Below the pieces are notes generated by a model. The model had not been told where the DNA came from, did no database searches, and was given only the letters and a program-made list of their open reading frames with translations. DNA of 64,000 nucleotides from Synechococcus sp. WH 7803 (lineage in GTDB: Bacteria > Cyanobacteriota > Cyanobacteriia > PCC-6307 > Cyanobiaceae), in NCBI GenBank assembly GCA_000063505.1, contig CT971583.1:372001-436000 (forward strand), given 5' to 3'. Shown one piece after another: positions 1 to 64,000 of the stretch. Made by a program: the position numbers and the translations under genes. Position 1 is the stretch's first letter. The number at the start of each line of letters is the position of its first letter.

Positions 1-398
1 AGTTTCCCTTCACGTTCTCCAGCAAGAACCTTGATGCCGTGGCCAACGGAGCGGCCATCACAACCAGCACCGACTTCGAAGGCACCTACCGCACACCCAG
101 CTACCGCACGAGCAACTTCATCGATCCCAAGGGTCGCGCGCTCACCACGGGTGTCGACTACCCCCAAGGTCTGATCGGCCTCGGCGGCGACTACAAAGAG
201 CTCGAGTCTGAGAACGTCAAGCGTTACATCGACGGTCAGGGCGTGATGAGTATGTCCATCACGAAGGTGGATCCTGAAACCGGTGAATTTGCTGGTGTGT
301 TCTCAGCCATTCAGCCTTCGGACTCCGATATGGGTGGCCGTGAGATCGTTGACGTGAAGATCAACGGTGAGCTCTACGGACGGCTTGAAGAGGCTTGA
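1..398 (+). CDS. psbO: Photosystem II manganese-stabilizing protein PsbO, C-terminal part
   Basis: The reading frame is open from the left edge, so only the last ~131 residues are present. PsbO is the extrinsic lumenal protein that stabilises the Mn4CaO5 cluster of photosystem II. The visible part has the family's C-terminal beta-barrel sequence, including DPKGRALTTGVDYPQ, MSMSITKVDPETGEFAG and a final GGREIVDVKINGELYGR. A strong hairpin terminator follows 34 bases after the stop, so the gene probably forms its own transcription unit. Signal peptide and N-terminus lie outside the window. Confidence 0.96.
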   Translation, partial: FPFTFSSKNLDAVANGAAITTSTDFEGTYRTPSYRTSNFIDPKGRALTTGVDYPQGLIGLGGDYKELESENVKRYIDGQGVMSMSITKVDPETGEFAGVFSAIQPSDSDMGGREIVDVKINGELYGRLEEA

Positions 399-431
399 TC
401 GCCGTAGCTTTCGGGCTCATTGATGCGTCAC

Positions 432-456
432 AGGGGGCCTGGAGCCCCCTTTTTTT
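432..456 (+). terminator. Rho-independent terminator after psbO
   Basis: A 7-bp stem (AGGGGGC with GCCCCCT) closes a 5-base loop and runs straight into a T tract. It separates psbO from sat. Confidence 0.9.
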
Positions 457-503
457 GTGATCTGGGAGAATCGCCACGTCTCACGATCGAGCGAAGGCCC
501 GTC

Positions 504-1673
504 ATGACCGCCAGCACCACCTCCACACAGCCCTCAGGCGTGATTGCTCCCTATGGAGGCACCCTTGTGAATCTGATGGTGGCTGAGGCTGATCGGGGCG
601 CTGTGAAGGCCACGGCAACGACAAGTCTTGAATGCTCTGATCGCAACGCCTGTGATGTTGAGCTGCTGTGTGTCGGTGGCTTTTCACCCCTGCGGGGCTT
701 CATGCATCAGGAGGACTACGACGCTGTTGTGGGTGGTCATCGCTTGGCTGCAGGCCAGCTCTTTGGTCTCCCGATCGTGATGGACACCGATCGGGATGAC
801 ATCGAAGTCGGCAGCTCGGTTCTGCTCACCTACAAGGGGCAGGATCTCGCTGTCCTCCAGGTGGAAGCGAAGTGGGAGCCCGACAAGGTGGCCGAAGCGA
901 AAGGTTGCTACGGCACCACCTCGATTGAGCACCCTGCCGTGCGCATGATCACCATGGAGCGCAAGCGCTTTTATCTGGGCGGCAGTCTTAAGGGTCTGGA
1001 ACTGCCCCAGCGTGTGTTCCCCTGCAAAACTCCAGCCGAGGTTCGTGCCGGACTCCCCGAAGGTGAGGACGTGGTCGCCTTCCAGTGCCGCAATCCCATC
1101 CACCGAGCTCACTACGAACTCTTCACCCGTGCCCTTCACGCTCAGAATGTGAGCGAGAACGCCGTGGTGTTGGTGCATCCCACCTGCGGGCCCACCCAAC
1201 AGGACGACATCCCAGGCGCCGTTCGTTTCCAGACGTATGAGCGTTTGGCCGCTGAAGTGAACAACGACCGCATCCGTTGGGCCTACCTCCCCTACGCCAT
1301 GCACATGGCTGGTCCCCGCGAGGCGCTGCAGCACATGATCATCCGCCGTAATTACGGCTGCACTCACTTCATCATCGGCCGCGACATGGCCGGCTGTAAG
1401 TCGTCCCTCACGGGAGACGATTTTTACGGCCCTTACGACGCTCAGAATTTCGCCAAAGAATGTGCGCCTGAGCTCACGATGGAGACCGTGCCTTCGCTCA
1501 ACCTCGTTTACACCGAAGAAGAGGGCTACGTCACCGCTGAACACGCCGAAGCGCGTGGCCTTCACGTGAAGAAGCTCAGCGGTACGCAGTTCCGCAAAAT
1601 GCTGCGTGGTGGCGAGGAAATCCCGGAATGGTTCGCATTCCGTAGCGTGGTTGAAGTGCTTCGAGCCTCCTGA
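504..1673 (+). CDS. sat: Sulfate adenylyltransferase (ATP sulfurylase)
   Basis: The enzyme forms adenosine 5'-phosphosulfate from ATP and sulfate, the first step of assimilatory sulfate reduction. The 389-residue protein has the family nucleotide-binding signature QCRNPIHRAH near residue 195, HPTCGPTQQDD near 226 and GRDMAGCKS near 291. It is the single-domain homo-oligomeric type, without an APS kinase extension. I chose the ATG at 504 because the frame upstream of it overlaps the psbO terminator and lacks family similarity. ftsH starts 45 bases downstream on the same strand, so co-transcription is possible. Confidence 0.95.
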   Translation: MTASTTSTQPSGVIAPYGGTLVNLMVAEADRGAVKATATTSLECSDRNACDVELLCVGGFSPLRGFMHQEDYDAVVGGHRLAAGQLFGLPIVMDTDRDDIEVGSSVLLTYKGQDLAVLQVEAKWEPDKVAEAKGCYGTTSIEHPAVRMITMERKRFYLGGSLKGLELPQRVFPCKTPAEVRAGLPEGEDVVAFQCRNPIHRAHYELFTRALHAQNVSENAVVLVHPTCGPTQQDDIPGAVRFQTYERLAAEVNNDRIRWAYLPYAMHMAGPREALQHMIIRRNYGCTHFIIGRDMAGCKSSLTGDDFYGPYDAQNFAKECAPELTMETVPSLNLVYTEEEGYVTAEHAEARGLHVKKLSGTQFRKMLRGGEEIPEWFAFRSVVEVLRAS

Positions 1674-1718
1674 GCTCTCAGGATCCCATTAACATTCCTT
1701 CACCCCAGGCAAAAAACC

Positions 1719-3572
1719 TTGAACAAGCGCTGGCGCAACGTAGGGCTGTACGTCCTTTTAGTGGTCGTGGTGATCGTGGTCGGAACGGCCTTCCTCGATC
1801 GTCCCGATCCCGCATCGACCGCTCAGAATCTCCGTTACAGCGATTTCGTTGAGCAGGTTCAGGAAGACCAGGTCAGTCGCGTTCTGCTGTCTCCCGATCG
1901 TGGAACCGCTTCGGTTGTGGCAACCGATGGCCGTCGTTCCGAAGTGAATCTGGCTCCGGATAAGGATCTGCTCAAGATGCTCACGGATCACAACGTGGAC
2001 ATTGCTGTGCAGCCGTCCAGGCAACCCGGGGCTTGGCAGCAAGCCGCTTCGAGCTTGATCTTCCCTCTGCTGCTGCTGGGAGGCCTGTTCTTCCTCTTCC
2101 GTCGGGCCCAGTCCGGTGGCGGTGGCGGCGGAAACCCGGCCATGAATTTCGGGAAGAGCAAGGCTCGCGTTCAGATGGAGCCTTCCACCCAGATCACCTT
2201 TGGGGATGTGGCCGGAATTGAGGGCGCCAAGCTTGAACTCACGGAGGTGGTGGATTTCCTCAAGAACCCCGATCGCTTCACTGCTGTTGGCGCCAAGATT
2301 CCGAAGGGTGTCTTGCTCGTTGGCCCTCCTGGAACCGGCAAGACCCTGCTTGCCAAGGCCGTGGCTGGTGAGGCAGGTGTTCCGTTCTTCTCCATCTCCG
2401 GCTCGGAGTTTGTGGAAATGTTCGTGGGTGTCGGAGCCAGCCGCGTCCGTGATCTGTTTGAGCAGGCCAAGAAAAATGCTCCTTGCATCGTCTTCATCGA
2501 CGAGATCGATGCTGTTGGACGTCAGCGGGGTGCTGGTCTCGGTGGTGGCAACGATGAGCGCGAGCAGACGCTGAACCAGCTGCTCACTGAAATGGATGGT
2601 TTCGAGGGCAATACCGGAATCATCATCGTGGCTGCCACCAACCGTCCTGATGTGCTGGATGCTGCGTTGATGCGTCCTGGTCGTTTCGACCGTCAGGTTG
2701 TCGTGGACCGCCCTGACTACGCTGGGCGTCTGCAGATCCTCAACGTTCATGCACGAGGCAAGACGCTGTCGAAGGATGTCGATCTCGATAAAGTGGCTCG
2801 CCGCACGCCCGGCTACACAGGTGCTGATCTCTCCAATCTCTTGAATGAGGCCGCCATTCTTGCGGCCCGCCGAGATCTCAGTGAGGTGAGCAACGATGAA
2901 ATCAGCGATGCCATCGAACGAGTGATGGCCGGCCCTGAGAAAAAAGATCGTGTGATGAGCGAGCGTCGCAAACGCCTGGTGGCTTATCACGAGGCCGGTC
3001 ACGCTCTGGTGGGGGCGCTGATGCCTGATTACGATCCGGTCCAGAAGATTTCGATCATTCCCCGCGGCAATGCTGGTGGACTGACGTTCTTCACCCCCAG
3101 CGAAGAGCGGATGGAGTCGGGGCTGTATTCACGCACCTACCTTCAAAATCAGATGGCTGTGGCCCTTGGTGGTCGTGTGGCCGAGGAAATTGTCTACGGC
3201 GAAGACGAGGTCACAACCGGAGCCTCCAACGATCTTCAGCAGGTCGCCCAGGTGGCGCGTCAGATGGTGACGCGTTTCGGCATGAGCGATAAGCTTGGTC
3301 CGGTGGCCTTGGGCCGATCCCAAGGTGGAATGTTCCTGGGTCGGGATATCGCTGCTGAACGCGATTTCTCTGAAGACACGGCGGCCACCATCGACGAGGA
3401 GGTTTCTGAACTCGTGGATGTTGCCTACAAGCGCGCAACCAAGGTGCTCGTTGGCAACCGCAGTGTGCTCGATGAGCTCGCTGAGATGCTTGTTGAACAG
3501 GAGACGGTCGACGCCGAACAGCTTCAGGAACTGCTGATTCGTAGTGACGTTCGGGTTGCTGAATACGTCTGA
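1719..3572 (+). CDS. ftsH: ATP-dependent zinc metalloprotease FtsH
   Basis: FtsH is a membrane-anchored hexameric AAA protease; in cyanobacteria FtsH complexes degrade damaged photosystem II D1 and other membrane proteins. Visible parts: two N-terminal membrane segments (about residues 7-26 and 108-127) around a lumenal domain, Walker A GPPGTGKT at about 202, Walker B IVFIDEID near 258, the second region of homology [19 protein letters not shown], and the zinc site HEAGH at 424-428. The start is TTG, giving [11 protein letters not shown], as in related cyanobacterial FtsH. The downstream aldolase frame overlaps its 3' end by 29 bases. Which of the several cyanobacterial FtsH paralogues this is cannot be settled here. 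Confidence 0.95.
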
Positions 3573-4200
3573 ACCATCGGAGCGGCTGATCAGGTCGTTG
3601 ACCGATCAGCCCCTTCTGGTCGTCATGCGACCGGACTCCAGTGATTACCAAACCCTATTCGACAACACCCGCTTGTGCCATCAGCTGGATCAGCTGGTCA
3701 CGGCGGGTGTTTTGCATGTTGAGCTCGCCTGGGCGGCCCATCCCCGCTGGCCCGCACTGGTGGAAGCGATCAGGGAGCGTTACCCCAAGCTCAGGCTGGG
3801 TGCTGCGTCGGTGTCCACACTGCCTGCGCTGCAGGAGGTCGCCGATCTAGGTCTTGGCTATGCCATGTCTCCCCTGCTGGATCCGGCGTTGCAATCCAAG
3901 GCGCGCACGTTGGACTGTGTTCTGGTGCCAGGGGTGATGACCCCTTCTGAAATTCGATCAGCGCAAGCACTGGGCTGCAGCCTGGTGAAGCTTTTCCCTG
4001 CATCCGTCTTGGGCGTCGACTATCGGCGTCAGATCGCAGTCCCGATGGGTGAACTGCCGTTCATGATTGCTGCCGGGGGATTGCGATGCACCGATCTGGT
4101 TCCTTGGTTGGAGGCCGGTTACAACGCCATTGCCCTCGGCCGCACCGTGTTTGTTGACGATGCCCTCGATCCGGGCATGACGCCATGGCTTACTGGATGA
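3544..4200 (+). CDS. eda: KDPG/KHG aldolase-like protein
   Basis: This is a class I aldolase of the 2-keto-3-deoxy-6-phosphogluconate / 4-hydroxy-2-oxoglutarate family. The beta-barrel pattern is clear: GVLHVELAW near residue 57, LRLGAASV, and SLVKLFPAS near 149 containing the Schiff-base lysine, followed by AAGGLR. In Entner-Doudoroff metabolism it yields pyruvate and glyceraldehyde 3-phosphate. The GTG start at 3544 overlaps ftsH by 29 bases, suggesting coupling; a TTG at 3598 is an alternative. The usual catalytic Glu region reads VELAW, so substrate specificity is less certain than the fold. Confidence 0.85.
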   Translation: MTFGLLNTSEPSERLIRSLTDQPLLVVMRPDSSDYQTLFDNTRLCHQLDQLVTAGVLHVELAWAAHPRWPALVEAIRERYPKLRLGAASVSTLPALQEVADLGLGYAMSPLLDPALQSKARTLDCVLVPGVMTPSEIRSAQALGCSLVKLFPASVLGVDYRRQIAVPMGELPFMIAAGGLRCTDLVPWLEAGYNAIALGRTVFVDDALDPGMTPWLTG

Positions 4201-4207
4201 TCTGAGA

Positions 4208-4235
4208 CTCATCTGCTACAGATGAGAGAGATGTT
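4208..4235 (+). terminator. Probable hairpin terminator after the aldolase gene
   Basis: An 8-bp perfect stem CTCATCTG / CAGATGAG with a 3-base loop lies 8 bases after the stop and is followed within 10 bases by a short T run. The T tract is weak, so it may only attenuate. Confidence 0.5.
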
Positions 4236-4243
4236 TTGCCCTG

Positions 4244-4873
4244 ATGTCTCAGTTATCCATCAAGCTGAGCGACAAAGCTGATGCTCTCGTCGCTCAGCTT
4301 CAGAAAGAGATCTTCAACCGACGTCGCAAAAAGGTCACGGCCGCAGGGGTTGTGGAAACGCTGGTTGAAAGCGGTGCACGTTCGCAATCCGATAAGCGGT
4401 TCGCAACCTCCTGGGTGAATCTGATCAAAGACATTGAAAAAGCAGCCAAGCTTGCCAACGCCCATGGCAGCAAGCCCTCGTCTTTAACCGATGAGGAGTG
4501 GGTCATGGTGCTGAGCCATCGCAACCGAGCCGCGTCGGTCAAACCGGCTCGCAAGAAGCCGGCAACTGCATCCAAGAAGGCTCCATCCTCCAGGTCTGCC
4601 AAGGCTGCAACGAAATCGACCGCTAAGTCAGCAGCTGCCAAGCCAGCAACCGTTAAACCAGCAGCCGTCAAACCAGCAGCAGCCAAGAAGCAGGCTTCAG
4701 CGAAAACGGCTGCAAAAGCGTCGTCAGCGACCGCTCCCAAGCCCCGGCCGGCCAAAAGGGCACGCAAACGCACGCAGGCATCGGTGGCATCAGGCACCGT
4801 GGCCGGACGGATGGCGAAGGCCGCAGCCCAGCTGGTTAACACCAATGGCATCCATTCGCCGGCCCGGAGCTAA
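4244..4873 (+). CDS. Histone H1-like Lys/Ala/Pro-tailed protein
   Basis: This 209-residue protein has a compact N-terminal region (about 1-100) and a very basic, low-complexity C-terminal tail (about 103-190) built from KPA, KKA, SAK and KRARKRT segments. The composition resembles bacterial histone H1-like or HU-tail proteins, which bind DNA nonspecifically. The N-terminal region has alternating charged and apolar residues and contains RRRKK and SDKRFATSWVNLI; I do not recognise a named domain. It sits between the aldolase gene and convergent aroC with 16 bases to spare. DNA or RNA binding is inference from charge only. Confidence 0.8.
   Translation: MSQLSIKLSDKADALVAQLQKEIFNRRRKKVTAAGVVETLVESGARSQSDKRFATSWVNLIKDIEKAAKLANAHGSKPSSLTDEEWVMVLSHRNRAASVKPARKKPATASKKAPSSRSAKAATKSTAKSAAAKPATVKPAAVKPAAAKKQASAKTAAKASSATAPKPRPAKRARKRTQASVASGTVAGRMAKAAAQLVNTNGIHSPARS
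4640..4684 (+). repeat. Three tandem 15-base units inside the basic tail
   Basis: Three consecutive 15-base units encode KPATV, KPAAV and KPAAA. The units differ at a few bases, as expected of older slippage-derived coding repeats. Confidence 0.7.
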
Positions 4874-4889
4874 GCGCTCCTGAGATCCT

Positions 4890-5978
4890 TCACCACAAAC
4901 TGCACTGGCCCTGCTGTCTCAGCAGATGATCGGCCAGAACAAGATTCACCATCGCTTCCACCATGGGGACGGCCCTGGGCAGAACGCAGGGGTCATGTCT
5001 CCCTTTGGCGGCCAGGGTGGTGGCTTCGCCACGGTCATTGATCGTCTGCTGCTCCTTGCGGATCGTTGCGGTTGGCTTGAAGGCCACGCGGATCACGATG
5101 GGCTCACCGTTGCTGATTCCCCCTTGGATTCCACCGGAATTGTTGGAGGCTGTGCGCAACCGTCCGTCGTCACTGGGGAGAAACGCATCATTGTGTTCAC
5201 TCCCTCTGAGCAAGGTGCCCGCAAAGCCTGAGCCGATTTCGAAGCCCTTGGTGGCAGGCAGAGACATCACCGCTTTGGCCAGATCCGCTTCCAACTTGTC
5301 GAACACTGGCATCCCCAGGCCGACAGGCGGCCGTCTCACCACGCATTCGATCACGCCGCCGCAGGAGTCGCCGTCCTGTCCGATCGCTTCGATCCGATCG
5401 ATCATGCGATCAGCCATTTCCGCGTCTGGGCAACGCACGATATTGGCGTCCACAGCCTCACGCGTCACGGTGCTGGCGTCCACCTGTGCCTCTAAATCGT
5501 GGATTCGCTTCACCCAGGCGACAACGTCAGTGCCATGGGATCGCTGCAGCATCTGCCGGGCAATGGCTCCAGCCGCCACCCGTCCGATGGTTTCCCGGGC
5601 TGAGGCTCTGCCCCCACCACTGCGGGCCTGAATCCCATATTTCGCTTGATAAGTGGCATCCGCATGGGAGGGGCGGAAGGCCACCTCCACCTCTTTGTAA
5701 TCCTGCGGACGCTGGTCCTTGTTGCGCACCACCATGGCGATCGGTGTGCCAAGGGTGAGCCCATCCATCACACCGCTGAGGATCTCCACTTGGTCGGCTT
5801 CTTTGCGGGGTGTGGTGATCTTGCTTTGCCCAGGGCGTCTCCGATCCAGTTCTGCCTGAATCGCCAGTGGGTCAAGCTCCAGTCTTGGCGGGCAGCCTTC
5901 CAGAATCACCCCCACGCCGCCGCCGTGGGACTCGCCGAAGGTGCTGATGCGAAACAGGGTGCCGAAACTGCTGCCCAT
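4890..5978 (-). CDS. aroC: Chorismate synthase
   Basis: AroC converts 5-enolpyruvylshikimate 3-phosphate to chorismate, the last common step of aromatic amino acid, quinone and folate synthesis, using reduced FMN. The 362-residue protein begins with [15 protein letters not shown] and has the family signatures [16 protein letters not shown] and NNSGGIQGG in order. Length is normal. It is convergent with the histone-like gene. The gene on its far side, the cupin, is on the same strand 30 bases upstream. Confidence 0.96.
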
Positions 5979-6008
5979 GGAATGCCATCGATCGCCAAAG
6001 CGTAGATG

Positions 6009-6512
6009 TCAGAGCAGATCCGGTAGCGCCCCGGGTGGATGCTGCTGCGGTGGTCGTGATTTCAGCATTTCGAAATCCTCGAACTGAAATCCTGGCCCAA
6101 CGCAGCAGCTCACCAGGCTGTACTGCCCTTCCGTGCGGGCTGCCTGCCAGTGACCCGCAGGAGCCACGTGTAAGGGGTGGTGGAGCGACAGAACGTGTTG
6201 GACGGCTTTGCTGCCCTCCGGCTCCAGCGTCCAGAGGCTCAGGGGTGAACCCTGCAAATGGATCCAGATCTCGTCGGCACCGTGCACGGCATGCCAGCAA
6301 CTTTTTGATCCTGCGTCCAGGAGAAAGAGGATGGCAGTGATGCTGCTGCGCTGCGCGCCGTCGCTGCGGGTGACCTGATCAGGGCTGCGGTGCATTTCCC
6401 GATACCAGCCCCCTTCTGGATGGGGAAGGAGATTCCACGCGTTGATGAGCTGATCCACCACCTCGCGCGGGCTGTGGTCGGACGACTGCGTTTGGCTGTC
6501 AGGTGTATCCAT
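6009..6512 (-). CDS. DUF985-type cupin family protein
   Basis: A 167-residue single-domain cupin. The N-terminal half has the DUF985 signature LLPHPEGGWYREMHRS and the barrel motifs CWHAVHGADEIWIHLQG and LHVAPAGHWQAA. Function of the family is not established; a sugar-nucleotide or small-acid binding barrel is likely. The ATG at 6512 shares one base with the bsmB stop (TGATG), so translation is probably coupled to the betaine methyltransferase gene, which decides this start over an in-frame codon further upstream. Confidence 0.85.
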   Translation of the reverse strand: MDTPDSQTQSSDHSPREVVDQLINAWNLLPHPEGGWYREMHRSPDQVTRSDGAQRSSITAILFLLDAGSKSCWHAVHGADEIWIHLQGSPLSLWTLEPEGSKAVQHVLSLHHPLHVAPAGHWQAARTEGQYSLVSCCVGPGFQFEDFEMLKSRPPQQHPPGALPDLL

Positions 6513-7372
6513 CAGTGCAGGGGTTTGCGGAAGCGCATCAGGCCCCAACACAGCCGGCCGGCCTGGCCCCCTTCCACCCAGTGGCCGAGGCCCGCATCCA
6601 TGCGCTCGAGATAGTCGGCACTGATGGTGCGGCTCAGAAGCGCATGGCGTTGCTTGAGCTCTTCACGCACGCGGCTGTAGTGCCTGATCAGCATCGGGGT
6701 GCGGTCGATCCAGTGGGTCCGCTCCAGGCCAGCTGCGTCGGCCCAGCTTTTGTAGCGTTCAGGGGAGCCCAGGTCTTGCAGGTGGATTCGCTTCAGGATC
6801 GCCGAGAGCGACTCGGCCGCAACGCCATCGGCGGCCATGGGATCGGTCATCACCATCACTCCGCCAGGCTTGAGCAAGCGCGACGCCTCATGCAGCACGG
6901 TCTGACGATCGCCTGAGTGCAGGATGGCGTCCTGGCTCCAGATCACATCCGCACAGCCATCGGCCAGAGGGACTGCTTCGAAGGAGGCGTTGTGAACGGT
7001 GATGCTCTTGTCGACACGGGCTTCGCGGTTGAGAAGCCGATGACGATCATTCTCAACGGCGGAAATATTGATGGCTTCAACCTTCACGTTGGGACGTTGG
7101 CAGAGACGGCGAGCGGCGCCTCCGTAGCCGGAGCCAAAATCCACCACAAGACACTCAGCTTGTCCATCGCCGAGCCCTTCACTGCCAATCAAGTCGATCA
7201 GGGTGTCGACCGTGCGCCGGCTGGCCGCGGCGATGGCTTCATCGGCTTCGGCATACAAGCCGATGTGGATGTCCTCGCCTCCCCAGATATCGGCATAGAA
7301 GTGGTCGGCATCGGTGCTGTCGTAGTAGCTGGCAGCGGTGGCCGCGGCATCGGAGTAGGTGCTTTGCGTCAT
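6512..7372 (-). CDS. bsmB: Sarcosine/dimethylglycine N-methyltransferase
   Basis: This enzyme adds the last methyl groups in glycine betaine synthesis, using S-adenosylmethionine. The 286-residue protein has the family-specific start SYYDSTDADHFYADIWGGED, which resembles halophile SDMT enzymes. Its SAM-binding motif I is VVDFGSGYGGAAR at about 76-88, and GGVMVMTDPMA follows later. It lies 5 bases after bsmA on the same strand and overlaps the following cupin by one base, forming a bsmA-bsmB-cupin operon. High salt would be the expected inducer from family knowledge. Confidence 0.93.
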   Translation of the reverse strand: MTQSTYSDAAATAASYYDSTDADHFYADIWGGEDIHIGLYAEADEAIAAASRRTVDTLIDLIGSEGLGDGQAECLVVDFGSGYGGAARRLCQRPNVKVEAINISAVENDRHRLLNREARVDKSITVHNASFEAVPLADGCADVIWSQDAILHSGDRQTVLHEASRLLKPGGVMVMTDPMAADGVAAESLSAILKRIHLQDLGSPERYKSWADAAGLERTHWIDRTPMLIRHYSRVREELKQRHALLSRTISADYLERMDAGLGHWVEGGQAGRLCWGLMRFRKPLH

Positions 7373-7377
7373 GGGGT

Positions 7378-8220
7378 TTAAATGGCGGTCACATCGGTGT
7401 CGAAGAGATATTCCTTCTCGGCGACATGCACGTAGAAATCAGGGTCGTCGTGGCCGCGTTGGTAGTCGCCGTAGGTGGTGATGCGCTGGAAGCCCACCTC
7501 GCGCATCAGCCTGCGCACGTAGCCATGACGCAACGGGAACATGTTGAGGTGATACGTGCTCCCATCGCTGAAGGCGTAGCGGAAGCGGGCGAGTCCGTCA
7601 TCCACATGCTCAGGGCCAACCTCCACATCTTTGCCGCAATACACGTTGCTTTTGCCGCTGGTGGACGTTCCTTCCAGGAGCCTGTCGTAATTGCGATGGT
7701 CAAGAATCAAGACGCCGTTGTGCTTGAGCACGGCGTAGTACTCCGCCAGGGCTTTGCGCCGATCCCGTTCCCGGAACAGATGGGTGAATGAATTGCCCAG
7801 GCAGATCACAGCGTCGTATTCGCCATGGATGTCGCGGTTCAGAAAACGCCAGTCGGCGTGAACCGTGCGCATCAACAGATCGCGACTGCGGGCATTTTTG
7901 AAGGCCCGGGCCAGCATGTTTGGGCTCCCATCCACGCTCACCACCTCAAAGCCTTCGCGCAGCAGGCGCACGGAATGAAACCCGGTGCCCGTGGCCACGT
8001 CCAGCACGGACTTGGCTCCATGCTCCCGCAGCAGCTTGACGAAGAAATCCCCTTCCGCTTCCTCCCGAGCTTGCCAATCGATCAGACGATCCCAGCGATC
8101 AGCAAATTGCTCGATGTACTCCTGCTGGTAATGGTCGGTTTCCCTCACGCTTTCTGGGGTCTCACCGAAGCGCTGAGCATCATCGGGATTCGCCGATGGG
8201 TGACTCTTGGTTGAGGTCAT
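7378..8220 (-). CDS. bsmA: Glycine/sarcosine N-methyltransferase
   Basis: GSMT methylates glycine to sarcosine and dimethylglycine, the first steps of the glycine betaine route. The 280-residue protein contains the SAM motif VLDVATGTGFHSVRLL at about 72-87, SVDGSPNML, and the family pattern VICLGNSFTHLF and LDHRNYDRLL. I chose the ATG at 8220, giving MTSTKSHPSAN, because the upstream frame adds only a non-conserved extension. The gene is divergent from proV across about 310 bases. Synthesis and uptake genes for the same solute side by side support the assignment. Confidence 0.94.
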   Translation of the reverse strand: MTSTKSHPSANPDDAQRFGETPESVRETDHYQQEYIEQFADRWDRLIDWQAREEAEGDFFVKLLREHGAKSVLDVATGTGFHSVRLLREGFEVVSVDGSPNMLARAFKNARSRDLLMRTVHADWRFLNRDIHGEYDAVICLGNSFTHLFRERDRRKALAEYYAVLKHNGVLILDHRNYDRLLEGTSTSGKSNVYCGKDVEVGPEHVDDGLARFRYAFSDGSTYHLNMFPLRHGYVRRLMREVGFQRITTYGDYQRGHDDPDFYVHVAEKEYLFDTDVTAI

Positions 8221-8533
8221 GCCGAATTCGCTCTTGACTGCACTGGAGATGGCAGCGGGGCCGCAGATCCTTCGACTGCAGAGCACGCAACACCATTGAT
8301 GTGAACGATGAACAAGATTCTCGCTCCATCTGCAACCTAACCATGACGTGCATGGCTGTCAGTGTTCTTGTGAAATCGCTTGTTCGTGAATCATGCGCAG
8401 ATTCGCGAAAACCAAAGGGGCGCAGTGGATTTTGCTGATGCAAATGTGTGCGTTTTGATGGCTTTCGCGCTGGCGTCCCTTACGCCCCTTCCCGTTCTTG
8501 CTATAAGCCTATGAGGTGCTCGAGGCCTCTGAA
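8221..8533. promoter_or_regulatory. Divergent control region between bsmA and proV
   Basis: About 310 bases without a gene separate the betaine synthesis and uptake operons. It contains an imperfect 10-bp inverted repeat at 8383-8409 and a related half-site, TTGTGAAATC, at 8368-8377. On the plus strand TATAAG at 8502-8507 is a good -10 box, with a poor -35 (CTTACG) 17 bases upstream. This would place a transcript start near 8514, just before proV. Confidence 0.6.
8383..8409. promoter_or_regulatory. Inverted repeat, candidate shared operator
   Basis: TTCGTGAATC and GATTCGCGAA pair at 9 of 10 positions across a 7-base spacer. The repeat lies about 110 bases before the predicted proV transcript start, inside the bsmA-proV intergenic region. 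The lack of a following T run argues against a terminator and for a dimeric regulator site. No regulator gene is visible nearby. Confidence 0.5.
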
Positions 8534-9664
8534 GTGACATCAGAGATCTCCATTGATTCAGTTTGGAAGATATTTGGTGGATCTCCTGATGTGATCCATC
8601 AATTGCGCGAAGGAGCAGATCCTGAACAGCTCCACCGGCAACTGGGTGTTCGCGCCGCAGTGCAGGATGTCTCACTCGACATTCGCTGCGGCGAAATCTT
8701 TGTCGTGATGGGCTTGTCTGGCTCGGGGAAGTCCACCTTGCTGCGCTTGCTGAATGGATTGATTCGACCGTCTGCCGGCGATGTCTTGGTGCAGGGGCGG
8801 TCGCTGGCTGCGTTGACGCGCTCCGAGCTGGCTGCGTTGCGCCGGCATCAGATGGCGATGGTTTTTCAATCCTTTGCGCTGTTTCCCCATCGGAGCGTTC
8901 TGGACAACGCAGCGTTCGGTCTTGAGGTGGCAGGCGTGCCCCGCAAGGTTCGGCAAGCCCGAGCGACCGAGGCGCTGGAGCGGGTTGGACTGGCCCAGGA
9001 ATTGCGCAAGCGACCCGCGCAACTCTCTGGAGGCATGCAACAGCGTGTTGGCCTGGCCCGAGCGCTGGCCCTCGACCCTCCGATCCTGCTGATGGACGAG
9101 GCCTTCTCAGCGCTCGACCCTTTGATTCGCGTGGACATGCAGGATCTGCTGCTCGATCTCCAGGCTGAGCAGCGCCGCACCGTTGTGTTCATCACCCATG
9201 ATCTTGATGAAGCCATCCGGATCGGGGATCGGATCGCTTTGATGCAAGGAGGGCGTTTGCTTCAGTGCGATACGGCCGAGACGCTGCTTCATCAACCCGC
9301 TAGCGAGGAGGTCAGGCGCTTCTTCAGGGATGTGGATGTGGCAGCGGTGCTGACCGTCGACCGTGTGGCGATGCCCCCCAGCCGTGAGCTTGTGCTTCAA
9401 AACAGTGACCCTCGGCCTGAGCGATCTCAGGAGAGCTTGTACGTGGTGGATGCGACGCGCCGGTTCTTGGGGATGGTCAGCGCGCAACGGGGTTGGCTTG
9501 AGGCCTCGGAAACGACCACTCTGCAGTCGGGGACTCTCGTCAAGGATGCGATTCAAGCGGTGGCACTTTGTTCCGATCCAGTGCCGTTGCTGGATTCGCA
9601 GCAGCGATTGATCGGTGTGATCAGCGCCCATCAACTGCTCAGATCGATGGAGGGATTGGGTTGA
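8534..9664 (+). CDS. proV: Glycine betaine/proline ABC transporter ATPase
   Basis: The cytoplasmic ATPase of a ProU/OpuA-type osmoprotectant importer. It has Walker A GLSGSGKST at about 60-68, Q-loop VFQSFALFPHRSV, signature LSGGMQQRVGLARALA, Walker B ILLMDEAFSALDP and the H-loop FITHDLDEA. After about residue 265 comes a regulatory tail with weak CBS-like character (LYVVDATRRFLGMVS, LIGVISAHQLL), which in OpuA senses ionic strength. I prefer the GTG at 8534 because GAGG lies 8 bases before it and the predicted transcript starts near 8514; GTG at 8516 is the longer alternative. It overlaps proW by one base. Confidence 0.93.
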   Translation: MTSEISIDSVWKIFGGSPDVIHQLREGADPEQLHRQLGVRAAVQDVSLDIRCGEIFVVMGLSGSGKSTLLRLLNGLIRPSAGDVLVQGRSLAALTRSELAALRRHQMAMVFQSFALFPHRSVLDNAAFGLEVAGVPRKVRQARATEALERVGLAQELRKRPAQLSGGMQQRVGLARALALDPPILLMDEAFSALDPLIRVDMQDLLLDLQAEQRRTVVFITHDLDEAIRIGDRIALMQGGRLLQCDTAETLLHQPASEEVRRFFRDVDVAAVLTVDRVAMPPSRELVLQNSDPRPERSQESLYVVDATRRFLGMVSAQRGWLEASETTTLQSGTLVKDAIQAVALCSDPVPLLDSQQRLIGVISAHQLLRSMEGLG

Positions 9665-10560
9665 TGACTCTTCTGGCAGCAGCCCATCAGGCCAGTTGGC
9701 TCGGACAAGGCGTCGATGTCATCGTCGCTTGGCTACTCGCCAATGCGCAGGGTGCTTTTGATGTGATCAAGGTCTCGGTCCTCGCCGTGGTCTCCTTCAT
9801 CGAGATCCTTCTCGACGCTGTTCCGGCTTGGTTGCTCGCGTGGGCTGTGGCTGCGGTTGGTCTTTGGAGAGTGAGCGGAGGCTTCGCGCTCTTCGTGCTT
9901 CTCGGCCTCAACCTTGTGCTTTCTCTTCAGCTCTGGAACGCGATGATCGCCACCTTGGCTCTGGTGATCACGGCTTCGCTGCTGGCCCTCGTGATCGGGT
10001 TGCCCCTGGGAATCCTTTCGGCTCGCTACAGCTCGGTTTGGCGCGTGGTGAGGCCCTGCCTCGACTTGATGCAGACCATGCCGGCCTTCGTTTATCTGAT
10101 TCCTGCTGTGATGCTGTTCAGCACGGGTGCGGTGCCTTCGATCCTGGCCACACTGATTTTTTCCATGCCTCCGGTCGTTCGGTTAACGCAGCTGGGGCTG
10201 TCCCAGGTCCCTGCCGATCTGATCGAAGCAGGGCGCTCCTTCGGATGCAGTGAACGCCAGCTTCTTTGGAAAGTTCAGATGCCAAGCGCTCTGCCAACGG
10301 TGATGACCGGGGTCAACCAGACGATCATGCTGGCCCTGTCCATGGTGGTGATCGCTTCGATGATTGGCGGAGGCGGTTTGGGCGATGTGGTGTTGCGTGG
10401 CATTCAGCAGCTCGACGTGGGTCTGGGTTTCGAGGGTGGAATCGCTGTTGTGATCCTTGCCGTGATCCTCGACCGTCTCAGTCAGAGCTTCACAGCCCGC
10501 GAAGGGCAACCCCTTCGTCAGCGCTGGCGCGCCTGGATGTCTCCCTGGAGGTCGTCATGA
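9664..10560 (+). CDS. proW: Glycine betaine/proline ABC transporter permease
   Basis: The 298-residue integral membrane permease of the betaine importer has about six membrane segments. It carries the family coupling-loop pattern EAGRSFGCSERQLLWKVQMP near residue 190 and the end segment MVVIASMIGGGGLGDVVLRG. The ATG at 9664 overlaps the proV stop by one base (TGATG), which fixes the start. The reading frame continues upstream inside proV but that part is not permease-like. It overlaps proX by four bases, so the three subunits are translationally linked. Confidence 0.94.
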   Translation: MTLLAAAHQASWLGQGVDVIVAWLLANAQGAFDVIKVSVLAVVSFIEILLDAVPAWLLAWAVAAVGLWRVSGGFALFVLLGLNLVLSLQLWNAMIATLALVITASLLALVIGLPLGILSARYSSVWRVVRPCLDLMQTMPAFVYLIPAVMLFSTGAVPSILATLIFSMPPVVRLTQLGLSQVPADLIEAGRSFGCSERQLLWKVQMPSALPTVMTGVNQTIMLALSMVVIASMIGGGGLGDVVLRGIQQLDVGLGFEGGIAVVILAVILDRLSQSFTAREGQPLRQRWRAWMSPWRSS

Positions 10561-11525
10561 GTGATTACAACCGCATCCGGCGACGCGCGGTGTTGCTTGG
10601 AGGTTTGGGGCTTGCCGGTGCTTCGATGGCCAGCTTGGTCAACCTCAGCCAACCGCCAACGCCGAAATCCCAAGGCACAAACTCGGAGACGGATCGATCA
10701 CCGCAACCCACCTCGGCCTCGATTGGATCCCCCTTGCGACTGGGGTGGTCTCCATGGGCTGATGCTGAGGTCATCAGCCTGATCGCACAGAAGGTGATTC
10801 AGCAGGCCTACAACATCGAGGTGGAGAGAGTTCTCGCCGACATCGGCATTCAGTACGCCTCACTCGCCCGCGGTGATCTCGACATGATGCTGATGGCTTG
10901 GTTGCCGTTGACGCACCGTGACTATTGGCGACGGGTGCGTGAGCGCGTGATTGATTTCGGGTCAATGTATGCCGGCCGTCTGGGCTGGGTGGTTCCTGAC
11001 TACGTCTCTAAAGCTGAGCTTTCATCGATCCAGCAACTGCAGAACCCTGCGCTGGCCGCTCGTTTTAACAACCGTGTTCAGGGGATTGATCCTGGGTCAG
11101 GTTTGAATCAAGCGTCTGCAGAAGCACTCAAGAGTTACCAACTCAATGATCTGAACTTGGTGGCGTCGAGCAGTGCAGCGATGACGGCGGTGCTCGACCA
11201 GGCCATCCGCAGAGAGCAGTGGGTGATCGTGACCAGCTGGATGCCGCATTGGATGTTCGCTCGCTACAAATTGCGTTTTCTTGACGACCCGAAGCGTGTG
11301 TTTGGGGGCATCGAGTGGATTCATGCGCTGGGGCGGCCAAGTCTCGACGTCGAGGCGCCTGACGTCGCTGCCTTCCTCACCCGTTTTCATCTCCCCGACC
11401 AGGAGATGTCGGACCTGCTGCTCAAGGCCAATGAGCGATCAGCTGAACGTGCTGTCGACGACTACCTCGAGACCCATCCCGCACGTGTTCGTTACTGGAC
11501 AACGGGGCAGATCGCTTCTGGGTGA
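10557..11525 (+). CDS. proX: Glycine betaine/proline ABC transporter substrate-binding protein
   Basis: The 322-residue periplasmic binding protein (OpuAC family) captures betaine for ProVW. The N-terminus has RRRAVLLGGLGLAGASMASL, a twin-arginine-like signal followed by a Ser/Pro-rich linker. The mature part starts LRLGWSPWADAEV and contains LMLMAW-like and SWMPHWMFARY segments, whose tryptophans are typical of the aromatic box that binds the quaternary amine. The ATG at 10557 overlaps the proW stop as ATGA. Convergent with the BASS transporter gene, 9 bases away. Confidence 0.92.
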   Translation: MSDYNRIRRRAVLLGGLGLAGASMASLVNLSQPPTPKSQGTNSETDRSPQPTSASIGSPLRLGWSPWADAEVISLIAQKVIQQAYNIEVERVLADIGIQYASLARGDLDMMLMAWLPLTHRDYWRRVRERVIDFGSMYAGRLGWVVPDYVSKAELSSIQQLQNPALAARFNNRVQGIDPGSGLNQASAEALKSYQLNDLNLVASSSAAMTAVLDQAIRREQWVIVTSWMPHWMFARYKLRFLDDPKRVFGGIEWIHALGRPSLDVEAPDVAAFLTRFHLPDQEMSDLLLKANERSAERAVDDYLETHPARVRYWTTGQIASG

Positions 11526-11534
11526 TCGGCAGCC

Positions 11535-12410
11535 TCAGGATTGAGTTGTCAGCGGTTGGATGCTGCGTCTCCAGGCAATGAAGGGAATGATCGTGACGGT
11601 CATCAGAACGCCGTAAACGGCAGACGGAAGGCTGAAGCTGTTGAGCTGACTCTGCATCAGCTCTGGCCCGAGCAACGATCCCACCACGATGCCCACAGTG
11701 CCGTTTTGAAATCCCGCTTCGATCGACAAGCTGGTGGTCTGCTCCGTCGACAACTTCAAACGATGGCCGAGGCTCAGTCCGATGGCCAGCATCACCAGAT
11801 TCAACGTCAGAAGGGTTGGACCAATCGTTGTCAGGTTGCCTGTAAACACGGTCCATTGGCTGATCAACGTGCCGGCCACGATCAGCAGGAACAACAGATT
11901 GGCGAGCCGCTCCGCTTTTTGCCTGTTGCGTTTGCAGAAGCCAGGGGCCTGCTGCGCGATCCAAACTCCAATCACCACTGGCATGGTGGAAATGGCAAAC
12001 ACCTTGAGACTGAGAGGGAGGATGGAGAGCTCGAGGTTTGGGCTCGGAAGCAATAACGGTGCTGTGAGGCTGAGAACCACAGGCAAGGTGACCGCTGTCA
12101 CCAGGCTGGCCAGTGCGGTGTAGGAGATCGACAGGGCCACATCACCCCGTGACAGGCGTGTCATCACATTGGAGGTAATGCCACCTGGGCAGCAGCTCAG
12201 AATCATGACCCCCAAGGCAAGGTCGCCAGTTAGTCCGAACAAGCGCAGAAGACTGAAGGCCACAAGCGGCAGCAGTACAAGCTGTGCCAATGCGCCGCCG
12301 AATAACGCACGGGGCTGACCAAGAGCCCTGCTGAAATCAGCCGGTTGGAGCGACAGCCCCAGGCTCAGCATGATGAAAGCCAGGCCGATGGAGAGAACGA
12401 GCTCGATCAA
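11535..12410 (-). CDS. Bile acid:sodium symporter (BASS) family transporter
   Basis: About 291 residues with nine or ten predicted membrane segments. The family signature is visible as GVMILSCCPGGITSNVMTRLSRGDVALS (core CCPGG..SN) and, later, SIEAGFQNGTVGIVV. BASS proteins couple sodium to uptake of organic acids such as pyruvate or, in cyanobacteria, bicarbonate in the divergent SbtA group; the substrate cannot be read here. I use the TTG at 12410 because the longer frame would run through the psbA terminator; the start is uncertain. Convergent with proX. Confidence 0.85.
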   Translation of the reverse strand: MIELVLSIGLAFIMLSLGLSLQPADFSRALGQPRALFGGALAQLVLLPLVAFSLLRLFGLTGDLALGVMILSCCPGGITSNVMTRLSRGDVALSISYTALASLVTAVTLPVVLSLTAPLLLPSPNLELSILPLSLKVFAISTMPVVIGVWIAQQAPGFCKRNRQKAERLANLLFLLIVAGTLISQWTVFTGNLTTIGPTLLTLNLVMLAIGLSLGHRLKLSTEQTTSLSIEAGFQNGTVGIVVGSLLGPELMQSQLNSFSLPSAVYGVLMTVTIIPFIAWRRSIQPLTTQS

Positions 12411-12470
12411 GGTCGACGGACGCGAAGCGTGAAAGGTGCAGCAGGCTAAACGCCGTTGTTGAGTCGCAAC

Positions 12471-12497
12471 AAAAAGCCCCCACCTTTCGGTGGGGGC
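12471..12497 (-). terminator. Rho-independent terminator of psbA
   Basis: A perfect 9-bp stem, GCCCCCACC / GGTGGGGGC with a 4-base loop, followed on the minus strand by five Ts. It lies 43 bases after the psbA stop. Confidence 0.93.
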
Positions 12498-12539
12498 TTT
12501 CCGATTCAACTGACGCTGAATCTTTTGGAGACTTCAGCC

Positions 12540-13619
12540 TCAGCCGATGGCGGGTGCTTGCAGAGCCACAGGAGTGGACTCAGCAGCAGCCAGGTCGAGG
12601 GGGAAGTTGTGAGCGTTGCGCTCGTGCATCACTTCCATGCCGAGGTTGGCGCGGTTCAGCACATCAGCCCAGGTGTTCAGGACGCGGCCCTGACCATCAA
12701 GGATGGACTGGTTGAAGTTGAAACCGTTCAGGTTGAAAGCCATGGTGCTGACGCCCAGGGCAGTGAACCAGATGCCGACCACAGGCCAGGCAGCCAGGAA
12801 GAAGTGCAGGCTGCGGCTGTTGTTGAAGGAGGCGTATTGGAAGATCAGGCGACCGAAGTAACCGTGGGCAGCCACGATGTTGTAGGTCTCTTCCTCTTGG
12901 CCGAACTTGTAGCCGTAGTTCTGGGACTCGCTCTCGGTGGTTTCACGCACCAGGGAGGAGGTCACCAGGGAGCCGTGCATGGCGGAGAACAGGGAGCCAC
13001 CGAACACACCTGCGACGCCCATCATGTGGAAGGGGTGCATCAGGATGTTGTGCTCTGCCTGGAACACCAGCATGAAGTTGAAGGTGCCGGAGATGCCGAG
13101 GGGCATGCCGTCAGAGAAGGAACCCTGACCGAAGGGGTACACCAGGAACACGGCGGAGGCAGCAGCCACGGGTGCGCTGTAAGCAACGCAGATCCAGGGG
13201 CGCATGCCGAGGCGGTAGGAGAGTTCCCACTCGCGACCCATGTAGCAGAAGATGCCGATCAGGAAGTGGAAGACAACCAGCTGGTAAGGACCGCCGTTGT
13301 ACAGCCACTCGTCGAGAGAAGCAGCTTCCCAGATGGGATAGAAGTGAAGGCCGATGGCGTTCGAGGAGGGCACAACAGCACCGGAGATGATGTTGTTGCC
13401 GTAGATCAGGGAGCCAGCGACGGGCTCACGGATGCCGTCGATGTCGACGGGGGGCGCTGCGATGAAAGCAACGATGAAGCAGGTGGTGGCAGCCAGCAGG
13501 GTGGGGATCATCAGCACACCGAACCAGCCCACATACAGGCGGTTGTTGGTGGAGGTGACCCACTCGCAGAAGGACTGCCAGCCATTGGCGCCGGAGCGCT
13601 GCTGAATGGTGGTGGTCAT
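12540..13619 (-). CDS. psbA: Photosystem II D1 protein, D1:2 (Glu130) type
   Basis: D1 is the photosystem II reaction-centre subunit that binds P680, pheophytin, QB and most of the Mn4CaO5 cluster. The 359-residue sequence has Tyr161, Asp170, Glu189, His190, His198, His215, His272, His332, Glu333, His337 and Asp342. It ends with a 15-residue extension after Ala344, the CtpA cleavage point. Residue 130 is Glu, which in Synechococcus marks the D1:2 form associated with high light rather than the Gln130 D1:1 form. It is a single-gene unit with its own terminator. Other psbA copies presumably lie elsewhere. Confidence 0.98.
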
Positions 13620-13791
13620 GAGAACGGAAAAGAATGCTCCGAAGAGCGGTTACGGAAGGGCAGGATGCCCTGCCAACCAAGAGTGTAAAGCAACATTGCG
13701 GAAGTTATCCAGAGCTTTATGAAGTCGTTGTGAAGAAGCGTTGAGCTCCGCCCCGTCTCGACCCTTGGGGAGTGCTTGTTAGCGTCCAGCC
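13620..13791. promoter_or_regulatory. Divergent promoter region, psbA and radical SAM gene
   Basis: 172 bases between divergent starts. On the minus strand TTTACACT (13680s, TACACT at 13682-13687) is the best -10-like element, giving psbA a leader of roughly 55-60 bases. I see no convincing -35 box and no paired HLR1 element. Confidence 0.4.
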
Positions 13792-15408
13792 ATGGACGAT
13801 TTCCCTCAGCAGTCAGCGCTTGCAGCCTCGGGCTCCGCCGCGGGAGAGCGCGTGTTGCTGGTGAGGCTTCCATGCAATCCCATTTTTCCGATCGGGCCGA
13901 TTTACCTGGCGGACCATCTGCACAAGTGCTTCCCAGGGTTGCCCCAACGCATTCTCGATCTGGCTGCTCTGCCGGTTCTGGACGTGCACCGCGTTCTGCG
14001 GATCACGATCGATCAGTTTCAGCCCACTCTGCTGGTGTTTTCTTGGCGGGATATTCAGATCTATGCCCCGGTGGATGGACGCGGCGGTAACCCTCTCCAA
14101 AATTCATTTGAGGTGTTTTATTCGCGCAATCCCCTGAAACGCCTGCACGGTGCCTTCGGTGGACTGCGTTTGATGACCAGTCACTACGGAGAGCTGCGTC
14201 GCAATCAAGCGCTTGTGAAGCAAGGCCTGCATCGCGCGCGTCGCTATCAGCCTCAAGCCAGAGCCGTTCTTGGCGGTGGAGCTGTGAGTGTGTTTTACGA
14301 GCAGCTTGGCCGCTCCCTGCCGAAAGGAACCATCGTCTCCATCGGGGAAGGGGAACCTCTGCTGGAGAAGCTCCTCAACGGCCAGAGCCTGGATGGCGAA
14401 CGTTGCTTCGTCGTCGGAGCGCCTCCACGTCCAGGCCTGATCCATGAACAGCCGGAGAGCCGCCCAAAAACGGCCTGCGATTACGACTACATCGCCTCGA
14501 TCTGGCCCCAATTGGATTGGTATCTCGAGGGCGGTGATTTCTACGTTGGAGTCCAGACCAAGCGGGGCTGCCCTCACAACTGCTGCTACTGCGTGTACAC
14601 GGTGGTGGAGGGCAAACAAGTCCGCCTCAATCCCGTAGACGAGGTGGTGAAGGAGATGCGCCAGCTCTATGACCGCGGCGTTCGCGGTTTCTGGTTCACC
14701 GATGCCCAGTTCATCCCGGCACGTCGCTACATCGAAGATGCCAAAGAGTTGCTGCGCGCGATCAAAGCCGAGGGACTCACGGACATTCGCTGGGCTGCTT
14801 ACATCCGTGCCGACAACCTCGATCCCGAGTTGGCCCAACTCATGGTGGACACCGGCATGAGTTACTTCGAAATCGGCATCACATCAGGGTCTCAGGAGCT
14901 CGTGCGCAAAATGCGCATGGGCTACAACCTGCGCACGGTTCTCGACAGCTGCAGGATGCTGGCTGAGGCCGGTTTCAACGATCACGTGTCTGTGAATTAC
15001 TCATTCAATGTGATTGATGAGCGCCCCGAAACCATTCGTCAAACCGTGGCTTACCACCGCGAGCTCGAGGCGATTTTTGGCGCCGACCGTGTGGAGCCAG
15101 CGATTTTCTTCATCGGTTTACAACCGCATACCCATCTCGAGCAATACGGATTCGACCAGGGATTGATCAAGCCCGGTTACAACCCGATGAGCATGATGCC
15201 GTGGACGGCCAGAAAGCTTCTCTGGAATCCAGAGCCCATGGGCAGCACGTTCGGTCGGGTGTGTTTGGAAGCCTTTGATGCGAACCCATCGGATTTTGGT
15301 CGAACGGTGATGGATCTGTTGGAACGGGATTACGGCACTTCAACCCTCAATGAAGCCCTGCGGGCTCCGGTTCAGGGGCGTGGTGCTTTAGCTAACGCCG
15401 TCAGCTGA
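13792..15408 (+). CDS. B12-binding-type radical SAM protein next to psbA
   Basis: 538 residues. The N-terminal ~200 residues resemble a cobalamin-binding-type domain of BchE/PhpK-like enzymes, with LGGGAVSVFYEQL and VSIGEGEPLLEKLL. The radical SAM core has CxxxCxxC as Cys260, Cys264 and Cys267, binding the 4Fe-4S cluster and SAM, followed by RGVRGFWFTDAQFIP. I recall homologues being named 'photosystem II high light acclimation radical SAM protein' in public annotation, which I cannot check. Its divergent position against the Glu130 psbA fits that name. The substrate is unknown. Its 3' end overlaps the convergent CPBP gene by 37 bases. Confidence 0.87.
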   Translation: MDDFPQQSALAASGSAAGERVLLVRLPCNPIFPIGPIYLADHLHKCFPGLPQRILDLAALPVLDVHRVLRITIDQFQPTLLVFSWRDIQIYAPVDGRGGNPLQNSFEVFYSRNPLKRLHGAFGGLRLMTSHYGELRRNQALVKQGLHRARRYQPQARAVLGGGAVSVFYEQLGRSLPKGTIVSIGEGEPLLEKLLNGQSLDGERCFVVGAPPRPGLIHEQPESRPKTACDYDYIASIWPQLDWYLEGGDFYVGVQTKRGCPHNCCYCVYTVVEGKQVRLNPVDEVVKEMRQLYDRGVRGFWFTDAQFIPARRYIEDAKELLRAIKAEGLTDIRWAAYIRADNLDPELAQLMVDTGMSYFEIGITSGSQELVRKMRMGYNLRTVLDSCRMLAEAGFNDHVSVNYSFNVIDERPETIRQTVAYHRELEAIFGADRVEPAIFFIGLQPHTHLEQYGFDQGLIKPGYNPMSMMPWTARKLLWNPEPMGSTFGRVCLEAFDANPSDFGRTVMDLLERDYGTSTLNEALRAPVQGRGALANAVS

Positions 15409-16286
15409 AGAGCCAGCACAACGGTGAGAGCGGCGATTCCCACCAGGCCTCCCAGGGGATTGGGGTGGGCCCCTCCGGGGCCGATGAGCCACTGCGGTGC
15501 GCTTGGCGAAATCTGAAGCAAGCCTCCTTGAAGAGCGAACCATCCGCCGACAAGCCCGCCGTGCAAGCCGACGCATCCCCAGAGGGAACCGTCATTCAGT
15601 CGTCTCTGTACCGCTAAAACCAGGCCGAGCAGGGTGAGTCCCACGAGCAGGCCCAGCATGGGGAGAACATCGAGATTGAATCGGGTGTGCACCAAGCTGA
15701 AAATCACGGCCTGGGTCACAACGGCGGTGCGAGGCCTGGTGAACTGCGCGAGTTCTCCCCAGAGCCATCCTCGGAACAACAGCTCTTCGGCGAGTCCTAC
15801 GCCGAAGCACAACGCCAGGGCATTGAGAGCATCCGCAGCGCTGAGTTCGCCGAGCCAGCGTCCCCAGGACCCGACGATGAGCGGCAGGCTGATCAAGGTG
15901 AGCAGTCCAACCGACTGAACGAGACCTGTCATCAGGCATCGCCCTGAGGACGGCCCCTGTCTGCGGCTGCGCAACCCCAGGATTCGCCAAGGCTGGCGAC
16001 TGCTCCAGCGTTGCCTGACCCAGCTCGGAAGGATCACGACAAAAAGCACCAGGCTCAAGGCGGTGCCGATCAGGCTCAGCCTCGATGCTGTGGTCTCTGG
16101 GAGAACGAGCAGCAACGGCTGCGTCAGCATCCAACCCAGCCCATAAAGCGCAGGGATCAGCACAATGGTGGCGATCCAGCGCGGACGGGCTTGAAGCAGG
16201 CTTTTCCAGGTCTGGACGATGGACTTGACGATCAGTTCTCCGGTTCGATAGTGCTGGTGAGTCCCTTGCCCTTCAGGGTTTCGCAA
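15372..16286 (-). CDS. CPBP (CAAX protease/bacteriocin-processing) family membrane protein
   Basis: A polytopic membrane protein of the CPBP/Abi family, intramembrane metal-dependent endopeptidases. The motif EELLFRGWLWGEL (EExxxR) and the later VIFSLVHTRFNLDVLP (His/Asn motif) are the catalytic signatures; both are intact. About seven membrane segments are visible. No ATG lies near the N-terminus: TTG at 16286 overlaps clpS, and GTG at 16163 would begin inside the first membrane segment. Substrate unknown; cyanobacterial members are numerous. The gene is downstream of clpS and probably co-transcribed with it. Confidence 0.82.
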   Translation of the reverse strand: MRNPEGQGTHQHYRTGELIVKSIVQTWKSLLQARPRWIATIVLIPALYGLGWMLTQPLLLVLPETTASRLSLIGTALSLVLFVVILPSWVRQRWSSRQPWRILGLRSRRQGPSSGRCLMTGLVQSVGLLTLISLPLIVGSWGRWLGELSAADALNALALCFGVGLAEELLFRGWLWGELAQFTRPRTAVVTQAVIFSLVHTRFNLDVLPMLGLLVGLTLLGLVLAVQRRLNDGSLWGCVGLHGGLVGGWFALQGGLLQISPSAPQWLIGPGGAHPNPLGGLVGIAALTVVLALQLTALAKAPRP

Positions 16287-16552
16287 TAGAACTCCGCGGG
16301 CTCGAGGTCGCAAACGATCACCAGGCCCACGCCGGTGTTGTGCGCTTCGAGCATGACCGCCATGGCGTCTTGCTCGCTGAGCTGCGGGACCACTTGCCTG
16401 AGCGTGGAGACCACGTACTCCATGGAGTTCACAGGGTCGTTGTGGAGCAGCACCTTGTAGCGCGGCGATTGCTTGCGCACGCGCTCAGGGGCTTTCTCCA
16501 GCACAGCCGCTCCACCAGGGGTGCGGCTGGGGGTCTCCACGGCCATGACCAT
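16232..16552 (-). CDS. clpS: ATP-dependent Clp protease adaptor ClpS
   Basis: ClpS binds ClpC or ClpA and delivers N-degron substrates. The about 106-residue protein has the core signature YKVLLHNDPVNSMEYVV with the N-end-residue binding HNDP motif, and a C-terminal half with EAHNTGVGLVIVCDLEPAEFY. The frame extends upstream to 16591, but ATG at 16552 or 16546 gives a normal N-terminus. It follows dapL closely on the same strand. Cyanobacteria often have two ClpS proteins; which this is remains open. Confidence 0.92.
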   Translation of the reverse strand: MVMAVETPSRTPGGAAVLEKAPERVRKQSPRYKVLLHNDPVNSMEYVVSTLRQVVPQLSEQDAMAVMLEAHNTGVGLVIVCDLEPAEFYCETLKGKGLTSTIEPEN

Positions 16553-16597
16553 CGCGCTCAGATCCTGCAAATCTAAAGGGAATCCGAACACGTCTCC

Positions 16598-17824
16598 TCA
16601 GAGTGCCTTGATCCTGGCCATCGCTTCGTCCACGTTGGCCCGGCTGTTGAAGGCTGAAAGGCGGAAGTAGCCCTCACCTGCGGCACCAAACCCGCTGCCA
16701 GGGGTTCCCACCACATTGGCTTTGTTGAGCAAGTGGTCGAAGAAGCCCCAAGAGTCCATGCCATCAGGGGTCTTGATCCACACGTAGGGCGCGTGCTCGC
16801 CTCCGTAAATCGTGAGGCCTGCTGCACTGAGCTCGCGGCGGATGATGGCGGCGTTCTCCATGTAGAAGCTCACCAGACCCTTCACCTCAGCCTGGCCGGC
16901 TTCGGAATACACCGCTTCGGCACCGCGCTGGATGATGTAACTCACGCCGTTGAACTTGGTGCTTTGACGGCGGTTCCACAGACTCCAAAGCTCCACGGCC
17001 TCACCGTTGGCGGCCTTGCCCTTCAGCCCCTTTGGCACAACCGTGAAAGCGCAGCGCGTGCCCGTGAAACCAGCATTCTTGGAGAAAGAGCGGAATTCGA
17101 TGGCGCAATCACGCGCTCCTTCAATCTCAAAAATCGAATGGGGCAGGCTGGGATCCTGAATAAAGGCTTCGTACGCCGCATCGAACAGGATCAGCGCATC
17201 GTTGGCACGGGCGTAATCCACCCAGGCCTTCAACTGTTCCTTGGTGGCAACGGCCCCGGTGGGATTGTTGGGAAAACAGAGGTAAATAAGATCCACAGGA
17301 TCTGAGGGGATCTGGGCCGCAAAGCCGTTGTCGGCGCTGATCGGCAGGTAAGTCAGCCCTGCATAACGGCCTTCATCGCCCGCATCACCGGTTCGGCCGG
17401 CCATCACATTGCTGTCCACATACACCGGATACACGGGATCGGTGACAGCCACACGATTGCCTTCCCCCAGGATGTCGAGGATGTTGCTGCTATCGCATTT
17501 GGATCCGTCAGAGACGAAAATCTCTTCAGCACTGATGTCGCAGCCGCGGGCCTTGAAATCGTGGGTTGCGATCGCCTCACGCAGCCAGCCATAGCCCTGT
17601 TCAGGTCCATAGCCATGGAAGCCCTCAGCTGTTCCCATCGCATCGATGGCGGTTTTCATGGCGTCGCGGCAGGCCTGGGGCAGCGGCTCCGTCACATCGC
17701 CGATCCCAAGGCGGATCAGGGCGGCATCGGGATTGGCGGCACTGAAGGCTTTCACACGACGGCCAATCTCAGGAAAGAGATAGCCAGCCTTGAGCTTGAG
17801 GTAGTTGCCGTTGACCTGAACCAC
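16598..17824 (-). CDS. dapL: LL-diaminopimelate aminotransferase
   Basis: DapL converts tetrahydrodipicolinate directly to LL-diaminopimelate, the plant and cyanobacterial shortcut for lysine and peptidoglycan. The ~408-residue protein shows [17 protein letters not shown] at the start, [26 protein letters not shown] and the PLP-lysine region [16 protein letters not shown] prefer the GTG at 17824 ([11 protein letters not shown]) because family members start there; an ATG at 17848 adds eight residues. It is divergent from the large radical SAM gene, 62 bases away. Confidence 0.95.
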
Positions 17825-17886
17825 GGTGAAATCGATTTCTGCGGGCATCCTGCTACATACGATGCAGGAAGCCGGGTCGGGACGTC

Positions 17887-20751
17887 TTGACCGTCTCCCT
17901 GAATACAGAGCTCCAGGCAGTGCCGTTCGATGCGCTCGTGGATGCGGGCATCAACCGGCCCGCTCGCTATATCGGCCATGAGCTTGGGGTTGTTCCCCGG
18001 GACTGGACCGGAGCACAGGTCCGTTGGGCACTCACCTACCCCGAGGTTTACGAGGTCGGAGCCAGCAACCTCGGCCACATCATTCTCTATTCGATCCTCA
18101 ATGCCGTTCCTGGCCAGGTGTGTGATCGGGCTTATTTGCCAGCATCCGACCTCGCGCAGCGCTTAACAGAGAAGGATCAGGCGTTGTTCGGGGTGGAGAG
18201 CCGCTGGCCTCTGAACAGCTTCGACATCCTTGGATTCAGCCTGAGTTACGAGCTTGGTGCCACCAACATCCTCGAGATGCTGGCCTTGTGTCATGTGCCG
18301 ATCCGCGCGCACGACCGTGGAGACCTTCCCCTGAATGCTCCGGGCGCTCCGCCGCTGATTTTCGCCGGAGGGCCAACAGCCACGAGCAATCCGGAGCCCT
18401 ATGCCCCGTTCTTCGATTTCATCGCCCTCGGCGATGGTGAGGAGCTCCTCCCCGAAATCGGATTGGTGGTGGCTCAGGCCAAGGCCGATGGACTGACCCG
18501 TTCTCAACTGCTGCGGGATCTGGCCCAGGTGCCCGGGGTCTACGTGCCATCTCTTTATGAAACGGGTGAGGACGGCATCACCCTGCAGCCGATTGATGCG
18601 GACCTGCCCCAGCGCCTCCTGCGCCGGGTGGCCACACCGATGCCCCACTACGCCATGGGCCTGGTCCCACACGTGGAGACGGTGCATGACCGACTCACGG
18701 TGGAAATTCGCCGCGGCTGCACCCGTGGCTGCCGTTTCTGTCAGCCGGGGATGCTCACACGCCCTGCACGGGATGTGGAGCCGGAAGCGGTGATTGAGGC
18801 AGTGGAAGCCGGAATGGAGCGCACCGGATACAGCGATTTTTCGCTGCTGTCTCTCAGCTGCAGCGACTACCTCGCCTTGCCGGCTGTGGGGGTCGAGCTG
18901 CGCAACCGCTTGGCCGACCGCAACGTCACGCTTCAGCTACCCAGCCAGCGGGTGGACCGCTTCGATGAGGACATCGCCCACATCCTTGGGGGCGCCAGGC
19001 AGGCCGGGCTCACCTTCGCCCCTGAGGCCGGGACCCAGCGGCTGCGCGACATCGTGAACAAGGGTCTGACCGATGAGGACCTGCTGCAGGGCATCCGCAC
19101 AGCGATGCAGAACGGTTACCGCAAGGTGAAGCTCTATTTCATGATCGGGCTGCCGGGTGAGACCGATGCGGATGTGCTCGGCATCGCCGAAACCTGTCGG
19201 ATGCTTCAGGACTGTTGCCGGGATCTCGGTCGCCTCAGTCTCAACATCACAATCAGCAACTTCACGCCCAAGCCGCACACGCCGTTCCAATGGCACAGCG
19301 TTTCCACGGAGGAGTTCCTGCGCCGTCAGCAGCTGCTGCGGGACGCCGGGCGCCGGTTGCGCGGGGTGCGATTCAATTTCACGGATGTTCGCCTCTCGGC
19401 CATGGAGGATTTCGTGGGCCGCGGAGACCGTCGCTTGGCACCGGTGATCGAAGCAGCCTGGCGTGCGGGGGCAGGAATGGATGCCTGGTTCGAAGCGCTT
19501 GATCGCACGTATGAGGCTTGGACCGGAGCCATCGCTGCAGCCGGGCTGGCGGGGCGCTACCGAGACATGGAGCTCGGGAGCTGGAGTGCGGTGGCTGCGC
19601 TTGAGCGGCACGATCTGCAGGCGTTCTGCCGTCAGCCACTTCCCTGGGATCACATCGACAGCGGAATCGAGAAGCAGTGGCTTGCCGATGATCTCCAGCA
19701 AGCGCTAGCCGCCACAGTTGTTCCTGACTGTTCCTTCGAGGGCTGCAGCAGCTGCGGGGTCTGTGGTCCTGATCTGGGGCACAACGTTGTGGTGCCGCCT
19801 CCATCGGTTCCTGAAGCGCGGCCTCAACGTGCTCCGGCCAGTGAGCGCATCTGCAGGATCCGTTTCCGCTTCAGCAAAACCGGTGCCATGGCTTTGTTGA
19901 GTCACCTCGACCTGGTGCGTCTGTTTGAGAGAGCACTGCGCCGATCAGGGCTGCCGGTGAGCTTCACGGGAGGATTCCATCCCCTGCCCCGCTTGCAGTT
20001 GGCACTGGCGCTTCCTCTTGGTGTCGAGGCCGAGGGTGAGTGGATGGATCTGGAATTCACTGAATCGGTGGACCCTCAAGTCGCTCAGGAGTCCTGGCAG
20101 GCCCGGTTGCCGCCTGGGCTGCGGCTCCTGTCTGCGGAAGAGGTTCCTGTCTCGTCTCCGAGCCTTTCCCAAAGGATTGTGTTCAGCCGCTGGTGCTTCA
20201 CGTTGCGTGCGCAGTCCAGCGCCGATTGGGAGGGCGCGATCGCCCAGATGCTCGGCGCCGAAGAACTGATCTGGGAAGACACCGATAAGAAAGGACGACC
20301 TCGGCGTCGTGACGTCAGATCTTTGCTGAAGACCCTGCGCCTGATCTCTGGCGATGGTGCCGATGCAACCCTGTCAGCCAGGCTGGAGCTGATCGCTGCT
20401 GTGGATGAACAGGGGCGCAGTCTCAAACCCGCCCAGCTCTGCCATTGGCTGTCTGAGCGACTGGGGGCAAGAGCTGGTGCTCTCGCAAGTGCGGCGAATG
20501 GAGTTGGGGCTCCGGCGGTGCTAAATTTCATTCAGAACGGCACATCAAGGGTTTACGCCACAGATCCGTTCCGGTCTTCTTGTCCAGATTCGTTGGTACG
20601 AGAGGTCCATCGCCTCTTGTTCAATCGCGTCTTCACGTCGATTGTTCTGAAAGGAGTGATTCACTCCGCATCATTTCAGCCTTCGGGCTTCTCTCTCCAA
20701 TTCCCTTCCGTGCGGTGCGCTGTTCAGTCCACCGATCGGCTTCTGTCCTGA
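17887..20751 (+). CDS. Radical SAM (TIGR03960-like) and DUF2344 fusion protein
   Basis: 954 residues in one chain. The first ~600 match a radical SAM family with an N-terminal cobalamin-type domain ([32 protein letters not shown]) and the cluster motif at Cys278, Cys282 and Cys285. After a Cys-rich linker, [13 protein letters not shown] near residue 617, comes a DUF2344 domain starting [20 protein letters not shown]. The family is usually found upstream of ribonuclease E/G genes, as here, 21 bases before rne, suggesting a role in RNA metabolism or rRNA/tRNA modification; no reaction is proven. TTG at 17887 is the first usable start. The extreme C-terminus is not conserved-looking. Confidence 0.88.
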
Positions 20752-20772
20752 CGGGCGTCGTCAGTTCTGTTT

Positions 20773-22713
20773 ATGCCCCAGCAAATTGTCATCGCTGAAC
20801 AGCTGCGCATCGCAGCGGTTCTGACTGATGACCGCGTCGATGAGCTGATCGTGGCCCAGGGCCGTTATCAGATTGGTGATGTTTACCTCGGCACGGTTGA
20901 AAATGTGCTGCCGGGTATTGATGCTGCGTTCGTCAATATCGGTGAAAGTGAAAAAAATGGTTTCATCCACGTCACCGATCTAGGTCCTCTCCGCCTCAAG
21001 AAAGGTGCTGCCGGCATCACTGAATTGCTCGAGCCTCGCCAAAAGGTGCTCGTGCAGGTGATGAAGGAGCCGACCGGCACCAAAGGTCCCAGGCTCACAG
21101 GAAATTTGGCCCTGCCAGGGCGGTACCTCGTGCTGCAGCCCAGTGGCCAGGGGGTGAACATCTCTCGGCGCATCAGTTCGGAAGGCGAGCGCAACCGCCT
21201 GCGTGCCCTTGGGGTGCTCGTCAAACCACCCGGCGCGGGTTTGCTGATTCGCACCGAAGCCGAAGAGGTGAGCGAAGAACTCCTGATCGATGATCTGGAG
21301 TCTCTGCTGCGTCAGTGGGAAGCCATCCAGAAGGCTGCAGAAACGGCCTCACCCCCGGTGCTTCTCAATCGCGATGAGGATTTCATCCACCGAATCCTGC
21401 GTGATCACACCGACCCAGAGCTCAGCCGCGTGGTTGTCGATGATCCAACCGCCGTCGAGAGAGTGAGTGGATTTCTCGGCGGGGATGGGGCGCACGTCAG
21501 TGTCGAAGCCCACAGCGAGCCCGATGAGCTCCTCGAGCATTTCAAGGTCAATGCAGCCATCCGCGATGCCCTGAAGCCCAGGGTTGATCTTCCGTCTGGC
21601 GGCTACGTGATCATCGAACCCACCGAGGCGCTCACGGTCATCGACGTGAACTCGGGTTCCTTCACCCGCTCGGCGAATGCCAGGGAAACGGTGCTTTGGA
21701 CCAACTGTGAGGCAGCTGTTGAAATTGCACGGCAGCTCAAGCTGCGCAATATCGGTGGCGTGATCATCGTCGACTTCATCGACATGGATTCCCGTCGTGA
21801 CCAGCTTCAGCTTCTGGAGCACTTCACCACGGCGATCCGTGACGATTCGGCCCGTCCCCAGATTGCCCAGCTCACCGAGTTGGGCCTGGTGGAGTTGACC
21901 CGCAAGCGCCAGGGTCAAAACATCTACGAATTGTTTGGCCGTGCCTGTCCCAGCTGTGGCGGTCTTGGCCACGTCGCTGTTCTGCCCGGTAAAGATCTGC
22001 TCCAGCCTCTTGCCACGGCGACGGGGCTGGTCCGGTCGGCTGCATCAGCGCGCGCTGATGCCTCTGGGGCCACGGAGTCAGCCAATGGCCGTCGTCGGCG
22101 AGGTGGCCGCGGACGGCCTCAGGTCAGTGCGGAGAGTCCGGTCCTCGAGGAAGGCTTGGAGCTCGGTGTGTCCGGAGAATCGTCCAGTGACGCCATCGAG
22201 CCAGCACCGGCGAATCGGCGCCAGGATCCTGAATTGGTGGCTGTTCCCATGGATGAGGAACAGGAAAAGGTGTATGGCTGGCTTGGTTTGAACCCTGTGC
22301 TGCTTCTCGACCCGCCGCCAGCCCAGGACAATCTTCTGGTTCGCGTGGTTCGCCCTGGGGAAGACGCGGACGCCGTTCTCGAAGAAGCCCGGCAGCAGAT
22401 GGCAGCCTCATCAGGCCGGCGTCGGCGCCGCGGTGCTCGCGGTGGCCGGGGTGCTGGCAGCAAGAGCGGACAGGGTCCTGCTGGGGGCACGACAGCCGCC
22501 GATGCCGAGGTGCAGGCTCCGCCTCCCATGGAGTCGCCGCTGTTGGTTGAGATCACGCCCCTTGAGGTGGTTCCAGTCCCAGAGGCGTCCGCCTCTCCTC
22601 CTCCAGTGGAGGCCGAGCCCTCGCCCAGTGAGGCGCTGCACCAGTCCAGCAGCGAGGGAGCTGAAGAGCGGCCCGGCCGTCGTCGTCGGCGCTCATCGGC
22701 CACGGCAGGGTGA
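20773..22713 (+). CDS. rne: Ribonuclease E
   Basis: The 646-residue endonuclease cleaves AU-rich single-stranded RNA in mRNA decay and rRNA processing. It has an S1 domain (about 35-115), the catalytic region with [12 protein letters not shown] and [11 protein letters not shown] carrying the metal-binding Asp residues, and the zinc-link CPSC at 392-395. The C-terminal third is low-complexity with [15 protein letters not shown] and a terminal Arg run, GRRRRRSSA. In cyanobacteria an RRRRRRSSA-like nonapeptide is reported to bind polynucleotide phosphorylase. The end overlaps rnhB by 4 bases (GTGA). Confidence 0.95.
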
Positions 22714-23294
22714 CCGTCGGTGTCGATGAGGTGGGCCGGGGCTGTCTGTTCGGGCCAGTGTTTGCAGCAGCGGTCAGCCTCACGGGCGCGGCAGATGCTG
22801 AGCTCACAGCGCTGGGGCTGACCGACAGCAAGGCCCTGTCCGCCAAACGGCGGGCTGATCTCGTGCCCCACATCCAAGCGAAGGCTTCGGCCTGGGCTCT
22901 GGGCCAGGGATCAGCAAGGGAAATTGATGCCCATGGCATCCGGGTGGCCACGGAACTGGCCATGCTCAGGGCCCTACAGAAGTTGCCGATCCAGCCCGAA
23001 CTTGTGCTTGTGGATGGCGTTCTGCCGTTGCGCCTCTGGCCAGGGGCTCAGCGCACGATTGTGCGCGGTGACAGCCAGGAGGCCTCGATCGCTGCTGCCA
23101 GCGTTTTGGCGAAAGTGGCCCGCGACGGGCTGATGTGCCGCTTGGCCGAACGCTTTCCTGAGTACGGCTTTGAACGTCACGCTGGCTATGGCACTGCACT
23201 GCACCGCCAGGCTCTGATCACGTCCGGCCCCACGGCATTGCATCGGAAGTCTTTTTTAACTCGGTTGTTCCCCAGGGATGATGGTCTGCGTTGA
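22710..23294 (+). CDS. rnhB: Ribonuclease HII
   Basis: RNase HII removes ribonucleotides and RNA primers from DNA. The 194-residue protein begins [15 protein letters not shown] with the DEVGRG catalytic Asp-Glu pair, then [12 protein letters not shown], and the later [12 protein letters not shown] with the conserved Asp, and [11 protein letters not shown]. The GTG start overlaps the rne stop as GTGA. Shorter than E. coli RnhB only by an N-terminal extension. It overlaps the convergent DUF1997 gene by 39 bases. Confidence 0.95.
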
Positions 23295-23825
23295 TGGTGT
23301 GTTTTGGCCCTCTCGGGCATGTCGGCACCAGTCTTGAAAGTCGTTGACCAGTTGGCGGCCGACTCTGCCTTTGATCGTGATCAGGATGCCGTTGAGGATC
23401 GATTCACCCGTACTTTCTAAAACCCGCTTGGGAATCAGTCGCAGCAGCGGGGGCTGGCTGACATTCACAGCAAGCGTTGCCTCTCCCTGGAGCCCGCGAT
23501 CCGTCGCTTCCAGCGATGCTTCGAGGGTGAGTTGGAAGTCATCCACCAGACCCACACCCTCAATCGTTGCATCTGTGGCCTTGATGCTGAGGACGCCTTC
23601 ACTGAGTCCGACGGCTAAGGAAACGACCGGTCGCACCTGCAGTTGAAACACCTGGAGTGTGGTGACTGTGTAGGTGTAAGTCCCGTCTCCTGTTTTCGAA
23701 AGCTGCTGAGGATCGAGCAGAGCTTTGATCACGCGGTCCTGTTCCTGGAGGTAAGCCCTGAGGAGCGCGCTCTGGGCCACGACCGGAAGATCGAGCTTTT
23801 GACTGGCGTTGAAGGCCAGAGCCAT
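23256..23825 (-). CDS. DUF1997 family protein
   Basis: 189 residues. The pattern [15 protein letters not shown] followed by alternating beta strands ([42 protein letters not shown]) matches the cyanobacterial and plastid DUF1997 family. Function is unknown; the fold is probably a lipid- or hydrophobe-binding beta/helix-grip type, which is inference. It is divergent from pheA with 51 bases between, and its 3' end lies over the end of rnhB. Confidence 0.85.
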
Positions 23826-23876
23826 GGACCTTCTGCTGACGCGGCATGATCCTATCGATGCAAGGGACGGTCATTC

Positions 23877-24716
23877 ATGCCGATGCGCTTGGCCTTTCTG
23901 GGGCCCGAGGGAACCTACGGAGAACGGGCGGCAAGGGAGATGCTCACCCTTGAAGGCATCCCCGATGGAGAGCTGGTGGCCTGCACCGGATTGCGCGCGG
24001 TTGTGGAGCATGTGGCTGACGGCCGTTGCGATGGTGCTGTGGTTCCAGTTGAGAATTCAGTGGAGGGCGGGGTGACCGCCAGCCTCGATGCCCTCTGGTC
24101 GCATCGGGATCTCTCCATTCGCAGAGCCGTGGTGCTGCCGATTCGCCATGCCCTGCTCAGCAGCGGATCGCTGCAGGACATCAAGGAAGTACTGTCCCAT
24201 CCTCAGGCCTTGGCGCAATGCAGCGGCTGGCTTGCCACCCATCTACCAGGAGCCTTGCAGCTCCCTACCAGCTCAACGGCTGAAGCCGCGCGCATGGTGC
24301 GAGGGAGCCGCTTCCGTGCAGCGATTGCTGATCGCGCCGTTGGCGAACGCCTGGAGTTGCAGCAGCTTGCCTTTCCTGTGAATGATGTGGCTGCGAACTG
24401 CACCCGCTTTCTCCTTCTCCAACGGGGCAAACGCTTGCGCGAGGGAGATGTGGCCAGCCTTGCCTTTTCGTTGCATCGCAATGCGCCTGGAGCGCTGATC
24501 GAGGCGCTCCAGGCCATTGCCGGGCTCGGACTGAACATGAGTCGGATCGAATCACGCCCCTCGAAGCGGGAGCTCGGTGAATATGTGTTCTTCGTGGATG
24601 TGGAGCTGCCCAAGGGAAAGGCTTCCGAGATTCTTGATGCACTCGAGGCCCACCTCCAACCGCTGTGTGAGCATCTGTCCCAGTTCGGTGCCTATCCGAG
24701 TTCTGATCTGACCTGA
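23877..24716 (+). CDS. pheA: Prephenate dehydratase
   Basis: PheA decarboxylates and dehydrates prephenate to phenylpyruvate for phenylalanine synthesis. The 279-residue protein starts MRLAFLGPEGTYGERAARE and has VVPVENSVEGGV, AAIADRAVGERL and DVAANCTRFLLLQ of the catalytic domain. A C-terminal ACT domain contains the regulatory ESRPSKRELGEYVFFVD, which binds phenylalanine for feedback inhibition. It is monofunctional, with no chorismate mutase part. The end overlaps the convergent methyltransferase by 25 bases. Confidence 0.95.
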   Translation: MPMRLAFLGPEGTYGERAAREMLTLEGIPDGELVACTGLRAVVEHVADGRCDGAVVPVENSVEGGVTASLDALWSHRDLSIRRAVVLPIRHALLSSGSLQDIKEVLSHPQALAQCSGWLATHLPGALQLPTSSTAEAARMVRGSRFRAAIADRAVGERLELQQLAFPVNDVAANCTRFLLLQRGKRLREGDVASLAFSLHRNAPGALIEALQAIAGLGLNMSRIESRPSKRELGEYVFFVDVELPKGKASEILDALEAHLQPLCEHLSQFGAYPSSDLT

Positions 24717-25657
24717 TCGTTGGCGAGGCGAAACACACCGAATTGCATCATTCCCCGGGCAAAGGCCCAGCGCATCAACAACAGGGTTGGTGTTTCGCGC
24801 AACCCCTGAACGATGGCTGATGGACCGAGTCGCAGCACTGCTGCGGGGCGTCGCAGGCCTTCCAGAATCGAATCGTTCCAGGAGGGCAGCGTGGCTTGAT
24901 TCCAATTGGCCACTGCGATCGGACCTTTGGAATAAGCACTGGTTTCCAGGTTGTGCTGCAGGCCACGGATGCTGGCGAACTCAGGGTGCGCCCATTGCGT
25001 GAGCAGCTGATGCATCACCCAACGTTCTCGACCGTTCAATGGGCCATCCACAGGATCCCGACGATTCCAATCCGCGACGGCCAGCAGTCCGCCAGGGCGG
25101 AGCATGCGCAGCAGTTCATCGGCGTAGCGCTGTTTGTCCGGCATGTGCGGACCGGCTTCCACACTCCAAACCGCATCAAACCCCCCATCGTCCAGTGCCA
25201 GATCAAGGGCATCCATCACGGCGAATCGGCAGGTCATTCCCTCCGGTGTGAGTTCGGTGGCCCGACGGATCTGTGCTGGGCTGATGCTCACTCCGAGAAC
25301 GTCAAAGCCGTAATCCCTGGCAAGAATTCTGGCGCTGCCGCCGATGCCACAGCCCACATCCAGCACCTTCGCGCCAGGTGGTAACTGATCCAAACCACTC
25401 CAGCGCACCAATTCATGAACGAAATCAGCCTTGGCTCGCCGGAAATCCTTGCTGCGGGGGGGAGCCCCGTAGTGACCGAGATGCACATGCTCACCCCAGA
25501 GGGTTTCAAGAAGCCTGTCCTCCGTCCATGCGTCGTACGCCGAAGCCACACTCTCGCTTGAGAGGTAAGCGCGATTGCGGCGAGTCCACAGCGCGTAGGC
25601 ACCAACGGCAGCGGCAGCGCCAATCGCTGCTGGTCCGAAAAAAGCAGGCAGGGGCAT
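24692..25657 (-). CDS. MPBQ/MSBQ methyltransferase (plastoquinone/tocopherol synthesis)
   Basis: This 321-residue membrane-anchored SAM methyltransferase resembles Synechocystis Sll0418, which methylates 2-methyl-6-phytyl- and solanesyl-benzoquinol. Shared segments are SSESVASAYDAWTEDRLLE, WGEHVHLGHYG, the SAM motif VLDVGCGIGGSARILA at 98-113, and VWSVEAGPHMPDK. One N-terminal transmembrane helix spans residues 5-24. The ATG shares one base with the stop of the upstream LON-domain gene (TGATG), implying coupling. Products are essential photosynthetic quinones. Confidence 0.93.
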   Translation of the reverse strand: MPLPAFFGPAAIGAAAAVGAYALWTRRNRAYLSSESVASAYDAWTEDRLLETLWGEHVHLGHYGAPPRSKDFRRAKADFVHELVRWSGLDQLPPGAKVLDVGCGIGGSARILARDYGFDVLGVSISPAQIRRATELTPEGMTCRFAVMDALDLALDDGGFDAVWSVEAGPHMPDKQRYADELLRMLRPGGLLAVADWNRRDPVDGPLNGRERWVMHQLLTQWAHPEFASIRGLQHNLETSAYSKGPIAVANWNQATLPSWNDSILEGLRRPAAVLRLGPSAIVQGLRETPTLLLMRWAFARGMMQFGVFRLANDQVRSELG

Positions 25658-26319
25658 CAGTCGTTATCCGAATTGGAAGACGACAGGGTGTCGCGTAAGA
25701 CAGTGCGAGCTGCGAGTTGACGGCGCGTCTCGTCCAGCATGCTGAACTCCTGTTCAAGCCTGCTGCGCGTGCTGGTGAGCTCTAGCAGTTCCTGTTGTTG
25801 ATCGGCGACAGGTCCGCCCAGGTGGGCGCCAATCCAGAAGGACAGTTCTCTGGGAAGGTCGGGCAGATCTTCAGGCAGTGCAGTCGGAGAATCTGTGAGC
25901 TTGCCCGTGAGCTCGACGACATCTTTCAAGGCTGACGCCACCGACTCCTTCAAAGTGTGGAGCGACGCCATATCTTCAACCGGATCGTCCTCGATCCAAC
26001 TGACCATGGCGGAACGGAACGGTGTGTCGCGGGTCACGTTCAGAACCCGAAAGCGCTGTTGGCCCAGCGTGACGATGTTGCTGCGTCCATCGTCACCGGT
26101 TTGATGCTGGATCACTTCGGCACAGCAGCCGATGGAAGCCATGCTCTGGCTGCGGGGATCCCAGCGGACGATACCGAAGCGTCTGTCAGTCTCCAGAACG
26201 CTTTGAAGCATCATCCGATAACGGGATTCAAAAATGTGCAACGGCAGCACATCACTCGGAAAGAGCACGACATCCGGCAGAGGGAAAAGAGGAAGTTCTC
26301 TGACGGACAGGTCAGCCAC
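25657..26319 (-). CDS. LON peptidase N-terminal-domain protein
   Basis: 220 residues comprising only the Lon substrate-binding (PUA-like) domain, with no ATPase or protease part. Signature segments are LFPLPDVVLFPSDVLPLHIFESRYRMM and GIVRWDP, then IGCCAEV and a helical C-terminal half. The function of stand-alone LON-domain proteins is unsettled; a role in protein quality control is a guess. GTG start at 26319. It lies between rpsJ and the MPBQ methyltransferase on the same strand, overlapping the latter by one base. Confidence 0.88.
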   Translation of the reverse strand: MADLSVRELPLFPLPDVVLFPSDVLPLHIFESRYRMMLQSVLETDRRFGIVRWDPRSQSMASIGCCAEVIQHQTGDDGRSNIVTLGQQRFRVLNVTRDTPFRSAMVSWIEDDPVEDMASLHTLKESVASALKDVVELTGKLTDSPTALPEDLPDLPRELSFWIGAHLGGPVADQQQELLELTSTRSRLEQEFSMLDETRRQLAARTVLRDTLSSSNSDND

Positions 26320-26375
26320 GCATGCATCAATCGGGCCATTGATCTTAGGAAGCTGACCGGTTGATCGAGCTGTCT

Positions 26376-26696
26376 TCAGAGCTTCACTTCGATATCAACG
26401 CCACTGGGCAGATCCAGTTTCATCAGGGCGTCGATGGTTTTTGCCGAAGGGCTGTAGATGTCGATGATGCGCCGATGGGTACGGGTCTCGAAGTGCTCGC
26501 GGGAATCCTTGTCCACGTGAGGAGAGCGCAGTACGCAGTAAATCTTGCGCTTGGTGGGCAGAGGGATGGGGCCGATGGCAGTCGCTGCCGTGGTGTCGGC
26601 CGTTTCAATAATCTTGTCGCAAGAGAGATCAAGCATGCGGCGGTCAAACGCCTTGAGACGGATGCGAATCTTCTGCTGAGCGATGGCAGTTGACAT
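26376..26696 (-). CDS. rpsJ: 30S ribosomal protein S10
   Basis: S10 of the small subunit head, 106 residues of normal length, with [16 protein letters not shown] near the start, [29 protein letters not shown] and the C-terminal [11 protein letters not shown]. In cyanobacteria rpsJ follows tufA; here a terminator lies between them. The LON-domain gene follows 56 bases downstream. Confidence 0.97.
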
Positions 26697-26794
26697 GAAG
26701 CGCTTTGGAATCTCCTGAGGAGATCACGAGAGGTGGATTGTCGAGGTGCAGTTCAGCTGGTGTGAAAACAAGCTGATGCCATTCAAAAAGATTA

Positions 26795-26826
26795 GGGGAT
26801 GACCCGACCGCGGTCGGGTCATCCCC
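26795..26826 (-). terminator. Perfect palindromic terminator after tufA
   Basis: A 32-base perfect palindrome with 16-bp arms (GGGGATGACCCGACCG and its complement, no loop base), followed on the minus strand by TAATCTTTTTG. It lies 18 bases after the tufA stop. Confidence 0.88.
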
Positions 26827-26844
26827 AAGGAGACGAGCTCTAGA

Positions 26845-28044
26845 TCACTCGATGATCTTGGAAACCACGCCTGCACCGATGGTGCGGCCGCCTTCGCGGA
26901 TGGCGAAACGCATTCCCTGTTCGATGGCCACCGGGCAGATCAGCTCGCCGGTCATCTTGATGCGGTCACCAGGCATCACCATTTCCACATCGCTGCCGTC
27001 GTCAGCAGTGAAGGCGGTGATCTGGCCGGTCACATCCGTTGTACGGATGTAGAACTGCGGGCGATAGCCAGCGAAGAACGGGGTGTGGCGACCACCCTCT
27101 TCCTTCTTCAGCACATACACCTCACCCTCAAACTTGGTGTGGGGGGTGATGGAGCCTGGCTTCACCAGCACCATGCCGCGCTCGATGTCTTCCTTCTGGA
27201 TGCCGCGAAGCAGAAGGCCGACGTTGTCTCCGGCCATGCCCTCGTCGAGCAGTTTGCGGAACATCTCAACACCGGTGACGGTGGTCTTGCGGGTGTCTTT
27301 GATGCCGACGATTTCGATCTCTTCGCCAACTTTGACGATGCCGCGCTCGATACGACCCGTGGCCACGGTGCCACGACCGGTGATCGAGAAGACATCCTCG
27401 ATCGCCATCAGGAAAGGCTTGTCAACCTCGCGCTCAGGCTCGGGGATGTTGGCATCGACAGCTTGCATGAGCTCATCGATCTTGGCTTCCCACTCGGCTT
27501 CTCCTTCGATGGCCTTCAGACCAGAGACCTGAACCACGGGGATGTCGTCGCCGGGGAAGTCATAGCTGGAGAGCAGTTCACGGATCTCCATCTCCACCAG
27601 TTCGATGATCTCTTCGTCATCGACCATGTCGCACTTGTTCAGTGCCACCACCAGCGCGGGAACGCCCACCTGCTTGGCCAGGAGGATGTGCTCCTTGGTC
27701 TGGGCCATGGGGCCGTCGGTTGCGGCACACACCAGGATTGCGCCGTCCATCTGGGCGGCACCGGTGATCATGTTCTTCACATAGTCCGCGTGACCGGGGC
27801 AGTCCACGTGGGCGTAGTGACGGGTGTCGGTTTCGTATTCGACGTGAGCGGTATTGATGGTGATGCCGCGCTCGCGCTCCTCTGGGGCGCCATCGATGTC
27901 GGCGTAATCCTGAACCTTGGCCTGACCTTTCTTGGCCAGCACATTGGTGATCGCGGCGGTGAGGGTGGTTTTGCCGTGGTCAACGTGGCCGATGGTGCCG
28001 ATGTTGACGTGAGGCTTGTTCCTTTCAAACTTCTCGCGTGCCAT
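26845..28044 (-). CDS. tufA: Elongation factor Tu
   Basis: EF-Tu carries aminoacyl-tRNA to the ribosome. The 399-residue protein has the G1 motif GHVDHGKT at about 19-26, DCPGH (G3) and NKCD (G4), and the C-terminal beta domains with [24 protein letters not shown]. Length is standard. It follows fusA after 42 bases in the str operon and ends before the strong palindromic terminator. Confidence 0.98.
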
Positions 28045-28086
28045 TTTTGTAAAGAATCGAGGGTGTGGATTAGGGGAGTTTAGAGA

Positions 28087-30162
<2,076 letters not shown>

Positions 30163-30248
30163 AGGAAACTCCGGGGTGGGGCGTTAAAAGGCGGGTGAGA
30201 CTCTACAGGTCAGCCCCCGGCCAATGAGGCCGTCAGGGCAACCTCAAA

Positions 30249-30719
30249 TCAGTAGCGGTAGTGAGCGAAGGCTTTATTGGCTTCGGCCATCTTGTGCGTT
30301 TCTTCGCGCTTGCGAACAGCGCTGCCAGCCTCGTTGGCGGCATCCATCAGCTCACCGGCCAGCTTCTGGGCCATGCTGCGGCCGTTGCGCGCACGCGAGA
30401 AGCTCACCAGCCAGCGCAAGGCCATGGCGGTGCCCCGTTCCTGACGAACTTCCATCGGCACCTGGTAGGTGGCGCCACCCACGCGACGGGCGCGCACCTC
30501 CACGAGGGGCGTGGCGTTTTTGACAGCGGTTTCGAACAGTTCGATTGGGTCACCACCAGTGCGCTCGCCAATCAAGCTGAAGGCATCGGACAGGATGCGT
30601 TGCGCCGTGGACTTTTTGCCGTGCTTCATGAGCCTGGCGACAAGCATCGTGGCCAGGCGGTTGTTGAACTGAGGATCCGGGAGAACCGGACGCTTGACGG
30701 CGGCATTACGGCGTGACAT
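30249..30719 (-). CDS. rpsG: 30S ribosomal protein S7
   Basis: S7 nucleates assembly of the 30S head and binds 16S rRNA. The 156-residue protein starts [20 protein letters not shown] and contains [20 protein letters not shown] and the C-terminal helix ending [12 protein letters not shown]. Normal length. It follows rpsL after 81 bases and precedes fusA by 86 bases. Confidence 0.98.
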
Positions 30720-30800
30720 GGACTGTCAGTGGGGGAGAACGATGAATGGTGGTGGGATTGAACGGGTGAGCAGGCGATCCAATCAATGGATCGCTCCACA

Positions 30801-31175
30801 TCACTCCTTGGGCGTTTTGGCGCCGTACTTCGACCTGGACTGGCGGCGATCCTTCACGCCAGCTGTGTCGAGCGTTCCACGAATGATGTGGTAACGGACC
30901 CCTGGCAGGTCTTTGACACGGCCTCCGCGGATCAGCACAACCGAGTGCTCCTGAAGGTTGTGACCAATGCCACCGATGTAGGCCGTCACCTCGAAACCAG
31001 ACGTGAGGCGTACACGCGCCACTTTGCGAAGAGCGGAATTCGGCTTCTTCGGAGTGGAGGTGTACACACGAGTGCACACACCACGGCGCTCAGGGCAGGA
31101 CTTGAGCGCGGGTGATTTGGTCTTCGCTTTAGAGCTCTGGCGCTCGGTGCGGATCAGTTGCTGAATGGTTGGCAT
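30801..31175 (-). CDS. rpsL: 30S ribosomal protein S12
   Basis: S12 monitors decoding and is the streptomycin-linked protein. The 124-residue sequence begins [12 protein letters not shown] and has the [34 protein letters not shown] and [20 protein letters not shown] signatures. I use the ATG at 31175; the longer frame adds a non-conserved stretch. It opens the str operon rpsL-rpsG-fusA-tufA, so its promoter should lie in the 77 bases after the IscA-like gene. Confidence 0.97.
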
Positions 31176-31252
31176 CGACGGTCGGTATGCGGCCGGGGAC
31201 CCGACCTGGTTCGACAATCCACCACATTACCGGGTCGACCTCCCTGCTCTGT

Positions 31253-31579
31253 TCAGTGCCTGCTGAAAGCGCTGCCACAGGCGCAGCAGCGCACTTGATC
31301 ACTGCTGAGAATCAGGAATCCACCGCCGCTGATGTCGCTTCGGTAGTCGAGGGTGAGCCCCTGAAGCAGTTCGATCTGGGGTTCAGGTGCATGGAGGGTG
31401 ACACCGTCAGCCCTGGCCACCGGTCTCCCAGAAAGATGTCCAGGCTGAAGGCGGATCACGTGTTTTTCGCAGTGTCCGTGCTGAAGATCAAGGTGCATCA
31501 GCCCTGGCGTCCCTGCCACTGAAGCCTGGCGGCCGAGTTCGGCAGCAGCAGCTGCAGTGATCTGAAGGATTGCGCCCAC
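31253..31579 (-). CDS. HesB/IscA-like protein
   Basis: A 108-residue protein with the A-type carrier layout: an N-terminal ITAAAAAELGRQA and LHLDLQHG-like strand, DISGGGFLILSS in the middle, and a C-terminal RCCACGSAFS in place of the usual CGCGxSF. A-type proteins carry Fe-S clusters to apoproteins. The usual first cysteine region is changed, so cluster binding is less certain. It lies upstream of rpsL on the same strand, 44 bases after the NAGPA-domain gene. Confidence 0.75.
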   Translation of the reverse strand: MGAILQITAAAAAELGRQASVAGTPGLMHLDLQHGHCEKHVIRLQPGHLSGRPVARADGVTLHAPEPQIELLQGLTLDYRSDISGGGFLILSSDQVRCCACGSAFSRH

Positions 31580-31622
31580 CGTCTTGCTTCAACAGATCAA
31601 TTCAGTGTCGCAGCTTTCCCCT

Positions 31623-33320
31623 TCAGGGTTGGATGAACCCCAACCCGTTCTGAACTCTCGGCGGCACCCCCCGACCTGTCATCACGGTTCGATTCGCGAT
31701 GAGCATGGTGGTGGAGCTTCCACCATCGAGATTGAGAGCGTCGCTCAGGCCCAGTTGCTGTAGGGCCAGCGTGGTTTCCAGCAGCGTTGGATCGCCGCCG
31801 CTTTGCCCTTCAAGCGTCAGCATCCAGCGGTGCTTGGTGTCTTGTCCCACAACAGTTCGAGGGGCGGCCTGGCCCAGAAATCCTGGGCTGAATCCCTCCT
31901 GACGGCCGCGTAATACCACTCTCCCTTCCTTCAACAGCAAGGGGCCGCCCGCCATGACCTGACGGCGTTCTCCCACCGGGCTCGACACCTTCAAGCGAAT
32001 CTCGGCTTCGTCGCCGGGCTTGGCGGGGAGGGGCGCTCTGGCACGAGCGACGATGAGGGATGCCCCTCGGGGAATCGGCACGCCTCGAGCCAGTTCAGCC
32101 TGCGAAAACTGATCGGAGACGCGCCCCTCGCGGACCAGGATCGCCTGTTCCTCTCCGCTGAGAGAGCGGTACGTGGGGCCCCAGGCCCGGGTGTACCGGC
32201 TCAACCCCCGCTGCACGTAGCCGCTGTTCAGAAATCCAAGTCCCCACCGACGTCCACCGTTCACGCGCAGTTCCTGATCGAGGCGAAGACGGTCGAACAG
32301 AAGCGGGCCCGGACCATCCCAGCCCACCGCTCCACGGTTGAGGATCGGACCTGAAAGCCAGACTCCGTCGAGGCGCACGGCTCCAAGGGGGAGTTGACGC
32401 ACGCGATTGAAAAATCCGCCGTTGATGGCGACCAGGGCCTTCGCAGGTTGGGCGAGTTGGTTGAGAAACCGCAGCCCGGTCTGCGCTCTGATCGGAGCCA
32501 GTGGACGCAGCAGCAAGCTCTCGTTGCCCAAAGGCCAACCAGCGCGGTAAATCCTCAGAGGCTTGACCCCAACCTGCACCGTCCGACTGTCGAGGATCAG
32601 CCCTTGGCGAATGGCGTTCTGGATCTCGGGGGAGAAGCGCGCTGCCTGAAACGGCGAGGTGCGAGCCCTCGTTTTGGAGACCGATCGGCGCTGGGTCCCG
32701 TCCATGACGATGCGCCAGGGGGATTTGAGCGTGAAAAAGTCGAGGTCACCGCCTTGGCTCGTCAGTCGCAGGATGCTTTGGCGCGCCTGTGGGGAGAGGC
32801 CCAACCGGCGCAGCCGATTGTTTTGGGATCGGTTGCTCGTTACACCCAACACCAACCCCTGCTGATCGCGTTGGACCAGAGCCGGCGCTGAAAGGTCGAG
32901 CACCACGCGACCCGCCGTGCTCCCCCGGCCCTGACGGATCGACACGATCCGCGCTGATGGCAGCGACAGTTCGAGGGTTGTCTCCCGCCGCTGCACCGAA
33001 ACGTTGATGGCGCGCATCCAGGGCAAGGCATCCACCGCCACCTCGTCCTTCAAGGTGCGTGTCTCGAGATCAGTCAAACGCCGATCACGCCCGAACCATT
33101 CCAGCTGCTCACCCGCGGCCGTTGTTGTTCTGCGGAATCCAAGGCGACCCGTCAGGACGTCTAGGGGCAGCCAGAGTTGATCGGAGGATCCTCCCTTGCC
33201 TGTGATCCAAAGCCAGGCGCTTTTTTGCGAGATCTCTCCAATCCTGATTGTGCTGCCGATGCTCTGACCGGCTTGTCGCACTTCAGCGACGGGAGCAGGG
33301 GGGGGAGGCGGTAACGGCAT
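31623..33320 (-). CDS. Phosphodiester glycosidase (NAGPA) domain protein
   Basis: 565 residues. The C-terminal ~270 match the NAGPA/DUF2233 family, seen as LVAINGGFFNR, MAGGPLLLKEGR, GFLGQAAPRTVVGQD and NLDGGSSTTMLI. The N-terminal part is beta-rich with possible AMIN-like or SH3-like strands (LWLPLDVLTGRLGF) after a proline run, MPLPPPPPAP. Such proteins act on exopolysaccharide or envelope glycans. A classic signal peptide is not visible; the ATG at 33320 is the best start and a TTG at 33347 is the alternative. It is divergent from the glutamate synthase gene. Confidence 0.8.
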   Translation of the reverse strand: MPLPPPPPAPVAEVRQAGQSIGSTIRIGEISQKSAWLWITGKGGSSDQLWLPLDVLTGRLGFRRTTTAAGEQLEWFGRDRRLTDLETRTLKDEVAVDALPWMRAINVSVQRRETTLELSLPSARIVSIRQGRGSTAGRVVLDLSAPALVQRDQQGLVLGVTSNRSQNNRLRRLGLSPQARQSILRLTSQGGDLDFFTLKSPWRIVMDGTQRRSVSKTRARTSPFQAARFSPEIQNAIRQGLILDSRTVQVGVKPLRIYRAGWPLGNESLLLRPLAPIRAQTGLRFLNQLAQPAKALVAINGGFFNRVRQLPLGAVRLDGVWLSGPILNRGAVGWDGPGPLLFDRLRLDQELRVNGGRRWGLGFLNSGYVQRGLSRYTRAWGPTYRSLSGEEQAILVREGRVSDQFSQAELARGVPIPRGASLIVARARAPLPAKPGDEAEIRLKVSSPVGERRQVMAGGPLLLKEGRVVLRGRQEGFSPGFLGQAAPRTVVGQDTKHRWMLTLEGQSGGDPTLLETTLALQQLGLSDALNLDGGSSTTMLIANRTVMTGRGVPPRVQNGLGFIQP

Positions 33321-33400
33321 GAACTTGACGCTAGCCGGGCTGATCAATCCTTAGGATTCGAGATTGTCCCGCCATGGATCGCTGATTCCAGGGGCGGTGT

Positions 33401-36400
33401 ATGTCTGAATCCTTGAAGGTCATGTCTCATCCCACCGGATCCCTCTGGCCCTACAGCGACAGCGCTGCGCCTGAGGCGGTGGCTGGTGAGAAAGATGCCT
33501 GCGGGGTGGGTTTCCTGGCGCAATTGTCTGGGGAAACCAGCCACTGGGTGCTGCAGCAGGCCCTGCGCGGCCTTGGTTGCATGGAGCACCGCGGCGGCTG
33601 TGGTGGTGATGGTGATTCCGGTGATGGTGCCGGCGTGCTCTGCCAAATCCCCTGGACTTATCTGAAGGCGGTCTGGCCTGAGGCGGCCTCCGCCCGTGGT
33701 CTCGGGATGATGTTCATGCCCCAGGACCCCGAGAGGCGGGAGCTGGCGCGCCGGTTCTGCAAGGAGGAAGCCGAGGCGCTTGGCCTCACGTCCGCCGGCT
33801 GGCGGGTGGTTCCAGTGGATTCTTCCGTGCTGGGCCCCATGGCGCGGGACACCGCCCCAGTGATCGAGCAGTGGAGCCTTGCCGGCGGCCCCGATGGTGA
33901 CGCCTTCGAGGCTTTGCTGCTGCGCCTGCGTCGCCGGATCGGTGCCCGTGCCCGCCAGGCCTGGGGGTTTGAGGGATCCCGTGATCTTTACGTGGCCTCA
34001 TTGAGCAGCCGCACCGTTGTGTACAAGGGCATGGTGCGCTCCGAGGTGCTGGCGCAGTACTACGCCGATCTGCGCGATCCGCGCTTTGAAGTGAGCTTTG
34101 CGGTGTACCACCGCCGTTTCAGCACGAACACCCTGCCCCGCTGGCCCCTGGCTCAGCCGATGCGGTTGCTGGGTCACAACGGAGAAATCAACACGCTTCT
34201 GGGCAACCTCAACTGGGCCAAGGCCTCTGAAGCCAGCCTCGCGGACGTTTGGGGTGAAGCTGCGAATGATCTCAATCCCGTGGTGAACCCGGCGTTCAGT
34301 GATTCGGCCAACCTCGACGCCACCCTGGAGCTGATGGTGCGCAGCGGTCGCTCGATCACCGACAGCTTGATCACCCTGGTGCCCGAGGCCTTCCGCAACC
34401 AGCCGGATCTGGAGGATCGCCCTGCAGTGACGGCGATGTACGAATTCAATGCCGGCATCCAGGAGCCCTGGGATGGTCCGGCCCTGCTGGTGTTCGCCGA
34501 TGGCAAACGGGTGGGTGCCACGCTTGATCGCAACGGGTTGCGCCCCGCGCGCTGGTGCACCACCGCCGACGGTTTCGTGATCATGGGATCGGAAACCGGT
34601 GTGGTGGATCTCAGCGGCAAAACCGTGGTTCAGAAGGGCCGTCTCGGCCCCGGCCAGATGGTGGCTGTGGATCTGGAGAACGGCCAGCTGCTCGACAACT
34701 GGACCGTGAAGGAGGACGCGGCTGGACGCTTCCCCTACGGCGACTGGCTGCAGCACCATCGCCGCAGTGTGGAAGCCCAACCCTGGACCCAGGACCGTCA
34801 GATCGGTGAGTTGGATCTGTTGCGGCTGCAGACCGCCATGGGCTTCACCGCCGAAGACTTCGATCTTGTGATCGAAGACATGGCCGGACTGGGTAAGGAA
34901 CCCACCTACTGCATGGGAGACGACATCCCCCTGGCGGTGTTGTCGGACAAACCCCACCTGCTGTACGACTACTTCAAACAACGCTTCGCCCAGGTCACCA
35001 ACCCGCCGATTGATCCCCTGCGGGAAAAGCTGGTGATGAGCCTGGAAATGCATCTGGGTGAACGCCGGCCGGCGCTGAAGCCCCAGGCCGAGGCGGCCGC
35101 CGTGATCCACCTGGACACGCCGGTTCTCAATGAAGCCGAGCTTGCGGCGATCAGCGAGCAGGGACTTCCCGTTGCCACCCTCTCCACCCACGTGGCCGTT
35201 GAGGCCTGCGCTGGTGGTTTGTCATCGGCCCTGCAAAGGCTGTGTGAATCGGCCGAGGAGGCTGTGCGCGGCGGTGCCCAGGTGTTGGTGCTCTCCGATC
35301 GTGTTGATGGCTCCGGTGCTGCTGCCCAGCTCACCGCCACCAGCGTGGCGATGCCGGCCCTCCTGGCCGTGGGGGCGGTGCATCATCACCTTCTGCGTCA
35401 GAAGCTGCGTCTGCGCTGCTCCTTGGTGATCGACACCGCCCAGTGCTGGAGCACCCACCACATGGCCTGCCTGATCGGCTATGGCGCCAGTGCGGTCTGC
35501 CCGTGGCTCACCTGGGAGACCACCCGCCATTGGCTTGCCCACCCCAAAACCCAGAAGCGGATCGAGCAGGGCAAGCTGCCCGCCCTCGATGCCGACAAGG
35601 TGCAGGCCAACGTGCGCGTTTCCCTGGAAAACGGCCTGCGCAAGATCCTCTCCAAGATCGGCATTTCGCTCCTGGCCAGCTATCACGGCGCTCAGATCTT
35701 TGAAGCGATCGGCCTCGGTGCCGATGTGATCGACACCGCCTTCAGCGGCACCACCAGCCGTGTGGCGGGCATGACCCTGGCGGAGCTGGCCAATGAAACC
35801 CTGTCACTCCATGCCAAGGCCTTCCCGGAGCTCAACCGCAGCAAGCTCGAGTTCATGGGCTTTGTGCAGTACCGCACCGGCGGCGAGTACCACCTCAACA
35901 GTCCCGATATGGCCAAGGCCCTGCATGCGGCGGTAAAGACCGGACCTGGTTACGACCATTTCTCCACTTACAAAACCCTGCTGGAGAACCGGCCGGTCAC
36001 GGCGCTGCGGGATCTGCTGGAGTTCAAGCTGGCCCCAACACCGCTGCCCCTGGATCAGGTGGAGAGCGCGGAAAGCCTTTGCAAGCGTTTCTGCACGGGG
36101 GGTATGAGCCTCGGGGCGTTGTCGCGGGAAGCCCATGAGGTGCTGGCGGTGGCGATGAACCGCATCGGCGGCAAGAGCAACAGCGGCGAGGGTGGTGAGG
36201 ACCCGGCCCGTTTCCAGGTTCTTCACGATGTGGATGCCGAGGGCCGCTCGCAGGCTTTCCCCAGCATCGGCGGCCTCCGGAATGGCGACACCGCCTGTTC
36301 GGCGATCAAGCAGATCGCTTCCGGGCGCTTTGGCGTGACAGCCGAATACCTGCGCAGCGGCAAGCAACTGGAGATCAAGGTGGCCCAGGGGGCCAAGCCC

Positions 36401-38020
36401 GGTGAGGGCGGCCAGCTGCCCGGCCCCAAGGTGGATGACTACATCGCCTGGTTGCGCAACAGCAAACCCGGTGTGGCCCTGATCTCACCGCCACCCCATC
36501 ACGACATCTATTCCATCGAGGATCTGGCTCAGCTGATCCACGATCTGCACCAGGTGCACCCCAAGGCGCCGGTGAGCGTGAAGCTGGTGGCCGAGATCGG
36601 CATCGGCACGATTGCCGCCGGCGTGGCCAAGGCCAATGCCGATGTGATCCAGATCTCCGGCCACGACGGGGGTACCGGAGCCTCGCCGCTGAGTTCGATC
36701 AAGCATGCCGGCAGCCCCTGGGAGCTGGGTCTCACCGAGGTGCACCGCAGCCTTCTCGAAAATGGCCTGCGGGATCGGGTGCTGCTGCGGGCCGATGGCG
36801 GCCTCAAGACCGGCTGGGATGTGGTGATCGCAGCCCTGCTGGGCGCTGAGGAGTATGGCTTCGGCTCTGTGGCGATGATCGCCGAGGGCTGCATCATGGC
36901 CCGGGTCTGCCACACCAACAATTGCCCGGTGGGCGTGGCCACCCAAAAGGAGGCCCTGCGCAAGCGCTTCACCGGCGTGCCCGAGCACGTGGTGAATTTC
37001 TTCTGGTACGTGGCGGAAGAAGTGCGTCAGCTGCTGAGCCTGCTCGGCGTGGCCAAACTCGAAGATCTGATCGGTCGCAGCGATCTGCTTCAACCCCGTG
37101 CAGTGCAGCTGGCCAAAACCCAGGGTGTGGATCTCTCCAGTCTGCTGGCACCGATTCAGGGTTCAGAAGAGCGCTCCTGGCTGCGTCACAGCGCTGAGGC
37201 CCACGGCAATGGCCCGATTCTTGAGGATCAGCTTCTCGCCGATGCCGAGCTGATGGCGGCGGTGGAGAGCCACGGTTCCCTGAGCCGCACGATCGCGATC
37301 ATCAACACCGACCGCAGTGTCGGGGCCCGTCTGGCCGGTGAGATTGCCCAACGCCACGGCAACCGCGGCTTCAAGGGCCAGCTCAACCTCACCTTCCAGG
37401 GCGCCGCCGGCCAGAGCTTCGGCGCCTTCCTGGTGCAGGGCATGAACGTGCGCCTGGAAGGGGAAGCCAACGACTACGTGGGCAAGGGCATGAACAGCGG
37501 ACGCATCAGCCTGGTGCCATCCGATGGCTGCGCCAATCCCGGTGATCAGGTGATCCTCGGCAACACCTGCCTCTACGGCGCCACGGGCGGTGAGCTGTTT
37601 GCCCACGGCCGTGCTGGTGAGCGTTTCGGGGTGCGCAACAGCGGCGCTCGCACCGTGGTGGAGGGAGCTGGCGACCACTGCTGTGAGTACATGACCGGTG
37701 GTGTGGTGGTGGTGCTGGGCAGCACCGGCCGCAATGTGGGTGCCGGCATGACCGGTGGCGTCACCTTCCTGCTCGATGAGGGTGATCGCGTCACCGCCAG
37801 GGTCAATCCTGAGATCGTTGCGGTCTGCAGCCTCACCACTTCGCAGCAGGAGGAAACGCTCAAAGAGCTGTTGGAAGCCCACGTGGCGGCCACCGGCAGC
37901 AGCAAGGCCTCAGCGCTGTTGGCCGACTGGGCCGCGGCCAAGGGACGCTTCAAGGTGCTGATTCCGCCGAGTGAGCGGGCAGCCATGGGTCTGGTGGACC
38001 AGCAGGCGGTGGCGGCCTGA
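33401..38020 (+). CDS. gltB: Ferredoxin-dependent glutamate synthase, large subunit
   Basis: This enzyme (also called glsF) transfers the glutamine amide to 2-oxoglutarate, making two glutamates, with electrons from ferredoxin. At 1539 residues it has the N-terminal amidotransferase domain with the catalytic Cys34 exposed after a short propeptide (KDACGVGFLAQ). The FMN barrel follows, with DGGTGASPLSSIKHAG and the 3Fe-4S ligands in CIMARVCHTNNCPVGVATQ, then the C-terminal beta-helix GGVVVVLGSTGRNVGAGMTGG. No small NADPH subunit is adjacent, supporting the ferredoxin type. A YciI-like gene follows 14 bases later. Confidence 0.97.
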   Translation: MSESLKVMSHPTGSLWPYSDSAAPEAVAGEKDACGVGFLAQLSGETSHWVLQQALRGLGCMEHRGGCGGDGDSGDGAGVLCQIPWTYLKAVWPEAASARGLGMMFMPQDPERRELARRFCKEEAEALGLTSAGWRVVPVDSSVLGPMARDTAPVIEQWSLAGGPDGDAFEALLLRLRRRIGARARQAWGFEGSRDLYVASLSSRTVVYKGMVRSEVLAQYYADLRDPRFEVSFAVYHRRFSTNTLPRWPLAQPMRLLGHNGEINTLLGNLNWAKASEASLADVWGEAANDLNPVVNPAFSDSANLDATLELMVRSGRSITDSLITLVPEAFRNQPDLEDRPAVTAMYEFNAGIQEPWDGPALLVFADGKRVGATLDRNGLRPARWCTTADGFVIMGSETGVVDLSGKTVVQKGRLGPGQMVAVDLENGQLLDNWTVKEDAAGRFPYGDWLQHHRRSVEAQPWTQDRQIGELDLLRLQTAMGFTAEDFDLVIEDMAGLGKEPTYCMGDDIPLAVLSDKPHLLYDYFKQRFAQVTNPPIDPLREKLVMSLEMHLGERRPALKPQAEAAAVIHLDTPVLNEAELAAISEQGLPVATLSTHVAVEACAGGLSSALQRLCESAEEAVRGGAQVLVLSDRVDGSGAAAQLTATSVAMPALLAVGAVHHHLLRQKLRLRCSLVIDTAQCWSTHHMACLIGYGASAVCPWLTWETTRHWLAHPKTQKRIEQGKLPALDADKVQANVRVSLENGLRKILSKIGISLLASYHGAQIFEAIGLGADVIDTAFSGTTSRVAGMTLAELANETLSLHAKAFPELNRSKLEFMGFVQYRTGGEYHLNSPDMAKALHAAVKTGPGYDHFSTYKTLLENRPVTALRDLLEFKLAPTPLPLDQVESAESLCKRFCTGGMSLGALSREAHEVLAVAMNRIGGKSNSGEGGEDPARFQVLHDVDAEGRSQAFPSIGGLRNGDTACSAIKQIASGRFGVTAEYLRSGKQLEIKVAQGAKPGEGGQLPGPKVDDYIAWLRNSKPGVALISPPPHHDIYSIEDLAQLIHDLHQVHPKAPVSVKLVAEIGIGTIAAGVAKANADVIQISGHDGGTGASPLSSIKHAGSPWELGLTEVHRSLLENGLRDRVLLRADGGLKTGWDVVIAALLGAEEYGFGSVAMIAEGCIMARVCHTNNCPVGVATQKEALRKRFTGVPEHVVNFFWYVAEEVRQLLSLLGVAKLEDLIGRSDLLQPRAVQLAKTQGVDLSSLLAPIQGSEERSWLRHSAEAHGNGPILEDQLLADAELMAAVESHGSLSRTIAIINTDRSVGARLAGEIAQRHGNRGFKGQLNLTFQGAAGQSFGAFLVQGMNVRLEGEANDYVGKGMNSGRISLVPSDGCANPGDQVILGNTCLYGATGGELFAHGRAGERFGVRNSGARTVVEGAGDHCCEYMTGGVVVVLGSTGRNVGAGMTGGVTFLLDEGDRVTARVNPEIVAVCSLTTSQQEETLKELLEAHVAATGSSKASALLADWAAAKGRFKVLIPPSERAAMGLVDQQAVAA

Positions 38021-38034
38021 ACAGGCCGCTCTCC

Positions 38035-38343
38035 ATGCCCTGGTTTGTCAAACACGAAACCTTCACGGCGGATACGGCCGCTCTGCCGCTCGAGCAGCGT
38101 CGGCCTCACCTGGAGGCCCACCGGGCATGGGTGGCAAAAGAAACCCAGGCGGGCCGTCGGATCCGCAGCGGTTTCCTCGTGGATGAGCGGCGGCACCCCG
38201 GTGGCGGCGGCTTGTTGATCTTTGAGGCTGAGTCTTACGGGGAGGCGCTGGCCTGGGTGTCGCACGACCCGATGATTCAGGCCGGCTTGGTGGACTGGAT
38301 CCTGCAGGAGTGGATCCCCGTCAGCGGGGATGGCTGGCCATGA
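38035..38343 (+). CDS. YciI-like protein
   Basis: 102 residues of the YciI / dimeric alpha-beta barrel fold, seen in [32 protein letters not shown] and the end [28 protein letters not shown]. Family members resemble small dehydratase or ligand-binding domains; function is unknown. It starts 14 bases after gltB, so co-transcription is likely. Its 3' end overlaps convergent lipA by 23 bases. Confidence 0.85.
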
Positions 38344-39199
38344 GCCTCTGCACCTCGCCGGCGTGATAACTGCTGCGGGTGAGGGGGGTGCTCACCACCT
38401 GCAGAAAGCCCAGCTCCTCCTCGCCGATGCGGCGGTAGGTGTCGAATTGCTCAGGGGTCACAAAACGATCCACGGCCAGATGCTTGGGGCCTGGGGAGAG
38501 ATATTGGCCGATGGTGACGATGTCCACCCGGTGGGTGCGCAGGTCGCGCAACACGTCGATCACCTCGTCGTCGTTTTCACCGAGGCCCACCATCAGGCCA
38601 GACTTGCTGTAAGCCCGTGGCCAGTCGTCCCGAACCCGCTGCAGAAGTTCCAGGGACCGTTCGTAAATGCCCTGAGGACGAGCCAGGCGGTACATCCGCG
38701 GCACCGTTTCGATGTTGTGGTTAAGCACATGGGGTGCTGCCGCCATCACTTTGGCCAGGGCGTCCCAGTTGCCGCAGAAGTCGGGAATCAGCAGCTCGAT
38801 CGTGGTGAGTGGTGAGCGTTGCTTCACCTGCTCGATGCAGGCCACGAACTGGGAGGCTCCACCGTCTTGCAGGTCGTCCCGGTTCACCGAGGTGATCACC
38901 ACGTGCTTCAGACCCAGACGCGCCACCGCCTCCCCGAGCCGTTCCGGTTCGGTGGGGTCGAGCTCACGGACGCTCTTGTCGAAGTCGATGTCGCAGTAAG
39001 GGCAGGCGCGGGTGCAGCCCGGGCCCATGATCAGAAAGGTGGCCGTGCCGCCGGCGAAGCACTCACCGATGTTGGGGCAACTGGCCTCCTGGCAGACCGT
39101 GTTCAACTTCAGGTCGAGCAGAAGATCGGCAACGGCACCGATCCGCTCCCGCTGCGGCGCTTTCACGCGCAACCACTCGGGTTTCAAGGCAGAGGTCAT
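38321..39199 (-). CDS. lipA: Lipoyl synthase
   Basis: LipA inserts two sulfur atoms into the octanoyl group on lipoyl domains of 2-oxo-acid dehydrogenases and glycine cleavage H protein. The 292-residue protein binds two 4Fe-4S clusters. The auxiliary one uses Cys36, Cys41 and Cys47 ([12 protein letters not shown]) plus the C-terminal Ser-containing RSSYHAGE. The radical SAM one uses Cys62, Cys66 and Cys69 (CTRACPYCD). Length is normal. A tRNA gene lies on the opposite strand 18 bases upstream. Confidence 0.96.
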
Positions 39200-39217
39200 C
39201 TTCTACAGTCTGTCAAT

Positions 39218-39291
39218 CGGGATGTAGCGCAGCTTGGTAGCGCACTTCGTTCGGGACGAAGGGGCCGCAGGTTCGAATCCTGTCATCCCGA
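39218..39291 (+). tRNA. tRNA-Pro (anticodon CGG)
   Basis: 74 bases fold as a cloverleaf: acceptor CGGGATG / CATCCCG with discriminator A, anticodon stem CTTCG / CGAAG around loop TTCGGGA with anticodon CGG, and TTCGAAT in the T loop. The genome copy lacks a coded CCA end. It matches the E. coli tRNA-Pro(CGG) D and anticodon arms closely. Confidence 0.96.
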
Positions 39292-39306
39292 CTGCACGCG
39301 ATTCCA

Positions 39307-41055
39307 TTAGCTGAGTTCGGCGCCCGGATATCCCCTCGGGGTCACCATGCGCCCGCCTTCCATGGTGCTGCTGCTGTTGCCGATCACCAGCACTGTGAGC
39401 ATGTCCACCTGGGTCACAGGCAGAGCCTTGAGGCCATGCAGGGTCACCTGTTCTTCTGTGCGGCCCAGCTGACGGGCCATCACCACGGGTGTGTGCTCGG
39501 GACGATGGCCGAGAAGAATCTCCTGGGCCCGTTGCAGCTGCCAGTCGCGGCCTTTGGATCGCGGGTTGTAAAGAGCGACGACGAAGTCGCCGGCTGCTGC
39601 GGCGTGCAGCCGTTGTTCAATCACAGGCCAGGGCGTGAGGCGATCGCTGAGGCTGATGGTGCAGAAGTCATGCATCAGCGGCGCTCCGGCCCGGGCCGCC
39701 GCCAGTTGAAGAGCGGAGAGGCCTGGATGCACCTCGAACAACGGACGTGAGCGTTCAGCCAGCGCCATCCATAGCTCGAGGGCCAGCCCGGCCATGCCGT
39801 AGATGCCGCTGTCGCCAGACGACACCAGCGCCACTCTGGCTCCCTGCTGAGCAAGGGACAGGGCCTGCTGGCAACGGTCCCGTTCGCGGGTGAGTTGACC
39901 GTCCAGCCGCACCTGGTCCTGGCGGCGCAGCGGTTCGAGCAGATCCAGGTACAACCCGTAGCCCACCCAGACCCCGCAGCGACTCAACGCGCGGCGGGCA
40001 TCGGGGGTGAGCAGGCTGAGATCCCCTGGACCGCTGCCGATGAGGTGCAGTTCTCCCCGTTGCGGTGCAAAGGGCTGCGCCGCTTCGGCGATCGCCACGG
40101 TGACTGCACCCTGCTCCTCAGGCCCGGCATGGAGGATGCGTTTGCTCTGTAAGAGCTGGGCACCTTCCCCAGCGGCCAGCAGAGCCGCGGCTTCCGCAAC
40201 CGATGCTGTGCCTATCTCCGCTTCGACGACGGCCGACGGTGTTGGCACCGGTACTGCCGCGAGGGCTGAGGCGCTGAAGAACCTGACTGTCCAGTCGCAG
40301 TCCTGCGCCAAGGCGAGCAAAGCGGGCTCATCGCTCTTGATCTCGATGCTGCCGAAGCCAGCAACGGCCTCGGCAGCCAGCCCTGCGCTCTCCAGTGCTT
40401 GATGAATGGCGCGTTCAATCAGGCACTGGCTCGTGTTGCGTTCGCAGCCGAGGCCCAGCCACAAGGTGGCTGGATGCCAGCGACAGGGTGCGGCGTGACT
40501 CCCAGGACCAATCGCCAGCTCGGACCTGTCATCAGGGTTTGAGGTGAATGCCAAGGTGCTGGCTGAGGCACAAGCGCGCCAGTGTTCGCTGCCGCTTTGC
40601 TGCCTCACCGCAATCGGGCTTCCCTGGGCCTGTTGGATCATCAGCCGGCGCCAGGCATCGGTCGTGCCACTGCGCCGAAACCCCCAGATTTCTCCGAAGG
40701 AATCCAGCGCAAGCCGCCCCTGCGTGGCTGCATCACCGGTGATCACTGCGGTACCCCCAAGCGATGCTGCGAGCTCCCTGGCCAACTGTTCCCCTCCGGC
40801 GCGATGCCCGCCCAGAAGAGGGACCACCTGCAGACCCTGGGTATCAAGCACCAGAACAGCCGGATCGCTCTCTTTGTCGTTGATCAGCGGGGCGATCAGT
40901 CGGGTGACGGCTCCAAGAGCTCCAACCACAATCAGGCGACCGCCCTCGCGCCAGTGTGTCTGCAAGAGCTCACTGGCGCTCGCCACCAGCACTGAATCTG
41001 GGCAGGGATCGAGGGATGCAGCGGCACTGGGGGAGAGCGCGATGCGTTCGCTCAA
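39307..41055 (-). CDS. cobJ: CbiG/CobJ fusion, cobalamin biosynthesis
   Basis: A two-domain corrin-pathway protein. The first ~320 residues resemble CbiG, which opens the delta-lactone ring of cobalt-precorrin-5A (VVGALGAVTRLIAPLI, LGLGCERNTS). From about 335 the sequence is a precorrin-3B C17-methyltransferase, CobJ (LHLIGSGPGDLSLLTPDAR, VALVSSGDSGIYGMAG, VVALYNPRSKGRDWQ). The TTG at 41055 is the only standard start codon before a TGA. CbiG-like sequence (LAIGLSRSAWPLLQRLANQG) continues in frame upstream to about 41115, so the true start may be a CTG there. Confidence 0.9.
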   Translation of the reverse strand: MSERIALSPSAAASLDPCPDSVLVASASELLQTHWREGGRLIVVGALGAVTRLIAPLINDKESDPAVLVLDTQGLQVVPLLGGHRAGGEQLARELAASLGGTAVITGDAATQGRLALDSFGEIWGFRRSGTTDAWRRLMIQQAQGSPIAVRQQSGSEHWRACASASTLAFTSNPDDRSELAIGPGSHAAPCRWHPATLWLGLGCERNTSQCLIERAIHQALESAGLAAEAVAGFGSIEIKSDEPALLALAQDCDWTVRFFSASALAAVPVPTPSAVVEAEIGTASVAEAAALLAAGEGAQLLQSKRILHAGPEEQGAVTVAIAEAAQPFAPQRGELHLIGSGPGDLSLLTPDARRALSRCGVWVGYGLYLDLLEPLRRQDQVRLDGQLTRERDRCQQALSLAQQGARVALVSSGDSGIYGMAGLALELWMALAERSRPLFEVHPGLSALQLAAARAGAPLMHDFCTISLSDRLTPWPVIEQRLHAAAAGDFVVALYNPRSKGRDWQLQRAQEILLGHRPEHTPVVMARQLGRTEEQVTLHGLKALPVTQVDMLTVLVIGNSSSTMEGGRMVTPRGYPGAELS

Positions 41056-41175
41056 GCCCTGGTTTGCCAGGCGCTGAAGCAGCGGCCAGGCGCTCCGTGA
41101 GAGTCCGATGGCCAGCGTTGCAGCACCAGAGCGTGATGGGGAAGACGGGTCGTTCAGAACTGCAGCCTCGGATGG

Positions 41176-42510
41176 TCAGCGCTGGGTGCCATCAGCGTTC
41201 AATAGCTCCCTCGCCGATCCTCCCAGGCTGCTGGATGGTGCTGCCTGCGGAGCTTCCTGTTGCGGTGCTGGCGCAGGGGCGCTTTCGGCGCTGGGAGGTG
41301 TGTCCTCTTGGGGGGTGTCCTCTTGGGGGACTTCCTCGGGACGCGCGTCTGCGGAGGTTGGTGTCTCCGCAGCGGTGGCTTCTGGGGGGAGGACCTCCTC
41401 AGCTGGCCCTTCAATGGCCTCCTCAGTGGCCTCCTCCATGGGCTCATTCATGGGTTCGTCCAAGGGCTTCTCGAGCGCGACTGGCTCCTGCACAACCTGC
41501 GGTTCAGTGGCTGGTTCTGTGGCTGGTTCTGTGGCTGATTCCAGTTCTGGGTCTGGGGATTCGTCCGACTTGACCACGTCTCCCAGCAGTCGGGCGATCT
41601 GCGCGTCACTGAGCCGGGATTGCATCCAGATGGGGCGCGATCCCGGCTGATGGGTGATTGGCCGAAGTTGGTTATTGAACACAGGGCTCATCGGTTCACC
41701 CACGCCATCCAGGAGCTCCATCTGCACGCGCCCAGGCCCATTGCCGCCCCCCTTGATCCAGAGAGACTCCTGTCGGTCCACCAGAAAACTGTCTCCATTC
41801 ACGGAGATTCGCAGCCTCCAGCGAGCGTCTCCTTCGCGCAGGTTCTGCAGCGGTGCGTTCCAAATCAGCCAATCGAGAAAAAGGGGCTCACCGCCGCCCA
41901 GGTCCGACGGACTGACCATGGCAAGCCAGGGGGCGTCAGGTGCTGGCTGCGTTCCTTCAAGACCTTGAAGCTGATCAAAACGCCATTGCAAACTGGCTCC
42001 AGGGGTTTTCACCGCTTCGCCCCAGGGCATGGCCGCATAAGCGGTGAAACGGTGGCTTCCCGCTGTGAGCGCTGGGAGTTGGATGCGCAAGCGTCCGCCC
42101 TCGGCTTCGCTGAATCGCAGTGGAGGCTGGTCATCGATCTGCAGCGCCACATGGGCTCCCAGGCCGAACTCGGGATCCTGGGCCAGGGGCCAGTCGCTCA
42201 CCTGCAGCACCAGGGTTTGCTGGTTCGGCTGGAGCACCGTGCCATCGGCGGGGCTGGTGAGCTGCAACTGAGGATGATGAGCCGCCAGGGCTGTCTGAAG
42301 TTGTTGAACCGCCCCTGGAGGCGCCACTTCCTGCAGGCGTCCGCTTGGGGCAGTGGGAGCCAAGGGATCCACGGCTGACCCGGTCTCCATCGATCCCATC
42401 CGCCCCCATCCCCAGGCCGAGGCCGGCTCTGCGCTGGTGACCAGCAACACAACGCTGAGGAGAGCAGTGATCCAGCGGAGCCAGGATTGAAATCGGCCCG
42501 AAGCCGTCAT
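41176..42510 (-). CDS. Exported acidic repeat protein upstream of psaA
   Basis: 444 residues, not recognised. An N-terminal signal peptide (WITALLSVVLLVTSAEPASA) is followed by beta-rich segments containing PLAPTAPSG and LTSPADGTVL, possibly an immunoglobulin-like fold. From about residue 300 the chain is low-complexity, rich in Glu, Pro, Ala and Thr with (ATEP)n and QEDTP units, ending in a predicted unstructured tail. The ATG at 42510 is preferred to a TTG nine bases upstream. It is divergent from psaA and in the same frame as the downstream CbiG/CobJ gene. Confidence 0.75.
   Translation of the reverse strand: MTASGRFQSWLRWITALLSVVLLVTSAEPASAWGWGRMGSMETGSAVDPLAPTAPSGRLQEVAPPGAVQQLQTALAAHHPQLQLTSPADGTVLQPNQQTLVLQVSDWPLAQDPEFGLGAHVALQIDDQPPLRFSEAEGGRLRIQLPALTAGSHRFTAYAAMPWGEAVKTPGASLQWRFDQLQGLEGTQPAPDAPWLAMVSPSDLGGGEPLFLDWLIWNAPLQNLREGDARWRLRISVNGDSFLVDRQESLWIKGGGNGPGRVQMELLDGVGEPMSPVFNNQLRPITHQPGSRPIWMQSRLSDAQIARLLGDVVKSDESPDPELESATEPATEPATEPQVVQEPVALEKPLDEPMNEPMEEATEEAIEGPAEEVLPPEATAAETPTSADARPEEVPQEDTPQEDTPPSAESAPAPAPQQEAPQAAPSSSLGGSARELLNADGTQR
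41297..41341 (-). repeat. Tandem near-15-base coding repeat
   Basis: Units of about 15 bases (GGTGTCCTCTTGGGG on the plus strand) encode the PQEDT repeats near the end of the acidic protein. Approximate bounds. Confidence 0.5.
41501..41536 (-). repeat. Three tandem 12-base units encoding EPAT
   Basis: GGTTCAGTGGCT, GGTTCTGTGGCT and GGTTCTGTGGCT (plus strand) are consecutive 12-base units; the last two are identical, a sign of recent slippage or amplification. Confidence 0.75.
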
Positions 42511-42924
42511 GGGGACCAACTCAAGATCAGTCCATTCTGAATGCTCATGCCGGAGTCAGGAGATTCGGCGCAATTTGCATTACTTAGTGAGGCATTTTTT
42601 CGTTTGCGTGGATAATTTCTTGGGCAATTTAAAACTTTTTGTTGATAGCGGGCGTCATGAAAACGTCAGGCCCAGACAGGCGCGCGGCCGGATTGAACCT
42701 TTGTAACTCCATGGGGTCTTCTGTGCATCTGCGCCCCTATGCTTCCGCCAGCGGTCCCCTCTTTGGGGCCCAGCGCTCCAGTGGCCGACAGGGGTTTCGC
42801 TCCTGTCGCCATTGGCGCCCGGTCGTGGTGACGCTTCGCGGAGCTGCGTCCGGGGCCCCGGTGAACATCTGTTTATCGGAGGGGTGGCCCACCACCTCGA
42901 TCCCGTCCCTCGAGGAACGACTCG
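42511..42924 (+). promoter_or_regulatory. psaA upstream region
   Basis: 414 bases without a gene, lying between the divergent starts of the acidic protein and psaA. TATGCT at 42738-42743 is the best -10 box. GTTACAAA on the minus strand at 42700-42707 matches one HLR1 half-site. The leader to the psaA ATG would be about 170 bases, with a GAGGA box before the start. Nothing coding is seen. Confidence 0.5.
42690..42707 (-). promoter_or_regulatory. HLR1-like element (candidate RpaB site) before psaA
   Basis: On the minus strand GTTACAAA (42707 to 42700) matches the 8-base HLR1 half-site; the second half after 2 bases, TTCAATCC, matches at only 3 of 8 positions. RpaB is known to control photosystem I genes through HLR1 elements. 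About 30 bases upstream of the -10. Confidence 0.35.
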
Positions 42925-45228
42925 ATGACCATCAGCCCACCAGAGCGTGGGAGCACCGCGAAGACTCAGGTTGAAAAGGTTGACAATCCAGCAACCTTCG
43001 AGCTGTTCGGCAAGCCCGGACACTTCGACCGAGCTCTCGCGAAAGGTCCCAAAACCACCACTTGGGTTTGGAACCTCCACGCCAATGCTCACGATTTCGA
43101 CAGCCACACGAGTGACCTTGAGGAGGTCTCTCGGAAGATCTTCAGTGCTCACTTCGGCCATCTGGCCGTGATCTTCATCTGGCTAAGCGGTGCCTTCTTC
43201 CATGGAGCCCGCTTCTCCAATTTCTCCGGTTGGCTTGCTGACCCCACCCACGTGAAGCCCAGCGCTCAGGTGGTGTGGCCAGTGTTCGGCCAGGAGATCC
43301 TCAATGGCGATATGGGTGCCGGTTTCCAGGGCATTCAGATCACCTCAGGCCTCTTCCATGTCTGGCGTGCCTGGGGCATCACCAACGAAACGCAGCTGAT
43401 GTCTTTGGCCATCGGCGCTCTGGTGATGGCCGGCCTGATGCTCAATGCAGGCGTTTTCCACTATCACAAAGCAGCTCCAAAGCTGGAGTGGTTCCAGAAC
43501 GTTGAGTCGATGCTCAACCACCACCTCGCTGGACTGCTCGGCCTCGGGTCACTGTCCTGGACAGGTCACCTTCTGCACGTGTCCCTGCCCACCACCAAGT
43601 TGATGGATGCCATCGACGCCGGCCAGCCGCTGGTGCTCAATGGCAAGACCATCGCTTCTGTGGCGGACATCCCCCTGCCGCACGAATTCTTCAATCAGGA
43701 TTTGCTGGCGCAGCTCTATCCCGGATTCGGTGCCGGTATCGGTGCTTTCTTCTCGGGTAACTGGGCCGCCTACAGCGATTTCCTCACCTTCAAGGGTGGT
43801 CTGAATCCAGTCACCGGCAGCATGTGGATGAGCGATATCGCCCATCACCATCTGGCCATCGCGGTGCTGTTCATCGTGGCCGGTCACATGTACCGCACGA
43901 ACTGGGGCATCGGTCACTCCATCAAGGAGATCCTTGAAGGCCAGAAGGGTGATCCCCTGCTGTTCCCTGCCACGAAGGGCCATGACGGCCTGTTCGAGTT
44001 CATGACCACAAGCTGGCACGCCCAGCTGGCTGTGAACCTCGCCATGCTCGGTTCCCTGAGCATCATCGTGGCCCAGCACATGTATGCGATGCCTCCATAC
44101 GCCTACATGTCAATCGACTACCCGACGCAGATCGGTTTGTTCACCCATCACATGTGGATTGGTGGCTTCCTGATCGTCGGTGCGGCAGCGCACGCTGCCA
44201 TCGCGATGATCCGCGATTACGACCCTGCCAAGCATGTGGACAACGTGCTCGACCGGGTGCTGAAGGCTCGTGACGCCCTGATCAGCCACCTCAACTGGGT
44301 GTGCATCTGGCTGGGCTTCCACAGCTTCGGCCTCTACATCCACAACGACACCATGCGTGCTCTGGGGCGTCCCCAGGACATGTTCAGCGACTCAGCGATT
44401 CAGCTGAAGCCTGTGTTCGCACAGTGGATTCAGGGACTGCACGCCGCTGCTGCTGGCAGCACTGCTCCCAACGCCCTTGCGGGTGTCAGCGAGGTGTTCA
44501 ACGGTTCCGTCGTTGCCGTGGGTGGCAAGGTTGCAGCAGCGCCGATCCCCCTGGGCACCGCCGATTTCATGGTGCACCACATCCACGCCTTCACGATTCA
44601 CGTGACGGTGTTGATCCTGCTCAAGGGTGTGCTCTACGCCCGTAATTCCCGCCTCATCCCTGATAAGGCCAATCTTGGCTTCCGTTTCCCTTGCGACGGC
44701 CCCGGCCGTGGCGGCACCTGCCAGGTGTCCGCATGGGACCACGTGTTCCTGGGTCTGTTCTGGATGTACAACTCCCTCTCCATCGTGATCTTCCACTTCT
44801 CCTGGAAGATGCAGAGCGATGTGTGGGGAACGGTGAATGCTGACGGTTCCGTTCAGCACATCACCAACGGCAATTTTGCCAACAGCGCCATCACCATCAA
44901 CGGCTGGCTGCGTGACTTCCTGTGGGCTCAGGCTGCTCAGGTGATCAACAGCTACGGCTCCAACACCAGCGCCTATGGCCTGATGTTCCTTGGTGCTCAC
45001 TTCGTCTGGGCCTTCAGCCTGATGTTCCTGTTCAGCGGCCGCGGCTACTGGCAAGAGCTGATCGAGTCCATTGTTTGGGCTCACAACAAGCTGAAGGTGG
45101 CCCCCGCCATCCAGCCCCGTGCGCTGTCCATCACCCAGGGCCGTGCCGTGGGTGTCGCTCATTACCTCTTGGGCGGCATTGCGACCACATGGGCCTTCTT
45201 CCACGCCCACATCCTTGTGGTCGGCTGA
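42925..45228 (+). CDS. psaA: Photosystem I P700 apoprotein A1
   Basis: PsaA and PsaB form the photosystem I core and bind P700, A0, A1 and the Fx cluster. The 767-residue protein has eleven membrane helices. It carries the conserved Fx loop [19 protein letters not shown], whose two cysteines are ligands shared with PsaB, and the C-terminal [19 protein letters not shown] with P700 ligand and electron-transfer region. The ATG follows a GAGGA box. psaB follows 22 bases downstream. Confidence 0.98.
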
Positions 45229-45250
45229 CCTCTCCTGACCTTTCCCTCTA

Positions 45251-47467
45251 ATGGCAACGAAATTTCCTTCGTTCAGCCAGGGTCTGGCACAGGACCCGAC
45301 AACCCGCCGCATCTGGTACGGGATCGCCACGGCTCACGACTTCGAGAGCCATGACGGAATGACGGAGGAGAAGCTTTACCAAAAGCTCTTCTCCACCCAT
45401 TTCGGACACCTCGCGATCATCGGCCTGTGGGTTTCGGGCAACCTGTTCCACATCGCCTGGCAGGGCAACTTCGAGCAGTGGGTCGCCGACCCTCTGCACG
45501 TGCGCCCCATCGCTCACGCAATTTGGGATCCCCACTTCGGTCAAGGCGCCATTGACGCCTTCACCCAAGCGGGTGCCTCCTCACCGGTGAACATCGCCTA
45601 CTCGGGCCTGTATCACTGGTTCTACACAATCGGCATGACCACCAATGCCGAGCTGTATCAGGGTTCCATCTTCATGATGATCCTTTCGGCTTGGGCTCTG
45701 TTCGCCGGTTGGCTTCACCTCCAGCCCAAGTTCCGCCCTTCACTGGCTTGGTTCAAAAACGCGGAATCCCGCCTGAACCACCACCTGGCTGTTCTCTTCG
45801 GCTTCAGCTCCATCGCCTGGACCGGTCACCTGGTTCACGTGGCGATTCCTGAGTCCCGTGGTCAACACGTTGGTTGGGATAACTTCCTCAACGTGATGCC
45901 CCACCCCGCCGGTCTGGGACCCTTCTTCACCGGCAACTGGGGTGTGTATGCCCAGAATCCCGACACCATGGGCCAGGTGTTCGGATCTGCAGAGGGATCC
46001 GGCACCGCGATCCTGACGTTCCTGGGTGGCTTCCACCCTCAAACTGAGGCTCTCTGGCTCACCGACATCGCCCATCACCATCTGGCCATCGGCGTGATCT
46101 TCGTGATCGCCGGCCACATGTACCGGACGAATTTCGGGATCGGACATTCCATCCGCGAGATCCTCGAAGCCCATAACCCCCCTCAGGGCACACCTGGAGA
46201 CCTGGGCGCAGGCCACAAGGGTCTTTACGACACCATCAACAACAGCCTGCACTTCCAGCTCGGTCTGGCCCTCGCATCCCTGGGCGTTGTCACCTCCCTG
46301 GTGGCTCAGCACATGTATGCGATGCCGTCCTACGCCTTCATCGCGAAGGACTACACAACCCAGGCTGCGCTCTACACCCACCACCAGTACATCGCCATCT
46401 TCCTGATGTGCGGTGCCTTCGCTCACGGTGCGATCTTCTTCATCCGTGACTACGACCCCGAAGCCAACAAGGACAATGTCCTGGCTCGGATGCTCGAGCA
46501 CAAGGAAGCGATCATCAGTCACCTGAGCTGGGTCTCCCTCTTCCTCGGTTTCCATACCCTCGGCCTCTACGTTCACAACGACGTGGTCGTGGCTTTCGGG
46601 ACCCCCGAGAAGCAGATCCTGGTTGAGCCCGTCTTCGCTCAGTTCGTTCAGGCTGCGTCGGGTAAGGCGATCTACGGCTTCGACGTTCTGCTCGCCAATA
46701 CCGGTGGTGTGGCCGCCAATGCCAACGCTGCCTACATGGGCGGTTGGATGGATGCCATCAACGGTGTACGCGGCAGCAACGACCTGTTCCTGCCCATCGG
46801 CCCTGGTGACTTCCTTGTTCACCACGCCATCGCTCTGGGACTGCACACCACCACCCTGATCCTTGTGAAGGGTGCGCTGGATGCCCGTGGTTCCAAGCTG
46901 ATGCCCGACAAGAAGGACTTCGGCTACTCCTTCCCCTGCGACGGCCCCGGCCGTGGCGGCACCTGCGACATCTCCGCTTGGGACGCCTTCTATCTGGCCG
47001 TCTTCTGGGCTTTGAACACCGTGGGTTGGGTCACCTTCTACTGGCATTGGAAGCACCTCGCCATCTGGCAGGGCAACGTGGCTCAGTTCAACGAATCCAG
47101 CACCTATCTCATGGGCTGGTTCCGCGACTATCTGTGGCTTAATTCCTCCCAGCTGATCAACGGTTACAACCCGTTCGGCAGCAACAACCTCGCCGTCTGG
47201 GCCTGGATGTTCCTGTTCGGTCACCTGGTGTGGGCCACCGGTTTCATGTTCCTGATCTCCTGGCGTGGTTACTGGCAAGAGCTGATCGAGACCATCGTCT
47301 GGGCTCACCAGCGCACCCCTCTGGCCAACCTCGTCGGCTGGCGCGACAAGCCTGTGGCTCTGTCCATCGTTCAGGCCCGTGTTGTGGGACTCGCCCACTT
47401 CACGATCGGGTACATCCTCACGTACGCCGCATTCCTGATCGCTTCGACCTCTGGCAAGTTCGGTTGA
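45251..47467 (+). CDS. psaB: Photosystem I P700 apoprotein A2
   Basis: The partner of PsaA in the photosystem I core. The 738-residue protein starts [21 protein letters not shown] and carries the Fx loop [18 protein letters not shown] and the C-terminal [19 protein letters not shown], with eleven membrane helices as in PsaA. psaA-psaB are co-transcribed and a strong terminator follows 50 bases after the stop. Confidence 0.98.
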
Positions 47468-47518
47468 TCGCTTGATTCAACGAACCTGCATCTGACGTCA
47501 GCAGTCGTTCCTCCTCTG

Positions 47519-47549
47519 TCCCGTCCGGTTGTCCGGACGGGATTTTTTT
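47519..47549 (+). terminator. Rho-independent terminator of psaAB
   Basis: A 10-bp stem (TCCCGTCCGG / CCGGACGGGA) with loop TTGT, followed by seven Ts. It ends the psaAB operon before the convergent cupin gene. Confidence 0.93.
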
Positions 47550-47556
47550 ATGGCAA

Positions 47557-48483
47557 CTAGCCGCTGAAGCGGATGTCGAGCGTGCGCAAGTAGGTGTGCA
47601 GGCCAGCATCTTGAATCGGCAGAACGTACGCGTCCGCGCCGGATTCGTTGTGATGGGAATGCCAGTAGCCAGGCGGGGTGACGAAAGCTGCACCCGGGGC
47701 CCAGTCTTCCCGGTGTGGGTTGATGATCCGCCCCTGATCATTGAGCTGCGTGCCAATCAGGGTGTAACAGCCTGGTTCGCAGGCCACAGCGAAGTCCAAG
47801 GCGATGGATTGATGGCGGTGGGGCATCTGCTCCTGGTGGGCCGGAAGAATGCCGAGCATGGCCCAGAGGGTGTGGCTCACGGTGCGTGACTGGGGAAAGG
47901 CGCTGTTGCCCAGGAGCACACTCACTCGGTTGGCCTTCGAACCCACGGCGCTGCTCGCGATCTCAGAGAGTTTCCGCTGACTGTCGCGATGGCTGTAGAA
48001 GGTGGGTTCAAAACGGGCTTGGCTTGGTGCGACTCCCAAATGCCTCAACAGCGGCGCGTCGTGCACCCAGTAGATGGCCGCCTTGTCTGCACTGGTGTGA
48101 ATAGCGTCGCCGCCGGCCGGTAGAACGAGCATGTCGCCCTTGCTCCAGGCGAAGCGTTGACCGCAGGCAGCCGTTTCGCCATGACCCTCGGCCACGAAGA
48201 ACAGCTGGCTGGTGGCCACTGCTGCTGTACGCAACTCCTCCTGATCCAGACGCACGAAGTTGGCGCAGAGTGAGGGGCCTGTAGCTGGCCCTGCGCAGCC
48301 CAGTTCCGCACTCAGATCCAGAGGCAGCACTGCGCTGCCAGGTTCCTCAAAGAAGCTGGGCGAAAAGCTCCGATATGGCACGAGCTCGGTCAGGCCGCTG
48401 CGAATCGGATTGGCCGCTTCCCCGTAGGAGAAGTATTGGGCCTGCTCCGAGGACAGGCTTTGTGTGGTTGCACTGCTCACCAT
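47557..48483 (-). CDS. Bicupin protein, gentisate dioxygenase-like
   Basis: A 308-residue two-barrel cupin. The first barrel carries LFFVAEGHGETAACGQRFAWSKGDMLVLPAG; the second has MPHRHQSIALDFAV and TPPGYWHSHHNESG, where clustered His residues may hold a metal. The layout resembles gentisate or homogentisate-type dioxygenases, but the substrate is not evident. It is convergent with psaB and ends right after the psaAB terminator. The next gene is divergent, 155 bases away. Confidence 0.8.
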   Translation of the reverse strand: MVSSATTQSLSSEQAQYFSYGEAANPIRSGLTELVPYRSFSPSFFEEPGSAVLPLDLSAELGCAGPATGPSLCANFVRLDQEELRTAAVATSQLFFVAEGHGETAACGQRFAWSKGDMLVLPAGGDAIHTSADKAAIYWVHDAPLLRHLGVAPSQARFEPTFYSHRDSQRKLSEIASSAVGSKANRVSVLLGNSAFPQSRTVSHTLWAMLGILPAHQEQMPHRHQSIALDFAVACEPGCYTLIGTQLNDQGRIINPHREDWAPGAAFVTPPGYWHSHHNESGADAYVLPIQDAGLHTYLRTLDIRFSG

Positions 48484-48638
48484 GCGCCCATCACCTCAGT
48501 CTTAAAAAGAGACCCACCTTACGAATCGACGCTTTGGGCTTCGGTATGCACCGCGTCATGTTTTCGCTGAGGCTCAGTCACCTTTCCGCGGCTCTTGGAC
48601 GCTGAACTAGGTCATCTCCGCCGTACACCTGGCTCACC

Positions 48639-48944
48639 ATGCCGACGTTGCCTCCCCGTCTCGAACTTGTGTTGCTTCTTTCCGCGGCAGCGACCGGTTA
48701 CAACCTCACGATGCAGATCCTGCCCGGTCAGCGCATCGACCTGGCGCAGTTCGATGCTGAGGAGCGTGTTCAGGCTTCGGAGACTTTGTCTTCGTCCGAC
48801 GCTGTCTCGGTTTCAAACTCCCCGCTGCCCATCAGTCCTGCACCAGCGGCGGTGATGGAGGTGGCTGTTGTGACCGCCGGGGGGACCTGTGCCATTCCGC
48901 CCATGGGTGGTCCCGTCCTGAATGAACGGTTTGAACCCTGTTAA
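48639..48944 (+). CDS. Small hypothetical protein with signal-like N-terminus
   Basis: 101 residues, not recognised. Residues about 7-19 (RLELVLLLSAAATG) could be a short signal or anchor, followed by a Ser/Pro-rich linker and a C-terminus with two Cys (GTCAIPPMGG and FEPC). It overlaps the convergent RND pump gene by 4 bases at its stop. No known domain; the gene is supported only by length, position and plausible start. Confidence 0.5.
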   Translation: MPTLPPRLELVLLLSAAATGYNLTMQILPGQRIDLAQFDAEERVQASETLSSSDAVSVSNSPLPISPAPAAVMEVAVVTAGGTCAIPPMGGPVLNERFEPC

Positions 48945-51900
48945 CCATCCAGCTCCGGCATCGCTGGCCCCACGCCGCGCCAGCGTTTGAGCTGGAGATA
49001 GATCGCTGGAATCACAAACAAGGACAGCAGTGTGGACACCAACAATCCACTGAAGACGACCGTACCGATGCTGATCCGGCTGGCTGATCCGCTGCCGCTG
49101 GCCAGAAGCAGGGGCAGGAAACCCGCCAGCGAAGTGACCGCGGTGAGCAGGATCGGTCGCATTCGGTTGATGGCGGCTTCCTCGATGGCATCGAAGAGAG
49201 GGATGCCTTGCTCGAGGCGCTGATTGGCGAATTCCACGATCAGGATCCCGTTCTTGGCGGCCAGGCTCACCAAAACGAGAAGGCCCATTTGGGCATAAAC
49301 GTCCAGAGTGAGGCCTCGGAGTTTCAAGCCGATCAAGGCCCCGAGCAGGGCCATGGGCACGGTGAGCAGGATGATCAGAGGGTCGAGGAAACTTTCATAG
49401 AGCCCGGCCAACAGCAGGTAAACCACCGTGAGGCCGAGAGCAAACAGCACCCAGCTCACGGATTCAGCCCGGGTCTCTTCTTTGGCCAATCCGGTGAAGG
49501 TGAGGGCCAGATTGGATCCGCCGGTGCGATCGCTCAGGGCTTGGAGTAAATCGATGGCTTGTCCGCTGCTCACAGCATCGGTCGGCACAGCAATGATGCT
49601 GATTGAGCGGTTTTGGTTGTAGTGGGTAATGCTGTTGGCCCCCGAATCCCGTTTCAGGCGCGCAACATTGGCCACTGAGACCAGTTCGCCGCTGCGATTG
49701 CGCACCATCAGGCTTGTTAGGTCATCGGGAGTGCTGCGATCGGATCCCTCAAGCTGAACGTAGATGCTGCGGATCTGCCCGCCTTCGAAGGTGTCATCGA
49801 TGTAGCGACCACCGATGGCCGTGCCGATGTCACGAAGGGTTGGTCCCACTGGCAGGTCAAGGGCTGCCATCTGGGTTCTGTCGATCTCCAGTCGCCATCG
49901 AGGTGAACTGGCATCAAAGCGGGTGCTCACCCGCTGAAAGCGGCCGGAGCCCTGTGCGGCTCGAATGAAACGCTGCGCCTGGGTTTCGAACTCCTGAAGA
50001 CTCAGTTGGCCGCCACTGCGGTCCAACAGTTGCATTTGCAGGCCCGATTCACTGCTGAATCCCCGCACTGTGGGAGGCGTGGTGACAATCACCCTTGCAT
50101 CTGTAATTTGTCGCTGAAGAGCCTTGTTCAGCCGTTTCTTCACGGCTTCGCTGCTGTTCTCGCGCCCCGATCGCTCCTTCAGGGGGGCTAAACGCAAGTA
50201 AAAGGCGCCCCTGTCTTCTCCACTCTGGCCGAACGAACGGCCCGCATAGAAGTTGCCGCTGCGGATCAACGGTTCCTCCGCGATCACCTGACGGATCCGT
50301 TCCATCACCGCCTCGGTGCGCTCGAGGCTGGCTCCCTCCGGCAGGGTGAAATACCCCCGCACTTGTCCCTGATCTTCATCGGGGATGAAGGAGGTGGGAA
50401 TCGTTGCCAGGCCGATCCCCGTCAGCATCAGACCCGTCAAAATCAGACCGAGAACGATGCGACCGCGAGGGAGCCAGAGCGCCAGGGCTTGGCCATACCA
50501 GCTCTGCAGACGCCGCATCCCCTGGCGCAGCCTCTGGCTGATGCGTTTCACAGGCCCGGGTAAGCGCCCGCTTCCTGAACTGAGAACCCGGGCACAGGCC
50601 ATCGGGGTGAAGGTGAGGGCGTTGAAGGTGGAAAACAGGATGGCTCCACTGATGGCCAGTGCAATCGGTTGGTAAAGGCGTCCGATGGATCCTGGGATGA
50701 GCAGCACCGGCAGGAACACGGCAGCCAAGACGAGTGAGGTCGCCACCACCGCGCCAGCCAGCTCGGCCATGGCGTCTTCAGCGGCACCCTGAGGTTCAGC
50801 GCCGTCTTCGATTCGCCCGGCGATGTCTTCGCTCACCACGATGGCGTCGTCGACCACGATTCCGGTGGCGAGCACCAATCCGAACAGAATCAGACTGTTG
50901 AGATTCGAGCCGCTGAGCCGCACCACAACGAGGCTGCCGATCAAGGCGACAGGGACGGCGATGCCAGGAATCAGCGCCAGTCGCCAGCGCCCGAGGAACA
51001 GCACCAGCACCACCAGCACGAGCACCACCGCATCGCGCAATGTTCCTGTGGTGCGATCCAGGTTGGCCTGCACCGTTTCAGCGACATCCACAATCACCTG
51101 CATGCTCAGGCTGGGAGGAAAACTGCTTTCCAGGCGCTTGAGCGCTTCCATCACCGCGCCACTCACTTCGAGGGCGTTGGCACCGTCTCGCTGGAAAATG
51201 CCTACTGCGACAGAGCTGTTCCCCTCAAGGTTCAGGGTGCTGCTGCCGTAACTGCGCTGGCCGAGTTGGACTCGTCCAACATCCTTCAAGCGCACGAGAC
51301 CACCTGCCTCCGTGCGCTTCACTACCATGGCTTCGAAGTCAGCTCGATTGCGCAGACGTCCTTCTGCATCGATGGGAAGGCTGAACAGTTGTCCGGCGGG
51401 TGCTGGGGCTTCTCCCAGGCTTCCCACTGCCGCGAGAACGTTCTGCTCGGCCAGCGCTGCGGTGACGTCGTTGGTGGAGAGGTTGAACTGCTCTAGGCGG
51501 TTGGGATCAAGCCAGAGTCGGAAGGCCAGCTCGCTGCTCCCGAACACGCGAATGTCTCCCACGCCCGGCACAGCCCTGAGCGCTTCCCGTAGGTTCTGAT
51601 CCAGCCAGCCGCCGATGAAAATGGGTTCGTAAAGGCCTGGCGGAGCGCTGAACCCCAGGATCAACAGCAGGTCATCGGTGGATCGGTTCACGTTCAGGCC
51701 CTGGCGCGTCACGGCCTGGGGAAGCCGGCGGCTGGCCAGATTCACCTCGTTCTGAACCTTGATCGCGTTCAGTTCGGGATCCCCTGATTGGAAGCGGAGG
51801 CTGAGGCTGGCGCCGCCCTGACGGCTGCTGGACGTCATGCTCTCCAGTCCTTCCAGCCCATTGAGCTGTTTCTCAAGAACGGCTGTGACGCTTTGCTCCA

Positions 51901-52078
51901 CCACCTCTGGGCTTGCAGCCGGGAAGGTGGCGCTCACGCTGACGCGTGTTGGGGCCAGTTGGGGAAGGTCTTCCAGTCCGAGTCCTACCAAGGCCACGGT
52001 CCCTGCCAGCAGCACGAGCAGGCTGCAGACGATGGTGAAAACAGGCCGCCGCAGAAACGGCTGGGAAATGGACCGCAA
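48941..52078 (-). CDS. RND family efflux transporter (HAE1 type)
   Basis: A 1045-residue AcrB-like proton-driven pump. It has the twelve-helix layout with two large periplasmic loops and the TM4 proton-relay segment GIVVDDAIVVSEDI, whose Asp pair is intact. Other family signatures include SQPFLRRPVFTIV at the start and FLPVLLIPGSIGRLYQPIALAISGA. Such pumps export lipophilic toxins, organic acids or drugs. No periplasmic adaptor (MFP) gene is adjacent: upstream is only the psaL terminator and psaL. It presumably uses an adaptor encoded elsewhere. Confidence 0.93.
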   Translation of the reverse strand: MRSISQPFLRRPVFTIVCSLLVLLAGTVALVGLGLEDLPQLAPTRVSVSATFPAASPEVVEQSVTAVLEKQLNGLEGLESMTSSSRQGGASLSLRFQSGDPELNAIKVQNEVNLASRRLPQAVTRQGLNVNRSTDDLLLILGFSAPPGLYEPIFIGGWLDQNLREALRAVPGVGDIRVFGSSELAFRLWLDPNRLEQFNLSTNDVTAALAEQNVLAAVGSLGEAPAPAGQLFSLPIDAEGRLRNRADFEAMVVKRTEAGGLVRLKDVGRVQLGQRSYGSSTLNLEGNSSVAVGIFQRDGANALEVSGAVMEALKRLESSFPPSLSMQVIVDVAETVQANLDRTTGTLRDAVVLVLVVLVLFLGRWRLALIPGIAVPVALIGSLVVVRLSGSNLNSLILFGLVLATGIVVDDAIVVSEDIAGRIEDGAEPQGAAEDAMAELAGAVVATSLVLAAVFLPVLLIPGSIGRLYQPIALAISGAILFSTFNALTFTPMACARVLSSGSGRLPGPVKRISQRLRQGMRRLQSWYGQALALWLPRGRIVLGLILTGLMLTGIGLATIPTSFIPDEDQGQVRGYFTLPEGASLERTEAVMERIRQVIAEEPLIRSGNFYAGRSFGQSGEDRGAFYLRLAPLKERSGRENSSEAVKKRLNKALQRQITDARVIVTTPPTVRGFSSESGLQMQLLDRSGGQLSLQEFETQAQRFIRAAQGSGRFQRVSTRFDASSPRWRLEIDRTQMAALDLPVGPTLRDIGTAIGGRYIDDTFEGGQIRSIYVQLEGSDRSTPDDLTSLMVRNRSGELVSVANVARLKRDSGANSITHYNQNRSISIIAVPTDAVSSGQAIDLLQALSDRTGGSNLALTFTGLAKEETRAESVSWVLFALGLTVVYLLLAGLYESFLDPLIILLTVPMALLGALIGLKLRGLTLDVYAQMGLLVLVSLAAKNGILIVEFANQRLEQGIPLFDAIEEAAINRMRPILLTAVTSLAGFLPLLLASGSGSASRISIGTVVFSGLLVSTLLSLFVIPAIYLQLKRWRGVGPAMPELDG

Positions 52079-52120
52079 GGCCGCAGTGGCTCAGGAGCGC
52101 CAAGATCCTGACAGCAGAAA

Positions 52121-52153
52121 GCCCCGAATGCGCCATTCAGGAGCATTCGGGGC
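52121..52153 (-). terminator. Rho-independent terminator of psaL
   Basis: An 11-bp perfect stem (GCCCCGAATGC / GCATTCGGGGC) with an 11-base loop, followed on the minus strand by TTTCTG. It lies 35 bases after the psaL stop. Confidence 0.82.
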
Positions 52154-52188
52154 TTGATGGTGTTGAAAGAAGGTCCGGTGCAACCGGA

Positions 52189-52680
52189 TCAGTTCACACT
52201 CCAAACACCGCCGGCGATATTCACGAGAGGGGCGACGAGCGCGGTGCCGGTGAGGAACCAGGCGAATGCAGCGCCACCACAGCCTCCCAGCCAGAAGCCA
52301 CTGGCAAACTCAGCCCAACCAGCTTTGGTGAACAGGTCGGCGGGAGGATTGTCGATTGTGGCGTCAGCAGGCTGCACGTTGGGGCCATTGCCTGCGGTTC
52401 CGTAGATGGAGAGACACACCGTCAGGATGGAAACCAGGCCAATGGTGGCCAGCAATCCAGCGGTGGTGGAGTATTCGGTGAGTCGCAGGGGGCCGCAGAT
52501 CGTGAACGGGCCGTACAGGAAAAAGCCATGAGCCATGCCCACTTCCAAGCCACAACGGTTGGGAGAGAGGGCTGGTCTGTAGGCAGGAAGTGCGTTGAGG
52601 AAGGCCTTGGTGAAATAACTGCTGTTCACCGGAGTGGCCAGGTTGCCGACGGTGGGGTCGGCCACGGGGGTCACGGTCAT
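52189..52680 (-). CDS. psaL: Photosystem I subunit XI (PsaL)
   Basis: PsaL is the trimerisation subunit of photosystem I. The 163-residue protein has the conserved [25 protein letters not shown], followed by three membrane helices and the C-terminal [21 protein letters not shown]. Start ATG with a short hydrophilic N-terminus. psaI lies 58 bases upstream on the same strand, so psaI-psaL are likely co-transcribed, as in other cyanobacteria. Confidence 0.97.
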
Positions 52681-52738
52681 GGAATGGAAAGCGATTGAGG
52701 TGCGGAGCGCTGAAGCGGTCTGAAGGGCACGCGGCCGA

Positions 52739-52855
52739 TCAATCAGTGGCTTCGATCACGTTGAAAAGCAGAGCCATGGCCACAGCTGGGCCCATGATCC
52801 CCACGAGGGGAACGAACACTGAGGGCATCCAGGCAGCGACAAATTCTCCGGTCAT
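52739..52855 (-). CDS. psaI: Photosystem I subunit VIII (PsaI)
   Basis: A 38-residue single-helix membrane protein of photosystem I. The sequence [18 protein letters not shown], then [13 protein letters not shown], is the PsaI signature. I use the ATG at 52855; a longer frame adds a non-homologous start. It stabilises PsaL association. Its position just upstream of psaL agrees with the identification. Confidence 0.95.
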
Positions 52856-52969
52856 GGCAGCGGCCAAAAGGTCCGCCAGTACTGTAGTGAGCGCCTTTCT
52901 TTCGGTCTCGTGCCGATGGCATCGGCGACATAAAAGTTCAATCCACACGGCGTCCGTCGCTCAAGCTCC

Positions 52970-53470
52970 ATGACTCAGCTCCTCGCCGGTAGTGCAGCGT
53001 TCGTGCTGGTGGCTGTGCTCTGGCTGCTTGGACGTCGTCCGAGCAAAACGTTGCTGCGCAGCACCGACGCGGGCTCAGTGGCTGCGATCAACAGGGCCCA
53101 GCTCGGCCTTGTGCAAAGCGATGACTCAGCCTTGCCTGAGTCTTCCCTCGACGCCACGGCCGAAATTTCGGAGGCTGCTCCAGCTCCGGTGTTTTCACGG
53201 CCAGTGGGAACAGCTGCGCGCCTCGCTCTGACGAAGGAGCTGTGCCGGGCCATGGATCAGGGCGGGCCGGACGAGCGTTTGCTCGCCGTTGAACGTGCAG
53301 GGCTCTGGGGACATCGCTCCGTTTTGTCTGTGCTTCGCCGGGGCCTGCGCGATTCGGATCGGCGCGTTGTTTTAGCCGCCGCCGCCGGTCTCGAGCGCCA
53401 GCGTGGTGCAACCCGTCCGAGCCCGTCTCAGCAGGCCCGCCCTCCGCGCAATGTGGCCCGTATGCGGTAA
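52970..53470 (+). CDS. Hypothetical membrane-anchored HEAT-like protein
   Basis: 166 residues, not recognised. A membrane segment at about 4-21 (LLAGSAAFVLVAVLWLLG) is followed by a Ser/Ala-rich linker. A helical stretch ELCRAMDQGGPDERLLAVERAGLWGH..LSVLRRGLRDSDRRVVLAAAAGL follows and looks like one or two HEAT-type repeats. The C-terminus is basic. It overlaps the convergent glycosyltransferase by 43 bases. Divergent from psaI. Confidence 0.65.
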   Translation: MTQLLAGSAAFVLVAVLWLLGRRPSKTLLRSTDAGSVAAINRAQLGLVQSDDSALPESSLDATAEISEAAPAPVFSRPVGTAARLALTKELCRAMDQGGPDERLLAVERAGLWGHRSVLSVLRRGLRDSDRRVVLAAAAGLERQRGATRPSPSQQARPPRNVARMR

Positions 53471-54387
53471 ATCGGCCTCCCCTGGCTTTCGTGATACGTG
53501 CGAATCAGCAGTTCTGCCAGTAGCCCGAAGCAGAACAGCTGGATGCCGGCCAACCCGAGCACCACCGCCAGGATCAGCAAGGGTCGTGTGCCGATGTCGT
53601 CACCCATCAGCTTGATCGCCAGCAGGTAGGAGCTGGCAATCAGGCTGAGGAGAATGGCGATCAGACCACCAAAGCCGAAGACATACATCGGGCGCGTCAG
53701 AAACCGCTTCATGAACCACACCGTGAGCAGGTCCATGAGCACTCGGAAGGTGCGGTCAATGCCGTATTTGCTTGTGCCGTACTGGCGGGCCCGGTGGTTC
53801 ACCTTCACTTCGGTGATGCGTGCCCCTTCGATGAAGGCCAGTGCCGGCAGGAACCTGTGCAGCTCCCCGTACAGACGCATGTCGGCGAGCACATCGCGGT
53901 CGTAGGCCTTGAGTGAACAGCCGTAGTCATGCAGGCGCACACCCGTGACGCGCCCGATGATCCGGTTGGCAATGCGGGACGGAAGCTTGCGTTGCAGTTC
54001 GGCATCCTGGCGGTCGTGACGCCAGCCACTCACCAGGTCGAAGCCCTCGCGTTGCTTGGCAAGCAGGAGGGGAATATCAGCGGGATCGTTCTGAAGATCG
54101 CCATCGAGGCTCACGATCACCTTGCCTTGCGCCACGTCGAAACCCGCGGCCATCGCTGCCGTCTGGCCGTAGTTCTTGCGCAGAAGTACGCCCACCAGCT
54201 CCGGCACGTCCGCGCTGATCCGTTCCAGAACAGCAGCCGTTGCATCGGTCGACCCATCGTTGACCAACACCAGTTCAAAGTGTTCACCGGTCGGACGCAG
54301 TGCGCTGAGGAGCTGCTCAACCAGTTCCGGCAGGCTCTCCTCCTCGTTGTAGAGCGGCACCACGACCGAGAGGTCAAGCCCTGCCAT
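53428..54387 (-). CDS. Family 2 glycosyltransferase (bactoprenol/dolichol-phosphate type)
   Basis: A 319-residue GT2 enzyme. It starts DLSVVVPLYNEEESLPELV and has the acidic metal-binding motif SLDGDLQNDP, and later GCSLKAYDRDVLADM. Two C-terminal membrane segments (VFGFGGLIAILLSLIASSYLLA and LLILAVVLGLAGIQLFCFGLL) resemble polyprenyl-phosphate glycosyltransferases that feed O-antigen or wall glycan modification. ATG at 54387. Its convergent 3' overlap is with the HEAT-like gene. Confidence 0.88.
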   Translation of the reverse strand: MAGLDLSVVVPLYNEEESLPELVEQLLSALRPTGEHFELVLVNDGSTDATAAVLERISADVPELVGVLLRKNYGQTAAMAAGFDVAQGKVIVSLDGDLQNDPADIPLLLAKQREGFDLVSGWRHDRQDAELQRKLPSRIANRIIGRVTGVRLHDYGCSLKAYDRDVLADMRLYGELHRFLPALAFIEGARITEVKVNHRARQYGTSKYGIDRTFRVLMDLLTVWFMKRFLTRPMYVFGFGGLIAILLSLIASSYLLAIKLMGDDIGTRPLLILAVVLGLAGIQLFCFGLLAELLIRTYHESQGRPIYRIRATLRGGRAC

Positions 54388-54459
54388 GGGGATCAAGCGC
54401 ATATCGCAGCAACTTAATCGGCGCTTGGATCGCCGTAGCCTGTGGCCCTAGGCCTGGGA

Positions 54460-55113
54460 TTACCAGGACCGATAACGGCGGTAGATCGTTCGTGTCCCGA
54501 GTTGAACCGTTTTGCCGTTGGGACAGACCCCTTCGCGCGTCACCTTGTAGTACCCGGCCCGGCATTGACTGAGAGGAGTTCGGGAATAGGAATACTTCTC
54601 CCCAGGGCAGTAGGCGTCTTCATTGATCGAGCGGAAATCCCTGTAGCGCTCACGATCGTCTGTGTTCACCATCAGCACGGCCTGTCCTGCTGCAGGACTC
54701 CCTTCTGAACTGGCACCTGTCACCTTCCAGCGAAACCTGTTCTCTCCCGGACGTACGGACAGGAAACTGCCGTGTTGACGCGTGCCAAGACTGATGGAAA
54801 AGCTTTCAGAGCTTCTGCGTCCTTCACCGTATTCCCTATTGGTGAAGCCACCCGTGCGTCGATTGCGGATCACGATTCGCTGCTTCGCCGCTGGCGGGGT
54901 CGATGCCAGAAAGCGGATGCCCTTGATCGGTGTCACGCTCTCCCCCGGGCAATCCCCCCTGTAAATCGTGCGCACGAGCGTGAGCTCCTCAACGGGCTGG
55001 CTGCCCTGGAGAAACTCGCCGCTGGAGCCATCCGTGCTGAAAGGGTTGCGCTCAGGCGTTCCTGGATCCCATTGCGCGATCAGGGTGCCGGCCAGCAGGG
55101 AAAGGGGGTCCAT
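54460..55113 (-). CDS. Cysteine-containing hypothetical protein
   Basis: 217 residues, not recognised. The N-terminus is short and slightly hydrophobic (MDPLSLLAGTLIAQW). Two similar segments, RTIYRGDCPGESVTP and DAYCPGEKYSYSRTPLSQC, suggest an internal duplication, and the C-terminus contains EGVCPNGKTVQLGTRTIYRRY. The Cys pattern and basic residues suit an exported disulfide-bonded protein, which is inference. It lies between the GT2 gene and the NlpC/P60 gene, all on the minus strand. Confidence 0.6.
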   Translation of the reverse strand: MDPLSLLAGTLIAQWDPGTPERNPFSTDGSSGEFLQGSQPVEELTLVRTIYRGDCPGESVTPIKGIRFLASTPPAAKQRIVIRNRRTGGFTNREYGEGRRSSESFSISLGTRQHGSFLSVRPGENRFRWKVTGASSEGSPAAGQAVLMVNTDDRERYRDFRSINEDAYCPGEKYSYSRTPLSQCRAGYYKVTREGVCPNGKTVQLGTRTIYRRYRSW

Positions 55114-55164
55114 CGCTTGGGGTCAAGGACTGTCATTTTGCTGTTTGGCAACCCCTGCCGCTGA

Positions 55165-55905
55165 TCAGGGCAGGGTGGTGCCGTCATGACATCGCATGAT
55201 CCGACCAGCCCCCCGTAGTTCGGCTCTGTAATGGCTGGCCACAGGGTGTCGGTCGCTGGGATGGAGGCTGTCGATGCCGATGCCATTGCGTCCATGCTCC
55301 CGCCCTGAACTGTGCATGTAGCGGCCGCGCTCGAGGTGAATCGCCACGTGCGTACAACGTTGCGGTCGCCCGAAAAAGATCAGATCACCCGGTCGCAGCA
55401 GTTGGTCATTCCCTGGCCGAACAGCGACGGGTTCGCAGAAGCGTTCCTGTTGATAAGCGTCTCTGGGAAGCCAGATGCCGGCACTGGCGAAGGCACACTG
55501 CACCAGCCCCGAACAGTCGAGATCAGGGCCCAGCGTTCCGCCCCAGAGGTAGTCATTCGGGCGGGCGGCGGCAACCTTGAGCCATGCGAGCACTGCAGGA
55601 ATCCGCGCCGCGATGGCGTCACTGCTCATCAGTCGAGGCCGGGGAGGCGTCGTTGTGCGCGCCTGTCCGGCGAGATCGGCCACGTTCAGCCAGCAGGGGT
55701 AGCCGTCCTCGAGCAATTGCACGCGGATGCGGGTGGTGCCGAGCTTGTTCACAGGGGTGATCACGCGGAAGCAGCGGCCCGCCGCTGCCTGGGTTGCCAG
55801 ACCTTCCCCGCGGCTACGGGCGTACCCGTTGAGGTCTTTGAGGAGTTGCCAGCAGCTCCCGGGAGTGATCAGATCTGGAGTCAACGGAGTGCCTAGGGTC
55901 GGCAT
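55165..55905 (-). CDS. NlpC/P60 family peptidoglycan hydrolase
   Basis: 246 residues. The C-terminal half has the catalytic DCSGLVQCAFASAG with the nucleophilic Cys, then HVAIHLERGRYMHSSG with the catalytic His, as in gamma-D-glutamyl-diaminopimelate endopeptidases. The N-terminal half resembles an SH3b-type wall-binding domain (VITPVNKLGTTRIRVQLLEDGYPCWLN). No signal peptide is obvious. ATG at 55905. It starts 17 bases from the divergent beta-lactamase-like gene. Confidence 0.87.
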   Translation of the reverse strand: MPTLGTPLTPDLITPGSCWQLLKDLNGYARSRGEGLATQAAAGRCFRVITPVNKLGTTRIRVQLLEDGYPCWLNVADLAGQARTTTPPRPRLMSSDAIAARIPAVLAWLKVAAARPNDYLWGGTLGPDLDCSGLVQCAFASAGIWLPRDAYQQERFCEPVAVRPGNDQLLRPGDLIFFGRPQRCTHVAIHLERGRYMHSSGREHGRNGIGIDSLHPSDRHPVASHYRAELRGAGRIMRCHDGTTLP

Positions 55906-55922
55906 TGACTGAAGCCAGTGCC

Positions 55923-56822
55923 ATGGCGTTCTACCGCCCCGAGCCGACGATGCAGGAGCATTTAGCTGCTCTGATCGATCGGCTCGCCGCCGATGGACGA
56001 CCGGGGCTGCATGAGCGAATGGCTGTGACCTGGGTGCGATACGACCAGGCATCGCCAGCGACGGGGAGCGGCTCTGGAGCGTCTTGGGCGGATCAGAAGC
56101 TCATGTATCCCGCCAGCGTGGTGAAGCTGATTTATGCGGTGGCCTCAGAACACTGGCTGGAAAGGGATGTGCTTCCAGACAGTGAGGAATTGCGTCGCGC
56201 TTTGCTCGACATGCTGGCTGACTCCAGCAACGATGCCACTGGATTGATTGTGGACTTACTGACCGGCACCACCAGCGGACCCGCCTTGCGTTCTCCAGCC
56301 TGGGAGCAGTGGCAGCATCAGCGCCTGGTTGTGAACCGGTGGCTCAGGGATTTTGGATGGCCCGAGCTGGAGCGGGTGAACTGTTGCCAGAAAACCTGGG
56401 GAGAGGGGCCCTATGGCCGCGAGAAGGCGTTTTATGGAGAGACCAATGCCAATCGCAACGCCTTGAGCACGGCAGCGGTAGCACGCATGCTGGAAGCGGT
56501 GATGACGGATGGTGTGCTGTCGCCACCGGCTTGTCAGCGACTGCGCACCCGCCTGCTCCGCTCTCTGGATCAGAAGGTGAGGGCGGCAGACCCGGAAAAT
56601 CAGGTGGACGGATTTCTCGGTGCCGGTTTGCCTGCAGGCAGCACCCTTTGGAGCAAGGCCGGTTGGATGAGCCAAGCGCGCCACGATGCCGCCTGGTGGG
56701 CGTTCGGTGATGAAGCCCCACACCTGTTGGTGGTGTTCACCGAAGGTGCTGAGTTGGCGAATGATGCGTCTTTGCTGCCCGCAATGGCCAGCGATCTGGC
56801 GCGTTTCGCGACCAGCGACTGA
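55923..56822 (+). CDS. Class A beta-lactamase-like serine hydrolase
   Basis: 299 residues of the penicillin-recognising fold. The active-site motif SVVK (YPASVVKLIYAV) is near residue 66, the SxN motif is SSNDATG, and the third is SKAG at LWSKAGWM in place of KTG. The Ser-Xaa-Xaa-Lys tetrad is intact. It could be a true beta-lactamase, a DD-peptidase-like enzyme or an esterase; no signal peptide is clear. ATG at 55923. Divergent from the NlpC/P60 gene, suggesting paired wall metabolism. Confidence 0.78.
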   Translation: MAFYRPEPTMQEHLAALIDRLAADGRPGLHERMAVTWVRYDQASPATGSGSGASWADQKLMYPASVVKLIYAVASEHWLERDVLPDSEELRRALLDMLADSSNDATGLIVDLLTGTTSGPALRSPAWEQWQHQRLVVNRWLRDFGWPELERVNCCQKTWGEGPYGREKAFYGETNANRNALSTAAVARMLEAVMTDGVLSPPACQRLRTRLLRSLDQKVRAADPENQVDGFLGAGLPAGSTLWSKAGWMSQARHDAAWWAFGDEAPHLLVVFTEGAELANDASLLPAMASDLARFATSD

Positions 56823-56837
56823 TCCGATTCAATTCAA

Positions 56838-56926
56838 CGGAGAGGGAGGGATTCGAACCCTCGACAGAAGTTGCCTCCTGTAACTCCTTAGCAGGGAGCC
56901 GCTTTCAACCACTCAGCCACCTCTCC
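56838..56926 (-). tRNA. tRNA-Ser (anticodon GCT)
   Basis: 89 bases on the minus strand with acceptor GGAGAGG / CCTCTCC and discriminator G, the long variable arm typical of tRNA-Ser, anticodon loop CTGCTAA reading GCT and T-loop TTCGAAT. No CCA is encoded. Confidence 0.96.
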
Positions 56927-56960
56927 AGCGGCCCGCCCACCCTATCAAGAGGTCGACCCC

Positions 56961-58142
56961 TCAGACCACCAGGCGGGGCAGCCGATGCTTGAAGCTGCAG
57001 AGCACTTCCCAGGGGATCGAATCGGACAGCTCGGCCCAGTCCTGGGGATGAATCACCGCGTCACCGTCCGAACCGAGCAGGGTGACCACATCACCCACAT
57101 CCAAGGTTGGGTGGTCGGTGGCGTCCACCATCAGTTGGTCCATGGTGATTGCCCCCACCTGCGGAAGGCGTCGGCCGGCGTGGAGCACTGCAATCTGCCC
57201 TGAGAGACAGCGGCTCACACCATCGGCGTAGCCGATGCCCACCACGGCCAGTCGGCTGGGACGGCTGGTGACGAAACGGTGCCCGTAACTCACGCCCACT
57301 CCCGCAGGCACATCGCGGATCAGGCTCACGCGCGCCTTCACCCCCATGGCCGGTTCCAACGGCACGGTCTGGTTCAGGTGCTCGCTGGGTGCATGGCCGT
57401 AGAGCGCTAGCCCCACACGCACCTGGTCGTGGTGAAGGGAACGATCGCGAAGCGTCCCTGCTGAATTGGCGAGATGGAATTGGAGGTTGTCGCTGCGATG
57501 GGCGCGCGTGACGGCCTCAAAGCGCTCCTGTTGCAAGCGGGTGATGCGCTCTGCATCCCCCGAGGGTCCGCCATCGGCTAGGGCCAAGTGGCTATACACG
57601 CCACGGAGAATCAGCTGGTCAAGTTGCTGGATCGCCTGGGTGAGACGGCTGCCGTCCTGCCAATCGCATCCGAGGCGAGTCATGCCGGTGTCGAGCTTGA
57701 GCTGAACGGCGAAGCGTCGACCACTGCCACTGGCCAGGTTTTGGCAGAGCAGAGCTTCACGCATGCTGCTCAGCGTGGGCATCAGCTGCCAGTGCAGGCA
57801 AGCCCGCAGATCCTCCACCTGAATCAGATTGCCGAGGACCAGCACAGGAAGTTCGAGCCCTGCGCGGCGCAGCTCAATTCCTTCTTGAAGAGTGGCCACG
57901 CCAAGGCTGGTGGCGCCTCCACAAATGGCGGCTCTGGCGACGGTCTCAGCACCGTGTCCGTAGCCGTCGGCTTTGACGACGGCCATCAGGGCACAGCCGG
58001 GGGCCAGAAGTTGTCTCAGCGCGCGGGCATTGCTTTCAACAGCCTGAGCGGAGACCTCCATCCAAGCCCGCTGACGGGGGTCGCTCCCGTTCTGGTGCTC
58101 GAGCCCTGCAGATTGTGGGTTGTCGACGAACAGGTCGGACAT
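56961..58142 (-). CDS. alr: Alanine racemase
   Basis: Alr makes D-alanine for peptidoglycan from L-alanine. The 393-residue fold-type III PLP enzyme has the PLP lysine at 57 in AVVKADGYGHG, and the tyrosine of the racemase pair in VSYGHRFVTS near residue 280. VKARVSLIRDVPAG precedes it and a C-terminal beta domain follows. Length is normal. The HNH gene is divergent, starting 72 bases upstream. Confidence 0.94.
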   Translation of the reverse strand: MSDLFVDNPQSAGLEHQNGSDPRQRAWMEVSAQAVESNARALRQLLAPGCALMAVVKADGYGHGAETVARAAICGGATSLGVATLQEGIELRRAGLELPVLVLGNLIQVEDLRACLHWQLMPTLSSMREALLCQNLASGSGRRFAVQLKLDTGMTRLGCDWQDGSRLTQAIQQLDQLILRGVYSHLALADGGPSGDAERITRLQQERFEAVTRAHRSDNLQFHLANSAGTLRDRSLHHDQVRVGLALYGHAPSEHLNQTVPLEPAMGVKARVSLIRDVPAGVGVSYGHRFVTSRPSRLAVVGIGYADGVSRCLSGQIAVLHAGRRLPQVGAITMDQLMVDATDHPTLDVGDVVTLLGSDGDAVIHPQDWAELSDSIPWEVLCSFKHRLPRLVV

Positions 58143-58214
58143 GGCTCGAGGTAGTGAGGGTCACAAAGCGTTGGTTGTGACCCCGATAGCATGACGTTTA
58201 ATCTGGGAGCTGGC

Positions 58215-58712
58215 ATGAGCCAGGTTCTCGTTCTCAATGCGTCATACGAGCCCCTGAATATCACCACCTGGCGTCGGGCTCTGGTGATGATGCTGAAGGG
58301 AAAGGCCGAGAGCCTTGAACACGACCCAGAACGGCTTGTGCGCCGTGACCTGCATGTCCCGACCGTGATCCGGTTGCGCCAATTCGTGCGCGTTCCCTTC
58401 CGTCAGGTCCCTTTGACGCGTCGCAATGTGTTCCAGAGAGACAATCACACCTGTCAGTACTGCGGTGCCAAGGAAAATCTCTCGATCGACCATGTGATGC
58501 CGCGCAGTCGTGGCGGTGGCGACAGCTGGGACAACGTCACAACAGCTTGCATGCGCTGCAATGTGCGCAAGGGAAATCGCACGCCCCAGGAGGCGGCCAT
58601 GCCATTACGGAGAGTGCCAAGACGACCACTCAGCAGTCTCAGCTTTGATGCCGTGCGTCAGATCGATTCTGGTCGGCACACTGAGTGGGCCAAATATGTG
58701 ATCGGCGCCTAA
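58215..58712 (+). CDS. HNH endonuclease
   Basis: 165 residues. The central HNH motif has CQYCGAKENLSIDHVMPRSRGG and NVTTACMRCNVRKGNRTP: two CxxC pairs bind zinc and the His-Asn-His residues form the nuclease site. The N-terminal ~85 residues (SQVLVLNASYEPLNIT) are conserved in cyanobacterial members. Stand-alone HNH proteins of this kind are widespread in cyanobacteria, and their target is unclear. ATG at 58215 is chosen because MSQVLVLNAS is the family start. Convergent with prfA, 1 base apart. Confidence 0.86.
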   Translation: MSQVLVLNASYEPLNITTWRRALVMMLKGKAESLEHDPERLVRRDLHVPTVIRLRQFVRVPFRQVPLTRRNVFQRDNHTCQYCGAKENLSIDHVMPRSRGGGDSWDNVTTACMRCNVRKGNRTPQEAAMPLRRVPRRPLSSLSFDAVRQIDSGRHTEWAKYVIGA

Positions 58713-58713
58713 G

Positions 58714-59811
58714 TCAGTCGTCGGATTGACGACTGAGTGCCTCCAGCTTGCTGCGTTGTTCCTCGGCGATACAAGCGCCGATCACATCCTCCATTTGCCC
58801 CTGGAGCACGGGGTCGAGGCTGAAATTGCGGCCGAGGCGGTGATCTGTGACCCTGTTGTCTTTGGCGTTGTAAGTGCGAATCTTTTCGCTTCGATCACCT
58901 GTGCCCACCTGAGCACGCCGGGCGGAGCTTTCCCGGGCGTTGGCTTCTGCGAGCTGGCGTTCGTAGAGTTTGGCCCGCAGAATCTCCATCGCCCGCTCCC
59001 GGTTCTGAAGCTGAGACCGTTCCTGGGTGCAGAACACCCGGATTCCGCTGGGGCGATGCATCAGATCGACGGCGGTTTCAACTTTGTTGACGTTCTGGCC
59101 TCCGGCTCCGCCGGAGCGTGCTGTGCTGATCTCTAAATCGGCGGGTTCGATTTGCACTTCGACGGGGTCGGCCTCGGGCATGACGGCCACGGTGGCTGTG
59201 GATGTGTGAACGCGTCCTTGCGATTCCGTCGCGGGCACCCGTTGCACCCGGTGCACACCAGCTTCAAATTTCAGTTCGCTGAACACTGACTCTCCTTTGA
59301 CCGAGAGGATCAGCTCTTTGAAGCCTCCAAGATCGGCCTCACTCGCACTGACTGGTTGAACCGTCCAGCCGCGCCGGCTGCTGAAGCGTTCATACATGCG
59401 TGCCAGATCACCAGCCCAGAGACAGGCTTCATCGCCACCGGCTCCGGCACGAATCTCCAGCATCACACTGCGTTCATCACGGGGATCTCTGGGCAGCAGG
59501 GCCAGGGTGAGCCGCTCAATCAACGCCTCATGGCGGATGTCCAGTTCGTCCAGCTCCAGTTGAGCAAGGTGGGCCATCTCCTCGTCACCACGGCTATCGC
59601 GCAGGAGCTCTCTGGCCTGTTCCCGCTCGGACTGCACCGCTTGCAGGCTGGCGTAATCGTTCACCAGGGGTTCGAGCCTGGAGCGCTCCCGGGCGATTGA
59701 CTGCAGACGCGTGGGATCGGAGGCCACGTCTGGATCCGCCAATTGGCGTTCCAGGTTGTGGAAACTGCTGCGGGCCGCCTCAAGGCGACTGATCAAGGTT
59801 GATGGATCCAT
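58714..59811 (-). CDS. prfA: Peptide chain release factor 1
   Basis: RF1 terminates translation at UAA and UAG. The 365-residue protein has the stop-codon recognition region with the PAT tripeptide in RVPATESQG and the peptidyl-tRNA hydrolysis motif GGQ in [14 protein letters not shown] use the ATG at 59811 ([13 protein letters not shown]); the frame extends further upstream without family similarity. It lies 113 bases after rpmE, past a terminator, so it has its own promoter. Confidence 0.95.
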
Positions 59812-59868
59812 TCCCTCAGACACGGGGTTGATGCCTGTCTGCAAAGCACGACGCTGGATCAACAAAAA

Positions 59869-59905
59869 CCCCCGAAAGCAGAGCTTTGTCTGCCTTCGGG
59901 GGGGT
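59869..59905 (-). terminator. Rho-independent terminator after rpmE
   Basis: The minus strand shows a long GC-rich stem (CCCCCGAAGGCAGA / TCTGCTTTCGGGGG with a small mismatch) followed by TTTTTG. It closes the ribosomal operon. Confidence 0.85.
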
Positions 59906-59924
59906 GTTCATGGCCAGGCCGTGA

Positions 59925-60182
59925 TCAGGCGTCTGCTTTGTCACCAGCCTTCTTGTCTTCGCCAGCTTTGCCAGCTCCACCCATTCCGTATTTGCGCATG
60001 AAACGATCCACGCGTCCCTCGGTGTCGAGGATCTTCTGGGTGCCTGTGAAGAAGGGGTGGTTGCCACTCCACACATCAACGTGGATTTCGGGCTGCGTGG
60101 AACCAGTGGTCATCACCACCTCTCCGTTGCAGATCACCTTGGCATCGGGATACCAGGTGGGATGGATCTCGGGTTTGGGCAT
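59925..60182 (-). CDS. rpmE: 50S ribosomal protein L31
   Basis: 85 residues: MPKPEIHPTWYPDAKVICNGE, then SGNHPFFTGTQKILDTEGRVDRF. The usual zinc-binding CxC...CxxC of the C+ type is missing; only one Cys remains and SGNH replaces CSKCH, so this is the zinc-independent C- type. It ends the operon before a terminator. Slightly extended C-terminus (KAGEDKKAGDKADA). Confidence 0.95.
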   Translation of the reverse strand: MPKPEIHPTWYPDAKVICNGEVVMTTGSTQPEIHVDVWSGNHPFFTGTQKILDTEGRVDRFMRKYGMGGAGKAGEDKKAGDKADA

Positions 60183-60190
60183 GACAGAAA

Positions 60191-60595
60191 TCAGCGCTTG
60201 GAGAACTGGGGAGCTTTACGGGCTTTCTTGAGGCCGTACTTGCGACGTTCCTTGGCTCGAGGATCTCGGCTGAGATGGCCTTCGGTCTTCAGGGGTTTGC
60301 GATTGTCGGCGGAAAGCTCACACAAGGCGCGGGCTGCTCCTTGCTTGATGGCGTCGGCCTGACCGGTCAGCCCGCCTCCACGCACATTCACCAACACGTC
60401 GTACTCCGTGAGGAGTCCAAGGGTTTGCAGTGGAGCGCGAACCGCCGCCAGATAGGCAGGGTTGTAATTGAGGTAGTTATCGCCGGGGCGACCATTGATG
60501 GTGATAGTGCCGTTTCCTGGCACAAGGCGAACACGGGCCACAGAGGTTTTGCGGCGGCCGGTACCCCAGTAAACGACTGAATTCGAGGTGCTCAT
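60191..60595 (-). CDS. rpsI: 30S ribosomal protein S9
   Basis: S9 of the small subunit, 134 residues, with [18 protein letters not shown] at the start, [19 protein letters not shown] and the tRNA-contacting C-terminal [14 protein letters not shown]. It overlaps rplM by 4 bases, implying coupling, and precedes rpmE by 8 bases. Confidence 0.97.
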
Positions 60596-61044
60596 TGGGC
60601 AGTAGCGGCGGGATCGAGCTGCAGGGGCTTGGGCTGCTGGGCGGCGTGGGGATGCTCAGCACCCTTGTACACCTTCAATTTGCGGAACATCTGCCGGCCG
60701 AGGGCGTTGTGGGGAAGCATGCCTTTGATGGCCTTCTCCACGATTCGCTCAGGCAAGCGCTCCTGAAGGTGCGTGAAAGTTTCCACCTTCATGCCTCCGG
60801 GACGACCGGAGTGACGGCGGTAAAGCTTTTGCTGGGGCTTGTTGCCGCTCACCCGAATCTTGTCAGCATTCACCACGACCACGAAATCGCCGGTGTCGAG
60901 GTGAGGGGTGAAACTGGCCTTGTTCTTGCCGCGGAGCACGGAAGCCACCTCGGTTGCCAGTCGGCCGAGGGTTTGATTCTCAGCGTCCACCAGGTACCAC
61001 TGGCGGTCGATTGAATCGATGGAGGGGACAGAGGTCTTGTTCAT
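60592..61044 (-). CDS. rplM: 50S ribosomal protein L13
   Basis: L13, an early assembly protein of the large subunit. The 150-residue protein has [33 protein letters not shown] and the signature [20 protein letters not shown]. It overlaps rpsI by 4 bases at its end. The 167 bases upstream, up to truA, carry no gene; I see no clear structured element in them. Confidence 0.97.
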
Positions 61045-61211
61045 CGCGCCGGCATGCCGGTTCTGATATGCCCCGTCGCGAGCGACGAAGCTGGGCAGGG
61101 AGCGTTGGTCACGCCGTGGCGTTCCAACCAGAGCTCAAAGATCGACTCTACCTTGTCGCAGTTACCCCCATCCTCTGAATTGGGTGGAGGCCGTGCGGCT
61201 TCGGTGCTGAA

Positions 61212-62105
61212 TTACCAGCTTGGAGGATCCGGTGGTGGATCTTCCGAAGCCAGACAAAAAGTCGGTTGACAATCGTACCAGCCACCCTCACTGAAGATGC
61301 TGTCTTCGTAGCCAGCCCTGAGCAGGCAGAGGCCCTGAGGAGGCGCCCCATCCTTCACCTCGTCGCGCCGGCGTTCCCGCCAGCGGCGCTCAAACTGGTC
61401 TGGTGTGAGCCGATGTTCTCCGACGGCCACCAATTGCCCCATCATCAGGCGCACCATTCCATAGAGAAAGCCGCTGGCCTGAACTTCCAGGTCGATCAGA
61501 TCGCCCCGCCGTTGAACGGAGACATCCTGAATGGTGGTTCGTGAGTGCGCTCTTCGGCTGCCAGCGCGCTGGAAGGCTGCAAAGTCATGACTGCCCAGCA
61601 TGCCCTCGAGGGCCGCAGCCATGGCCTGCTCATCAAGCCGGGCTTGATAGCGATGCCATGTCCAGGGCGCGAGAAAGAGATTGGGGCGTCGGCCGTTGTA
61701 AAGGGTGTAGCGATAGCGCCGGTAGGTGGCTGAGTAGCAGGCATGCCAGGAGAGCGGCCGTTCCACGGCTTCACGCACTCGGATGCTGGCGGGCAGCCGC
61801 CCATTCAAGGCCGGCGCCCAGCGACTGGCGGGAATCGGACCACTGCTGTCGAAATGCACAACCTGTCCGGCCGCATGCACACCGGCGTCAGTGCGACCAG
61901 CCGCGACGGCGTGGACCGGCCGGTGGGGATCGAGGTCAGCGATGGCCTGTTCCAGCACGCCTTGCACACTGGTGCCCTGCCGTTGCCGCTGCCAGCCACA
62001 AAAAAACGACCCCGCGTACTGGAGGCTGATGGCAATCCGCTGCGGCGAATCGGCTTCAGGTCCAGGTCGGGGGTCGTGAATTGTGCTGTGATCCGAAGGG
62101 GTCAG
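61212..62105 (-). CDS. truA: tRNA pseudouridine synthase A, with non-canonical start
   Basis: TruA makes pseudouridine at positions 38-40 of the anticodon stem. The catalytic aspartate is in [17 protein letters not shown], and [13 protein letters not shown] and [14 protein letters not shown] are family motifs. The first ATG/GTG/TTG (GTG at 61967) would remove the conserved N-terminal strand [19 protein letters not shown], which continues in frame upstream. No standard start codon occurs between there and an in-frame TGA at 62112-62114. I suggest CTG at 62105, which overlaps the rplQ stop as CTGA. The common YDG reads YAG. Confidence 0.88.
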
Positions 62106-62452
62106 ACCAACTCAATGATGGCCATCTCGGCATTGTCACCACGGCGGCGGACCGTGCGGGTGATTCGGGTGTACCCACCCTTGCGATCGCTGTAACGATC
62201 AGGTGCTTTTTCAAACAGTGCGTGCACAAGCTGTTTGTCATACACGTAGCCGAGGACGCGTCGTCGAGACGCCAGGCTGCCCTCTTTGGCCAAGGTGATC
62301 ATCCGCTCGGCTTCATCCCTCAGGGCCTTGGCACGGGCCTTGGTCGTGGTAACCCGGCCTTCGCGGATCAGTTGCGTGGTGAGACCACGCAACATGGCCT
62401 TGCGTTGGTCAGCTGGGCGGCCCAGCTGAGGAACTCGACATTGGTGACGCAT
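62102..62452 (-). CDS. rplQ: 50S ribosomal protein L17
   Basis: L17, 116 residues: [19 protein letters not shown] and [20 protein letters not shown], ending in the conserved [24 protein letters not shown]. It follows rpoA by 36 bases and overlaps the proposed truA CTG start by 4 bases, as usual in the cyanobacterial alpha operon. Confidence 0.97.
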
Positions 62453-62488
62453 GGTTCGGGTGAGGTCTGGGAATGGAGTGAGAAACGA

Positions 62489-63427
62489 TCAGGCGCTGGT
62501 GCGACTTTGGGGGATCTGGATGCCGATGCGTTCGAGGGCCTCGATCACTTCGTCAGCCGACTTGGATCCGAAGTTCTTGATCTCCAGCAGATCCTCGTAG
62601 CTGAAGCCCATGAGATCGGAAACCGAATTCACTTGAGCTCGCTTCAGGCAGTTGTAAGCACGCACCGAGAGGTTGAGTTCCTCGAGAGGAATTTGAGCCT
62701 CAGCCGTGGGCTCGGGTTCGGCGCTGACTTCTTCAACCATGGTGACCGTGGCCAAAGGTTGGAACAGCTCGATCAGCTGATTGGCAGCCTGGGCAATGGC
62801 ATCGTCTGGGGTGATGGATCCGTCGGTCACCACCTCCATACGCAGCCGCTCACGCGCGGATCCACCCTCGGCAACGGCCGTTTCATCGATGGTGAAGTTC
62901 ACCCGATGCACGGGCATAAACACGGCATCGATCTGCAGAAGATCGATGGCGCTGGTGTCTTCGTTGTGGCGATCCACCGGCCGGTAGCCGATGCCCCGCT
63001 CCACGTGCACCTCAAGCTCGAGGCTGTAACCCTCACCAACGGTTGCGATCGCACGCTCTCCGTCCACCACCTGAACTTGGGAGGAGAACTGCAGATCGCG
63101 TGCTTTCACGGTTGCAGGTCCGGCGACCACCAAGCGACCGATTTCCAGCTCGCTTGTGCGGCTGTTCACCGTGATCTGCTTGCAGTTCAGGAGAATGTCG
63201 AGCACATCCTCGCGGACACCAGGGATGGTGGCGTACTCATGATTGACGCCAGCAATCCTCACGGCGGTGACGGCTGTGCCCTCGAGGTTGCCCATCAGCA
63301 CACGACGCAGGGAGTTGCCGAGGGTCGTGGCCTGACCACGCTCTAACGGGCCGATGAGGAACACACCGGTTTGAGAGCGATCGTCAGCGATCTGATGCTC
63401 GATACGGTCGATCTGGTATTGCAACAC
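62489..63427 (-). CDS. rpoA: RNA polymerase alpha subunit
   Basis: The 312-residue alpha subunit starts [19 protein letters not shown] and has the dimerisation motif [20 protein letters not shown]. The C-terminal domain ([36 protein letters not shown]) binds UP elements and activators. Order rpsM-rpsK-rpoA-rplQ is standard. Confidence 0.98.
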
Positions 63428-63472
63428 GGTCTGAGGCGGGGGGAGAGAGGGACCTGAACGGAAACGCGTGGA

Positions 63473-63865
63473 TCAGACGCGGCGACGCTTGGGACGGCGG
63501 CAGCCGTTGTGAGGCAACGGCGTGACATCACGGATCAGGGTGATTTCCAGGCCAGCGACCTGAAGCGCGCGAATGGCGGTTTCCCGGCCTGAGCCAGGGC
63601 CACGGACCAACACTTCGATCTGACGCATTCCCTGATCGAGTGCGCGACGGGCTGCAGCTTCGGCCGCTGTCTGGGCTGCGAAGGGTGTGCCTTTGCGAGC
63701 ACCTTTGAAACCGCTGGCACCAGCCGATGACCAGGAGATGACTTCTCCGGTGGTGTCGGTAATGGAAACGATCGTGTTGTTGAACGTGCTCTGAATATGA
63801 GCAACGCCGTTGGGGACGTTGCGCTTGGCCTTCTTCGGGCCTGATTTCTTGACGGTCTTGGCCAT
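63473..63865 (-). CDS. rpsK: 30S ribosomal protein S11
   Basis: S11, 130 residues: [18 protein letters not shown], the core [20 protein letters not shown] and the signature [17 protein letters not shown] at the end. Located between rpsM and rpoA, 45 bases before rpoA. Confidence 0.98.
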
Positions 63866-63922
63866 GGGCCTGGGGGTGATAGGAGCTGGAGGAACGGAGC
63901 GATCCGAACGACCGCGGGAGGC

Positions 63923-64000
63923 TTACTTCTTCTTGCCGGCCACGGTCTTGCGGGCGCCGCGACGGGTACGGGCATTGGTGCGGGTTCGCTGGCCGCGAAC
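63923..64000 (-). CDS. rpsM: 30S ribosomal protein S13, C-terminal fragment
   Basis: Only the last 25 residues are inside the window: RGQRTRTNARTRRGARKTVA then GKKK and TAA. This is the S13 C-terminal tail, which contacts P-site tRNA. The rest lies beyond the right edge; rpsK follows 57 bases downstream. Confidence 0.93.
   Translation of the reverse strand, partial: VRGQRTRTNARTRRGARKTVAGKKK

Follow-up and report, generated by a model that had tools for sequence, protein, structure and literature searches.

A conserved CTG codon as the probable translation start of cbiG-cobJ in marine picocyanobacteria

The cbiG-cobJ gene of marine picocyanobacteria is very probably translated from a near-cognate CTG codon, found at positions 41157-41155 on the minus strand in Synechococcus sp. 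WH 7803, which the initiator tRNA would decode as formyl-methionine. This view comes from comparing the locus, which lies in a stretch of 64,000 nucleotides (hereafter the window, meaning the whole of the DNA analysed), with its counterparts in related genomes. The gene has no standard start codon (ATG, GTG or TTG), it carries CTG at one place more often than codon usage would lead one to expect, and some relatives have a standard start in that same column. The first-pass annotation of the window had left room for a sequencing error behind the missing start. Since the start is missing in dozens of independent genomes, such an error can be excluded, and the conserved CTG looks like a real quirk of translation.

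The reading frame of cbiG-cobJ opens after a TGA (41178-41176, minus strand) and runs for 622 codons to the stop at 39307. As the first-pass annotation had stated, there is no ATG, GTG or TTG between this TGA and the CbiG N terminus, the TGA ends an acidic ORF that lies upstream and shares the frame, and the TTG at 41055 is the first standard start; reading the window sequence confirmed all three points. The first 40 codons are devoid of standard codons and the TTG occupies 41055-41053. The single ORF encodes the domains CbiG_N, CbiG_C and TP_methylase (Pfam) and matches NCBIfam TIGR01466. This is the domain order of the known CbiG-CobJ fusion (cobalt-precorrin 5A hydrolase / precorrin-3B C17-methyltransferase), from which the gene described here differs only in its start codon. 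Its N-terminal stretch, LAIGLSRSAWPLLQRLANQ, is conserved among relatives, and the DNA ahead of the first standard codon shows the third-position substitution bias of coding sequence in pairs of close relatives. The structure of CbiG points the same way. The chain of 3eeq aligns from its residue 48 onward with the cbiG-cobJ product (P0001) from residue 71 onward, so that about 47 residues are expected before this point, which places the natural N terminus near residue 24 of P0001, ahead of the TTG, which is residue 41. The upstream acidic ORF, of 447 amino acids, had no match in Pfam at an E value of 0.001; a homologue is present in 112 of the 171 loci collected, many of which include only about 700 nt of upstream DNA.

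Matches to cbiG-cobJ were found in 148 of 151 genomes. The N-terminal DNA was obtained for 30 matches as loci, for 60 by region, for 80 of 112 further loci, and for 1 more. Of these 171 loci, 129 distinct ones were counted after alignment on the GLS motif. The other 42 were left out as duplicates, as incomplete, or because the motif was missing or lay more than 6 codons off (e.g., L139 and L160-L166). The 60 region loci were picked by hand with a preference for full-length and marine matches. Given such hand-picked and filtered sampling, the start-codon proportions given below are no estimates of prevalence, and all counts are made over related rows rather than independent events. A quick tree, rooted at the midpoint, split 55 Cyanobium-type rows (support 100) from the other 74. 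The latter, which we call marine, are the rest of this tree and not a tested clade; they comprise marine Synechococcus and Prochlorococcus, assigned by title where named and otherwise by tree position. Rows were then classed by the presence of a standard codon at -20 to -3 and of a CTG at -22 to -3, in codons counted from the GLS motif.

The two groups differ in their start codons. Among the 74 marine rows, 44 have only CTG, 17 have TTG, 8 have both and 5 have neither, with no row having only ATG or only GTG. Hence, 44 of the 74 lack any standard codon at -20 to -3. The 55 Cyanobium-type rows have ATG (29), GTG (12), TTG (6), a standard codon together with CTG (7) or neither (1), and none relies on CTG only. 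The one row with neither (L082) had its GLS motif misplaced by the script, and an ATG follows. Against the CTG reading, some CTG rows hold a standard codon that could serve instead: in six of them a TTG stands in frame at -21, just beyond the range of the rule, and four have another usable one (ATG at -6 in L032, L033 and L035, GTG at -4 in L003). In two marine loci the CTG column itself, at -14, is occupied by TTG (L127 and L137), the first of which also has an ATG at -26. The five marine loci with neither codon also speak against it; four of them (L029, L122, L131 and L136) have ATT or ATC at -11, and the fifth (L125) has ATT at -5. When the CTG-only rows, including that of the window, were scanned from 22 codons ahead of the GLS motif, the first standard codon was found at least 5 codons past the start of the motif in 33 of 44. 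Together with the third-position bias in close pairs, this indicates that the lack of a standard start is more than chance.

Several features single out the CTG at 41157-41155. In 52 of the 74 marine rows a CTG stands in frame at -22 to -9; when stretches of equal length were drawn at random 2000 times from these genes, the mean was 14.9 and the highest count 24. The excess is clearest in the AT-rich, Prochlorococcus-like subset of 48 rows, where CTG is a rare leucine codon in the gene bodies (94 of 1843 leucine codons, 5.1%). At column -14 of these rows it accounts for 19 of 22 leucine codons, the remaining three being two TTG and one CTT (binomial P near 4e-22 under independence of the rows, an assumption that their relatedness violates). 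The bases around the CTG are also constrained. Position -1 is a pyrimidine at 51 of the 52 marine CTGs versus 359 of 861 CTG codons in gene bodies, and +4 is an A at 44 of 52 versus 270 of 861; where a row has two CTGs (L017 and L035), the one with these flanking bases was taken. Position -2, which played no part in the choice, is a pyrimidine in all 50 rows picked by a pyrimidine at -1 and a purine at +4. A point against the CTG is that an exact match of at least 4 nt to the Shine-Dalgarno sequence precedes only 15 of 50 marine CTG sites (shuffled fraction 0.09), compared with 37 of 50 ATG or GTG sites of Cyanobium-type rows (shuffled 0.46). The invariance of CTG in 34 close pairs was discarded as evidence, because the pairs had been chosen for having CTG at equal offsets.

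The onset of coding constraint fits this position. In close pairs, differences at codon positions 1, 2 and 3 number 74, 34 and 96 between the CTG and the GLS motif, a coding-like pattern, and 71, 73 and 62 in the 12 codons ahead of the CTG, where the pattern is flat. Of the two, the coding-like pattern carries more weight, since in several groups of Synechococcus the DNA before the CTG also encodes, in a different frame, the last part of the upstream gene, and this alone could make the pattern there flat. In six loci (L018, L022, L057, L118, L140 and L141) the in-frame stop is only 1 to 3 codons from the CTG.

The first-pass annotation had already named CTG initiation as one way out and had suggested, as an example, the CTG at 41115-41113, which would give a product beginning just before IGLS. 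The kind of codon is strongly supported by the comparison; its place is not, the site favoured here being 41157-41155. The codon at 41115 is in frame and ahead of the conserved motif in the window, and CTG fills the equivalent column, at -2, in 9 of the 74 marine rows. However, this codon, two residues before GLS, varies in relatives (CTG, TTG, CTA, CTC, CTT, ATT, GTT and others), CTG makes up 0 of 10 leucine codons in this column in the AT-rich rows, and the coding pattern sets in further upstream. We thus regard a start at 41115 as very unlikely.

A programmed frameshift of the prfB type, from an upstream ORF in another frame, deserves mention because the conserved CTGA includes a TGA. The window has a 12-codon ORF ending at that TGA, and in 32 of the 52 CTG rows one or both of the other frames can be read, by chance or otherwise, from a standard start through to the CTG without a stop. 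Yet in the other 20 neither of the two frames holds such an ORF, so frameshifting cannot be general, and eight of the 52 rows have no TGA at all, with CTGG in seven and CTGC in one. We give this explanation slightly less credit still than a start at 41115.

The true start could also be the downstream TTG at 41055, with the stretch upstream of it left untranslated. It is mechanically the first standard start, and the shorter protein would still fit Pfam CbiG_N. This reading is extremely improbable. At a fixed offset (gaps not being allowed for), a standard codon is found at this place in 1 of the 74 marine rows, the window's own, so the TTG is not a conserved start. The first-pass annotation had pointed to relatives whose CbiG also starts at the TTG as the case that would speak against its view; none of the other marine rows of the 74 has a standard codon at this offset. 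In addition, the upstream stretch, including the IGLSRSAWPLLQR region, is conserved as protein with third-position bias, and the TTG would leave 30 residues before residue 71 where the 3eeq alignment implies about 47.

The other alternative offered by the first-pass annotation, readthrough of the upstream TGA, would yield a long fusion with the acidic protein. In the window the acidic ORF is indeed in the same frame, and only 18 nt separate the TGA from the CTG. Among relatives, however, the in-frame stop is TAA, TAG or TGA, at a distance of 1 to 53 codons, and in several of them the upstream ORF is in another frame, as judged by eye. With differences of 71, 73 and 62 at the three codon positions before the CTG, coding constraint is not continuous across the stop. 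Readthrough fails on the varying identity and distance of the stop and on the lack of a same-frame coding pattern before the CTG, and its probability is close to nil. Initiation at the CTG of 41157-41155 is the reading we keep, and the coordinates of the features are collected in Table 1.

Table 1. Features around the proposed start of cbiG-cobJ and the truA candidate, in window coordinates
Feature	Position	Strand	Basis or remark
Proposed CTG start of cbiG-cobJ	41155..41157	minus	616-aa product; context GTT-CTG-AAC; conserved CTG column, onset of coding pattern
GAGG, Shine-Dalgarno-like, 8 nt before the CTG	41166..41169	minus	read from sequence
cbiG-cobJ fusion, proposed CTG to stop	39307..41157	minus	Pfam CbiG_N, CbiG_C, TP_methylase; NCBIfam TIGR01466
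Conserved N-terminal segment IGLSRSAWPLLQRLANQG, upstream of first standard start	41056..41109	minus	conserved across relatives; 3eeq alignment
CTG candidate of the first-pass annotation	41113..41115	minus	codon variable, hydrophobic residue conserved
First standard start codon, TTG	41053..41055	minus	no conserved start; standard codon at this offset in 1 of 74 marine rows
TGA stop of upstream ORF, in the cbiG-cobJ frame	41176..41178	minus	window sequence
Upstream acidic 447-aa ORF, no assigned family	41176..42519	minus	no Pfam match at E 0.001
CTG candidate start of truA	62103..62105	minus	CTGA overlaps stop of upstream ORF 62102-62488; TruA by NCBIfam TIGR00071

How might such a start work? 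The initiator tRNA would read CUG with a mismatch at the first position, as it does with UUG and GUG, and a pyrimidine at -1 and an A at +4 fit an extended pairing with the initiator anticodon loop. The ribosome would initiate at the CTG of 41157-41155, and the bases at -1 and +4 may aid initiation by means of this extended pairing. The weak start could have been retained because only a low level of the cbiG-cobJ enzyme is needed. That a weak start has been kept for so long, giving way to TTG yet not to ATG, suggests that selection favours a low output of the enzyme. The lineages with TTG, and the few where only ATT or ATC is available, may then represent exchanges among weak starts.

Is cbiG-cobJ alone in this? 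We scanned 53 gene-like ORFs of the window against the syntenic stretches of five relatives. The one that stood out was cbiG-cobJ: its alignment with each of the five began 8 or more residues ahead of the first standard codon, and four of the five also lack a standard codon nearby. In truA and in the ORF at 42865-45228 the alignment also extends upstream in five of five relatives, yet there the relatives do have a standard codon, either at that point or ahead of it. The scan was widened, against one relative (G034), to 52 ORFs of the window plus 181 and 133 from two 200-kb stretches of the same genome. The identity cut was passed by 344 of these 366 ORFs, some of which are spurious (e.g., over rRNA), and the flagged rows were judged by eye. 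Beyond the window, this left two genes without a standard start in either genome, recF and panC-cmk. Two or three lineage-wide cases in 344 ORFs is a rough rate, since the scan detects a gene only if its next standard codon is at least 8 codons away.

In recF (TIGR00611; G000:C1:463573-464709, L223:7573-8709), the first standard codon in the genome of the window is two codons before the Walker A motif. We sampled 50 of 96 matched genomes (the 30 best loci and 20 picked by hand). The start column is ATT in 39 loci, ATC in 8 and ATG in 3, the sample including Cyanobium-type genomes and the most AT-rich of the Prochlorococcus-like ones, and 14 of the 50 have a standard codon between 20 codons before and 11 after this column. 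The panC-cmk gene (NF010004; G000:C1:485114-486676, L224:9114-10676), for which 30 of 96 matched genomes were sampled, has a candidate CTG start, which 15 of 30 loci share at one column. Among the 15 loci from genomes with the marine type of cbiG or from their close kin, 12 have the CTG with no standard codon at -30 to -14 (three of them with a TTG at -13), and the other 3 have GTG one or two codons earlier. The CTGA of panC-cmk overlaps a TGA of another frame. Its CTG mostly follows a G at -1 and not a pyrimidine, so the context seen in cbiG-cobJ is not general. Taking these genes together, and going by sequence comparison, the chances seem to us about even that a set of housekeeping genes of marine picocyanobacteria keeps particular near-cognate starts, with a codon specific to each gene (CTG in cbiG-cobJ and panC-cmk, ATT or ATC in recF). 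This could reflect selection for weak initiation as an expression setting or a relaxed fidelity of initiation.

Fixed non-canonical starts are already known, and the novelty here lies in how deeply the start is conserved and in the constancy of its context. The available text of a study on Listeria reports that infC starts with ATT and rnhC with ATC, and that E. coli can use CTG, ATA, ATT and ATC as starts, though with lower rates (PMC13068326). Like infC, which encodes IF3 and has an AUU start, cbiG-cobJ has its near-cognate start at a fixed place. It differs in that the codon is CTG, in a B12 gene and in a fixed YY-CTG-A context kept across the lineage. Near-cognate initiation has also been described in a cyanobacterium: the part of a proteogenomic study of Nostoc sp. 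PCC 7120 available to us lists eight revised genes with ATA or ATT starts (PMC8557916). As far as that text goes, those cases are supported by peptides and involve ATA and ATT, whereas that of cbiG-cobJ rests on comparison and involves CTG. In the accessible portion of another paper, a GUS reporter with a CUG start gave no expression in tobacco chloroplasts or in E. coli, which counts against the CTG reading and against easy generalisation, and 20 ORFs with CUG starts are cited as annotated in 69 model bacterial genomes (PMC9845219). Our literature search, in which subscription journals were thinly covered, found no report of the CTG or ATT starts described here, nor of a lineage-conserved CTG with a fixed context.

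These starts may have practical consequences. A gene finder restricted to ATG, GTG and TTG would truncate CbiG, and would truncate RecF almost to the Walker A motif, in abundant phototrophs of the ocean. The cbiG-cobJ loci also offer a natural series, within one gene, of CTG, TTG and possibly ATT or ATC starts, in which the effects of the start codon and of its flanking bases could be measured. Should the weak start be under selection, it could act as a translational setting on the synthesis of corrinoids (B12-type) in marine picocyanobacteria.

Two candidates were dropped. A near-cognate start of infC in the picocyanobacterial relatives was not retained, as 28 of 30 loci have ATG; in one of the other two the ATG is shifted downstream by one codon, and the second yielded no motif. 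The ORF at 15372-16484 was considered as prfB and set aside because of stops in a relative's translation of its upstream part.

Finally, a standard start is present in G034 but missing from the genome of the window in three genes: truA, cobS and a DNA-3-methyladenine glycosylase-like gene. The first-pass annotation had counted truA as a second case in the window. This is right for the genome of the window itself, but the case is of a weaker sort than cbiG-cobJ, since relatives offer standard codons. In a sample of 30 of 112, the CTG of truA is kept in the three relatives of the same genus that were read, which also have GTG or TTG before the conserved region, and in some Cyanobium-type rows; in the majority of the other relatives read, ATG, TTG or GTG is close by. 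Outside the window, the DNA-3-methyladenine glycosylase-like gene (identified by eye; G000:C1:365112-365810) has as its first standard codon a TTG 24 codons inside the stretch aligned with G034. Also outside the window, the cobS-like gene (likewise by eye; G000:C1:314852-315655) has no standard start before its conserved N terminus. In the sample of 29 of 30 fetched loci, four of them without the motif, one relative (L347) also lacks a standard start there but has a CTG, and most others have a standard one. The cobS-like gene is possibly another B12 gene with a start of the cbiG-cobJ sort.
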